NCBI GenBank assembly: GCA_951799425.1
Contig: OX637394.1
Span: forward strand, 8,815,501-8,879,500
DNA: 64,000 bases
Origin: Ilex aquifolium
Lineage: Eukaryota; Streptophyta; Magnoliopsida; Aquifoliales; Aquifoliaceae
Direction of reading: 5' to 3'
Position numbers and translations under genes: made by a program. Shown piece by piece: positions 1 to 64,000 of this stretch. Position 1 is the stretch's first letter, and the number at the start of each line of letters is the position of its first letter. A model generated the notes under the pieces. That model did not search any database. It was not told the DNA's origin and saw only the letters and a list, made by a program, of their open reading frames with translations.

Positions 1-2296
1 ATGCAAGAAAATTAGGCTGTCCTCATTAAATATTGGATGTAACACTATACCATGTCATTAATGTCACGTGGTGTTATTAACAAATTATAAAATAATAAAT
101 ATAATTAGTGAACCCCATTGTTTTAACATGATAGATAAGGTGGTTCTTAGTAGTTATTAAAACAACATAGTTTATTAAGTACACTTGGTAATCTATCACT
201 AGTTGGTATGACACCATGCGATATTAATGATGTGATGTCATCGTTACATTCAATATTTTCTTTCAGACTTGGGTGGATTATTCACTAGACGAAGTGCTTA
301 GATTTGGTAAATTGTAACTTAATCTCCTATCTAGTTCGACACTGAATTGAATGAGAGATTCAATTTATCCAAGCAATTACTTATGAGTTTATGGTTTTTC
401 TATTTGTGGAGCTGGACTAAATTACCTCAGAATATTTGTTTAATTTTTGAAATTAATTGCTGTAAGATCACAGATCCTATGTAAATCTCATGTTAGTTTA
501 TCTTTAGAGTTTGTTGGACTGGAACAAACAGACCCATATATCATGTATGTCTCCAATTTTCCCCAACTCAATTGGATAAACTTATCCCACCTATATGGCA
601 TTAATGCTATCGTTCATCTGTGACATGAATAATCGTTTTGAATTTATTATGGGCCAAAGTTTAAATGCGGATAATGTGGATCATATGCAAATTCATATTC
701 AAATTAACCTAGTGAATTAGTAACACCAAATTGTAAGTTGAATTACAAAAATAAAACCATCGGAAATTTTTTCACCACAGAAACAACGAAATATTTTTCC
801 CAGTAACATCACAAATTTGTTGGAGACAGATTTCATGTTGCTCTTTTAAAAAAGAATCTATACCTGATTTTAAATTTTGATGCCGAAAATTTGCAAGATG
901 CGGAACGAAGCCCTAGAATGCACAATAATTTCTTCAATGGCTTCAGTTTAACGTCCATCTCAAGTGGAGAAGGAAGTCGAATATGGAAGTTCTTCAATGG
1001 ATTCAGTTTAAATTTCGAATGTGGAATTTTTTTGGTAAGTTTCTGTTTCATGAAAGTCGGAGAAGGAAATTTCTTGCCTTGCTGATTTTTTAGGTGCCTG
1101 TTGCTGAAGGGTTTTTTTTTTTAAACGTAGTTTAATGGAATTCCAAAAGAAAAGGATATTTTGGCTAATTTGACAAAAAACAGACTTCAGAACAAATAAG
1201 TTTTCTTGATAGACTTATCACCAAATAAGTTCATATATAGGGATCGGCCCCCAAATTTCCCATTAATCTAATAACACTCACTTATCTCACTATTGAGTCT
1301 TGACGTGCGGAACCAAACACACTCATAGGATCAAAAAAATCTAATGTTCTTTTGGCTACCTTAGTTGTTAAAGTTTTGAATGATTTTCCATTAATTAATT
1401 TATTTCTCACCAGAATTCGTTGGTATAACTTTTACCATAATTCACTGGTTCAGCAGGTCAATTTTTCCATTGCAAGATTAGAATTGCTGTAACCCTCAAC
1501 CACACAGTAGTAAATGATCTAACAAGTAAAAGGTATTTACTTACTTTAGATGAGTTTTAAAAAACTCATGGGGGTGTGTTTGATAGTGAAGTTTTTTTTT
1601 TTTATATATTTTTTGCTTCAAATCTGATATACGAGTACTTTTCCTCTTGGTGTGTCGTAGCATTTGAATTTGTTTTTTCGTGTGTTCAAATGTATTTTAT
1701 TCTGAGATTCCTCCGGATATACCTAAACGTGTTATTGGGTTTACTGTTAAAGTAATTATTTGCTCCATTTACAATCTTTCTATTGCCTATTGGTTTGGTA
1801 TTTTTTGGAGTTGGGTTTTTCTTTCATACAATTTGTAAATTATTTGTCCGTTAGGATGTTGGTTTTTGGAATTAAATAGAATTGGTTTAGAGATTGCGTT
1901 ACAATGAAATCTACGATTTTGAAAAGTAGGTCTTATTATTAAGATTAGTTAAGAAGTTTTTAAAACATTTATTTTTAATTTATTCTAACATAGGTTCGTG
2001 TACTATGCTTCTCCCATGTTCCACGTTGCGTATGTTCTCTGCCTTCCTCAGTTTACACCAATGCTCATTTATAATGACTAGCAATGTATCACGTGCGTTG
2101 AAAGTGAATAGTTTTCGTATACAAAATATTAATAAAAAATATTAGATATACATTAAATATCATCTCAATTTATCAAAATTATATTTTTATTGCTCGTATT
2201 ATATTATAAAATTCGTAAAATATTATTTTTTCCCAGTGCGTTGTTAATGCTTACTATAATTAGAAATTAGTTGGGTCAATAGGAATAAAATATAGA
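1..2296. other. AT-rich intergenic DNA without a gene
   Basis: No open reading frame here resembles a known protein. At about 908-1020 a short direct repeat is visible (TTCTTCAATGG-TTCAGTTTAA, twice, about 60 bp apart). The part at 1310-1556 resembles 31975-32215 and is listed separately. The rest holds nothing I can name. Confidence 0.6.
1310..1556. repeat. Diverged copy of the segment at 31975-32215
   Basis: The two stretches share ordered blocks: the TTTTGGCTACC block, a GTTGTTAA-GTTTTGAAT block, an AATTTATTTC block, the AACCCTCAAC block and an ACAAGTAAAAG block near the end. Identity is about 80% by eye, in the same orientation. It is either an old dispersed repeat or a remnant of the segmental duplication that also made the two P450 genes. 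Confidence 0.5.
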
Positions 2297-2603
2297 GTTA
2301 ATAAAACTTTTGGTTTCTAAAATATACAATTTTTATCAGTTTAGTCCTCAATATATAAATTTTATTAATTTGGTCCCTAAAATATTCAATTCTTGTTTAA
2401 ATGGTCCCTAATCAGACGGTTCATTAAGTTTTTTTGACGGAAGCGTGCCATTTTGTTAGATAGTTCACGTGACCTGCACGTGATCACTTCTCTTCAAAAC
2501 TTAACAGACTGTTTGTATATAGATCATTTAAACATTAACTAAATAATTTAGGGATCAAACTGACAAAATATGCATATTTCAGTGTCTAAAAGTGCTATTA
2601 ACC
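2297..2603. mobile_element. MITE-like element with ~60-bp terminal inverted repeats
   Basis: The left end (GAGTTAATAAAACTTTTGG, then a TTTAGTCC block) pairs with the reverse complement of the right end (GGTTAATAGCACTTTTAG, then a TTTGATCC block). The middle has the paired words ATTTGGTCCC/GGTCCCTAATC and a G-rich turn. It has no coding capacity. I did not find a clean target duplication, so the superfamily is open; the GTTAATA-CACTTTTRG type of end is common in plant Mutator-like MITEs. Confidence 0.55.
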
Positions 2604-2819
2604 ATAGAATATAACATATTACTTATAATATATATTTTAAAAGAATATTAAAATTCTAAAATTCAAGTTTTACTTAAAAATATATTGTAATTTTTTTTTA
2701 TATAAACTCTTAATAATAAATGAAAAACTTACTGTGATTGAAAAATTATGTTGATTTAACATAAATTATTTTAAAAAAACTACATAAAAGATTATTTTTT
2801 ATCTTAAAAATGAAATGGT

Positions 2820-3880
2820 TGAAATTTTGGATGAAAAAAAATACACATATGTGAGCATAATGTTATCTTTATATTTGAAATGAGTAATATTAAATTGATA
2901 AATTTTTTGAACATTTTATTGAAAAGCATAGTGATGCATATTTTTTTAGGGTAATGTAGTCAATTAAAAAGTTTCATAAATGTTGATATTTATACGTAGT
3001 AAATAGAGAATTAAAAGAAGTGTTAGAAGTAATTTGCAGATTTAAATACATAAGTATTTAATAGTAATTTAGATATTCAACTACGGAAAGATAGTATGGT
3101 ATTTAAAATTCTTTATAATAATAAAATACTGAATAAAAAGTTTTATATTCTAAGGTAAAAGTTTCATTCTTTATTAGTTAGCATAGATGGAAAAAAATAC
3201 ATATATATAGACATAATATTGTTTTTATATTTGAAAAGATTAATGATCTATTGATAGAGTTTTTGAACAATTTATTGAAAACTATAATGATTCATATATT
3301 TTTTAAGAGTAACATAGTCAATTAAAAAATTTCATAGATATTGATATTTATATAAAGATAATTGAGAATTAAAAGAGATGTTAGAGGGTAATTTGAAGAT
3401 TTAAATACATAAATATATGATTGTAATTTAGATATTTAACTATGGAAAGATAGTGTGGTATTTAAATTTCTTTATAAGGATAAAATAGTGAATCAAAAGT
3501 TTTTTATTTAAGATACTTTTATTAGATATATATACATATATATATAGACATAATATTATCTTTATATTTGAAAAGATTAATGATCTACTGATAGAGTTTT
3601 TGAACACTTTATTGAAAACTATAATGATTCATATATTTTTTTAAGGGTAACGTAGTCAATTAAAAATTTTCATAGATATTGATATTTATACAAAGATAAT
3701 TGAGAATTAAAAGAGATGTTAGAGGATAATTTGGAGATTTAAATACATAAGTATATGATTGTAATTTAGATATTTAACTATGGAAAGATAGTGTGGTATT
3801 TAAATTTCTTTATAAGGGTAAAATAGTAAATCAAAAGTTTTTCACTTAAGGTACTTTTATTAGTAGTATAAATGTAGATT
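2820..3880. repeat. Three tandem units of an AT-rich ~350-bp repeat
   Basis: Successive units begin near 2830, 3190 and 3520. Each carries the same ordered words: ATAATRTTRTCTTTATATTTG, TTTTTGAACA-TTTATTGAAAA, AGTCAATTAAAAA-TTTCATA, GAGAATTAAAAGA, TAATTTAGATATT and GGAAAGATAGT-TGGTATTTAAA. Units two and three are closer to each other than to unit one. It is non-coding, and an LTR element sits directly after the third unit. Confidence 0.8.
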
Positions 3881-3888
3881 TGATTTTA

Positions 3889-5416
3889 TGTTATGTAAAT
3901 ATTTTGAATGTATTTTTATCTAATATGAGAGATAGTTATTAAGTAGATATTTTAGTAAGTGGGTTAGTGATATAGTATTTTGTGGGTAGTTTCCTAGGTG
4001 GTTACTAAGATAATAGAATCATGGGTAAAGTTAGTTATTAAAGTAGTTTTATTATCTTGTATTTAAATGTCTTCCTATCAAAGAAATGGACAAGTTGAAT
4101 ATTCTATTGAACTTTATTGTGGAAGTTTTGGAAATTCTGTTCTTCTCGAATTGAGCCATTGGAGGTTTTCACCCCCTCGAAGCGGGTTTTCTTCCTCGAT
4201 TTTATTTTTTCTTTGTTTTACAAATCACCCAAAATCGTGCACGTAACAATTGGTATCAGAGTCAGGCATGGAGGATCTAGTTGATCGACTTGAAGCGAAA
4301 GTTCAGTCATTAATTATCGGGCAAGAGAGAATAATGAAAAAGATGCACGAATTGTTTCTTGCTATGAATTCTCGTTTTAATCAGTTAATGGCCGAACGAG
4401 GTCATTATTAAGAGGAAGATGAAGGGTCGACCCATCACAATGAAGGAGGTGAAATAATAGCCACCCATCTTATATTTTTGTGGGATCAACTAACCCTCTA
4501 ACCAGCACAATTTCAAATCTGGATTTCTCACTATGTAATGGCAAGGAAGATCCCACCATGGTGGTTTCTCATACTGAACAATTCTTACTCCAACAACCCA
4601 CTGTTCATTATAAGGCCAAGTGTCTACTGGAAGGTGTGCATGCATATTATCCACTACTCAAGAATTACAATGAGGTGATTACATTATTAAAGGAAGTGCT
4701 GCCAACACAATTTGGCCAAATCCAATTTGAAGATATCCATGAGAACTTTACCTTATTGAAGCCGATCAAGAGCTCATTTCAATATTATAGTTCACTTTTG
4801 TCAAGACTACTTGCACAAGACAGCACGGTGTCTAGACAACAATTAATGGGACGTGGACTCAACAATAGCATTAGACTTGATCTTCAAGGAGCACGTCCAG
4901 CCACATTGAAATTGATGCAAGATTATTATATACTTATTGGTGGTGAAAAAAATGATCGAGTTGATTGTTAAGAAGATGCCAAAGTGGGCGGCCGCCTCCT
5001 TTTATACAAAATAAATCAAACTTTGAGGACAAAGTTTATTTTAAAGGGGGATGAAATATTATGTACATATTTTTAATATATTTTTATCTAATATGAGAGG
5101 TAGTTACTAAGTAGATATTTTAGTAAGTGAGTTAGTGATATAGTATTTTGTGAGTAGTTTCCTAGGTGGTTACTAAGATAATGAAATCATGGGTCAAGTT
5201 AGTTATTAAAGTAGTTTTATTATCTTGTATTTAAACGTCTTCCTATCAATGAAATAAATATGTTGAATATTGTATTGAACTTTCTTACGGAAGTTTTGAA
5301 GATTCAGTTTTTCTCAAATTGCGCAATTGGAGGTTTTCACCCCCTCGAAGCGGGTTTTCTTCCTCGATTATATTTTTTCTTTGTTTTACAAATCACCCAA
5401 AATCGTGCGTGTAACA
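3889..5416 (+). mobile_element. Small non-autonomous LTR retrotransposon fossil with target duplication
   Basis: Two direct LTRs lie at 3889-4248 and 5052-5416, each starting TG and ending AACA. They are flanked by the 5-bp target duplication TTTTA (3884-3888 and 5417-5421). A methionine-tRNA type primer site (TGGTATCAGAG) starts at 4251, and a purine tract (TTAAAGGGGGA) precedes the right LTR. The ~800-bp interior shows only gag-like remnants (about 4268-4410 and 4480-4971) and no polymerase. The element is broken. The LTRs are about 94% alike by eye, which suggests an insertion several million years old. Confidence 0.85.
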
Positions 5417-5421
5417 TTTTA

Positions 5422-5877
5422 TTATTGAGATTGTTATTATTCTCGCTTCTGTAAAGTCGTCTGACTTGAATTGTTTGGTTGGAATGATTTTTTTATATAA
5501 TTTTCACTTCCCTGTAGATAACAAAGATTATTTTTTCAGTGCATTTTTACTTCATTGTACTGGGCATTTCAATGTAGTTTGTTTCAATGTGATCGAAAAT
5601 ATTCTTTTTTTTTTTTAATTTGTAAATTCTTTTTCTGTTATATAATGACTTTAAGCATGAATAATTCTACTATAAGAATCAAATCCGAAGAATAAACACT
5701 CTTAATTGAAAAATTCAATTGCTTACCCACATCCAAAATTGACTAAATTACCTGATCCCCTTGGCACAGAACAGTCAATGGAGTTCAAGGGGTGGGCTAC
5801 GAAACTAGGCCACTATGACGGGAAAGGATAAGTCCCTTCTTATTTATTTTTTGGTCTAAAGAAATAAAAAAATTCCT
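5422..5877. other. Intergenic DNA, nothing recognised
   Basis: This is AT-rich sequence between the small LTR element and a SINE. I see no coding signal or clear repeat boundary. Confidence 0.5.
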
Positions 5878-6095
5878 TTTTTTTTTTTTTTTAACAGTCA
5901 AAAATATCTGAACCAGCTTACACGCACTTCGACTAATCCCCTCTTCGATCTAGTCAAAGGTAGACTATCCATACCAGAATTAGGGTATTTATGAGAGATA
6001 TCCATCATAGTCTGGTTCAAAGAAATTATCAAGATTTGAACTCAAACATCTGAATTTACAATTCGTCCATATTATCATTTGAACTAACTCTCCAA
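5878..6095 (-). mobile_element. tRNA-derived SINE-like element (minus strand)
   Basis: On the plus strand this starts with a 15-20 base T-run (about 5875-5893), the poly-A tail of a minus-strand element. The other end holds pol III box-like words on the minus strand: an A-box like TTAGTTCAAATGATAAT and a B-box like GAGTTCAAATC. About 220 bp is the normal plant SINE size. The target duplication is not clear, so the outer limits are approximate. Confidence 0.5.
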
Positions 6096-6405
6096 CATCT
6101 AAACTTCTCGGTATGCTCACTATTGAGTGGTCTGGCCAAAAAAAAAAGGAGAAATCTCAAAGATTTAAAGAAATGATATGCAGTGTTGGATTACAGATCA
6201 CATGGCACATATTCCATAACATATTCCATTTTTATAAACAAACATATCGAACAAAGTTTAGAACGATAAAAAATACAGTAATGAGCTTAAAATTAAAAAA
6301 AAGAAGAAGAAGAGAAGCTTCTCCCCCTTACACCAACATCAAGTTTTGCTGCCCTGATTACAACTAGTTATTTATTTTCGGAGCAAACGTATATAAATAT
6401 GCAAC

Positions 6406-8607
6406 TTAGAGCTTCTTTATCAGAAGATCAACTCCAAGTTCAGGCTTTATAACAATTTTCAGAGCCGGAGAGTGGACATATTTGGGAGAGAGTGTGAAAG
6501 AGAAGTTGGAGACGAGGGAAGCGATAAGCATCTTCAGTTCAACCATAGCCATGTGTTGCCCAACACAAATCCTTGGCCCGAATCCGAAAGGCAAGAATCC
6601 GTGTGGAAGCTTGCACGCAGCATTGACCCCATTTGCGAACCTCTCAGGGTTAAAGCTCAAGACATCGGGTCCCCAGAATTCGGGTTCGGTATGCATTGTC
6701 CCAGCCATAGTCCAAAGGATAACACCCTTCGGTATTTGATAACCCCCAATGGTCAGATCGTTCAAAACTTCCCTTGCCAGTGCAGGCCCAGTTGGGTAAA
6801 GACGCAACGTTTCCTGAAGGACCATAGTTACCTGCAAAACAGATTGATTTTTGCAGTCAGTCGTGTTATGTCAAGCATTCTTGAAACATGGGCTATTGCC
6901 AAAACAATGCATGTGAACATGGCCTCGTGCTGTGTTTCTATAACTATGTGAAGTATGTTGTGTCGAAATTTTACTAAACCCATAACTCGACAGTTTTTAC
7001 TCATGTCTCGTTGGATTTTAGCCGTGTAGTGTTCAGATCATGTAGAAGTTGAATTTAGTTAGACTCATGTCGATCAATTTACTTGATTAATATAGTGGTA
7101 ACCTGGTTTCATATCGAGTTTGTGGATCACCTTGCTAATTTAAAATATGTTAAAAATGTTATACCTCTTTCATTTTACCGAGCATATCAGCATCTGGCAT
7201 TTTGCCACCAGTAATTCCAAGGACTTCTGCACGGACTCGATCTTGCCATTCTGGATTTGAAGCCAAAAGCATGAGGCACCATGATGCCCCAACTGCACTG
7301 GTCTCATGTGCTGCCAAGTATATATTCTTGCAATTAGCAACAATGAATTGGTCTATTTCTTTCTGGCTCATTTCTCCATTTTCAGCGCCTTCCATAACCA
7401 TCTGCAAAAGGTCCTTCTCAGCCCCAGTTTCCTTCCTCTCCTTCACTACCTCTAGGATCAAATTATGGATCTCCTTCTGTAATGCCCATGCTTCTCTGTT
7501 GGCCTTTGTGGGTAGATATCTGAAACATGTACAAACAATATAATTAGCTTCAACGTTGTACATAGGATTTGATAGTTGCTACAAGAAAGTAAACAAAAAA
7601 GAAAAGATTAGTGAATATATTTACGTTATTCCAGGAATTCCAATGGACAAAACTTTATTAGAAGTAGCCTCTTGGAGAACTTTAAGTATGTTGAAAATCT
7701 CTTTTCCTTTGACATAATTGCTACCAAAACAAGCTCTTGAAATCACGTCTGCGGAAAAGGTTCTCATGTACTCGTCAATGTTTATATCTGCAACTCCACC
7801 CTCGGAATCAATTTTGTTCTTCCATGCGTCAACCAAAATAACTGCAGACTCCGATATTTGGTTTGTCATTCCCTGCAAGAATTTGAGTTCGGACATATGG
7901 GACTTTTAGTCTCACCAAAGAAAACTACCTGAAAGCAAACAAAAAGGTTTGAAAACAGCATTATCATGTGTTCACACACCTTGATTTTCTCCATGTACAA
8001 TTCAGGAGCAAGGACTTTTCTGTGATATGCCCAGGTAGGTCCATTTGTGGTCAGAATGCCATCGCCAAGCAAAGGACCAAACTCTTTTCGGTGATATGAA
8101 GGTCTACCCAAGTCATAGGTTCTACGTGTGGTTATCTCTTTTATCAAATCAGGGTGATTCACATACATAATTTGTAAATTACCAAGACAAAACACATACA
8201 ATTCACCTATAAAACACATAAGAAAAAAAAGTTAACCAATGCTTATATCGTTTGCATCGTAGCAGTGATATGAAAAATGAGACGGTGATGATAATGATTT
8301 TGTTTTGTAATATACCGTATATTTGTCTCCACTTCTCGAAGCATGGAAAGAGAGTAGCCATCCAGTTGTGGTCGAGTTGGGTTCCGTTATTGGCGGCGGA
8401 TTTAGTAGCTTTGGCAGCGGCATCGATTGGCTTCTTGATCTCCATCAGATTACCAAGTAGAAAACTTGGTGGTGGTCCGCCTATTCCCTGCTTCTTTAGT
8501 ATCCTCCGAATGCTCGCCGGCTCTGTCACCAGAGCCTTGTACAGACGCAAAAACACTGCCACCACAGAAAGCAAAGCAAGGGACATGAACACCTTGAACA
8601 TCTCCAT
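6406..8607 (-). CDS. CYP714: Cytochrome P450, CYP714-type monooxygenase (copy A), five exons
   Basis: Five exons join in frame on the minus strand: 8316-8607, 7980-8206, 7625-7872, 7165-7519 and 6406-6831. All junctions are GT-AG, giving 1548 nt and a 515-residue protein, a normal P450 length. Visible parts are an N-terminal membrane helix (about residues 5-23), a GPPPS hinge (about 44-48), the I-helix motif AAHETS (325-330), the K-helix ETLR (381-384), PERF (436-439) and the haem loop FGFGPRICVG with its cysteine near residue 463. The C-terminal segment reads like clan 72, family CYP714. Known CYP714 members act on gibberellins or other terpenoids at the ER membrane; the substrate here is unknown. 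The usual clan motif is AGHETT, so the first glycine is already alanine. The start is the ATG at 8605-8607, about 66 bp below a TATA box. Copy B at 27630-29826 is its duplicate. Confidence 0.92.
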
Positions 8608-8672
8608 GTCTCTCTGTTATACTAGTATTGCTTTTACTTTCTTGGTGTGCTTTGGTTATGCTTCTTGAAGGC

Positions 8673-8682
8673 CTTTATATAG
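8673..8682 (-). promoter_or_regulatory. TATA box of P450 copy A
   Basis: CTATATAAAG on the minus strand lies about 66 bp upstream of the ATG. The same box at the same distance is kept in copy B. Confidence 0.7.
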
Positions 8683-8734
8683 TGTCTTAGTGGTTGGTGT
8701 ATGGGGACATTATCAGAATTTAATAGCACAGATA

Positions 8735-8935
8735 TACACTACACAAAAGGAAATTTTTGTTGGAGAAATATTATGAAATCCAATTTGTAACCCAAATTTG
8801 CATCTCAAATAAATGGTAATTATTGGATGAGTGAGTCCCATCAATTTTTTTAATTAGGACCCACTGATCCAACCATCCTTATTGATTTGGGATACACATT
8901 TGAGATATATAGCATTACCCTTTATATTGATATTG
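8735..8935. mobile_element. MITE-like insertion in the upstream flank of copy A, absent in copy B
   Basis: The duplicated flank of copy B reads straight from GCACAGATA to GATATTGCGAGAG (about 29965-29992). Copy A has about 200 extra bases here. Their two halves are imperfect inverted repeats: TTGGATGAGTGAGTCCC pairs with the reverse complement of GGACCCACTGATCCAA, and CATCTCAAAT pairs with ATTTGAGATA. Non-coding. The limits are approximate. Confidence 0.6.
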
Positions 8936-8993
8936 CGAGAGAAAAGTCTGCCATTATAGAATGACAAAAAATGACAGCTATTCTTTATGGAAA

Positions 8994-9176
8994 CAGTAAT
9001 TCTACACTGATTAAATTTTGGGACCAAATTAAGAACCCAAATGACATGACAACATATTATTTGAAGTCTTTATTGAGACCTAAATTACATGACACCAAAT
9101 AAAGAAACTCAAGTCAGCTGTCATGTCATTTGAACTCTTAATTTGGTCTCAAAATTTGGTCAGCGTAGAATTACTG
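8994..9176. mobile_element. 183-bp MITE with exact empty site in copy B
   Basis: The ends CAGTAATTCTAC and GTAGAATTACTG are inverted, and the inverted match continues for about 60 bp (AAATTTTGRGACCAAATTAA; AAATGACATGACA). The 5-bp word GGAAA flanks it (8989-8993 and 9177-9181). It occurs once at the matching place in copy B (30038-30042), which is the uninserted state. Non-coding. The superfamily is undecided, because a 5-bp duplication fits none of the common plant MITE types neatly. Confidence 0.8.
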
Positions 9177-9261
9177 GGAAATATAAGACAGCACCCCAAA
9201 GTTATGGAAATATAAGACAGCACCCCAAAGTAATGGAAATATAAGACAGCACCCCAAGGTT
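9177..9261. repeat. 29-bp unit repeated three times
   Basis: Units start at 9177, 9206 and 9235 with GGAAATATAAGACAGCACCC. Copy B has a single unit at 30038, so the expansion happened in copy A after the duplication. Confidence 0.85.
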
Positions 9262-9951
9262 GAATGTTAGTGTTTCTGATATCAGCAACGTTGAATGTAG
9301 TGTAGAATAAACCAAGGCACGACAAATGGGTAGGGCAAAGACAAGAATAGTTACTTGAACAGATTCAGTTATTCAAAAAAGCGGAACAATTTAGGTTCAC
9401 TTAGCTATCCATATTGTAGAATATGAGAACATTCAAACAAACAATATGAGAACATTCAAACGAACGATGCAAGAAAGTTAGGGTGTTTGGATTTGAATGA
9501 CAGGGTTCGATATACTTTAAAGGCCACGTTTTTTTTAGAACATTATATGATTTGTTTGAATGAAAGTAATTCTAATCAGAATGAATATCTCATTCTTAAT
9601 AAAGTGATACATGAGTTTCAAATGTTGTAGTAATATTTTATTTAGTGTATAGTATCGTTTGTAATTTAGTATAGAAATTTATATCTATTTCATTAATATT
9701 TTTAGTAATGAACTTTATTTTGGGAAAATAATTTGGCTTTATTTTGGGAAAGACTTTAAATTTGATTTTTTTTCCTTTGTAGAATACCCAATTAAGTTGG
9801 ACTATCACCTTTGATGATAGATTTAAGATTCCCACTAGAATTTGATTACAATAGTAATTTTATTTCCAATATAAATTATCAACTTGTATTAACTATCCAA
9901 ACATGGTAATTCATGGAATTAGAAATGAGATTACTATTCTCAATCAAGTTA

Positions 9952-10427
9952 TTTTTTTTTTTTAAATGAAATTTTATTTATTAACAAATCAGCTTTTACA
10001 AGAAGCAGATGGAAGGCACAAATGCCCTAACAAAACAAAATAAGGCACAAATGCCTAACAAGACAACCAAAAACTCCAAATATTAAAAGCTAACCAGTGT
10101 GTTTCCAGTCAGCATCTTCACAGCAGCCATAATCCTTACCTGCTCTTCCAAAAGTGAAGATTTTCGGCAAGATCAAAGCAGTCAGCCCTTATCATCAAAC
10201 AACATCTTTTTCTTCTTCCGTAAAAAATGCAGACCCAACTGGTCATTACGCGGAGCTAGTCCAACCTCACGACATTTTTAAATGAACTAAAAAATCAATC
10301 GATCTTCTCTCTATCACAGCTTGATTCGCTAGTCTATCAGCAACTGTATTGGCCTTACGAAAAACATGTTTCAGCCGATAATTCAATCCTCCTAGTGAAT
10401 CCTTAATCTGCCTTAAATAGTTCAGGC
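9952..10427 (-). mobile_element. LINE 3' end with RNase H remnant (first tandem copy)
   Basis: On the minus strand the stretch reads as the C-terminus of a plant LINE RNase H: VFRKANTVADRLANQAV at about 10390-10310, then a stop, a 3' tail with TAATAAATAAAATTTCATTT and a poly-A (the T-run at 9952-9963). It is truncated where an LTR-like sequence begins at 10428. No longer functional. Confidence 0.75.
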
Positions 10428-10882
10428 TGTTGGAAATTGGAAGCAAAATAGATCATCAAAGAACACAAAAACAGAGAATAAAATTCTGCTACACAATCAC
10501 ATAAATTTCACTCAATAAACACATCTATATTTCATCCAAAATGATCACAATATCAAGGAATACAAAGGGTAGAACAATCTGATTTTTCAGCAAGAAAAAA
10601 ACTCACAAAATAAGCTATCAACTAGAGCTTCTGCTCTTGAACAGGCTGCTGATTTTTCTGGCAGCAACACACTGTTTTTCTCTCTGTTTTCCCTCTGTTT
10701 TTTTCCTTTGTAGAATACCCAATTAAGTTGGACTATCACCTTTGATGATAGATTTAAGATTCCCACTAGAATTTGATTACAATAGTAATTTTATTTCCAA
10801 TATAAATTATCAACTTGTATTAACTATCCAAACATGGTAATTCATGGAATTAGAAATGAGATTACTATTCTCAATCAAGTTA

Positions 10883-11358
10883 TTTTTTTTTTTTAAATGA
10901 AATTTTATTTATTAACAAATCAGCTTTTACAAGAAGCAGATGGAAGGCACAAATGCCCTAACAAAACAAAATAAGGCACAAATGCCTAACAAGACAACCA
11001 AAAACTCCAAATATTAAAAGCTAACCAGTGTGTTTCCAGTCAGCATCTTCACAGCAGCCATAATCCTTACCTGCTCTTCCAAAAGTGAAGATTTTCGGCA
11101 AGATCAAAGCAGTCAGCCCTTATCATCAAACAACATCTTTTTCTTCTTCCATAAAAAATGCAAACCCAACTGGTCATTACGCGGAGCAAGTCCAACCTCA
11201 CGACATTTTTAAATGAACTAAAAAATCAATCGATCTTCTCTCTATCACAGCTTGATTCGCTAGTCTATCAGCAACTGTATTGGCCTTACGAAAAACATGT
11301 TTCAGCCGATAATTCAATCCTCCTAGTGAATCCTTAATCTGCCTTAAATAGTTCAGGC
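10883..11358 (-). mobile_element. LINE 3' end with RNase H remnant (second tandem copy)
   Basis: This is the 931-bp-offset copy of 9952-10427, with the same RNase H tail and poly-A. Only a handful of bases differ, so the duplication is recent compared with the LINE insertion. Confidence 0.75.
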
Positions 11359-12014
11359 TGTTGGAAATTGGAAGCAAAATAGATCATCAAAGAACACAAA
11401 AACAGAGAATAAAATTCTGCTACACAATCACATAAATTTCACTCAATAAACACATCTATATTTCATCCAAAATGATCACAATATCAAGGAATACAAAGGG
11501 TAGAACAATCTGATTTTTCAGCAAGAAAAAAACTCACAAAATAAGCTATCAACTAGAGCTTCTGCTCTTGAACAGGCTGCTGATTTTTCTGGCAGCAACA
11601 CACTATTTTTCTCTCTGTTTTCCCTCTGTTTTTTCTGCAGAAAACATTTTATTTTTGGGCAGTAACTTCAGCCCAATTTTTACTATTTTTTCTAGTCAAA
11701 ACACCCTAAATTTGGCCACTTCATGACCGGCAGTCCCAATGAAAAATCTGTTCAACTTCCCATGCAGCCATTCATGAACAAGACTCCCAAGACCATAAAT
11801 AGACCTCCCAAAAATATCTTGGACACTTCAAGTGACTACCTCTTCAAATACCATGACTTATCATAAACCCAAAAATACAAAACCAACCCTTTAAGAAATT
11901 GACTTTTGAAATTTCTTATTTTTTTTTGGTCTTTGGGCTTGGACGGCTGGGGAGAAAAAAAGAAAAGGGTTTGACTTTCTTCTTATATAAAGGCGACTGG
12001 AAGAAAGAAAAGAG
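11359..12014 (+). mobile_element. LTR-like left part of a retroelement fossil, interrupted by a foldback element
   Basis: The segment begins TGTTGGAAATTGGAAG directly inside the LINE remnant (also at 10428 in the first tandem copy). It contains a TATA-like CTTATATAAAGG at about 11980-11991, shortly before the foldback insertion at 12015. Its continuation is at 20487. I found neither a matching right LTR nor a target duplication, so the family is undecided. The element is broken. Confidence 0.4.
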
Positions 12015-12113
12015 GGACCAGGCTACAATACATCCATTGGAATTTTCAGTACCATACCGAAAATTCCCTTTTACAACCTCAATGATAAAATTTACTTCAT
12101 CCGTTCCTAAATA

Positions 12114-14363
12114 TGTAAAATCTGAAAAAAAAAATTTTAATTAAATTAAAATTATTATTAAAATCATAATTAAAGGGGTAAAAAAATAATTAATTGTTAA
12201 AGTATGGGTCAAAAACGTAAATTTAAAAAAAAAAAAAAAGTTTGTATATATATATAAGTGGAAGACAAAAGTCTTCCACTTTTTTTTCTTCAGGAGAGGC
12301 GGCGAGAGTGAGACAGAAAAGAGAGAAAAAGAAAAGAAAAAAAAAGTTAGACACCCTGACCTTCTTCCTCAGATCTAGGAAGATTTAATAGTTTGTATAT
12401 ATATATATAAGTGGAAGACAAAAGTCTTCCACTTTTTCTTCTTCAGGAGAGGCGGCGAGAGTGAGACAGAAAAGAGAGAAAAAAAGAGAGAAAAAAAAGA
12501 GAAAAAAAAAAGTTAGACCCCCTGACATTCTTCCTCAGATCTATGAAGATTTAACAGTCTAATCGCTTCGGGCCAAGAATTAAAGTTGCTCTACTCAGCG
12601 AGAGCTACGTAACGACACCAAAGATCGTATTTTTCTGCAAAAATATCAAGTACGAAATTTAGACCTAAGGCTTGAGAAGCTGAATTTGGGCTTTCTTTGG
12701 GGGCCTACTACGTGGGCTCACGCTACAAGAGGTAGGGTTTCCCCTATTTAGATGTAATTTCAGCCTAAATATTGCATATGAAATGGGCAGGCTAAGGGTG
12801 TATATCACATGTTAGGTCTTGACTAGTGTAACTAGTGGGTCAAATATAGGATTTATAATTAATTTTGTAATTAGTAAAATCCTATTATGATGAACTTGGT
12901 GTAAGTTAATGTTAGTGGTTAAAGTATGTTAATTGTACATTAGCATAGCTTGATGTTTTAATGGCATATCAAGTTTAATAAAATTATTAGCTTGTTATGT
13001 GGTTATGAAATAATATGTATGTTAAATGATTATTTAACATATGATTATTGTGATGAATTTGTGCTTATGTTTATAGAATTAATAAACATGTTGCCATGTT
13101 GGAAGTAATAAACATGTTATTTGTGTAAATTGATGTACCTCTAGGTGTTTGTTTAAATGCCTAGGTGAATACAAGTATGTTAGTGAAATTGATTATCTTA
13201 CATAACATGGTTGAGATTGTGTTGAAAATGTCATTATATTGCATTCATTATATAATTGACATTATAAGTGGTACCAAAGGCAATTGCGCATTGCATTGCA
13301 TTATGCATGAGTTGCACTACATTCATGGGTGGGAGTGTGTGCATGGTATGAAATCAATCACCACATAGGTGGTTGATCGTGGACTCGGGAAAGTCGTACC
13401 AAGGTCCGGCTGAGTCGCACGGAAAATTAAATGAATAAATGTGTCGGGGATAGCAAGAAGGGCTAGATTCTCCCTCGGGTGCAAGACCCGCTTACTTGGT
13501 TTATACACTTCCCGGCGGTGAAATTCCAGAAAAGTGTAACGGCGTAAACGGAGCCGCAGGTGGGATGTCCTGAAGATCCGTTGATGGTTGGTGTCCCATT
13601 GGTGTAAAACCATAAATCATCTCCCCACAAAGACACAAGAAAATGAATTAATTAGTCATTGAGTGTACATAACACTAATGACAGGGGGGCTTGGAATGCC
13701 CGGATACATACGCATGACATTGCATGTGTTGTGGGAGCTCGGGATGGGGCTCGGTGTTGGTATTGCTTGCATGAGTCTCATCTCATGACATGACATGATT
13801 TATGGCATTTGTTCATAATAGACATATTTGAATGAATGCTTGAAATAATTATTGCATGTGACATTTCATATGCATTTAGGTTGAGAGGAATTCTCTATAG
13901 GAGTTACCCTATTGAGCGTTGGCTCACCCTTTATGGGAACATTTTTCAGGTATCGGCCAGGCATCCACCGAAGGCGAGGCCATGGGCCCGCTTTGACGAC
14001 AGAGCCGATCTGTGGCTCTTATTTTGACTTTGCAGTCCCTTGTATATGTTTATTTTTGGCCTTTTATAATTTTTGTAACAAAAACTTGTTTATATTTTAA
14101 AAGGCATGTACATGGGACTCTTTTGGGACATTTATTCTTTTATGAATGAATGTACGTAGTGATGGTGATTATGGTAGTATTTGATACTATGCACTTATGT
14201 ATGGATAAATGGACCCGGTGTGGTCAATATTGTATATTGGACCTCGGATGGGTCATGTGATTGTATGATTACACAGGTTGTGTTTTGGGTAGAGTTCCCC
14301 GTACAAAGGAGACTCTGTCCAAATTTTGTTAAATTAAGGACCCCCGGTTTTTGGGGCGTCACA
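12114..14363 (+). mobile_element. Solo LTR, 2250 bp, with 5-bp target duplication
   Basis: It starts TGTAAAATCTG and ends GGGGCGTCACA. It is flanked by AAATA (12109-12113 and 14364-14368), which restores the Stowaway end exactly when the insert is removed. Its end, and the words GTTGGCTCACCC and TTTTCAGGT, resemble long LTRs of plant Ty3/gypsy elements. No internal coding part remains, so it is a solo LTR left by recombination between two LTRs. Confidence 0.82.
12238..12560. repeat. ~155-bp tandem duplication within the solo LTR
   Basis: Two units start with GTTTGTATATATATA (12241 and 12391). Both contain the palindrome GTGGAAGAC-AAA-GTCTTCCAC, the words CTTCAGGAGAGGCGGCGAGA and GTTAGAC-CCCTGAC, and end at AGATTTAA-AG. 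They differ in an AG-rich run. Confidence 0.85.
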
Positions 14364-14839
14364 AAATATCTGTCGTTTTACACAATTTTTTTTGTTCTAT
14401 AATAGCTGTCGTTTAATGAAACCAAAACACAATTAATATTTTTTCTTCCAAATTTACCCTTAACTCTTCAATGCATTAGATTAGATGTAGGCTAAGTGCC
14501 TTTCATATTCCTTTCATTCCCAATATGTATTGAATAAGGGTATTTTAGTCTTGTGCAATTATTTTTTACTCATATTAGAGTTATTTAATAGCTTCCTTAA
14601 TCCTTGTACAAAAACCTTAAACGACAGATATTTAGGAACGGAGAGAGTACTAAATTTATGGATTATTTACAACTTCAATGACATTGAAATGACACCGGAC
14701 AAGACATTGAAATGATAAGACAAGACATAAAGAAAAACCGTCATTATTGACTTGAGGGCAAAATTACAACATTAGTGAGAAGTTTACGACTATAATGAAC
14801 AAAATTACAACATTAATGAAAATTTTACAACATTAGTGA

Positions 14840-15065
14840 ATAAAATTACAAAATATGTGGGAATATTTACCAAATTTGTGGGAATATTTACCAAATTTGT
14901 GGGAATATTTACAACTTCAGTTGTATATTTACAAAATTTGTGGGAATATTTACAATTTCAGTAGTATATTTACAGAATTTGTGGAAATATTTACAACTTC
15001 AGTGATATATTTACCAAATTTGTGGAAATCTTTACAACTTCAATGGATTCAAATATTTACAACTT
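14840..15065. repeat. 21-bp tandem repeat in the foldback arm
   Basis: The word TTTACCAAATTTGTGGGAATA repeats directly and then degenerates into TTTACAACTTCAGT variants. Inverse copies occur at 18280-18450 and 20060-20200. Confidence 0.75.
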
Positions 15066-16399
15066 CATGGGGAGATTTGAACGATCGTGAGGAGATTTGA
15101 TCGATCGTGGGGAGATTCGATCAATACTGGAGACATCTGCAACAATTTGATCGATTAAATATGATTTTGATCCATCAAATCCAATTTTTTTAAAAATTGA
15201 AAAAAATCCATTTTTTATAAAATTGAAAAAAAAAACCAATTTTTGTTTAATGGATTCTTTAAAAAATTGGTTTATTTTTCAATTTTTAAAAAATTGGATT
15301 TTTGATAGATCAATTAAACATATTTGATAAATCAAAAATATTTTTGATCTATCAAACATATTTTTCAATTTTTTTTTTCAAATTTGAATTTTGAAAAAAT
15401 TTGATAGATCAAATGTGATATGTTTAAATATATTTTTTTTATTTTTTTTATAAATTAAATATAAATCGGATGAAATTGATCGCTAGTCTTGATCGCAAGA
15501 CCCAATCTTGATCGCTACCCTTGATTCCTTGATCACTTGATCTCACCTTGATCGATCAAATATACTCAATGATCGTTCATTGAGTTACAGATTAAAAGTT
15601 GAAAGGGCAAGTGGGATTGCGATCGATCAAAAATAAATATGATAGATCATGAATCCACTTCAGTGGTAATGAATCCACTTTTCGTAGTAAATATTTCCAC
15701 ACAAATGTTGTAAACAATCCACTAAAATGGTAAATATTCCCATAAATGTCGTAAAGAATAAATATTCTCACTAATGTTGTAATTTTGTTCTCCTTTTCAG
15801 TATGGTACTAGTCCATGATCGATCAAAACCATATTTGATCGATCATGGACTAGTAATGAATTCACATTTTGTTGTAAATATACCCACAAATTTGATAAAT
15901 ATATCACCGAAATTGTAAATATTTCCACAAATTTGGTAAATCTACAACCGAAGTTGTAAATATTCTCACAAATTTTGTAAATATACCACTGAAATTGTAA
16001 ATATTTCCACAAATTTAGTCCATGATTGATCAAAATCATATTTGATAAATCATGGACTAGTAATGATCGATCAAATGTAGTAAACAATCCACTAAAATTG
16101 TAAATATTCCCATAAATGTAGTAAAAAATTTATTGAAGTTGTAAATATTACCATAATTGTGGTATGAAATCCTATTTCCACAAATTTGGGGAGATTTGAT
16201 CGATCAAAACCTTATTTGATCGATCAATATATCTTTCTGATCGATCAAATTCAATTAAAACTGACTAATTAATCCAATTTTTTTAAAAAAAATTTAAAAA
16301 TTGGAAAAATTTTAAATCCAATTTGAAATTTTTTTTTTTGAAAAACTGGCTTTTTTTTCAAAAAATTTCTAAAATTGGCTTTTTTTTTCTTCAAAAAAT

Positions 16400-17490
16400 T
16401 AGATTTTTTAATTGGATTTTTAAAAATTAACACCAAATTAACATTCAATTCAACAAATTAACACAAAATTAACACTCAATTTCATCTAATTAACATTCAA
16501 TTTTTTCTAATGAACATTTAATTCACGAAATTAACATTCAAATTCAACTAGTTAAAATTAAATTAATCAAATAAATTTTCAATTTCATTCAATTAACACT
16601 CAATTCATCAAATAAACATTCAATTTATCAAATTAACATTCAATTCATCAAATTGACATTCAATTTCATCAAATTAACATGTAATTTCATCAAATCAATA
16701 TCAAATTAACAATAAATTAACATTCAATTCATCAAATTAATATTCAATTCATAAAATTAACACTCAATTTCATCTAATTAACATTCAATTTTTTCTAATA
16801 AGCATTTAATTCACGAAATTAAAATTCGAATTCAACTAGTTAAAATTAAATTAATCAAATAAACTTTCAATTTCATTCAATTAACACTCAATTCATCAAA
16901 TTAACATTCAAATTATCAAATTAACATTCAGATTTATCAAATTGACATTCAATTTCATCAAATTAAGATATAATTTCATCAAATCAACACCAAATTAACA
17001 ACAAATTAACATTCAATTCATCAAATTAATATTCAATTCATAAAATTAACACCAAATTAACACTCAATTTTATCTAATTAACTAATTTATTAAAACTTAA
17101 TTTTATTGACACTCAATTAACTAATTAGATGAAATTGAGTGTTAATTTGATGTCAATTTGATGAATTGAATGTTAATTTGTTGTTAATTTGGTGTTGATT
17201 TGATGAAATTACATGTTAATTTGATGAAATTGAATGTCAATTTGATAAATCTGAATGTTAATTTGATAATTTGAATGTTAATTTGATGAATTGAATATTA
17301 ATTGAATGAAATTGAAAGTTTATTTGATTAATTTAATTTTAACTACTTGAATTTGAATGTTAATTTAGTGAATTAAATGTTTATTAGAATGTTAATTAGA
17401 TGAAATTGAGTGTTAATTTGATGAAATTGAATGTCAATTTGATAAATTTGAATGTTAATTTGATAATTTGAATGTTAATTTTTGTAAATT
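16400..17490. repeat. Palindromic block of AATTAACATTCAATT-type repeats
   Basis: The stretch 16480-16795 is directly repeated at 16790-17090. The latter is inverted again at about 17100-17440, with the axis near 17097. Arms of about 300 bp match in order (AATCAAATAAACTTTCAATT; CATTCAGATTTATCAAATT; CAACACCAAATTAACAAC). It would form a very long hairpin and is the core of the foldback element. Confidence 0.85.
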
Positions 17491-19087
17491 TGAAAAAATC
17501 CAATTTTTGTTTAATGATAAAAAATATTTGTTTAATGATCTATCAAACATATTTTTGATCTATCAATTAAAAAATCCAATTTTTGAAAAAAAATTTAAAA
17601 AATTGGTTTTTTTTCAATTTTTAAAAAATTGGATTTTTTTTTCAATTTTTAAAAAATTGGATTTTTTTCAATTTTTAAAAAATTGGATTTTTAATAGATC
17701 AATTAAACATATTTGATAGATCAAACATATTTTTGATCTATCAAACATATTTTTCAAATTTGAATTTTAAAAAAATTTGATAGATTAAATGTGATATGTT
17801 TAAATATTTTTTTATTTTTTTTATATAAATTAAATATAAGTCGATGAAATTAATCCCAATCTTGATTGCTAGTCTTGATCGCAAGACCCAATCTTGATCG
17901 CTACCTTGATCCCTTGATCGCATGATCCCAATCTTGATCGCTAGATCTCACCTTGATCGATCAAATATACTCAATGATCGATCATTGAGTTACAGATGTA
18001 GAAGTTGAGGATTGCGATCGATCGAAAATAAATATGATAGATCATGAATCAAGTGGTAATGAATCCACTTTTCGTTGTAAAGATTTCCACAAATATAGTA
18101 AACAATTCACTAAAGTTGTAAATATTCCCATAAATGTAATAATGAATCCATTGAAGTTGTAAATATTGCCACTAATGTTGTAATTTTGTTATCCTTTTCG
18201 GAATGGTACTAGTCCATGATCGATCAAATATGGTTTTGATCGATCATGGACTAGTAATGAATCCACTTTTTGTTGTAAAAATTTTCACAAATTTGGTAAA
18301 CAAAACCATTGAAGTTGTAAATATTCCCACAAATTTAGTAAACATACCACTGAAGTTGTAAATATTCCCACAAATTCTGTAAATATACCAATGAAGTTGT
18401 AAATATTCCCACAAATTTGGTAAATATTCCCACATATTTTGTAATTTTATTCACTAATGTTGTAAAATTTTCACTAATGTTGTAATTTTGTTCACTATAG
18501 TCGTAAACTTCTCACTAATGTTGTAATTTTGCCCTCAAGTCAATAATGACGGCTTTTCTTTATGTCTTGTCTTGTCATTTCAATGTCCTGTCCGGTGTCA
18601 TTTCAATGTCATTGAAGTTGTAAATAATCCATAAATTTAGTAAATTATACCATTGAAGTTGTAAAAGGGAATTTGTAAATATTCATTATAGTTGTAAATA
18701 TTCATTACTTGTCCATGATCGATCAAATAGGGTTTTGATCGATCATGGACTAGTACCATACCGAAAAGGAGAATAAAATTACAACATTAGTGGGAATATA
18801 TATTCTTTACGACATTTATGGGAATATTTACCATTTTAATGGATTGTTTACCACATTTGTGTGGAAATCTTTATAACGAAAAGTGGATTCATTACCACTG
18901 AAGTGGATTCATGATCTATCATATTTATTTTCGATAGATCGCAATCCCACTTGCCCCTTCAACTTCTAATCTGTAGCTCAATGATCGATTATTGAGTATA
19001 TTTGATCGATCGAGGTGAGATCTAGCGATCAAGATTGGGATCAAGGAATCAAGGGTAGCGATCAAGATTGGGTCTTGCGATCAAGAC

Positions 19088-19640
19088 TAGGGGTGTTCAC
19101 CCTACCCTACGGGTAAGAAATATGCTCTTCCGTCTTCCTACCCGATACTTTGTAGAAGAATTTTTTCTTAACTTACCCTACCCGACAGGTGTGGTATTCC
19201 TACCCGACTTTCTACCCGATTAATCGGGTAGGAAGTCGGGTAGGAAATTGGGTAAATATTTTTGTAACTATTAATTTTTGAATGCACCAATTGAACAACA
19301 CAATAAATCAATAACACTAAAATCTAAAACAACTACAACAACAATTATAATAAAACACAAGAAAGTATGAACATCAATCCACAATAATTGTTACACAAAT
19401 ACAATAACAATTAATTTAAGTTTAAACCATATAAAATACATTAAAATCATATTAATTAATTAATGCGGGTAGGGTAGGGTAGGGTAGGAATGCGGAAATT
19501 GATAACTCTTCCGCATTCCTACCCGATTTAATCGGAAGACCAAAAACTCTTCCGCATTCCTACTCGATTTTTGCGGCTAATCATTTAGTAGGTCGGGTAG
19601 GGTAAGAACTTGCGGCTAGTCGGAAATTTGAACACCCCTA
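19088..19640. mobile_element. hAT MITE, 553 bp, inside the foldback right arm
   Basis: The terminal inverted repeats TAGGGGTGTTCA / TGAACACCCCTA are flanked by the 8-bp duplication ATCAAGAC (19080-19087 and 19641-19648). Eight-base duplications and TAGGG ends mark the hAT superfamily. The interior has paired words of the TACCCGATTTAATCGG kind and no coding region. A second family member begins at 63884. Confidence 0.92.
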
Positions 19641-20486
19641 ATCAAGACTAGCGATCAATTTCATCCGATTTATATTTAATTTATATAAAAAATAAAAAAA
19701 AATATTTAAACATATCACATTTGATCTATCAAATTTTTTTAAAATTCAAATTTGAAAAAAAAAATTTGAAAAATATGTTTGATCTATCAAATATGTTTAA
19801 TTGATCTATTGAAAAAAAACCAATTTTTTAAAGAATTCATTAAACAAAAATTGGTTTTTTTTTCAAATTTAAAAAAAATGGATTTTTTTTCAATTTTTAA
19901 AAAATTGGATTTGATTGATCAAAATCATATTTAATCGATCAAATTGTTGCAGATGTCCCCAGTATTGATCGAATCTCCCCACGATTGATCGAATCTCCCC
20001 ACGATCGATCAAATCTCCTCACGATCGATTAAATCTCTCTATGAAGTTGTAAATATTTGAATCCATTGAAGTTGTAAAGATTTCCACAAATTTGGTAAAC
20101 ATATAACTGAAGTTGTAAATATTCTCACAAATTCTGTAAATATACCATTGAAATTGTAAATATTCCCACAAATTTGGTAAATATTCTCACATATTTTGTA
20201 ATTTTATTCACTAATGTTGTAAAATTTTCACTAATGTTGTAATTTTGTTCACTATAGTCGTAAGCTTCCAACTAATGTTGTAATTTTGCCCTCAAGTCAA
20301 TAATGACGGCTTTTCTTTATGTCTTGTCTTGTCATTTCAATGTCTTGTCCGGTGTCATTTCAATATCATTGAAATTGTAAATAATCCATAAATTTAATAA
20401 ATTATACCATTGAGGTTGTAAAAGGGAATTTTCGGTATGGTACCGAAAATTCCAATGGATGTATTGTAGCCCGGTCCAGAAAAGAG

Positions 20487-21641
20487 AAGGAGGGCGGCTG
20501 TGTGTTTGGTTTTCTGGGCTAAAGGCAGACGACGAAACAGAGGAAAAGAATTGCTGATGGCCGCCGGTTTGTTTTATATTTTTGGGAGATTTTTGTTGTC
20601 CATTATATTTATGGGTAACTAAATTCTCTGGTAGAGCGAGGGATGAACTTGCACAGTAAATAATATTTTATTTATTTTTAATTTATGCATTTGATTTTCA
20701 ATTACTAAAACTCTTTTGTTTTATCATTCTCAATTCATTGTTGATGTTTTCTTCTCCGAATAGTCATATAATTTATTTTGTTTATGGATTCAGTCATACT
20801 TTTTCTATTGAATGGATTAATTCTTTGATTATGTTTGGATCAATTATTTATCTATATTGATTTAATTCTTTGCTGCAATATTATTTTTTGAGTATATTGT
20901 CGTCGTTGGACTTTCTCAATAGTGATAATAATTTACGTATTTTCAAAGTGGTGAATGATTTTTCAAAGGGTTACATTTGGTTTAGTCTTGGTTTATAAAT
21001 CTATACCTTCCGATTGGGAATTTTGGGAATTGAATTCCTAATTGAGTTATTCAATGAATTAAGAATAATTAAAATACTAGATGTGTGCAAGGGATTCTTG
21101 ACGCTTTACCGTTTGTCAAATTTGAGTACTTTTTTCGTTAGTTACTTTGCTTCACTTTAATTTACATTTAAAATTAATCTTTGTTCTCTAGTAATCATCT
21201 AATATTTTTCTTTAGTTTCTTTGTTCTTGTCTACTATTCTTTTAGTTTGTCTCTCTGTGGAATCGACACCCCAAAGCTGTGCTACAATTACCGCGTTAGT
21301 CTTTGGGCGTAATCAGTATCCAACAAATGGAATCAAGTCTGACGTAGTTCATGATTTTAGGAATTTAATTGAAGGTGATTTGGAATTTCGACTATGCCCA
21401 AGGTAGTTCCTGGACTGCCTACGTATCCAAAAATGGAATCAAGTTGTACGTAGTTCGAAATTTTGAATTTTTATTTGAATGGAGTTTTAAATGAGTGAAT
21501 GACTCATTTAATTTGAAATTTTACTTGATTTGGTTTGAAATGGGTGAGTGACCCATTATTTTTTTTGGGAAAAGAATTTAGAGTTGGTCAAATCTAGGGA
21601 TTCACTTAAACTTTTGAATGAATATGAAATTTAATTCCAGT
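20487..21641. other. Retroelement-derived non-coding DNA to the right of the foldback element
   Basis: This continues the sequence interrupted at 12014. At about 21245-21300 it carries the words GTGGAATCGACACCCC and GTGCTACAATTACCGCG, and at about 21390-21470 GACTGCCTACGTATCC and ACGTAGTTC. I know such words from untranslated parts of plant LTR elements. No protein-coding part is visible. The element is broken and its right border is unclear. Confidence 0.45.
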
Positions 21642-23075
21642 GAGGTTAGGGACCTCGTGTGAGTTAGAAACTCCGAAAATTTATTAACAGTCCACAACTC
21701 TCCTCATAAACATCAAAGAGTTAGAAATTCCAAAAATTTATTAAGAGTCCAAGACTCTTTTCATAAACATCATTGAGTAAGTTTAAAACTCTAAAAATTG
21801 GTAAAGAGTTAGAAACTAACTCTTTTATTTAATATTTGTGCCATTTAATTTGTAGGAGTTTAAAACTCCAAAAACAGCAAGGGATTTTAATAATTGAATT
21901 AATGTAGCATCTATCCAAAAGAGTCCAAGACTTCTTGTTTCGATTTTCATGCAATTTTGGAGGGCCTAAGGCTTTGTGTTGTTCTGCAATATGATAGGAG
22001 TTAGAAACTCCAAGTTACTTGTCTAGAGTCTAAGACTCTTGACTTTTGCCGAAAATGGGCCGAAGGCTCTCACTACCCCAACAGAACATATGCTTTCTTG
22101 CAACTCCTTTTTTTTATATCCATTTCTTTCTTTTTCTTACACACTTCAAGTGCACAATCTTTAGATCATAAAGCAACCAGGAGGTACTAAACCGAGCAGA
22201 AAAGAAGTAATTTAGCAGTGGGCGTTAGAGAAGGTTTGCAACAAACCAAATGGGGAGGTGAGAGAAAGTTTAAAACTCCACTAAAGTCGAAGATTAAAAT
22301 TTTTATAAAACTAGTAGATAAACTTCGGACAATTTGTTACGGAGTCAAAGACTCCATATTCATTCTTTAAGAGTTAGAAACTCCTGCCTATGGTTTTAGA
22401 AAAACCAAAATCAAAATGGGAGTTGGAAACTCCTTTCAAAAGAACTGGTAGACTTCGGCGAAAGGCATCGAAATTAAAATATAGTCCCAAAACTCTTTTT
22501 GACAATTTTTAGCAAATTAATGTAGCGGTATTTTGCATGCTCTTCCGATTTGGCCCTTAATTTTTTCTTAAGGAGTCAAAGACTCCAAATTTATTTTCAA
22601 GAGTTAGAAACTCTTTTATAAAACTCCTTTGAAAGGAAATGGAAACTCCATTGAAAGAGTCTAAAAACTCTTGAGAGGGAAGTTTGAAACTCCATTGAAA
22701 GGAAATGGTCGTCTTCGACAAAAGGCATCAGAATTAAAAGAGTGCAAGACTCTTGCTGATTCTGAAACACTTTTGTCTATACACCGCAACGGAGGAATTG
22801 GAAGAGGCCCAATGAGCAGTGCTAAAGTGAACAGAAAATAAGCATTTTCGCGTTGGCGCAATGGTTTCGAAAGAGTCGAAAACTCTTATTGAGCGACACC
22901 ATGGTCTCCAAGGAGTCAAAGACTCCAATATGTGCCTGTTTTTCTTGGGTATTGCAGCAAAATTTGGACGACTTATAAACTCCTTTGGTCTTTCATTTGA
23001 AGAGAACTCTACTGCCATCTCAGAAACACTTGGTGGTAGTTACGCCGCAATGCATCGAAGGAGTTAAAAACTCCT
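21642..23075. repeat. Array of about twenty short hairpins with varying but still pairing stems
   Basis: Dispersed 13-21-nt inverted repeats share one design: a 5-9-bp stem around a loop of usually three purine-rich bases. Examples (stem in capitals) are GAGGTtagggACCTC (21642), GAGTTagaAACTC (21661), AAGAGTCcaaGACTCTT (21743), AAGAGTTAGaaaCTAACTC (21804, one base pair longer each way), GGAGTTtaaAACTCC (21855), AGAGTCtaaGACTCT (22025), GGAGTCaaaGACTCC (22341, 22572 and about 22913), GGTTTTagaAAAACC (22392), GGAGTTggaAACTCC (22419) and AGGAGTTaaaAACTCCT (23059). Both halves of a stem change together. A longer frame (GTAGACTTCGGCGAAAGGCAT) recurs near 22447 and 22709. Function unknown. Confidence 0.8.
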
Positions 23076-23770
23076 ATAATCTGTAACTTCGGAGAGATTT
23101 GGTATAGCTGCAATTGCTTCGGATTGCTATGGTTTTTCACCGAATTGCTGCTATCAAAGATTGAAAAAAAAAAATTTAAATCGACAAAGAAAAGAGTAAA
23201 CAGATTTTTTTTTTCTTCCTTCTCCTCTCTCTGCCGAAATTTCCCTTTTGTTTGCCCACTGTTTTTTTTTTTCCTTTGATCACCGTCCGAAAACCCTCCC
23301 CAAATCTCTTCTCTTGCTGAATTTTTTTTCTTTTGTTAATCGTCTCCAAAAACTCTCCTTTGATAACCGTCCGAAATTCCTCCTTTGATCCCCTCCTCAT
23401 CAAGTATATTTATAGGAAGATTTTTGCATGCAAGGGGGGCAGTTGGCAACCTTCCACCAACCCCACCAAGTCTTATTTGTAAGCAAATGGTGTAGTGGGG
23501 AGTTTGGAAAAAAAACCGCCCCTAACTCTCGGCTCTCCATTTTCTTTTTTTTTTCTTTTTTTTCACAACATAGAGCTTTTAAAATTCATAAGGATAAATT
23601 TTAGTGGGTCATATTGAAATGTGCAATTTGGCAATTGAATTTGAAGGATCAAGTTAACGATCAATAATTCAACGAAATCACGCGTCGAGCATGAACCCGT
23701 CATTAATCTCCTAAAATAAAATTTTGCATCGAAAGTTGACGAGTGCTGAATTTTTTCGTTTAACAATCCT
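23076..23770. other. Pyrimidine-rich retroelement-derived sequence, no gene
   Basis: On the minus strand it begins TGTTAAACG at about 23765, next to the LINE remnant. A TATA-like CCTATAAATATAC follows near 23405-23417, then three copies of a TTTCGGACGGTT-ATCAAAGG-like word (about 23270-23390). This looks like the upstream half of an LTR read on the minus strand, but I found no partner LTR. The few reading frames here are low-complexity. Confidence 0.4.
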
Positions 23771-23903
23771 CATTTTCTATTCCCTGATAACATAGACAGC
23801 ATCTGCTTACAACATAAACACCAATTCTAGTAAAGTTAGAATCCATCAACAAGGCATTCTTTAAAATCTTCCATCCCACCAACTGGGCACTAGGGACAGT
23901 TTT
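23771..23903 (-). pseudogene. LINE remnant: second half of a reverse-transcriptase zinc-binding (zf-RVT) domain
   Basis: On the minus strand it reads VGWKILKNALLMDSNFTRIG and then CCLCYQGIENED. This is the W-x-L-x-N-x-L and C-x-x-C pattern of the zf-RVT domain found after reverse transcriptase in plant LINEs. It stops abruptly at both sides: the Copia fossil on the right and retroelement-like DNA on the left. The first half of the same domain lies at 27168-27430. Confidence 0.7.
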
Positions 23904-26900
23904 TGTTAAAAATAGAATTGTTAAAAATAGAATACTAAATAATACTTTGTTGTTAAGTGTATCTAGTTGACTTGGGAACACAAGGGGTCATGTCTTGGGT
24001 CTTGTTATGTGGTTAATGGTCTAGGAAAGTGAGTGGTCAAGATGTATCTTACAACCTATATGTATGTTGAAGATATGAAATACATGTATGGAAAACTATT
24101 CCAAAAAGACTAAGTTATATTGTCTTTGTTTTATCTATCACAAATATACAAGGGCTGAAATTACAGCCAACATAAGTGGTATCAGAGCTAGTTCGATTCT
24201 AACTAGCTGGGCATGAAATTTCTCGTTGGATAAACAAAGTCCTAGTGAAGAAGATTGAAATGGCAAGTGGAATCAACATGTCTACCGGTGCACAACAACC
24301 TCCTTTTCCCGTCTTTGATGGTGAAAATTATGATTATTGGTGTATCAAGATGAAAATTATATTTCTCTCTTATGATCTTTCAGATTTGATTGAAATTGGA
24401 TATGAAGATACAACCGAAGAGATGACAACGCAGATGACAATAGCTCAAAGGAACCAATTAAAGGAAAACAAGAAGAAGGATGCAAAGGCTCTTCACTTGA
24501 TTCAACAAGGAGTAACAGACACAATTTTTCCAAGAATTATCAATGCTACAAAATCAAAGGTAGCATGAGACACTTTACAAGATGAGTATCGTGGTACTAC
24601 GAAGGTAAGAGCCGTGAAACTACAATCCTTGAGAAGAGATTTTGAGAATAGTAGAATGAAAGAGAATGAATCATTAAATGATTTCTTCTCTAGACTTATG
24701 GAGATTGTAAATCAAAGGAAAACTTATGGAGACCAAATTTTGGACTCAAGAATTGTTGAGAAAATTTTGATTAGTTTGCCGGAAAAATATGATTCTATTG
24801 TTTCCATCATTGAAGAAACCAAAGATATTTCTTCTTTGGGTGTTCAAGAATTATTTGGTTCTATTAAAACATTTGAGCAAAGGTTGAGTAGGCATGCCGA
24901 AAAATCTGTTGAGAGTGCTTTTCAATCCAAGCTTAATGTTAACTCCAAAAGTCATGAATCCTCGAGTTCCAATCAATCTAAAGGTGAATCTTTTAGAGGG
25001 GGAAGATTAGGAAGAGGAAGTGGAAGAAATTCAAGAGGAAGAGGAAATTTTGAAAGAAGATCAAATGAAGAATCCATTCAACAAAAGTGTGGAATTTGTA
25101 AAAGATCAAGTCATGTTGATAAAAATTGTTGGTTTCGTGGAAAGTCTCAATGTTTTAATTGCAAAAAGTTTGATCATTTGCAAAAAGATTGCCGGTTCAA
25201 GAATAATCAACAATCTAATTTTTCCGAAGAGCAAGAAAGTAGTGGAAACATGTTCTATGCTTGTCAAGTAATGTCCGAGCAAAGGAATGATGTATGGTAT
25301 CTTGATAGTGGTTGTAGTAACCATATGACCAGTGATGATAATATTTTTGTGAACATGGACACCACTTCTAATTCTCAAGTAAGGATGGGAAATGGTATCA
25401 TGGTTCAAGCAAAAGGCAAGGGAACCATTGCTATTGAAACAAAGAGAGGAACAAAATACATCAAAGATGTTTTATTAGTACCGGACTTTGAACAAAATTT
25501 GTTGAGTGTTGGTCAACTTGTAGAGCATGGGTACTCCGTGGTGTTTGAAGACAACTCTTGCATGATCTATGATTGTGGGGAAAAAAAGCAATTTATAGCG
25601 AAAATTGAGATGGAGAAAAACAGAAATTTTCCTCTCATTTTTCAGTATTCAAACAATGTTTCTTTGAAGATGGAAGTTGTTGATGATTCTTGGCTTTGAC
25701 ATAGAAGATTTGGACACTTGAACTTTCAAAGCTTGAAGATCCTACAACAAAAGAACATGGTTTATGGATTGCCATCTATACAAGAAGTTAAAGAAGTTTG
25801 TGAATGATGTGCACTTGAAAAGCATCATCGAGATCCTTTTCCAAAAGAAAAAGTTTGGAGAGCCAAATCACCGTTGGAGCTTGTTCACACCGATGTATGG
25901 GGACCGTCAAGAACACTTTCTCATGGAGGTAACAAATACTTCATAATCTTTGTTGATGACTTGGTTTTTACTGGGAATGACCAAAAAATGATTGATAATT
26001 TTAAAAGTGAGATGATGAAAAGATATGAAATGAGTGATTTGTGATTTCTACATTACTTCTTGGGCATTGAAATTTATCAACAAGAAGATGGAGTTTTTAT
26101 TTGCCAAAGGAAGTATGCAAAAACTCTTCTTGAAAAATTTAGGATGAGAAATTGCAAATCGGTGACTACACCTTTGGTTGTGAATGAAAAATTGTTAAAA
26201 GATGATGGAACTAAAGAAGTTGAAACATCTTTTTATAGAAGCTTGGTTGGAAGTCTTTTGTACTTGACAGCTACAAGACCGGACATCATGTATGCTACAA
26301 GTTTGTTATCTCGGTTTATGCACAAACCAAGCCAAATTCATTTTGGGGCAGCAAAGAGAGTGTTGAAATATATTCAAGGAACACTTGATTTTGGGATTAT
26401 GTTTGAAAGAAAAATTGATGTCAAGTTAATTGGATTTTGTGATAGTGATTGGGCCGGAAACATTGACGATATGAGGAGCACTTCGGGCTATGCATTCTCA
26501 CTTGGTTCCGGTGTAATTTCATGGGTGTCGAAGAAGCAACAAAGTGTGGCACAATCATCAGCTGAAGCTGAATATATTTCAGCATCATTGTCTACTTCTC
26601 AAACAATTTGGTTAAGAAGAATATTGGAAGATATTGGTGAAAAGCAAGATGAAACAACTCCAATTTTATGTGATAATAAATCAGCTATCGCCATGACAAA
26701 GAATCTCGTCTATCATAGCCGAACTAAGCATATTGCAATCAAGCATCACTTTATTCGAGAAGCCGTGGAAGATGAAGAGATTCAAGTCAAATATTGCAAG
26801 ACCGAAGATCAAGTGGTGGACATTTTTACCAAAGCACTTCCTAAAGATTAGTTCGAGTTTCTAAGAGACATGTTAGGAATACAACAACAAAGCATTAAGG

Positions 26901-27167
26901 GGGAGTGTTAAAAATATAATTGTTAAAAATAGAATACTAGATAATACTTTGTTGTTAAGTGTATCTAGTTCACTTGGGAACACAAGGGGTCATATCTTGG
27001 GTCTTGTGATGTGGTTAATGGTCTAGGAAAATGAGTGGTCAAAATGTATCTTGCAACCTATATGTATGTTGAAGATATGAAATACATGTATGAAAAATTA
27101 TTCCAAAAAGACTAAGTTATATTGACTTTGTTTTATCTATCACAAATATACAAGGGCTGAATTAACA
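23904..27167 (+). mobile_element. Ty1/Copia retrotransposon fossil, broken
   Basis: LTRs of about 262 bp lie at 23904 to about 24172 and 26906-27167; both start TGTTAAAAATA. A methionine-tRNA primer site (TGGTATCAGAGC) lies at about 24177 and the purine tract AAGGGGGAG just before the right LTR. Recognisable parts in order are a gag region (from about 24260, with the zinc knuckle CFNCKKFDHLQKDC), a protease motif (WYLDSGCSNHMT near 25295) and the RNase H region (about 26060-26850, with SSAEAEYIS). It is clearly shorter than a whole Copia element and carries several breaks, so it is not active. About a dozen LTR differences put the insertion at a few million years. It interrupts a LINE zf-RVT sequence. 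I saw no target duplication. Confidence 0.9.
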
Positions 27168-27435
27168 CTCCATATGAGCGAATAAAGATCATTCCCCAAG
27201 CCCTGTTCTCTAGCAAGACCCCAGACAGATTTAACAATGAAAACCCCAGATGGAGTGCACTGCCAAATCCACTTATCTTCAGAATCAGAGAGACATAAAC
27301 TAAAATTCACAATCACATCCCTCACCAACATAGGCAACTATTCCTCCAATTTATCTAAAACCCAGTTTGAGTTAACAAAAAGATCAGCAATTTTAGGAAA
27401 ATTTCAAGGCATATTATCCATCCTATCAAGCAACA
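27168..27435 (-). pseudogene. LINE remnant: first half of a zf-RVT domain
   Basis: On the minus strand from about 27345 it reads CLSDSEDKWIWQCTPSGVFI and then VKSVWGLAREQG, the start of a plant LINE zf-RVT domain (D-x-W-x-W ... G-x-F-x-V-K-S). Its natural continuation is at 23771-23903 across the Copia element. An in-frame stop lies upstream (near 27340), so the LINE was already dead. The right border lies next to the duplicated 3' flank of P450 copy B. Confidence 0.7.
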
Positions 27436-27629
27436 CCCCATCACATATTCCATGTGTATAACTGAACATATCGAACAAAGTTTAGAACGATCAAAAATAC
27501 AGTAATGGGCTTAAAATTAAAAAAAAAAAGAAAAAAAGAGAACTTCTCCCCTTACACCAACATCAAGTTTTGCTGCCCTGATTACAACTAGTTATTTCTT
27601 TTCGGAGCAAACGTATATAAATATGCAAC

Positions 27630-29826
27630 TTAGAGCTTCTTTATCAGAAGATCAACTCCAAATTCAGGCTTTATAACCAATTTTAGAGCCGGAGAGTGGA
27701 CATATTTGGGAGAGAGTGTGAAAGAGAAGTTGGAGACGAGGGAAGCAATAAGCATCTTCAGTTCAACCATAGCCAAGTGTTGCCCAACACAAATCCTTGG
27801 CCCGAATCCGAAAGGCAAGAATCCGTGTGGAAGCTTGCACGCAGCATTGACCCCATTTGCGAACCTCTCCGGGTTAAAGCTCAAGACATCGGGTCCCCAG
27901 AATTCGGGTTCGGTATGCATTGTCACAACCATAGTCCAAAGGATAACACCCTTCGGTATTTGATAACCCCCAATGGTCAGATCGTTCAAAACTTCCCTTG
28001 CCAGTGCAGGCCCAGATGGATAAAGACGCAATGTTTCTTGAAGGACCATAGTTAGCTGCAAAACATATTGATTTTTGCAGTCAGTCGTGTTATGTCAAGC
28101 ATTCTTGAAACATGGGCTATTGCCAAAACAATGCATGTGAACATGGCCTCGTGCTCTGTTTCTATAACTATGTAAAGTATGTTGTATCAAAGTCTTACTA
28201 AACTCATAACTCGACAGTTTTTACTCATGTCTTGTTGGATTTGAGCCGTTTAGTATTCAGATCATGTAGAAGTTGAATTTAGTTAGACTTATGTGGATCA
28301 ATTTACTTGATTAATATAGTGGTAACCTGGTTTCATATCGAGTTTGTGGATCACCTTGCTAACTTAAAATATGTTAAAAATGTTATACCTCTTTCATTTT
28401 ACGGACCATATCAGCGTCTGGCATTTTGCCACCAGTAATTCCAAGGACTTCTGCACGGACTCGATCTTGCCATTCCGGATTTGAGGCCAAAAGCATGAGG
28501 CACCATGATGCCCCAATTGCACTGGCCTCATGTGCTGCCAAGTATACATTCTTGCAATTAGCAACAATGAATTGGTCTATTTCTTTCTGGCTCATTTCTC
28601 CATTTTCAGCGCCTTCCATAACCATCTGCAAAAGGTCCTTCTCAGCCCCTGCTTCCTTCCTCTCCTTCACTACCTCTAGGATCAAATTATGGATCTCCTT
28701 CTCTAATGCCCATGCTTCTCTGTTGGCCTTTGTGGGTAGATATCTGAAACATGTACAAACAATCTGATTAGCTTCAACGTTGTACATAGGGTTTGATAGT
28801 TGCTATAAGACAGTAAACAACAAAAGAAAAGATTAGTGATTAGATTTACGTTATTCCAGGGATACCAATGGACAAAACTTTATCAGAAGTAGCCTCCTGG
28901 AGAACTTTAAGCCTGTTGAAAATCTCTTTTCCCTTGACATAATTGCTACCGAAACAAGCTCTGGAAATCACATCTCCAGAAAAGGTTCTCATGTACTCAT
29001 CAATGTTTATATCTGCAAGTCCACCCTCGGAATCAATTTTGTTCTTCCATGCGTCAACCAGTATAACTACAGACTCTGATATTTGGTTTGTCATTCCCTG
29101 CAAGAATTTGAGTTGGCAATATATGACTTTTAGTTTCATGATCTCATCAAACAAAGCAAACCAAAAGGTTTGAAAACAGTATTATCATGTGTTCACACAC
29201 CTTGATTTTCTCCATGTACAATTCAGGAGCAAGGACTTTTCTGTGATATGCCCAGGTAGGTCCATTTGTGGTCAGAATGCCATCGCCAAGCAAAGGACCA
29301 AACTCTTTTCGGTGATATGAAGGTTTACCCAAGTCATAGGTTGTATGTGTGGTTATCTCTTTGATCAAATCAGGGTGATTCACATACATTATTTGTGAAT
29401 TACCAAGAGAAAACACAAACAATTCACCTGTAAAACACATGAGAAAAAAAGTTAGTCAATGCTTATATTTTGCATCCTAGCAGTGAATATGAAAAATGAG
29501 ACGGTGATGATGATGATTTTGCTGTGTAATATACCGTATATTTGTCTCCACTTCTCGAAGAATGGGAAGAGAGTAGCAACCCAGTTGTGGTTGAGTTGGG
29601 TTCCATTATTGGCGGCGGATTTAGTAGCTTTGGCGGCAGCATCGATTGGCTTCTTGACCTCCATCATATTACCAAGTAGAAAACTTGGTGGTGGTCCGCT
29701 TATTCCCTGTTTCTTTAGTATCCTTCGAATCCTCGCCGGCTCCGTCACCAGAGCCTTGTACAGACGCAAAAACACTGCCACCACAGAAAGCAAAGCAAGG
29801 GACATGAACACCTTGAACATCTCCAT
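27630..29826 (-). CDS. CYP714: Cytochrome P450, CYP714-type monooxygenase (copy B), five exons
   Basis: Exons 29535-29826, 29201-29427, 28850-29097, 28389-28743 and 27630-28055 join in frame with GT-AG junctions to a 515-residue protein. Exon sizes equal those of copy A. I count 32 amino-acid differences by eye, about 94% identity. The membrane helix, GPPPS hinge, ETLR, PERF and the haem loop FGFGPRICVG are all kept, so the enzyme should fold and bind haem. The I-helix motif reads AAHEAS instead of AAHETS: the threonine near residue 329 that helps activate oxygen in most P450s is alanine (ACC to GCC). The reading frame is otherwise undamaged, so this may be a recent loss of function or a change of chemistry. 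The substrate is unknown; family members oxidise gibberellins or other terpenoids. Start ATG at 29824-29826. Confidence 0.92.
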
Positions 29827-29909
29827 GTCTCTCTGTTATCTTTTTTTCTCTCACAGTACTATTATTGCTTTTACTTTCTTGGTGTGCTTTGGTTATGCTT
29901 CTTGAAGGC

Positions 29910-29919
29910 CTTTATATAG
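29910..29919 (-). promoter_or_regulatory. TATA box of P450 copy B
   Basis: CTATATAAAG on the minus strand lies about 84 bp above the ATG. It is conserved with copy A; the leader is longer by a short CTC/TTTTTT-rich insertion. Confidence 0.7.
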
Positions 29920-30864
29920 TGGCTTAGTGGTTGGTGTATGGGGACATTATCAGAATATTATAGCACAGATAAAAAATGATATTGCGAGAGACAAGTCTGC
30001 CATTGTAGAATGACAAAAAATGACGGCTATTCTTTATGGAAATATAAGACAGCACCCCAAGGTTGAATGTTATGGACCCCAAGGTTGAATGGTAGTGTTT
30101 CTGATATTAAAAACGTTGAATGTAGTGTATAATAAACCCAGACACGACAAATGGGTAGGGCAAAGACAGGAATAGTTATTTGAACAGATACAGTTATTCA
30201 AAAAAGCGGAACAATTTAAGTCCACTTATCTAACTACGTTGTAGAATATGAGAATGTTCAAACGAACGATGCAAGAAAGTTAGGGTGTTTGGATTTGAAT
30301 GAATTATCTACTATAGGAATTGATAGGGTTCAATATACTTTAAAGGCCTCGTTTTCTTTAGAACAGTAAATGACTTGTTTGAATGAGAGTAATTCAAATC
30401 AGAATGAACATCACATTCTTAATAAGTGATACATGAGTTTCAAATATCGTAGTAATATAATCTATTTCATTAATATTTTTAGTAATGAACTTTATTTTTG
30501 GAAAATAACTTGGCTTTATTTTGGGAAAGAATTTGAATTTGATTTTTTTTTTCCTTTGTAGAATACCCAATTAAGTTGGATTATCAACCATTGATGATAG
30601 ATTTAAGATTCCCACTAGAATTTAATCACATCGTTAAGTGATTAAATTAAATCAAAATTTTAAGTTCCAAATTCGTTACACCAAACTAAATGAGTGATTC
30701 AATTTTCTCGATTCCAATTATTGTTGCATTGTTTATGTTGTGGGACCGGAACAAATCGCATCAAAATATCAATTTTTTTTTTTTACATAAAAATATTATT
30801 CCCTGATCTCATGATAATAGTTTTTTAGAAAAATAATCAACCAGACGCATACCCCCCGGGGCCC

Positions 30865-30902
30865 CGATACACTTATTTCAGATCCCACCTTAATAACATT
30901 AA

Positions 30903-30939
<37 letters not shown>

Positions 30940-31078
30940 CATATACACTTATTTCAGATTCCACCTTCATAACATTAAGGGCTCCCCCTCCGGATACACT
31001 TATTTCAGATCCCACGTTCATAACATTAAGGGCTCCCCCCGGGATACACTTATTTCATATCCCACCTTCATGAATTAA
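30865..31078. repeat. Four-unit minisatellite with C-rich spacers and a 32-C homopolymer
   Basis: Each unit contains GATACACTTATTTCAGATCC and then CACCTTCATAACATTAAGGG. Units lie at about 30867, 30940, 30993 and 31043, separated by C-runs. The first spacer is 32 consecutive C (30906-30937). A run this long is unstable and hard to sequence, so its length may be an artefact. Confidence 0.85.
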
Positions 31079-31540
31079 GAGCTTGTTTGGATGGATTTTT
31101 TAGTCTGGTTTAGATTGGCTTCTCCAAATTTTTTCAAAGCCAAACTCTTTTTTTATAAAGATGGAATTCAACATTAAATTTAATTCAAACACATGTTTGA
31201 TATGCAACAAATACACATGTAAGACCTATAAATATATCACAATTATTAACAACTATTTGTATTGTAAATAACTATTTTACCCCTTGATCAATCCAATTCA
31301 TATCCATGTTGAGGGATACAATTGTCTAACCCCTTAACCCATCTTCTCAAACTCAACCCCTAGGTTTAACGAAAGTCATGATCATAGGTTTAATATCCGA
31401 GCCAACTACGGGTTGGGTTTGGTAACTCGAGATTAAAATTTTATCCCAAACATGAGATTTATGGATCTTTTAAACTATTTTTTTCCAAACCCTGGACACC
31501 AATCTCCCCCCACCCCCCAACCCACAAAACAAACAAGCCC
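31079..31540. mobile_element. PIF/Harbinger-type MITE, 462 bp
   Basis: The ends GAGCTTGTTTG and CAAACAAGCCC are inverted and flanked by the 3-bp duplication TAA (31076-31078 and 31541-31543). A three-base TWA duplication and GGGCTTGTTTG-type ends fit the Tourist/PIF-Harbinger group. No coding region. Confidence 0.72.
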
Positions 31541-31974
31541 TAATGGGCATGTTCATGGTATTAAACGATATGATTGGATTAAATTAGTTCACTTGTCATG
31601 TAATATTAAGCTTTGATCAAGTTACAAATTGAAGTATTAAAGTGAGATTTTAACACCCCTACTTCGTATAAATTAATATCATATCATAGGCGATAGTAAA
31701 TCAGACATGATTTGTATTAACACCGAAAATAACAGGTGTCATTATAGAATAAAGATTTATGCGTTGATGTATGACTTTTTTACCTTCTTTTTTTTTAACC
31801 TAATATCATATATTACTATATTAGTCCTTCCCTTCATCCAAAAATGAGATTGACATTAGAATAACAGGCCCGCTACAATTTATTCAAACCTTGATCCTAA
31901 TTTAGTTGGAATAACATAAAGTGGTTGGCCAATTATTACCAAGTCTCACCTTCTTAATCCCCCTCTTGTCTTCG

Positions 31975-32215
31975 AACCAAATATACTTATAGGATTAGGA
32001 TAAAAAAAAATGTTAAAGTATTTTGGCTACCTAATTAGTTGTTAAGGTTTTGAATAATTTTCCACCATTTAATTTATTTCACCCCATAATTCTTTAATAA
32101 GTCAAACTTAGCATTCGGAAGGTTTGAACGCAATAACCCTCAACAACCCTATAGTAAAAGATCAAGTTGTCTTAGCTGACAAGTAAAAGTTATTTAATTA
32201 CTTTGGACTTGATGA
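31975..32215. repeat. Diverged copy of the segment at 1310-1556
   Basis: The same ordered words as at 1310-1556, about 80% alike. It lies about 1.3 kb beyond the upstream flank of P450 copy B. Confidence 0.5.
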
Positions 32216-34589
32216 ATCTGGGAATATGATTAAGTTTCATATCCCTACGTAACTTTCATAGAAATCATATTTTTTTGTAGACCCAATCGTCGGATTGATG
32301 TATCTCTTATATGCTATACATCCATTAAAAAAATAAGGCCAAAATTAGGTAATAGTATTGACTATAGTAAAACTTCAATTCTAATAAAATTACGTGAAAT
32401 TGCATTTATCACCCCACAAGTTTGTCTAGGGTGTAACTAACTTGATGTTTGGCATGCATCATTAAGATGTTGAATCTAATAGTTGAACTGAGAGAAACGT
32501 TGCGTCTGAAGCATTATAAAAAATTGTAAACTTTTTTATTTTGTGCAATAATATATGTGAATTCTACGCGGCTACCTAGATTAATGGTATATATAACTCT
32601 CTACATTCTATTATATGTTTTTGGAAAAATAGAGAACTTAGACAAAAAAAACAACAACAACAATATTTGCTTTTTTTTAAAAAAAATATTCTATTTTTTA
32701 GTCTTAAATATATTTTATTTGCGAAAAAAATTTCATTTTATAATTTTTTCCTTAAAATATGAAAAATAAGAAATAAAAAATATTCCGAAACAATGCATGA
32801 GATATAAATAACCAATAAAGGTCAATCGGAGAATACTTGATGCACACAAATTTATTATCTGAAACTCTCAAAATTATATATTTTCCTGCAATAGTTTTGC
32901 CACAATTAATTAAGACTTTTTCCCTCCACCTTCGTTCACCAACCTCAGAGTCAGACTTCTTGGTAATTTGACTGGGATAAAACTTATACTTAGTAAAGGG
33001 TGGGATTATCCCCTTGAATAGGTTGCAAACATAGATAAAGCTTACCCTCCTTATTAAAAAGAGAAAATGGACATTTTCAGCTTACTGAATAGGCAATGGA
33101 GGAGTGTTCCTTGCAAGGCACTGCCGTTGAAGTCATGGTGATATTCAACAAGTGGTAGTAGATAACTTAAGAGTGGGAAAACCGCCATATATTGATTAGC
33201 GAGACCAGTATTATTTGATTTAAATAGGAGACCAATAATCAATACTCATTGTTGTTCTATGAGCTCTTTCACTTTCGATTTGAATTCTATGGTTTAGACT
33301 TTCAAATTATTGTTTTTATTATTTTAATAGATATTTAAGAAATTAATAAAAAATCATAAGAGATCTCGAACTCAATGCATTCAATTTTATTAGATTTCAG
33401 ACGATATCTACTTTTATGTTTATTAGTCAATCTATAATTATTATTTTTTTGGTAAATTTTATATAAATTTAAAGATTTTCTTCTATTTTAAGAACAATTA
33501 CACGTTTAACCATTCATATGTATATATTCTCCCCATTGAAAAATACCATATCTTCAAATTTATTTTCTTATTCATCTCTATGAAAGAATTCAGAATGTAA
33601 TACGTTAAAAGATAATATTTTTTTCTGTACTTTCTACAACTATTGCGTCACGTCACAGTATTATAGTCATTTCGGGCATCATCAGTTTCCAACAAGACGT
33701 AACTATCAAATGATATTTTCCATGGCTTCCTTTCAATGGCCAATACAGAGAAAGTTTAGACGTGACATATCAAGTTGATTTTTTCTGCTTTTTTTTGTTT
33801 TTTAACCTAGAAAACTCTTATCTTCCCCTCTAAGTCAATTAGTATGGGCTCTTTTCTCCAGCTTAGTTTTAAGTCTAGGGATGAGTAGTCAAAAATGGCA
33901 ACCCCATTATTCAAAACAAGGTCTACCTCCGCACAGTCGTGAGTAATTTGGTCCACAGCCACAGGTACAGGGTGTTCAAGTATTTTATTGGTGTTGTTCT
34001 CTCCCATTTTTTTTTTTTTAACAAGCTATATGCCTATATACAACTCTGTCAATCGTGTGGCATAAAACAGTTCGTATTAAAAAATATATCATTCATATCC
34101 GATTTGTTTTATTAATTCGTATCTAACGAATCGTGTCATATCTGGTTCATATCGTGTGTGAACCATTTATAATTGATATTTAAATGAATCATGTCGTATA
34201 TTTTTTCTGATTGACTTCACTCATATTCGATTCGTTTATTAAATGTATCGGGATAGGTCGGATCCACTCGTTTACTAAACGGATGACTTAAAAAATACCC
34301 CAAACCCTCGAAATTTGTGTTATGTTCACGGATTGTGTCATATTTTGACACTGCTAACCATATATGAACGATTAACTAAACCAAAAATTTAAACTATTAC
34401 AAAATGATAAAATATAATATTTGTCTGATATTTTTCCTTCACATCTAATCTTTTTTAGGTGATTTGATTATTTTTTATGTAACAAAAGAGTAGGCCTAGT
34501 GTGATTAGAGCTCAATACCTCCATACTCTTATAGAATCTTTAATCATCAATTGATGTGAAAGTTTAAACTGATAGAACAATGGTATAAC
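32216..34589. other. Intergenic DNA without recognisable gene
   Basis: AT-rich sequence. The short frames at 33054-33242 and 33807-34007 show no known domain and I do not call them. At about 34030-34340 there are repeated TCGTGTC/CGTATC words of a worn dispersed repeat, with no clear ends. Confidence 0.55.
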
Positions 34590-35391
34590 ATATATATAAT
34601 AAAGTAATTTATAATTCAAATTTCAAAAATAAATAAAATAATTTTTGTTTTTTACGGTTCAGATCGTTTTAAATTTAACTTTAAAGTTAATCTAACGGCT
34701 AATATTAACACTCTAAATTTAATATGAAAAATAGGCCCCTAAGGATGTGTTTGAAATGACTTTTTAAAAATACTTTTAAAAATTATTTCTTATAAGTACT
34801 TTAAAAAAAAAAATAGTGTTTAAAACCGTCCCACCACCACTACCTCTGCCACCACCACTGCCACCGTCGCCACCACTATCGCCACCACCATTGTCGCCAC
34901 CGTCACCGTCACCGCCACTGCTGCCGTCGCTGCCACCACCACCGCCATCGTCATCGCCATCGTTATTGCTGTCGCCACCACCACCACTGTCGCCGTCGCC
35001 ACCACCACCACACCGCCATTGTCATAGCCGTCGCCACCACCACCACCATCACCACCACCACCACCATCACCACCACCACGGCCACCATCGCCACCACCAC
35101 CACCATTGCCACCATCCCCACCACCACCGCCATCACCACCACCGCCGTTGTCCCCGTCGCCGTCGCTGTCGCCGCTGCCATCACCGGCGCCACCACCACC
35201 GCCACCACGGTCATTGCTACCCACCACAACCGTCTCCTACTACCACAACCTCTCACCCCCATTACAACCGATGCTTAAATTCATTTATCTCTCCTCTATG
35301 TTTGTGATTTGATTTTGAATATGAATACAAATATGTTTATTGTTTATCATTTTTTATTACTCTGTACCTTCAGGCACAGACAATAACTAGT
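34590..35391 (+). mobile_element. Non-autonomous Helitron carrying a CCA/CCG triplet array (copy 1)
   Basis: The 3' end is CAATAACTAGT (CTAGT at 35387-35391), preceded by the hairpin TCTGTaCCTtcAGGcACAGA, and is followed by T. The CTRRT end with a nearby hairpin and no target duplication is the Helitron signature. The body matches the copies at 47205 and 47787 (GCGGTTCAGATCG-type block; TTAATCTAACGGCTAATATT; AAGTACTT-TAAAAA). The region 34826-35250 is a degenerate CCACCG/CCACCA array, so the Pro-, His- and Gly-rich frames across it are not genes. The 5' end is approximate because it lies in a TA run. Confidence 0.75.
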
Positions 35392-35947
35392 TAATATATA
35401 TCTAATACTTCGACATGGTTTTAATCACAACCATCGGATGACTAATGGAATGCAATAACATTATAAATCCGCGATGATGTATACGAGTTGGTAAAATGAA
35501 ATGAATCAATTTAACACTAGTACGAGTCTTGATCTCCTATGGTGAACCTGTGGCTAAAGGTCACAGATTTTTATTATGTAAGGGAAGACTAATATTCAAA
35601 TCAAACTGCTGTTACAAGAGCAGCAAAAGTAACAAAAGAAAATTGATGCCATGGTGATAGTGAACCATGACCCAGTTTCAATCTGCAGGCCCATTCTAAT
35701 TTGGGTGATAATAAACTGAATTGATTTGTTCAAATTAATGTAATTTCTCCTTGTATTCGGTGTAGAATTCATCAGTTTGCTGCGCTTGGCTGGGGTTGAA
35801 TTCATCCAAGCTTAGATTTGTTCATAATTTGCAGCTTCACCCACACCTTCCAATCATACTTATTGTAATCAGTTGGCTGTTTCAATTTAATTCTAGCCTA
35901 CTTCTTTCTTAAGGTAACTCTCTCTCTCTCACACACACACACTCTTA
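35392..35947. other. Intergenic DNA with a short TC/CA microsatellite
   Basis: Nothing coding is recognised. A TCTCTC-CACACAC run lies at about 35918-35942. Confidence 0.5.
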
Positions 35948-36782
35948 CGGTCCGTTTGGTACAAAGAAAGGAAAGAAAGAATAAAGGAAAAGTGAAAAAG
36001 ATTAATCTTTCCATCTTAGAAGGAAAGAAAACTATTTCCCCTCCTTTTTATTTGGTAAGAGGGATATATTTTGTATCGTTTGGTAGTGAATGAAATATGA
36101 AAGGAAAGGAAAAAAAACATGCATGTCCAATTCACAATTCTACCATTAAATAGTGAATTGTGTATTGGTGCAGTAAATATATTAAAATATATTGAAGCGC
36201 CAAAAAGGAAAATTATATTTTTTTTTTTTTTTGATAGTGAAACGAGAGTCAACACCAAATCACCTCTTAAAAGAGGCAACCTGGTGAAGACTTATACACA
36301 CACACACAACCCCAAGGCTACCCGATGTGGGATAGCCCCAGTCCCGCCCGGTGAACATTGACGCACCCATTGGTTTTGGAGGACCGGGACCCACGACCGG
36401 GGCCCAGAGGCCACACACGCACACCACTCGCACACCGCTCAATTTTTCTTTTTTTTTGATAGTGAAACGAGAGTCAACACCAAATCACCTCTTAAAAGAG
36501 GCAACCTGGTGAAGACTTATACACACACACACAACCCCAAGGCTACCCGATGTGGGATAGCCCCAGGAAAATTATATTAAAAAGCATATTATCACACTTT
36601 TTCTTCTCACTTTCCGCCCACTGTGGGGGAGGGGAGGGGGGATAATGGGATAGAGGAAAATGCTCTCCCTCCACTGTTCATTTCCATCATACTTTCCTTT
36701 GATACAAAACATCTTTCCACCCACCCAACTTTTTTCCCACCATTTTTCATCCACCCAACTTTCCTTCAAACCAAATAAGACA
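35948..36782. mobile_element. MITE-like element with CCGTTTGG-type ends, split by a SINE dimer
   Basis: The left end GGTCCGTTTGGTACAAAG and the inverse of the right end (TTTGGTTTGAAGGAAAG) match loosely. TTA flanks both sides, which would fit PIF/Harbinger. The interior is rich in GGAAAG on the left and CTTTCC on the right, which pair. The SINE at 36219-36565 interrupts it. Confidence 0.5.
36219..36565 (-). mobile_element. Dimeric SINE-like retroposon with 12-bp target duplication
   Basis: GGAAAATTATAT flanks the unit (36207-36218 and 36566-36577). On the plus strand it starts with a T-run, the poly-A tail of a minus-strand element. A block with GATAGTGAAACGAGAGTCAA, GAGGCAACCTGGTGAAG, a CA run and GATGTGGGATAGCCCCAG occurs twice (about 36229-36345 and 36455-36565). 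Between the blocks lies a GC-rich head (36346-36440). The layout is one complete and one head-less copy in tandem, inserted as one piece. Confidence 0.78.
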
Positions 36783-37776
36783 TTAGGCCACCTCCAACCT
36801 AAACTCAAATTTAAGTCAATATTTGATTTAATACAAAACACTTCGATAGAGTAACTCAAATTTAAATGAGAACAAATTCAATTTAAATGATGACAAACCC
36901 AAATTTAAAAAAATGTGAAATATTTTGTAAGGTATAGTGAAATATGATTATTGAAGATTTAAGTAAAAATTTGAATCTCCCTTAATTAAAGTAAAATTTG
37001 AGTCTCTTTATTTGGTATGAGTTTGAGTAAAGGACTGTAACTTATTTTTCAGTCAAATTTAAATTTGAGTCAATATTTGAGTAATGATTAAAAATGCTCT
37101 TACGAAGCATTTGGTACGTGATAATATTTTTATATGGGAATGGAATGAATATAGCAATAGAATGGAATCTACATTACCATTCTATTTTTTGACAACAACT
37201 AGAATTAATTGTTATAATATAATTAAAAATTCACTCAAATATTTAGATAATTCCTAAACTTGGACTCGACCTAACCCTGAACCCTACTTCACACCCGGCT
37301 GGTACCTTGAACCCATTACTCGGGCCTAGACCTTAAACCCAACCCTAGACCTGGACTTGACCCCAAAACTGATCCGACCTCGAACTGGGACTTGACCTTA
37401 GACCCCAAACCTGACCCTAAGCCCGAAACTTGAACGTGAATCTCGAACCTAGACCCTGGGTGGATGTGGGTTGGTGGTGGTAATAGTGACAATGACCGAT
37501 GGTCATTGGGAAAAGAAAATACCACAAGATATTAAAGAATGATAAATCCTATGTTAGTGGGGATTAAGTATTTCATGATAATTGAAATAAATTTTTATTA
37601 TTATATACCAAATATTAAAATGAGTATCACTAAATAATAATCATTTCATTCTCATATTTTATTACTATCTAGCTAACGCAGCGTTAATAATACTTGACAA
37701 TTAGTAGATGCTGGAGTTATTTGTGTTTATTGGAATTCGTTCATTATGTATCATTTATCAATGATGATGCAGACTC
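36783..37776. other. Intergenic DNA with a degenerate GAACC/CTTGACC repeat
   Basis: The stretch 37255-37460 repeats words like CCTAGACC, TTGACC and GAACCC in loose tandem. No gene is recognised; the frame read over it at 37316-37525 is a by-product. Confidence 0.5.
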
Positions 37777-39324
37777 GTTACTGACAAGTCCAAATTTGAC
37801 CGGGCCGAGCCCAACTTGAACGGACCGAGAAACCCCAAAGGGATACTATTCGGAGCTGGGCCGTAAAACAATACAGAGGGCATAAAGGGAATTAGGCGGC
37901 TGTAAAACAATACGGAGGGCACAAAGGTAATTAGGCGACCGTAAAACAATACGGAGGACACAAAGGTAATTAGGCGGCCGCAAATCAATACGGAGTCCAA
38001 AGAACCCAAGCCCAAGGACGAAGGGGCGCCGCCCATGGGAGGCCACCCGCTTGGCCACGCCCAAGGGGGCGCCGCCCATGTAGGCACCTGCCTTGATCTC
38101 CTCTTCCTTTGCCTCCTGATTCCAATGAAGCCTCCTACAACTCAAGCCTAGCCCACTCCAACTCAAGCCTAGTCCAGTTTAGAACCTCCTCCGACGGAAT
38201 AGGGACACGAGGGAGAAAATATCGGGATACGCACCGGAGATCTAATCCTACCATAACTGTACTTACCAAAGTGGTGGAATCCTACCATAACTATACTTAC
38301 CAAAACAATGGTGACCGCCTCAACTCACCGCCTTAGTGAACCTATATAATGTAAGCTCTCTCTCTTGGAGAGGCATCTTGAGATCTACACACATGTTCAT
38401 CACCTCCTTGAGACCTCTACACCAAGTCTCTCTCCCTCTTTCCACCGAGAGCTTTGCACCAAGTCTCTCTCCCTCAATACACTGTAACTCTCCGGAGTAC
38501 CATTATTCATCAATAAAGAACATCAGGCCACCGCTGCCGTTCCCGAGAGTGGACGTAGGTCAACCGGACCGAACCACTATAAATCTCTGTGTTGATTATC
38601 TGTTTACAGTTTTGATTCATTGATTGTCATTGATTGCTCGTTAATTACTCGTTAATTGCATCACTATTCATACTTGACTGTTGATCTTGCCAAAGACAAT
38701 TTTGTGCATCATCAGTTTGGCGCCATCTGTGGGAAACGACTAAGTGTTCTACCACCTTGCTATTCCATGGCAATCACTACCAGATCAATGAGTCAACAGC
38801 CCGAGGACAACAACCCGGCTCACTGGGAGGAGGTTCCGCCTCCCCCCGCACCTTCGAGACCTTCTGCCACGGCGACTCCCGTCGTCGGACATCAACAACT
38901 CTTGCAGACCATGCAACTGCTCCAAGGAGGCGTCACCTCACCCTATGGGAAGAGCCCCACTCACCCTAACAAGAGAAGAGCAACAACCTAATCACCCAGG
39001 GCACCAAGCAGCACCCCGCCATGGAGGCCTCGCCAGAGCGCCCCAAGGCCACACCAGGGTACCCCTCGCCCAGTAGTCCCTCCTCAGCATACAGGGAACT
39101 CACATGTTCCCCCTCCTCATGTACCTGCGTAGAAGGACGAGAGAGAATGCCAATGACTCTCATCTATCCTTTATCGTTTTAGATTATTTATTCTGTTATT
39201 TATTATTTTATGAAATAACTTTCTACGAAGATTATTGTGTCCAGAATTGTTGTGCTTTCCTAAAATTTACAGACAGCTTACAAAAGTCTGAACATGATCT
39301 AGCAACAAGGTAGACAAAAGACGA

Positions 39325-39565
39325 GGGGTCTCGCCCCCTCTTACCAGGCACCCAGCCTCAGGCGCCCAATCTCAGGCACCCAGCAGCAGATGTCCAATCT
39401 CAGGCACCCAGCCTCAGGCGCCTAGCCTCAGGCACCTAGCCTCATGCGCCCAATCTCAGGCGCCCAAAAACAGGTGCCCAGTCTCAGGCGTCTAGCCTCA
39501 TGCGCCTAGCAGCTGATGCCCAACACAAGGCGCCCAGCAGCAGGGGCCCACCAGGCGCCCAGCTC
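39325..39565. repeat. Tandem CAGGCRCCCAGCCT repeat inside the LARD
   Basis: About twenty copies of a ~12-bp CTCAGGCGCCCAG-type word. Non-coding. Confidence 0.85.
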
Positions 39566-39944
39566 CTCAGCATCATCTTTCATCTCCTCCATCTCTATGG
39601 AGTGAGCCTCTGGCCTAGTAGCTCTCTCAAGTGCTACTCAAAGGTCAGCCCCAAGTTGAGCAGCCCTTTCATGCGCTAGCCTCAACTTCTCAGCAGCATC
39701 CTCTCGTGCCTGCCGTGCAAGCTACGCAGCATCCTCTCGTGCCTATCGCTCAAACCTTAACTGTTCTTCAGCAGCCTCATGTGCCCGCCTCTCCGCTGCC
39801 TGGACATCCATTGACTTCTTGATCTTCAGCGTATTTGTAAACAATCAGGGCAAAACAGCAGCTACCTATAGGCATTCAAAACCAAAAATATAAAGAAAGA
39901 AAGTCAAGTACAAAGCCAAAGAGGAGTGCGGGACACACTTAGTA

Positions 39945-40250
39945 AGCCTATGCTACGACAGTCATCACCCGAGACTATACGTAGCTCGGCCTATGACTCT
40001 GCTCTCGCGCAAATAGTCACCTAATAAGCCTCTGCTACGGCAGCCATCACCCGAGACTATACGTAGCTCGGCCTATGACTCTGCTCTCGCGCAAGTAGTC
40101 ACCTAATAAGTCTCTGCTACGGCAGCCATCACCCTAGACTATACGTAGCTCGGCCTATGACTTTGCTCTCGCGCAAGTAGTCACCTTGAAAGCCTCTGCT
40201 AAGGCAGCCATCTCCCGAAACTATACGTAGCTCGGCCTTTGATCATGCGG
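39945..40250. repeat. ~80-bp unit repeated four times inside the LARD
   Basis: Each unit has TCTGCTACGGCAGCCATCAC, ACTATACGTAGCTCGGCC and CTCTCGCGCAAGTAGTCACC. Units start near 39950, 40029, 40110 and 40192. Confidence 0.85.
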
Positions 40251-40959
40251 CTCTCTCATGGGACGTCCACAGCTCTGACTTTGCTCTCATGCAAATAGTT
40301 TGCCTCTCTCCAGGTAATCATGTTAGATATTTTAATGTTGAAATAACATTGTTTTCGTCAGGCATACTTTTCAAACTCAGGCTGTCCGCATTGGAGTCTC
40401 AACTCCTACAGCAGTGCAACAGCTAGCTCTAGTATACACAGAAGTCCCAGTTTGGGAAAGAGTGGGGGCACCACCGGGTCCCATCTCCCGAGAAGCAACT
40501 CAATAATCGAACCCTAACCGAGAAGCACTAGGGGCATAAAATATCGGTCTCTTGAGAAGAGGGAAAAACTCCACTCTAAAAGCAAAGAGAACCTCCACCG
40601 TGGCCCATGCATGCCAGACAGCACCAATCAGTGCCCAATCTCCTCCTGGTGCCGCCCAACTCTCCTTCTCGCTCAAAGGAGGCATCCAAAGCCGCTTGCA
40701 ATGCTCCTGCCTCGCCTGTCAAGCTAGCGCCGCCCAACAAGTCTCCCCCTACATTTTATGCCATACAGGGGTCCACGGCAAAGAAGGCGCCGCCCAGCAA
40801 GGTGTTGGCGTCGCCCATGGGGATGAGTCCTCCCATCTCGCCCAGTCTCCCATCTCACCTTCAAAACTGCCTAGTGCAAGACTCAAGCCACCAGCACATG
40901 AGAAGGCGTCGCCCACACTGCCCACGGACTCCTCGCCAAAGTCCTTCTTCACTTTGCAA

Positions 40960-41740
40960 AAAAAAAAAGTGGTGTGCAGGGAGCGGCGCCCAGGAAGTCC
41001 AAGCCAAAAGAAAGAAAAAAAAAAGGGCCAACGCCCAGGGAGGCGGCGTCCAAAAGAAAAAAGAAAAAAAAAAAAAAAGGAAGAAGCATGCGCCCAAGGC
41101 AAGGACGAAAGAAAGAAAAAAAAAAGAGGAAGGAGAGGGTGGCGCCCAAGCAGCCAAGGCAAAGAAGAAAGAAAGAAAAAAAAAAGAGAGAGAGGAACGA
41201 GAGTCCACGCCCAAGAGGGCGGCGCCCAAGCCAAAGGAAAAAAGAAAAGAAAAAAAAAAAAATGGAGCCAGCGCCCAGCACAAGCCAAAGAAAGAGACAA
41301 AAAAAAAAAAAGGAGGAGAAGGGTCAGTGTCCACGCCCAAGAAGAAAGAAAAAAAAAAAAAAAAAAAAAAAGGTCAGGAAGCCAACAAAGAGAAGATAAA
41401 AAAAAAAAAGAGGAGTCCACGCCCAAGAGGGCGGCGCCCAAGCAAGGAAAGGAAAGAAAAAAAAAAGATTGAAAGAAAGAGGGAGAAGGGAGGCAGCGCC
41501 CAGGGAGACCAAGCAAGGGAAAGAAAAAAAAGAAAAATGAAGTCCACGCTCAAGAGGGCGGCGCCCAAGCTAGGGGAAGGAAGAAAAGAAAGAAAAAAAA
41601 AAAAGAAAGGAGGCAGCGCCCAAGCTAAGGGAAAGAAAAAAAAAAAAGTCAGCAAAGGGCAACGCCCAAGCCAACAGAAAGCAAAAAAAAAAAAAAAAGT
41701 CAAAGATGGTGGGCTAGAATTTTTTTTAAAAAAAAAAATC
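40960..41740. repeat. Purine-rich minisatellite with GGCGCCCAAG words inside the LARD
   Basis: A-runs and AAGAAAG blocks alternate with GTCCACGCCCAAGAGGGCGG-type words at 50-110-bp spacing. The Lys-rich frames on the plus strand and Phe-rich frames on the minus strand are consequences of this composition, not genes. Confidence 0.85.
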
Positions 41741-42831
41741 CGATACCAATAAATTCAGTCAGTCTCCAAAGAAGGAAAAACAACTACAATGCAGAGCAAG
41801 GAAACGCCTATTCAAGCGAAGACGAAGTACATGTCCACAACATTTTCCTCCCACAGAAGTCAGAAGCTTGGAGCATGGAGCATGGGGGGCAAATGACGAG
41901 TCCAAATTTGACCGGGCCGAGCCCAACGTGAACGGACCGAGAAAGCCCAAAGGGATACTATTCGGAGCTGGGCTGTAAAACAATACGGAGGGCATAAAGG
42001 GAATTAGGTGGCCGTAAAACAATACGGAGGGCACAAAGGTAATTAGGCGGCCGTAAAACAATACGGAGGGCACAAAGGTAATTAGGCGGCCGCAAATCAA
42101 TACGAAATCCAAAGAACCCAAGCCCAATGACCAAGGGGCGCCGCCCATGGGAGGCCACCTGCTTGGCCACGCCCAAGGGGGCGCCGCCCATGTAGGCGTC
42201 TGCCTTGGTCTCCTCCTCCTTTGTCTCCTGATTCCAATGAAGCCTCCTACAACTCAAACCTAGCCCACTCCAACTCAAACCTAGTTCAGTTCAGAACCTC
42301 CTCCGACGGAATAGGGACACGAGGGAGAAAATATCGGGATACGCACCGGAGATCTAATCCTACCATAACTGTACTTACCAAAGTGGTGGAATCCTACCAT
42401 AACTATACTTACCAAAACAATGGTGACCGCCTCAACTCACTGCCTTAGTGAACCTATATAATGTAAGCTCTCTCCCTTGGAGAGGCATCTTGAGATCTAC
42501 ACAAATGTTCATCACCTCCTTGAGACCTCTACACCAAGTCTCTCTCCCTTTTTCCACCGAGAGCTTTGCATCAAGTCTCTCTCCCTCAATACACTGTAAC
42601 TCTCCGGAGTACCATTATTCATCAATAAAGAACATCAGGCCACCGCTGCCGTTCCCGAGAGTGGACGTAAGTCAACCGGACCGAACCACTATAAATCTCT
42701 GTGTTGATTATCTGTTTACAGTTTTGATTCATTGATTGTCATTGATTGCTCGTTAATTACTCGTTAATTGCATCACTATTCATACTTGACTGTTGATCTT
42801 GCCAAAGACAATTGTGTGCATCATCAGTTAC

Positions 42832-43637
42832 GATGAGCTTCTTATATGATGTCCACTAGCTTATAAAATGTAACCCATAATTTCTTCGTAAGTTTTCAAG
42901 TTTAAAGAAAACTTGGGCTACTATCAACTTAACTGGGCTTTCCAGAACTTGACATTCTTTGTAAAGATTCATGTTCGAGTGACTTGCCATTTATCATGGG
43001 CTTGTACAATGAGCCCACACAACAGTTGGCAGGCCTAGTCCCTGTAAGGCCATGCTGGACCAAAGAGCAAATGGCCCATGATTAGAGTCTTTTCTCAATT
43101 TGTGCCCCAACAAGTCTCACCTATGCACAAAATAACCTTGAGTATCCAAATCCCTTCTAAGAAATTTTAATTCAATTTGTTTGAAGGTTAAAACGCCCAT
43201 CATTAATTCATGTAACACCCACTATTTATAAGTGAGTCATGTGGAGCTAACATGGCTGGCTACATAAAAAGTATGGCCAAATCAAGATGAGACGTGACTG
43301 ACGGTCAGAGGCTGAATCGGGCCACCACTTGGGATGGGAGTGACTCAGCCCCAGTCTAGTCGCATCCTCCAACCTGCTTGATAAGTAGCTTACTGCCACT
43401 CTTGTGTTTTTATTTTCTCCGTTTGTAATTCGTAGATTATGATCTCAAATTAAAAGCGAATATTAAAATTATTTTACTAGAGAAAAAAAACTTAAATATT
43501 TTTGTTTTCTAATCTCAAAAGCTGAGACCTATGGTCAATATCAACTAATAGAAAAGTACAAATCCCTTTTCCTTTGTGTTTGATTATTGGGTTTCAATTT
43601 TTATGTTTTTCTTAAAAAAAAAAATTCATTTCACCTT
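42832..43637. other. Intergenic DNA, nothing recognised
   Basis: No coding or repeat structure that I can name. Confidence 0.45.
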
Positions 43638-43843
43638 CTTTTTTTTTTGTAACGAGGAACCTCTCCAAGCCAGACTCACATTAGACACATGCCTACAAAA
43701 GTAAATCTCGGATATGTATAATTATCTGCAAACTAAAGTATCAGATAAGTTTAAGAGTCACCAGCAATGATTGAACTTAAGACGTTCAGATTTATGGTTC
43801 GTCCCAAGTCCAACCTCACACCACCGAGCTACCAGTGCGGGTT
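43638..43843 (-). mobile_element. tRNA-derived SINE-like element (minus strand)
   Basis: The T-run at 43638-43648 is the tail. At the other end, on the minus strand, GGTAGCTCGGTGGTGTGAG resembles a pol III A-box and AAGTTCAATCATTG a B-box. The flanks CATTTCACCTTC and AATTTCAACCT could be a worn target duplication. Confidence 0.55.
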
Positions 43844-44721
43844 AAATTTCAACCTATCTATTGCCATCGGCTTATTCACAGCTGGGGTGATACATTACCT
43901 AAATGAAATATTTGAATTTGAGAGCTTAAAAAAAACTAAACCTAGGTGTCAAGTTATGATATCTGACTCGGTTAGGTTGGTGAAGAAGCCAATTTTTCTC
44001 ATAATTCTTCAAGATTTCATACATAATGGGAGGAGGCACTCAATGAAGGTGTAATCAATGGTGGACGGACTAGGGTGTGGCTTATGCATGTGGTTGGTGA
44101 ATTCAGCTATTCCCTTGAATGAATTCCACAACATCATCACCCTCATTTTATGGATTAATACCCCTTCCCTTTCCCTTCCCATAGCTATCATAATTTTTCA
44201 AAATATTTGTCAAATTTCACATCCCGGATCAAAATAAGTAGTTGAATCAGTAAATCACATTGAGCCACGACAACCCAATTAATAAACATGTAGAATTCGT
44301 GTCAAATCATCAAACCCAACTAACTAAACAGAACTAGTTGATGTTTGCTCATGTTACTTAATAGCATTATTGGAGCCACGTACTTACCAAAACCTAGTTA
44401 CTAATCTTGTAAAGTTGTATGTATCCTCAAGGCACACCACCATCGTTATGAAATCATTTTTCATGGATGCGATTTTGCTACAATACAAATTATTTTTTTC
44501 TCAAAAAAAAAAAAAACAAATTACGATTACATAACAAAGTAGGTAACTTTTTCTTTAATACTATTTAATCACGAATAATTCTATGATACCGAAATTACAT
44601 TCTTTTGTATCATACCATAAAGTTATTCTCTGTTATTGATATTATTTTAAATTATTATAATTATTAATAGTGAAAATAATAAAAATAATAAAATTTTACA
44701 CATTTTGTGAGTGATTGATTT
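43844..44721. other. Intergenic DNA, nothing recognised
   Basis: Short frames only (43767-44054, 44009-44191) with no domain. Confidence 0.45.
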
Positions 44722-45120
44722 TAGGGTAAATTTCACTCCCACCCCTTGACATTTGGTTATATTACATGAACACCCTTTTACATTTCAAAAATGACACTGA
44801 TACCTCAAATACCGTTAACGAAAGTGAGAACATGATAATAATGTTCTTCGTTCTAAATGGAAAAAAAGAAAAAGAACCTCATACGAACGCCACTTCCCAA
44901 TAGTGTCCGCCACTCACAACCACCAACACCACTTCCCACTAGTGTCTGTCACCCACCAGTGTCCGCCGCCAACAATCACACACCACCACAAAAAAGCAAT
45001 CACCGCCAAAACCCAAAAAACTCAAAACCCAAACCTACCTCCTCCAAGGCACAACCAACACACCTCAAAATCAACAACCTGCCTTAGCTACCCACCACTT
45101 TTAGCCATCAGCATCACAAG

Positions 45121-45151
<31 letters not shown>

Positions 45152-45632
45152 CTTTCAATTTTTCATATCTGAGTTCTTCATAGCCAAATGGAGCAAAGAG
45201 AGAGAATTTTCAAATTTTTGATATCTAAGTTTTTTCAATTTTCAAATCTAAGTTCTTCATAGTCAAAGGGGCACTGTATCATCCATCAACCACACACACA
45301 GAGAATCTCAGGTAGTTGGGAGGGGGGTTTGGTTGTGGGTGTTGCAGAGTAGGACAGTGATTTGTTGGTTTCTCGTTACCAAAAGGCCAGTGTTGGGTTG
45401 TGGACTCACAGTGCTTGGTGGATTTCACTGGAAGGTGGGTTGTGGCGGTGGAGATTGATTATTTGGTGGGTTTGTGTTGTGGAGGTAAAATTTGCTCAAT
45501 GAGATTATTAATCTCAATGATATATAAGGGTAAAAAGACGTCTCTATGTTATTTTTGAAATGTAAGGGGGTGTCTGAATAATAAAATCAAATATCATGGA
45601 GTGCGAGTGCGAGTGTAATTTATCCTTAATTT
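44722..45632. mobile_element. Non-autonomous TIR element, about 0.9 kb
   Basis: The left end TTAGGGTAAATTTCACTCCC pairs with the inverse of the right end (AAGGATAAATTACACTCGC). Both then share a TTACATTTCAAAAATRAC block (44778 and inverse at 45551). The interior holds a GA run (45119-45148) and CCAC-rich sequence but no transposase. The superfamily is not decided; the ends recall Mutator-like elements. Confidence 0.6.
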
Positions 45633-45662
45633 TAAGAAAAGTATGGTGGTACGATAGTCTAA

Positions 45663-46130
45663 GGCCCGTTTGCTTCGAGTATTAAATTTGGGTGGTATTA
45701 GATATCATTTTCATTCCACTCTTATCCAATGGTATACTATACCCGGTCTTAAACTTTATCTCATCTTTCCCCTTGTTTGTTTGTCACAAACATTATCTGT
45801 TACCTACTTAAAAAAGTCAACAATTACGGTTATGACCTGTAAAAAGACAATTGTAATCTTGTAACCTTAAAAAGACAATTGTACATGAGGGCATTTGTGT
45901 CAATTTGCATGTTTGTACTTAACCCATGAAAATAATACCAGGAGGGAGGTGGTATTCAATAATACTATCTACAAGGCATTATGACTACTGTTCATATCGG
46001 GTCGGTATTATGACCCGAAAAATAGTACTAGCTGTAAAATGTTAAACAAACAAGTTATAAGGTGGGTTCCACGTATTATTTCCCTAATACCACCCTCTTG
46101 TACCACCCTTATACTTGAAGCAAACGGGCC
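45663..46130. mobile_element. MITE with GGCCCGTTTGCTTC ends, 468 bp
   Basis: GGCCCGTTTGCTTCGAGTAT and the inverse of the right end (GGCCCGTTTGCTTCAAGTAT) pair, followed by GGGTGGTA and GGTATTAG blocks. The target duplication is not clean (TAA against ATA). The GGCCCGTTTG type is common among plant Tourist and hAT MITEs. Confidence 0.75.
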
Positions 46131-47204
46131 ATATTATAGACAAATATGTTTCCAGTCCAGGTGGCTTTAAAGGGCTGCCATGTCATTGTCTATTTATTCC
46201 AAGGTGGAAAGCCAGACTCCTGTTAAACAGGCATTTTCAGTCTTGCAGACAGTTGCACCCAAATTGGTGAACATAGGCAGGCGTGTTATGTCTCGTGGTG
46301 GCCCGTCACTTCAAGAATGAGAGTTCTCATCATCCATATTTCATACCCAATAAACAGCTTTACCTGTCATGCGTCTCTCTATTTAAAACCAAATTTGAAT
46401 CGAATGCCATCAAAGACGCCCGTCCTTGTTTAGAGAGAGAGAGAGAGATGTGCCTGCCAATGCCATGGCCCTAAAAAATTGACAAAAATGTTGATGCGGT
46501 TGGAGATATTATTCCTAGCTTAGGTTGGAAGTTAGCAAACACATCACGTGGAGAGGATCCGAGATAAGGATGGGATTGATGTACCCCAAAATAAAAAAAT
46601 GCATCCGTGGCCGCACAAACACTTTGTCTCAATCTTTTAAGTATCTCCACCCCCCACATGCTTATGGTTATGCTTTAATCATCTCATCTCAGCTCATCTC
46701 ACCCACATGCAATCTTGTTTCGAATTTTATACCCCCCTCCCCATCTTCCTTTCTCCCGGTTATATTTTTTAGTCATTCTCTTTTGATGTACACAATTATC
46801 AAATCCGTGATAAATGTGGGGAGCAAGTGCCCGCTTTTTACCAAACATGGCTCCGCCACTGCAACTGTGGTGATTGGATTTGATGTAGTGGTGGTGGTTG
46901 GGTCGAGTGACAATGATGATAGCATGCCACTGGTGAAATGTTGGAAGTGGCGGTGATTACTACCATGGGATGATGGAGCTATGGTGGGGGATATGATTAT
47001 GGCAACGACAGTGGCGGTGGAGTGATTGTCATTGTAGTATCTGGTGAGAAATTTTATTTAGGGGTGAATACATTAACTATAAACTTAAAAATTTTTTCCT
47101 CTACGTGACAAAAATAACATAATATATTTAAATTTATTATATTATATTTGATATTAAAACATTTATTAGATACAAAAGGGTTCAACATCGATAGGCATAA
47201 CATA
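46131..47204. other. Intergenic DNA, nothing recognised
   Basis: It contains GAGAGA (46432-46449) and TA microsatellites (47200-47222). The frame at 46525-46956 has no known domain. Confidence 0.45.
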
Positions 47205-47786
47205 TATATATATATATATATATAATAAAGTAGCTTACAATTCAAATTTCAAAAATAAATAAAATAATTTTTGTTTTTTGCGGTTCAGATCGCTTTAAAT
47301 TTTACTTTAAAGTTAATCTAACGGCTAATATTAACACCCTAAATTTAATAGGAAAAATAGACCCCTAAGGGTGTGTTTGAAGTGACTTTTTAAAAGTACT
47401 TCTAAAAATTATTTCTCATAAGTACTTTAAAAAAAAAATAGTGTTTGAAACCGCCCCACCACTATCTCTACCACCACCACCGCCACCACCACTACCTCTA
47501 CCACTACCGCCGCCACCATCACCGCCACCACCACCATCGCCACTACCGCCGTTGTCGTTGCCCCCATTGCTACTGCCACCACCGTCGCCCCCACCACGGT
47601 CATTGCCACCAACTACAACCATCACCGTCTCCTACCACCACCACCTATCACCTCCACTACAACCGATGCTTAAATTCATTTATCTTTCATCTATGTTTGT
47701 GATTTGATTTTGGATATGAATACAAATATGTTTATTTTTTATCATTTTTTATTACTCTTTGCTTTCAGGCACAGGCAATAACTAGT
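47205..47786 (+). mobile_element. Non-autonomous Helitron with triplet array (copy 2)
   Basis: Same family as 34590-35391. It ends AATAACTAGT at 47786 after GGCACAGG. The array of CCACCR triplets is at about 47450-47640. It is joined directly at its 3' end to the next copy. Confidence 0.75.
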
Positions 47787-48578
47787 ATATAATAAAGTAG
47801 CTTACAATTCAAATTTCAAAAAATAAACAAAAATGACTTTTGCTTTTCGCGGTTCAGAACACTTTAAATTTTACTTTAAAATTAATCTAACGGCTAATAT
47901 TAACACCCTAAATTTAATAGGAAAAATAGTCCCCTAAGGGTGTGTTTAGAGTGACTTTTTAAAAGTACTTCTAGAAATTATTTATCATAAGTACTTTAAA
48001 AAAAAAATAGTGATTGAAACTGCTGCACCACTACCTTTACCACCACCACCACCACCTCCACTACCACTACCTCTACCACCACCGCCGTCTCCGCCACCAC
48101 CACCGTCGTCGCAGCCACCACCACCGCCATCCTTATAGCCATCGCCGCCACCACCATCGTCGCTGTCGCCATCGCCACCACCACCACCACCACCACCGTC
48201 GCCAGCGTCGTCGCCGCCACCACCACCGCCGCCATCGCCATCGCCACCACCATTGTCGCCGCCACCGTTGCCACCACTATCACCGCCGCCCTCGCCACCG
48301 TTGCCGTCGTCGCTGCCACCACCACCATCGTCGTCACCACCGTCGCCGCCGCCACCACCGATGCCATCGTCGTCGCCGCCACCACGGTCATTGCCACCCA
48401 CCACCACCATCACCATCTCCTACCACCACCACCTCTCACCCCCCACTACAACCGATGCTTAAATTAATTCATTTGTCTCTCCTCTATTTTTGTTATTTGA
48501 TTTTGGATATGAATACAATATGTTTATTGTTTACCATTTTTTATTATTCTATACCTTCAGGCACAGGCAATAACTAAT
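47787..48578 (+). mobile_element. Non-autonomous Helitron with triplet array (copy 3), tandem to copy 2
   Basis: It starts ATATAATAAAGTAGCTTAC immediately after the CTAGT of copy 2 and ends AATAACTAAT (CTAAT, still CTRRT) at 48578. The triplet array is at 48025-48440. The His-, Pro- and Gly-rich frames over it are not genes. Confidence 0.75.
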
Positions 48579-49113
48579 ATATATATATATATAAAACAAA
48601 AAAAAAAGACTAATTATAATTATTTATAATTACTTTTGATGAGTTTTTCATACTTTAAAGACGCATAATAACTTCATATATCCATACTATGGAGAATATG
48701 TTTCTCTATATAAATAATTATCTCACTCTTTTGATTATGTAAATTAATCCTCATAATTTTTATAGCTTAAAAAATTAAATTTGACGTATCAAAAATTTGT
48801 CTAGACATGTCCGTAAAGTGTAAAGTAAGTCCAAAATTCATAATTAATTAAGTATTTGTATATACTATTTGATAGAATAAAAAATTAATAGATTAGACAC
48901 AAAATATATATGATAGGCACCATAAAATATACCAAAAAAATTTAAAAATATATATGTAATAATTTTTTTTTAAAAAAATTCAAGGTGGCCCGTCCACTTG
49001 TGGCTTCGCTAGTGGTTACTATGAGGTAATGGTGGTTGAGAGACTGGGTAATGGTGCTTGAAAGAAATGGAAAATTAGAAAATGACTAATTATTTAAATC
49101 TCAATTATATGTA
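48579..49113. other. AT-rich intergenic DNA, nothing recognised
   Basis: No coding signal. Confidence 0.45.
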
Positions 49114-49287
49114 ACTAGGAGTAACTTATGTCTAAAGGTACGATGCAACGTAAGTGAGAAATGATGGATTTGAGGAGGGAAAAATTCAATGTAAATGGTT
49201 TTTAAAACAATGTTAGTAGTCGTTGAATGAGTCTATTTGAGACCGTTGGATGAGCTTATTGAACCCTGTCCTATTTTATATTATAGA
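49114..49287 (-). mobile_element. Mini-Helitron (minus strand), first of a tandem pair
   Basis: On the minus strand it starts TCTATAATATAAAATAGGAC at 49287 and ends GTTACTCCTAGT at 49114, inside a host A-T. The TC start and CTAGT end fit Helitrons. It is only 174 bp long. Confidence 0.65.
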
Positions 49288-49411
49288 CTAGGTGTAACCC
49301 GTGCCTAAGGTACAATAAAAATTTAAGAGAGATGTTGGTGGTTATTGAATGAGTTTATTTGAAATCGTTAGATGAGTTTATTGAAGTCTGCTCTGTTTTA
49401 TATTATTAATT
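49288..49411 (-). mobile_element. Mini-Helitron (minus strand), second of a tandem pair
   Basis: On the minus strand it ends GGCACGGGTTACACCTAGT, whose last T is also the first base of the neighbouring copy. The body (GATGAGTTTATTGAA, TAAAACAGAGCAG) is about 80% alike to 49114-49287. The 5' end is worn. Confidence 0.6.
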
Positions 49412-49837
49412 GTCAAGATCAATGCTACATAGACTTAGAAAAGTGGACTTAATTATAAAATACACATTTTAAGTGCAAATAGCATTTCCCAATAGTCCAA
49501 TTTTTTGATCTAATTTAATGCTTAAATTTTAGAATATACTTGACATTTAAAAGTAATGTTACATAAATTTAAAAAGTAGAACAGTGATTTCACTGAGGGT
49601 CTCAACATTTATTGAAGCACATTATCTATTCAATAGTTGTGATTATCAAGTCTACATTTTAAGTACATGTATTACTCAACACTTAAAAAGGAAGGGGCGA
49701 GATCCCCTCTTAGCTTCTATTATATTTTTTTCTCAATTTCATTAAATGATAGAAATATTTACCGGCCCGTTATTTATAAGTAAGTAACTTAACACAGACG
49801 GTGAGTAACTTAACACTGAGTAAAAATGTAATCGAAG

Positions 49838-49963
49838 CAATCTGGATATCCAAATGAAATCCCTGTTTCCGGCAATTACGCCAAGGTTGTTAGCATTTAC
49901 GAACAATCATATGATGAAGCTGGTGTTCTGGACATAGATAGATACCATATTAATGCTGTTTAA
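49838..49963 (+). pseudogene. Orphan exon-like open stretch, 41 codons, family unknown
   Basis: After a possible acceptor (CGAAG) the frame reads QSGYPNEIPVSGNYAKVVSI, then YEQSYDEAGVLDIDR and a stop at 49961-49963. The balanced amino-acid use and GC content differ from the surrounding low-complexity DNA. This suggests a piece of a real gene, perhaps captured by a mobile element or left from a dead gene. I do not recognise the family, and no other exon is visible nearby. Confidence 0.3.
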
Positions 49964-50646
49964 AGTCATCCACCAAAACATAGAAAGTCAAAGTCAGCAA
50001 AAGGCGGAGGTACCAAAGGTTTTAATTAAGCTTGACATAGGTGACCATGAAAGCTTTGTTCTTTGAAACTAACGTCCATCTGGTTTTGTTTTTCTCTACT
50101 AAAGCTTTACGAAGAAGTACGGCAATGACGGAAAGGTCGAATGTTAGGTACGTTCATTACATACTACTTTGGTGGTTTGAACGCATGCTATACAGTCCAA
50201 GGCATGCATTGAAGAATATTTCATGTGTAAGAAAGTAGGGAGGGGTAGCTTTCAACCACATAAAAAGTAAATAAGGAAAAAGAAAGTCGTGTCACTTTGA
50301 AATTGAAATCTTATCTTGTAAAGAATTACATTTGTCCGGCCAGCACGTCTATCAAATCGTAGTTATCAAAATTGGACCGGACATCGAATTGACAGAGAGA
50401 CCGAATGGTTCACTGATAAATTGAAATGTATGTTCACATATATTTTGGCCTAAAAATCTTCCAAAATATACATTCCACAGATTAAGTTATGTGCCACATC
50501 AAACACTTTTCGTCATGTGCAGGCTACTATGAATAAAAAATAGTCACATACAATACATAATCGTTCAATTTGTCGTAAAATTTGAGAGAGATAAATTATA
50601 AACAACCAAAATTTTATTAAAAGAAAGGCCAACAACATTATATTAA
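49964..50646. other. Intergenic DNA, nothing recognised
   Basis: One short frame (50041-50238) without known domain. Confidence 0.45.
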
Positions 50647-51662
50647 ACTAGTGGTAACCCATATTATGTATGGACAATTAAGAGAAGACATTTGTTTTTT
50701 TGTGAGATTTTATTGTTTTATTTTTTTTTCTCATTTTAAGATGTTTTAGATCCAAATTATTATTTTTAGTAGGTATATTTAAAGTGAAAAACTACTTTTA
50801 GAATTCAGAACCTGCAATTCCCAACAACTACATATATTCAAATGAGAATTTATAGGAATATAAAATAAATGCTTATATCCACATAAATGCATGCATATGT
50901 GTATTACAAGAATTAGGGTTTTTTGACACATTTTTTTATAGTAAAAAGGTTTTTTTGTGGCTATAACGTTGTCATAAAATATTTATTAACTGCTGTAAAT
51001 ACTATTTCAGACGGGTTGTTTCTGTCATAAAGTTTTTTTGAAGCTCCACTTATTATGGCAAGGTATTGTGACACTGTCATCGCAAAAAAACTTGTTTCAA
51101 AAGATTCTAATTATTGTAGTGGTATGTATTGACTAATCTAATCTAATAATTTTCACAAAAACATAAATGGAAAAAAACAAGAATATATATTTTTTGTTCT
51201 TTGTTCGTAAAACAAAATGTTATCTATAATAAAATTATTAGTGATGTGATAAATTTTTATTTATTTTTGAGATGGTTCTTGGCTTTTAAAAAAAAAAAAC
51301 CACTAGTGACAGACATTAAAATTTTCAATTGTCACCTTCTTATTCTACTCCCAAAATATTTAATAAAAACAAATTTTATCTTATTTTAAAAATAAACAAA
51401 GCATTTTCAATCATTGAGAAATGGAAACAAAATAAAGTTGACAAACTTATTAAACCAAAATATTCCTTGGTGAATTTGGTAATAAGTTAGATGAATGTAG
51501 ACAAAGAAGAAGGGCCAAATTTAGTTTTGACCAATAAGAAAGAATCAAATGATTAACAACTAACACGATTCCGAGTGAGAAGCAACTCTAATCATGAAGG
51601 TTTTGTCAGGTTGGTCTCATCTCCATCAAAATCCGAGTGAGATTTCTTCTTTTATATATAGA
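50647..51662 (-). mobile_element. Non-autonomous Helitron, 1016 bp (minus strand)
   Basis: On the minus strand it starts TCTATATATAAAAGAAGAAA at 51662 and ends GGGTTACCACTAGT at 50647. It is inserted between A and T of the host, with no target duplication. The TC...CTAGT ends and the TCTATATATAAAAG start are typical of plant Helitrons. No helicase is encoded. Confidence 0.78.
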
Positions 51663-52916
51663 TTCTTTGGCAAATTATATGTCATTATTTTAGTAGAACT
51701 TATTAAATATAAGTGGGTCTTTTACTTATCAATGGTGAATGATTTATCTAAAAAAAATATATATTAAATAGGATCTTGATCCACCAAAATCAAATACGTG
51801 CATATGAGACTTGTTACAATAGGTTGTCTTGTGCATAACTAAATTTAATTTGAAAAAATAGTTGTATATTCGAGCGTCATGGTTCGAATTTTGGTAATTT
51901 TTTGAAATCAGGTCATTAAGAATTTATTTTTCATGAATACCCTAATTCTGATATGAATAGTCTATTTTTGACCAAACCAAAGAAAAAAATAATCAAAATA
52001 TATGTAAATTAACTCGAATACCCATTAATGTTTTAAAAAAAAATAAGTTGGTCCTTGGCATTTGTGATTCCTAATAGTTATCATGGAGGGGCACATGGGG
52101 GCTTGATGAGTATAGATTTAGAGATGATGTGACAACACCAACCTTATTTGAACATCTCAAGATCTTTCACTTTTTACTTTTTGTGTGTTGAGATAAGAAA
52201 ATTTAGCATTTTATTATGAGGGGTTAAGTAATGGCCTAACCAAATAATGAGGGAGTTCTATAGTGTCAAACTTTTAATTATATAAAATTTATCAAAATTA
52301 ATTCTTACACGATATATATAGTATTATTTATTCTAATAAATCAAAAATAGTATTTTAAACTTAAAGAAGCCCATGACATGATAATCATTCTTACATAAAA
52401 GTAGTTTCATGGGAGTGTCCTCTTCTATTATGTCGGTAGTCCATTATTTTTTTTTTAATATTTTCATAAGAGATAAGGTTCGAATACTTGCCAATAGGAT
52501 TATGACCAACCGGAAAGAATGCAAAATCTATTACTTTTATATGATATATTGACATGAACAAAATAATAAGCCCATTTCATTGACTTGAAGAAAATAATAA
52601 ACTATTGATTTTAAATTTTGATGATGCTCAAGGCATCAAAAGGTAGGCACAATTTTTTTTAGTAAGCCTTCTTTTATAATCATTCTTTTGGTAGTTAAAT
52701 TTTTTTCAAACTTCTAAAAATATCTGACCAATCATTTAATTATACAAAATCATATGTTTTTTTAGCAGTTGCCAAGATAAATACATGGGAGAAGTCAGAA
52801 AATTAGGGGTGTCAACTTTACTTATTGACATGTACCCTTTGTGACACAAAATTCAAAATGAGATGACCGATTACCACAAATGATAAATGATTCAAATTAA
52901 AGTTAGGGACTTAACT
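51663..52916. other. AT-rich intergenic DNA, nothing recognised
   Basis: No coding signal or clear repeat border. Confidence 0.45.
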
Positions 52917-53292
52917 ATGGTATCATCAAAAAAAATTCGGTACCATACCTCTAAAATTTACTATTTAAAATGATATTTTTATAACTTTTATGGGTCATTT
53001 TATAACTAAAAAATTTAATATTTTTGTAGTTGATTTATCACTTTTATGGGTATTTTTATCATTATTGTTGATGTTTTTACTACATTTATGATAATTATTT
53101 TTATTACTTTTCTTCAGTATGAAAAAAAATTATCACTTTTGTGGGTAATTTACCACATTTGTTGATATTTTTACCACTATTGTGGTAACTATTTTTACCT
53201 TTTTTTAGATATCACAACAGTAGTAAAAATACCCACAAATGTAATAAATAGAAGTATGATACCGATTTTTTTTTTCGGTACCGTAGTCAACT
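52917..53292. mobile_element. TIR element with TACGGTACCGAA-like ends
   Basis: The left end (ATGGTATCATCAAAAAAAAT, then TCGGTACCATAC) and the inverse of the right end (TACGGTACCGAAAAAAAAA, then TCGGTATCATAC) pair. The interior repeats TTACCACATTTGTTGATATT and TTTTTACCACTATTGTGGTA. These are similar in wording to the arms of the foldback element at 12015-20477. Confidence 0.6.
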
Positions 53293-53521
53293 TCTCAAGT
53301 TAGACAAAAATAACATGATTAACTGATATTATAAGTACAAATAGTCTATTTTATAATTTTTTAAAATCTTTTTATGAAGTGTCATATGAATTATTTTATA
53401 ATTAAATAATTTTTAATTAAAATGAATTGAAACGACATGACTAAAAAAACACGACATGAATTATCACCCTCGTTAAAAACAGATTGAGGAATTAGGAACT
53501 TCATCTTTAAGTGATTTTTAT

Positions 53522-54475
53522 TTGGAAAAATTTCAGTCACATCCCTTCTAATTTATCATATTTTTAAAGATATATCTTTTACTTTTTGAATTTTCATTGA
53601 CACTTTCTATCAGATTAAAGATGTTAATTAAAATACAATTTTACTAAATTACCTATGATATATTTAACAAAAAATTTCATCCAAACTCCCTCTAGATAAG
53701 CATATTTTTAATGAGACCCCCTTTATTTTCTAAATTTTTTATGTATTAAAATTCGAACTGGTTAAAATTCAATTCGAACTAATTAATTTTTTTTTTACTT
53801 ATTAAAATTTGAGTCAATTAAAAATTAATCATTTTTAATCGACTCAAATCAAATTTTAATCAACTCGCATTGAATTTTAATCGGCCCGAATTTTGATACA
53901 TAAAAAATATATATAATTTAAATCAATTCAAATTTTAATACGTAAAAAATAAATTTTAATCAACTTGAATCAAATTTTTATTGACATAAATTTTAATAAA
54001 TAAAAAAATATAAATTGTAATTGACTTGAAGTGAATTTTAATCAGTGGTAACAACTCAGGTAGAGTTCAAATCGACTCGAATTTTAATACATAAAAAAAA
54101 AATTCATATTCTCGGATTTTAATACATAAAAAAAAATAAAATTTAATCAACTTAAATTGAATTTTAATAGACTCAAATTTTAATATGTAGAAAAACGAAT
54201 TTTAATCAGCTCTAATTTTAATATGTAGAAAAATAAATTTTAATCTGTTCGAATTTAATCAAATTTTATGTAAAAAAAATTGTTTTGATTTTATGTAGGG
54301 GCATTTTTTATATTTTAGATGAATATTTTTTGTTAGAAATTATGGTTTAATGGAAGGAGGTATTAGTGATGTTTAAATATAAACTAGAAGAGGTGTTAGT
54401 GATGTTTTTGATAATAAAGGGGGTGTTCTTAAAATATAGTAAACTAGAATGGGTGTAATTGAAATTTTAACCTTT
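53522..54475. mobile_element. Non-autonomous TIR element, about 0.95 kb, with AT-rich internal repeats
   Basis: The left end GGAAAAATTTCAGTCACATC pairs with the inverse of the right end (GGTTAAAATTTCAATTACAC), followed by TTCTARTTTA-ATATTTTTAA. The interior repeats GACTCGAATTTTAATACATA-type words about ten times. No transposase. Confidence 0.62.
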
Positions 54476-56064
54476 TTATTTTTATTTTTATTTTTTATTT
54501 CAATGGGTGAAAATTATTTAGGAAGAATAAAGGAATGTTATGACAGCAGTAGAAACGAACATTCTATGGAGTTATGATTAGCTGTTGCTAATCCCAAAAA
54601 GATGTTGTCAATCCCAAGGTAGTTAAGCAAAACCCGCATATCTTGAATTAAAAATTTGGTAATTTTTTTAGGGTTAAAATATAATAACTTTATCTTTAAT
54701 GTGCCTGTGGTACTGTGCTGAAGTATTAAGTTGTTGTAGCAACTTTGATGCTTTTTGTTGATGAGCTGCATTGTTGCTGTCTTGCATTGGAGTTTTGGAG
54801 TGGAAATTAAGGCAAAGTATTGGAGATGTGCTGTGCAGTTTTTGACTCAAAATAAAATTTTTATTGATTTTTTAATATTGAAGGTTTAAAGTCAACTGTG
54901 GCTTAGCTTTCTTTTGTTAAAGCTTTGTTTGCTTTGCTTCTTATAAATTCATCTTTTTTGGAATAAAATTTCTCATTCTCTTAAAAAAAGAATTAATTGA
55001 AATGGTTGTAATACCAAAACAGAAAAAAGAAAAGACAAAAATAAATAAATAAAGGATGTTGTCGCCCGTGTGGCTCGAGATAAGTGTGCGTGCGACTATG
55101 TGGGTCCAAATACAGTTAAAGGCCGGAGTAATGTCTGGACCGTTAATTACGGGATTAAATGGGTCCCACTGCATGTTACTCTGTTCGTTGGTGTCTTCTA
55201 GTTGGCTTGCAATTTTTAGATATCCAATAGATACTTTTGGTGGGTCCTCTGAAATTCTTCAAATCACACCCGCTTCTTACGCCTCATCCTCCGATTGACT
55301 CTACATCAACAACCCCCCTTTTACTTCTTTTTTTTTTTGGTGTCGACTCTTTTATTTTGAGGGGCTTCACTTTGTTATAGACTGAGATATAGTAACGAAA
55401 TTCTTTATGTATTTAAATATAATATTTAGAGTCAAATAACTATAAAAAAATATCAATATTTAAGATCAATCATAAAAAAATATTAACTTTTAATATCCAA
55501 TATTAACTTTTGTTGCTTAAAATATGTTTTTAAATTTATTTATAATAAAAAATATATAATTTTTTTGATTTTTTTTTTTTTGGTCATTAATTTTTTAGAT
55601 CATGTTATAGCTTTTATGCTTTAAGTCACAACTTTTTCAGAGTTCTTTATAACTTTTGGAGGTCTTTGAGATCTATCCTAATAATTTTGAGATCAGTCCC
55701 AAGTAACTTAAAATTATAAATGATTTTCAAAACTTATAAATAATTTCTAAAAATTATAAACAACCTTCAATGGGGGTACTAATTTTTGTTAGTCTTCTCC
55801 ACCAATACAAGATAGTCTTGAAACATTCTGTTGGACACAAGACAGAAGAAGTTAAATCGACAAAGGATATTGGGTGTGGAAGTAGGAAAAGTGTGGTCAG
55901 TTTTGATGCTTAAAAAATCTGAAAAATATTTGGAACTTGTCATCAGAAGGGGATTTCCAATTTACACAAGAGAGTGGTCCAAAAAGAAAAAAAAAAAAGA
56001 AATTTACACAAGAGGGTCATTAAAGACAAACAAATTACACCACTTGCCCTTGATTCGCGCCCCG
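54476..56064. other. Upstream region of the expansin gene, no gene recognised
   Basis: AT-rich. The frames at 54538-54771, 54941-55174 and 55056-55298 have no known domain. It may contain regulatory DNA of the expansin gene, but I cannot point to a specific site. Confidence 0.45.
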
Positions 56065-56072
56065 AGGCTCCT

Positions 56073-56081
56073 CTATAAGTA
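56073..56081 (+). promoter_or_regulatory. Probable TATA box of the expansin gene
   Basis: CTATAAGTA lies about 105 bp upstream of the ATG at 56186. A CT-rich leader (TTCTTTCTCTCTCTCTCTAT, 56126-56145) follows. Confidence 0.6.
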
Positions 56082-56185
56082 GGCCACCTTCCTCCACCCA
56101 TTTCCCTTATCCCCCACCTCCGCATTCTTTCTCTCTCTCTCTATATCCATAGGAAGGTGTGTTTGGTTTGTAAGTGAAAACAAAA

Positions 56186-57841
56186 ATGGGTATTGTGAGT
56201 GTGGCCTGCATTGCCTCCATTGTCTCACTATTGTCCCTTGTTGAAGCTAGAGTCCCAGGAGTTTACACTGGAGGAGCATGGGAAAGCGCTCACGCCACCT
56301 TCTATGGCGGCAGCCATGCCTCCGGCACAATGGGTACGTACCAAGTTCACTATCATTTCCACTGTCTTCAAACCCTATTCACCCGTATTTCATTTAGTAT
56401 AGTGCACAATACCGAGTGATTTTTGACATCCAATTATTATATAAACCCGGATTAAAATATTTTAATCCTAAATGACTCTTTATACTCTTCATTATAGTGC
56501 AATCAAATGAGTCCATCAAGTCTGTTTAGCATTTCCTGAGTCTTGTGGTTAGTTTTCATAGTCCAAAACAGAGCCATTTCTGCTGCATTTTCATAGCAAA
56601 CAGCATTTCTCTTGTTCCCTTCCTGTAGCCTTCAAGCTGTGTGCATTCCTCATCCTTTGTAGTTTCTAGGTCTGGTTTCTCATGTCAAGTCCACATTTGC
56701 TTCTTACAACCCCCATAGCCCTCCAAGAACCCAACACCATTTAGCCTATAACGAAGCCTAAAACCCATTATAAGGCCTGCAACAATCTTCGCAAAATCCA
56801 TCTATTTGCCTTTATTCTAAGTAAAATCCTATTTGTATAGTTACATTGCACAACCCAATTCTACAATTTTACCTCCTAGAAATCTAATTCTTCTACATAC
56901 GTGCAGGTGGGGCTTGTGGATATGGTAACTTGTACAGCCAAGGCTACGGAGTAAACACTGCAGCGCTAAGCACAGCACTGTTCAACAATGGGTTAAGCTG
57001 CGGCGCATGCTTCGAGATCAAGTGTGCCAACGAGCGCCAATGGTGCCACTCCGGCAGTCCCTCAATCTTGGTCACCGCCACCAACTTCTGCCCGCCAAAC
57101 TACGCACTCCCCAACGACAATGGTGGCTGGTGTAACCCTCCTCGCACCCACTTCGACCTCGCAATGCCCATGTTCCTTAAGATCGCCGAGTACCGTGCCG
57201 GAATCGTCCCCGTCGCCTACCGCCGGTAACATTTATTTTCCTTCTTCCTTTTTTGTTCTGTTTAAAACAGAACATGGTCAGCTGTGCTTTCGCAAACTAA
57301 TTAAGTACAGCAAACGACACCGTTTTAAAGATATTTTAGGATTCAAAGTGTCATTTATTCAACAAAATATATCACGTGAGTTAGTTAAACCATGGGATCT
57401 ACTTATCGTCATGCTTTTTACCCACTAAGAACGTGACACGTATGATTAACCCAGACTGTTTTACTTCACACGGAAACAGACCCCATCCTCAAATGACCAC
57501 ACTGACCTTGACTTTTGCGACATATTCGCAGGGTGCCATGCCAGAAGCAAGGAGGAATCAGGTTCACAATCAATGGGTTCCGTTACTTCAACCTGGTTCT
57601 AGTCACCAACGTCGCGGGTGCAGGTGATATCGTGAACGTGTGGGTCAAGGGTTCCAAGACTGGTTGGATGAGCATGAGCCGAAACTGGGGTCAGAACTGG
57701 CAATCGAACGCCGTTCTCGTTGGACAGTCTCTCTCTTTCAGGGTCAGAGCCAGTGACCGTCGCAGCTCCACCTCCTTGAACATAGCTCCGGCGGGTTGGC
57801 AGTTCGGTCAAACCTTCACCGGAAAGAACTTCAGAGCCTGA
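56186..57841 (+). CDS. EXPA: Alpha-expansin, cell-wall loosening protein, three exons
   Basis: Exons 56186-56333, 56907-57225 and 57532-57841 join in frame (GT-AG) to 258 residues, a normal alpha-expansin length. Residues 1-21 form a signal peptide. The first domain (GH45-like barrel) has TFYGG (38-42), [11 protein letters not shown], the cysteine series and HFD (131-133). The second (CBM63, cellulose-binding) has [17 protein letters not shown] and [12 protein letters not shown]. Expansins act in the cell wall, loosening cellulose-xyloglucan contacts without hydrolysis. The sequence is closest in wording to the EXPA2/EXPA8/EXPA10 group as I remember it. One oddity is that the usual GGxDASGTMGG motif has His at residue 44 (CAT) in place of Asp. 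I chose the ATG at 56186 because the signal peptide follows it; an in-frame GTG lies at 56174. Confidence 0.95.
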
Positions 57842-58828
57842 AAAGTCAATGAATGAATTTCAAATTTCCCGCCTCAAATTGTTTCTGCTTTTAGCGCCAT
57901 TGATAGAAGCTGTGTTGGTTCTTTTTGACTGTGTACACTGTTCAGTGGGTTGTTGGAGATTAGAGAGAGAGAGGGATAATACTTTTTTGACTTTCTGGGG
58001 GTTTGGTGTGAGAAAGTAAAGTAATGCTGAGGCGGCTGCAGAAATATGTAGCCCGCAGCTTTTGAAAAATGTTACTATAATTTAAACACTGTCTGTTGTT
58101 CTAATCTATAGTTTGTTTGTTTGTTGGGAAATATATACATACAGTTCTTTGGCTTTGTTTTTTGGGTTGTTTTTAATCTTGTACACTTCTGTTGTGGATT
58201 AGGCCTCTCACATGGATCCGATTTTAATCGAGATTATTTAGCCGAATATAAATTAAAAATTTTGAAATTCGTTCAACACACGGACTGGTATTGAAACATA
58301 AATTTTTAATCAAATTTGAATTTTGACAACTCTACTTGTGGAAACTTGAAATAATTGGTAGTTTGTTGCACAAGTGTTTGAGAAAATTTATTCCACTCGT
58401 TTTTACAAGAAAATCATTCTAATTAAGCATCATTCTAGTATTGGCAATTGCAATGTAAATTTTGAATTTTTACAATCACATATAAATTATGAGAATTAAA
58501 TCTTAAAGACATGAATTTAAAACTGGTAGATTTACGACTATAAACCAATCACCCAGGTTAATTTGTCATTTAACCTTGTTTAGGTTATTTATGGTGTTTT
58601 TCGCTACCATTTTCTGCTAAAACTAAGAAAAATACATGTGACGGGGGTGATAGTATTCATTCTAAAGTATACGTTTAAAAATTGGTTATTTGATGTGCTT
58701 AAATTGGTAAAAATTTTAATGCCACTTATATTTCATAATTTTTAAACTTCAAGAAACTCAGTTTTTAAACTTCAACAAACTCAATTTTTTAGCATACAAA
58801 CACAATCACTTGAAAGATAAACAAAATT
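57842..58828. other. 3' flank of the expansin gene, no other gene
   Basis: 3' UTR and intergenic DNA. Repeated ACTTCAA-AACTCA words at 58745-58790 are a small local duplication. Confidence 0.5.
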
Positions 58829-59047
58829 TATAATCCCGAGGGATTAGCTTAGTGATAACTCAACCACCCGATAAAAATCTTCACAAGCATAGGTCAAAAA
58901 TTCGAATATTTCACAAAGCGTTCATCCCCTTGGAGCCACCGCCTATAAAAAGGCGGCTTTGCACCAAGTTCAACACTAATATGGTGAGTGTGCAGAATAA
59001 TTGATTTCCTAGGATAGTTGGGTTACCACAAAAAATAAAAAAACAAA
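58829..59047 (+). mobile_element. tRNA-derived SINE with 10-bp target duplication
   Basis: AAACAAAATT flanks it (58819-58828 and 59048-59057). The A-box-like GGATTAGCTTAGTGATAAC and B-box-like GGTCAAAAATTCGAAT stand in the right order and spacing. An A-rich tail follows. The body has a perfect GCCGCCT-type stem (CCGCCT-ATAAAA-AGGCGG). Confidence 0.82.
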
Positions 59048-59057
59048 AAACAAAATT

Positions 59058-59655
59058 CAAGAAACAGACTCGAGGATCGCCATTGACTTTAGATGCATAT
59101 GCAAAGCATAAGTATTATATTAACCCAATTTCATCAGGCAAACATTCCATTCCCATCTACCGGTAACATAATCTATTTCATAACTTCAAATTGGTGAAAA
59201 TCCCAATGGTAGACAAGTTGAGTATGACTCCCATTCTATAAACTTAGAGGTCCTAGATGCAAGAAAGGGGTCACGCGTTAAGGATTTATGTAAATTATTA
59301 CCCTATAAATGTGAGACAGGAGAGATAATTAGACATCCAACGAGTTGAGACCCAGATATATAAGAGGGGTCGAATCTCCAGTGCACGAATGCGAAACTAA
59401 ATTGATCATTGGGTGAGTAATTCTGTGTGGACATGCAGTGGTAAGTTGTTTTCTTCATCTTTTCATCATTTCACGAGACAATATAATCTATGGATTCCTA
59501 ATACTGGAAAAGGTCAAAAAAGCAGAGCTTTGGATACCAAGCACTAATGTGTCTGCTTTTCATCTTGAACATGTGTTCATTGGTAAATTTCCATAACATC
59601 ATTCCGTTGACACAATACTAGGATTCCTGTATTAACAAGTTGAAGAGGAGTTAAA
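59058..59655. other. Intergenic DNA downstream of the FDM-like gene
   Basis: Nothing coding is recognised. Confidence 0.5.
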
Positions 59656-62349
59656 TCAATTGCCAACCCCTAGTTTCTCCTCCTTTCTCCACTGCCTGAG
59701 TAAGTATGATACTCCCTCCTTCAATGTTGCTTTTTTTTCCTTCTTCATAATTCCAGAGCTCTGGTACCACGTGCCAACCACGGGGGTTGTACTCATTTAG
59801 CTCCATCAAGGCAGCAGTCACAGCCATGTAAACTTCATTACCTAGTCAGTCTTCAGATTTTTCAGTTTTTCATCCTCTTCATCAATTATTTCCTAAGCAT
59901 GATTTAACAGATTAGGAGGATAGGAGAAACAGAATCTGATTTATAATGAAAAATTGGTGTTAAGAGAAGAGGGACAGAAAATCCTAGGACAATTTCACCA
60001 CCGATACAGACTAGTCCACCGCCAACCAGGCTAAATGAATGAATACTATGGCAGGGTGACAGAACAAATTACAGTACCGCCACAGAATATTAGAAGCCTC
60101 GTAGAGGAAAGGTAAGAAGAGATAAAGACGACAAGAGGCTAGAAAGTTGCAGTTATATGCAAGTCATGTAACCAATTTCAAGTGAGCACCTCTTTCCGGC
60201 AAAAAAAAAATGGTGGCTTTGCGTTTAATTTGTTTCTATTTTGGGGCTTTAACTAATGAAGGAGATACTTTGCCATCTCATCTTTTGGACAATTAAGAAA
60301 ACTAAGATGCCTACTGGAAAAATTACACGAGTTCTCCGAATATCAACTTATCAAGTTTTCTGCATGCCCCTATATAACTCTATAAAGCTAGCCGTTTGAG
60401 GAAAAATTGTCAATATGATGCATTCTTTGACTTTGCAATGCATGAGTAATAAAAGTCCGTTGAAAGATAGAATGTTTGCTAATGTTATGTAGAATTGCAT
60501 ACCTGTTCTACCTTGTGCTTCCCATCACCTTCAACTGCGACAACCTTACAAGGGTGCCAGCTAGGATCCCAAAGGTAGTCCTCCCATAATGAGCACAACT
60601 CCTTAGCTTTCTCATCCACCTCATTTCCCGAGCATCTTCTCTTCGCAGCATCATGGAATGGCTTGCTATCAAGCTCTCCCATTCTCTTTACACCAATCAA
60701 AGCTTGAGAAGACTGCTCCTGCAAGGCCTATAGGACCAGGAATTAGTCATATTTACCAAATCTTAGGTATAACTGCAAAATTAAAAAAAAAAAAAAAAAA
60801 CAGTAAATTGTTTTGTAAGTCAACAATCCCATATATTTTTCTTACTGCAGCAGTTGATCAGGGAAACAAATAGCATCGACATTGGTTTCATATCTCATTT
60901 ACGTGACGTACAAAAGTTCATAGTTAGTAAAATGTTAATAGCATTGCTAGCCCTAGCTATATAAGTGAAAGTAGTTCATCCTATGAAGAAAAGATTAAGG
61001 GCCATTGACCACAATTTGTCAAGGAACCAAAAATTCTGGTAAGGGAGATATGTTCACCAGGAACATCACATAATTAGCAGGCACATCAAGTGAGACGCAA
61101 CCAGATTCTAACAAGAGATGCCAGAGAACATTATAAGATAATAGGTCACAGACACGTGGACACAGAGATGCACAGAACAAAATATTGGTACTTTAGTGTA
61201 TTTATATTTGTATGGATGAGACCAACACAATCATCAAACAATTGCCAAAAGTATTTTATGACAATCATATTTTCACAAATGAGGATAGTAACTTTTGATG
61301 CATCGAGTCTTAGCACATCGAACTGTAAATGTAGGTTTGAAATGGTTTCTCACTAGAACTTAAGACGCATGTAGCCAGATACTAGGTTAACGAAGTAGTA
61401 TCGTTCTGCATGATTTTTTCCTAAATTATCAAAATTGTATTTGTGGAAATGAACTTTCTGAGAAAAATTGCAATGAAGCAATAACAGATTTACAGAACAA
61501 GTCTTCACATCAGGCTTCTTTGGTCTAGTTCTTGCACATACAATTCCCAGGATACACAGCACACCCAATCTGAGTAAGCACTTATCGAGCAATCTGCTCA
61601 CTCATATCATATACTTTCTCCTACACAAATTGCACATTCTATTCTCATTTCCTTTTTGCATGGTTCTGGATTATAGCATTAGAGAAATACCCATTGCATG
61701 CTTTTTCTGGCATGCCATTTATTTTTAACAAATGTTGTGCAATTTACCACCATGATTTGTTGTCACCAGACTAACATTGCTGGTCGTGTAATGCTGGTAT
61801 GGAATATCAGAAATGCTGATGAGGAAATTATCAACAAGAAGCCAACAAGTGATACCGACAATAGCTTAGGCAACTTAGAGATCATGGCTTCTTTTCATTT
61901 TCTGTTTTCTGATCCCCTCAAGTCCCTAGACCAGGGTGGTGGTGTAACCTCTAAAAGTGAGTATAGACTAATAATAGGTCAGATTGTATCATCTACATAT
62001 TGAAAGCTACTTTAAGAAGGATTTGCCAGGAAATGCAACATTATATTTATAACCTAGTATCTTATGACCAAAAAGGAATTTCAGAAAACAGAGAAAGACT
62101 ATTGAGTTATTCAAATGTCTGGTTCTTCTGCAAAAACCATTTTAAGTAAATGAAATTTTAGAATTACATATGGTCTTCCATTTATATAAACATCGCAGCC
62201 AGACCAAAACAATGAGAAAAGAAAACTCACTGTGATTAACTCTTTACGAGCTTCTTGACATTCATCATCGCTTTTGCGCTCCTTGACAAGAAGGTCATGA
62301 AGTAATGCTTCCAGACTTTCAAGTTCCTCTTCCTTCTCCTTAAGGTCCT

Positions 62350-62420
62350 GTTGAATATGCAGAGCCCGTTGAGTATGAAGAGCCCTTGAATGCCCCTTGA
62401 ATTCCCAGAGCCCCTCGAAT
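62350..62420 (-). repeat. 18-bp repeat inside the coiled-coil exon of the FDM-like gene
   Basis: On the minus strand GGGGCTCTGCGAATTCGA, GGGGCTCTGGGAATTCAA, a short GGGGCATTCAA, GGGCTCTTCATACTCAAC and GGGCTCTGCATATTCAAC follow each other. In one frame they give GALRIR/GALGIQ units, in another RALHTQ/RALHIQ. Related proteins do not have such units as far as I know. Confidence 0.75.
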
Positions 62421-62849
62421 TCGCAGAGCCCCTCTCATATGCTTTATCTCAAGCTCCAATGCTTGCTTGGCACTGAGTTTTTTTTTCTAGTTCAACAATT
62501 TTCTTGTGCAGTATCTCATTTTCCCACTAGCATTAAAGTAAGAAACAAATGATCAAATTACAAAATGTATAGAAACCCAAAAAGGCACAACTGTTTGTTT
62601 TATATTTCAAGTCAAAATAGAAAAAAAAAATGCAATACCCTTTGATCTTCTGCCAACCTTAGCATATTTTCACCATCCTTCTTTTGCCCTAAGGTTGCTT
62701 TCTCATTCTACATGAACAAAAACAAATCCATTATCCACCCAAATGCAAAACGTAGCAGATTCAAAGAAAAATTAAAAAATATATCTCCAATAATGATAAC
62801 GTGCGCAAAGAAAATGAAGATATTGGCTATGCTTCTCTGCCATGGAATT

Positions 62850-63237
62850 ATACTACTGTTCCATTTGGCAGGAAGAATGGAAAGTGGGGATACATTTTTT
62901 ATTTTTCACTTTCTTTGTGTTTTGTTGGATGGAAAACAAAAATACTTAATTTTTTATTTTTTTTTATGCTTGGTAAGAGGAAAAAATATTTTTTATTTTT
63001 TTTAAAAAGTATAAATACATATTTTATTATTGTATTTATATATAAAATTAATATATACATAATATATGTATATACCAAAAGATATATAGACAAATAAGAT
63101 AAATTTTAATACAAATAATTAATTTTGCATCCACTTTCCTTTCAATTTTGGAGGGATTAATTTTGATGAATTATAAAGAAAGCTCATCATCAACTTTTTC
63201 ATCCATCATATTTTCCTTCCTTACCAAACATGATATA
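62850..63237. mobile_element. Possible MITE in an FDM-like intron
   Basis: CCATTTGGCAGGAAGAATGG and the inverse of CCTTCCTTACCAAACATG pair loosely. The wording resembles the element at 35948. The limits and family are uncertain. Confidence 0.35.
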
Positions 63238-63276
63238 TCCCTGACAAAAAAAAAAAAAAAATTTCATCCTTCCAAC

Positions 63277-63454
63277 AATGCTATTGGGACATAATTTGAG
63301 GACATAATTTAGGGACTTAATGCATTATGACCATTGGATTGTCAGTGGGTCCCAACATTAAATTATAACTGGGTCCCAACACTATCAATCCAATGGTCAT
63401 AATGCATTAAGTCCCCAAATTATGTCCTTCAATTATGTCCCAATAGCATTAGTG
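63277..63454. mobile_element. Palindromic MITE in an FDM-like intron
   Basis: ATGCTATTGGGACATAATT at the left pairs with AATTATGTCCCAATAGCAT at the right. The inverted match runs on through GGACTTAATGCATTATGACC and CCATTGGATTG. TTCCAAC occurs on both flanks, which may be most of an 8-bp hAT duplication. About 178 bp, non-coding. Confidence 0.85.
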
Positions 63455-63883
63455 TTCCAACTATCCATCTTTCCATTTTTTCACTGTATCAAACCGAGCA
63501 TAAAATTCGAAGGAAATCTGCATTACCATTTGCTTCTCAAGAGAGAGCCTCCTTCTCTCCTTTTCCTTGTCATTGTAAGCCTCGCGTTTCATCAATTCTT
63601 CCTCACGCCGCTCAAGTTCTCTCTTTTCGGCTTCCAAGTGCAATGTAATTCTCTCCTGCTCTTGGAAAAACTTCTCAAACTGATCACGTGCACTCTGCTG
63701 CATCTTGCTCATCTCAGATGTACCTGTGAAGAAAACATTATCGAAAGGAGCCCCTAAATATGTCATTTTCGGTATAGAGATGAGAAAAACATACCTTCAT
63801 TGAAAGCTCGGTGCATCTCATCGTGTTGAGCCATGGGCTTGGTTAGAGAGTGAGTAAATAGAAAGAGAACATAGGGACGGACC

Positions 63884-64000
63884 TAGGCGTGTTCACTCTA
63901 CCTACGGGTAGGAAATATAGTCTTCCGTCGTCCTACCCGATACTTTGAGGAAAAAAAATTTATTTGCCTACCCTACCCGATCAGGTGTGGTATTCCTACC
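63884..64000. mobile_element. hAT MITE, left part, cut by the window end
   Basis: It starts TAGGCGTGTTCACTCTACC and continues with ACGGGTAGGAAATATAGTC and CCTACCCGATACTTTG, matching the MITE at 19088 in order. The right end lies outside the window. Confidence 0.85.

Follow-up and report, generated by a model that had tools for sequence, protein, structure and literature searches.

Here, we describe an array of mini-hairpins within the LTR of a Tat-lineage Ty3/gypsy retrotransposon of Ilex aquifolium, located in a stretch of 64,000 nt (assembly GCA_951799425.1, contig OX637394.1, positions 8,815,501-8,879,500) that is hereafter called the window and from whose first letter positions are counted. 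The array occupies 21487-23075 on the minus strand, in a predicted R/U5 leader, as delimited by shuffle counts and by mapping hairpins in other copies of the element; read in sense, its unit is a stem of 5-10 bp with a Y-R closing pair and a U-Y-N triloop. Comparison of the copies supports selection on pairing and on the first loop base, U1, while the element copied itself, and we give a probability of roughly 0.5 to the reading that the array is a cis-acting, multivalent set of stem-loops in the RNA leader of the element, bound by Gag or by a host protein.

An earlier note, made from the letters of the window, had described a string of short inverted repeats at 21642-23075 and proposed counting them against shuffled sequence of the same dinucleotide content. 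The string is real and extends further, to 21487. In 21642-23075, compared with 300 dinucleotide shuffles of that segment and with each loop size counted apart, 25 perfect hairpins with stems of at least 5 bp and loops of 3-5 bases were found versus 6.49 ± 2.39 in the shuffles (maximum 17). Loop-3 hairpins alone numbered 18 versus 2.58 ± 1.49 (maximum 8), and those with stems of at least 6 bp 14 versus 0.76. Loop-4 hairpins were not enriched in this segment (2 versus 2.61), and the 20 loop-5 hairpins (2.58 in shuffles) include the 14 triloop hairpins with stems of at least 6 bp, recounted with the closing pair open. The three-base loops of the earlier note are borne out; what it called purine-rich loops are, given that the minus strand is the sense strand, mostly U-Y-N, that is, pyrimidine, in the sense RNA. 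The GGCC/GGCY stems that it also listed have fewer than 5 perfect pairs with loops of 3-5 bases and are absent from the hairpin list. A coding array was rejected, with no ORF of at least 150 aa in the region, and Rfam models at gathering score gave 0 matches in the 64-kb window, that is, no known RNA family.

Read in sense, from high to low window positions and all on the minus strand, the array opens with AGGAGTT-ttt-AACTCCT (23059-23075). GGAGTC-ttt-GACTCC occurs at 22912-22926, 22572-22586, and 22341-22355, and GAGTT-tct-AACTC at 22371-22383 and 21661-21673; AAGAGTT-tct-AACTCTT (22599-22615), GGAGTT-tcc-AACTCC (22419-22433), and AGAGTC-tta-GACTCT (22025-22039) follow the same pattern. Different stems are found in a weak hairpin, TCCTT-tca-AAGGA (22625-22637), in TGGTTTT-tct-AAAACCA (22391-22407), and in GGTTTG-ttg-CAAACC (22233-22247). 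The hairpins GGAGTT-tct-AACTCC (21997-22011), GGAGTT-tta-AACTCC (21855-21869), and AAGAGTC-ttg-GACTCTT (21743-21759) could be aligned across copies, and the 10-bp hairpin AAAGAGTTAG-ttt-CTAACTCTTT (21803-21825) aligns with TAAAGAGTT-tct-AACTCTTTA of other copies. Beyond the segment described earlier lie two more hairpins, both with 5-base loops: the last but one, AATGGGT-cactc-ACCCATT, with a 7-bp stem (21539-21557), and the terminal one, TTAAATGAGT-cattc-ACTCATTTAA, with a 10-bp stem (21487-21511).

The setting had been called non-coding and retroelement-like, correctly, and can now be specified as the LTR of a Tat-lineage gypsy element. The genome (800 Mb, 103 contigs) was searched with the array region, which yielded at least 45 matches from 40 scored candidates (119 in a first look); one of the matches beyond the window itself was a full-length copy at 97%. 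Among 20 loci of 9.9 kb each that were compared, most share parts of 21316-22040 and several also parts of 23059-23766, at about 63-75% identity, with the nearest copies higher, and the middle of the LTR is more variable between copies than these shared end parts. By homology to copies with complete LTRs, the window LTR spans 21316-23765 (minus strand); its sense sequence begins TGTTAAACG at 23765, and it is cut at the 3' (PBS-side) end, 21316, by another element. Different repeat families match either side of 21316, and the missing U5 end beyond this point was not found elsewhere in the window.

In several copies, the LTR ends read TGTTGGGC... and ...CGTTTAACA in window orientation, which gives TG...CA termini in sense, and 5-bp target duplications flank single LTRs on both sides (ACTTG in L024, CATTC in L023). 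In L025, L026, L033, L034, and L037, the LTR abuts GYGTGCCAAAAACCA instead (window orientation); read in sense, the LTR runs TGTTAAACG...CCCAACA and is followed by TGGTTTTTGGCAC, a TGG-starting, PBS-like stretch. The LTR is 2,699-2,970 bp long in six copies with both ends; outside 2.7-3.0 kb are L025 (1,290 bp, shortened) and L026 (5,084 bp, with an insert). The C2 element has two LTRs (L037 and L027), carries AAAAT on both outer sides, and measures 17.8 kb end to end; its LTRs show 32 differences over 2,747 aligned sites, plus 215 gap columns, and they enclose a pol of the same orientation. An antisense frame of 717 aa that encodes a plant mobile domain (PF10536, E 1.9e-25) occupies the gap between pol and the 3' LTR of this element (L027:219-2369, minus strand). 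Upstream of its 3' LTR, L009 has two adjacent open frames, the first with RT_RNaseH and the second with RVT_3, Integrase_H2C2, and rve; the 584-aa frame of L009 matches the C2 element at 96% identity. The order RT_RNaseH, RVT_3, integrase, with its dual RNase H, is what we take to be the criterion of the Tat lineage. Because of this domain order in L009, and with TG...CA LTRs and 5-bp duplications, the host is, to judge from its sequence features, a member of the Tat lineage of Ty3/gypsy.

Attribution of the array to the neighboring copia element was rejected: this element (23904-27178), which adjoins the LTR, is a separate insertion with its own 273-nt repeats (23904-24176 and 26906-27178, 93% alike) and contains gag/Pol_BBD (24614-25699) and a sub-threshold RVT_2 trace (26060-26851). 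Other repeats in the window include 41-bp tandem units in several blocks at 15661-20179, together with a 300-nt repeat whose copies (95% alike) are 1,757 bp apart; two related arrays about 12.4 kb apart (34821-35244 and 47431-48364), with steps mostly of 9-18 bp, which coincide in part with short open frames of 163 and 187 aa; and a 14-bp, CAGGCACCCAGCCT-like tandem array at 39317-39554, followed by an 82-bp repeat at 39936-40242.

The PBS-like stretch, the word TATAAATA, and the orientation of pol identify the window minus strand as the sense strand, and the same three features led us to reject a plus-strand reading of the element. The TATA box TATAAATA, an exact word match, lies about 360 nt into the sense LTR (23407-23414, minus strand), and the exact word is found in the first 400 nt of seven of the 12 copies examined, the window included. 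Transcription is predicted to start shortly downstream. In those seven copies, the first UYN hairpin with a stem of at least 6 bp follows TATAAATA at about 270-415 nt, which would place the array in R/U5, in the 5' leader, a few hundred nt past the predicted start. Zoned at fixed distances, all 11 LTRs together, of which L013, L020, and L028 may be missing some of U3, held 143 UYN hairpins in the 20.3 kb of their middles and 3 each in the first 400 nt (4.4 kb) and the last 600 nt (6.6 kb). An earlier three-zone table based on the TATA box left out the four of the 11 LTRs without a TATA match, and its TATA places are spurious in L028 (11) and differ from the exact TATAAATA in L027 and L037 (282 and 286 versus 353 and 357). 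The internal region of three elements contained one UYN hairpin in 9.7 kb. Every one of the 11 LTRs that extend to the 3' end has AATAAA about 72 nt before it, and R may therefore be long, in which case the array could also fall in the 3' UTR.

The design of the unit was surveyed in 28 copies (61.9 kb of LTR and 172.8 kb of flank; stems of at least 6 bp), with LTR spans set by hand and some of them, for example in L026 and L033, including unaligned stretches. Triloop hairpins occur at 4.70/kb in LTRs, compared with a flank density of 0.80/kb. Loops of 4, 6, and 8 bases are hardly enriched (1.00, 0.81, and 1.00/kb versus 0.80, 0.80, and 0.73), and the enrichment of 5- and 7-base loops (4.26 and 1.86/kb versus 0.76 and 0.72) partly reflects triloop hairpins with inner pairs open. 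A U at the first loop base is found in 251 of the 291 LTR triloop hairpins, compared with 59 of the 138 from flanks. U-Y-N loops, in all eight forms, make up 241 of the 291. Stems in the 28 copies comprise 44 distinct 6-mers, and the closing pair is Y-R in 232 of the 241 (U-A 180, C-G 52; the others are G-C, 5, and A-U, 4). Each of 11 LTRs carries 8-18 UYN hairpins (stems of at least 6 bp) with 5-8 distinct stems, and copies with unlike middles carry different stem sets of one design, such as TGGTCTT-UCA in L023/L024 and GGAGTC-UUU with TGGTTTT-UCU in the window. In five pol relatives at 40-55% identity (L038-L042), whose LTR bounds are not fixed, the 5.5 kb that follow integrase contained no array, and the total of 27.5 kb had only 2 isolated UYN hairpins. 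One of these distant relatives has a 55-bp tandem array after pol (L041:160-991, plus strand) and also numerous hairpins with loops of 4 and 6 bases (20 and 28, stems of at least 6 bp), not the U-Y-N triloops.

Across the genome, the closing pair switches in step between T-A and C-G. The pattern GGAGTY-UYN-RACTCC matched 542 sites versus 45 for the reversed pattern, counting a site inherited by many copies many times. The closing pair was matched at 509 of them (T-A 413, obtained by subtraction, control 26; C-G 96, control 0) and mismatched at 33 versus 19 in the control (T·G 11 versus 7; C·A 22 versus 12), where independent halves would give about 178 mismatched sites. A second pattern, TGGTCTT-UYN-AAGACCA, matched 192 sites versus 1 for its control.

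Pairing at orthologous stems was assessed in an alignment (A1) of 23 copies over the part that they share best, with nine hairpins, 63 pairs, and a reference structure from L024, which favors that copy. Of the 26 copies with hits, 17 were aligned first; six of the remaining nine entered A1 with coordinates set by hand, and L033, L035, and L036 were left out. Cells that pair made up 92.4% versus 91.2 in shuffles, and further pair types in A1 were not above shuffles (36 versus 36.9). Double-changed cells that still pair numbered 24 versus 8.8 ± 2.7 (0 of 500 shuffles as high; 5-16 when slid by 1-3 columns), and pairs holding a compensated change 11 versus 5.5 ± 1.8 (2 of 500; 5-8 when slid), with the qualification that this shuffle control leaves relatedness in and that kinship inflates compensation counts. 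For instance, TAAAGAGTT/AACTCTTTA is changed in a compensatory manner to TAAAGAATT/AATTCTTTA in L031 and L034 and to TAAAAAGTT/AACTTTTTA in L017; at another place, four stems are found (GGGTC/GACCC, GAATC/GATTC, GAGTC/GACTC, and AAGTC/GACTT), and several other copies are mismatched there. A pairwise count, which skips copy pairs with fewer than 150 aligned positions and hairpins not aligned gap-free, had 80 of 93 double changes compensated (86%) versus 42% in controls, a figure inflated by relatedness.

On a tree of flank columns, with all branches pooled, the compensatory excess was small, 8 events at the 63 stem pairs versus 20 at 327 control pairs, and breaks were equally frequent in stem and control pairs (1.76 versus 1.80 per pair). 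The branches differ. Among the 23 copies, changes per column on internal branches were 0.365 in stems, 0.862 in flanks, and 0.000 at loop base 1 (7 columns), with loop bases 2 and 3 changing freely (1.14 and 1.29); on terminal branches, the rates were 0.825 in stems, 0.967 in flanks, and 0.429 at loop base 1 (3 changes). Departures from pairing were compensated in 6 of 29 cases in stems versus 11 of 304 in control pairs on internal branches, and in 2 of 90 versus 12 of 453 on terminal ones. The test was repeated with 38 copies (15 added, some of them near-duplicates, C15) and four reference structures, after columns below 70% occupancy were dropped; 6, 8, 2, and 6 hairpins entered per reference, and reference L014 says little. 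Internal stem rates were 0.518, 0.423, 0.500, and 0.658 versus 1.107 in flanks, and terminal stem rates 0.894, 0.979, 1.038, and 1.092 versus 1.057. Loop base 1 had zero internal changes for all four references (5, 5, 2, and 5 columns), and loop base 3 was slower for one (0.6 versus 1.11 in flanks, internal). With columns treated as independent, the internal/terminal contrast gave Fisher p values of 0.004, 8e-6, 0.023, and 0.006, and internal compensation (4/28, 2/25, 0/10, and 6/30 versus 8/278 in control pairs) gave 0.017, 0.2, 1, and 0.0009. The compensatory excess at orthologous stems is thus modest and dependent on the reference, being significant for two of the four.

As we read the tree, internal branches represent the replicating lineage and terminal branches dead copies, such that stems appear constrained first and decay nearly neutrally afterwards. 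Slow stems and a fixed loop base 1 on internal branches, together with the covariation of the closing pair, support the interpretation that pairing and U1 were under selection while the element copied itself. The earlier suggestion that pairing itself was kept fares well in this light, with stems at 0.4-0.6 times the flank rate, or about half, internally and near the flank rate terminally, and with a closing pair that covaries genome-wide. Its statement that both halves change together needs division: compensatory changes do occur at orthologous stems, but the stem changes of single copies are for the most part decay on one side. The test of covariation in related copies that it proposed gave an excess of double-changed, pairing cells in A1, which relatedness inflates, and a modest one per branch.

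RNA as the acting form is favored, from sequence, by the place of the array after the TATA box, the polarity of the loop, and the fixed loop base. The counts of wobble pairs do not add to this. Pairing in sense-strand RNA predicts an excess of G·U over A·C, and the stems show none: G·U and A·C fill 46 and 44 cells of mini-hairpin stems, their internal-branch counts are 8/8, 6/9, 3/4, and 8/8 for the four references (91/65 in control pairs), the closing pair is T·G at 11 sites and C·A at 22, and one-mismatch hairpins of unique sequence give 20 versus 30, 18 versus 11, and 7 versus 6 (stems of 6, 7, and 8 bp). A side count of units that follow the loop rule on the antisense strand gave 3 versus 22 at stem 7. 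The pairwise count gave G·U 213 versus A·C 112, but with related copies counted repeatedly. Both strands also fold well, with z scores of -4.04 (sense) and -5.06 (antisense) for window 22000-22999 (20 shuffles each) and mean pair probabilities in context of 0.40-0.74 and 0.45-0.68 in five copies; only some of the hairpins are predicted to be the dominant fold in their context. RNAalifold outlined an outer helix around one mini-hairpin (A1 columns 212-217 with 251-256, CACTAT...ATAGTG around GGAGTTTTAAACTCC) that covaries in the sense strand (G·U 22 cells, A·C 3), with few independent changes; we regard it as a lead, and some mini-hairpins may be parts of larger structures.

That the hairpins act as DNA instead, in the form of cruciforms, palindromic protein sites past the promoter, or hairpins in single-stranded cDNA, we consider unlikely, even though the near-equality of G·U and A·C is what would be expected if both strands or Watson-Crick geometry mattered, both strands fold well, and the position of the array, past the TATA box, would suit downstream promoter elements. 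Dimeric protein sites need neither halves that change together nor a first loop base fixed on one strand, the first 400 nt of the LTR hold few UYN hairpins, and perfect arms as short as 5-10 bp form cruciforms poorly.

The earlier note had also offered a copying process that regenerates palindromes. Its general form loses ground to the invariant loop base 1 and to dead copies, in which no repair is seen; a process confined to reverse transcription, in which template switching makes or repairs palindromes (quasi-palindrome correction) and local duplication multiplies them without function, would act on internal branches only, as observed, and is improbable. Local duplications are indeed present (62 nt at 81%, 57 nt at 84%), and L023 has repeated TGGTCTT-TCA-AAGACCA units, many of them 36-47 bp apart. 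This process leaves unexplained, however, the invariance of loop base 1 next to bases 2 and 3 that mostly change freely, the loop length of 3, the Y-R closing pair, and the stop of the array at the leader ends. Least probable of all is a purely inherited pattern, in which a few ancestral palindromes were spread by duplication and kept by ancestry without selection: much of the stem variety does lie between paralogous units of one array, the copies are related and the shuffle control keeps that relatedness, and whole-tree breakage of stems equals that of control pairs, but the internal/terminal split removes much of the kinship effect and leaves the stem constraint in place (Fisher p 8e-6 to 0.023), loop base 1 is invariant on internal branches, and mismatched closing pairs are near the reversed-pattern background (11 and 22 versus 7 and 12).

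Under the preferred reading, a multivalent stem-loop array in the leader RNA, the stem sequence would be free to change as long as pairing holds, with loop base 1 fixed, and the roughly 8-18 units per LTR (stems of at least 6 bp) would form a multivalent platform in the genomic RNA that is read through U1, the Y-R closing pair, and the shape of the helix. The likeliest putative reader is the element's own Gag/nucleocapsid, for packaging or dimerization; alternatively, a host RNA-binding protein might act on export or translation. More tentatively, the array might represent a new type of cis-acting retroelement signal, a long array of interchangeable U-Y-N hairpins, variable in copy number and read by loop and shape, that provides multivalent, possibly condensate- or capsid-nucleating, RNA recognition. 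To our knowledge, little is understood of the way in which LTR retrotransposons of plants mark their RNA for packaging as opposed to translation; if the array is this signal, it would offer a compact, testable motif (stem plus U-Y-N), of which one genome supplies a natural set of stem variants. Comparing replicating branches with dead copies also gives a clean view of selection on noncoding structure inside transposons.

The Tat lineage, which we take to comprise Ogre, Retand, and TatI-III among plant Ty3/gypsy LTR retrotransposons, is matched by the second RNase H (RVT_3) between RT_RNaseH and integrase and by an antisense ORF between pol and the 3' LTR. Retand LTRs measure 315-1,194 bp, and nearly all Retand elements carry an antisense TRP28 ORF, which two Helianthus clusters lack, according to the portions consulted of PMC11963269. 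Unlike these elements, the six copies with both ends have LTRs of 2.7-3.0 kb, and L027 has a plant mobile domain in its antisense ORF in place of TRP28; the same portions do not mention a mini-hairpin array, with 0 occurrences of "hairpin" (PMC11963269). Within the parts surveyed of the open-licence literature on hairpins or stem-loops in LTR or plant retrotransposons, no such array was described, and the LTR sequence string had no match in open-licence papers; the judgment "apparently undescribed" holds to that extent.

The small palindromic repeats of organelles, such as fungal double-hairpin elements, are dispersed and mobile and have changing stems; the array resembles them in its many small palindromes with changing stems and differs in that, among the copies compared, the units are confined to one leader segment of one element family. 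Plant pararetroviruses have a leader with a large hairpin and uORFs that supports ribosome shunting, and they share with the Ilex element a long structured leader in a reverse-transcribing plant element, with one large hairpin in place of a string of mini-hairpins. Roquin-type proteins recognize stem-loops with pyrimidine-purine-pyrimidine triloops and free stem sequence; small stems of variable sequence with a triloop are common to both, and the loop class is U-Y-N here versus Y-R-Y. In retroviruses, the R-U5 leader contains a few distinct packaging and dimerization hairpins with constrained loop bases and covarying stems. Conserved short stem-loops with fixed loop bases and covarying stems are likewise found here, in a leader predicted from the putative transcription start; unlike the few and distinct retroviral hairpins, they form a series of about 8-18 similar units over about 1.5 kb.
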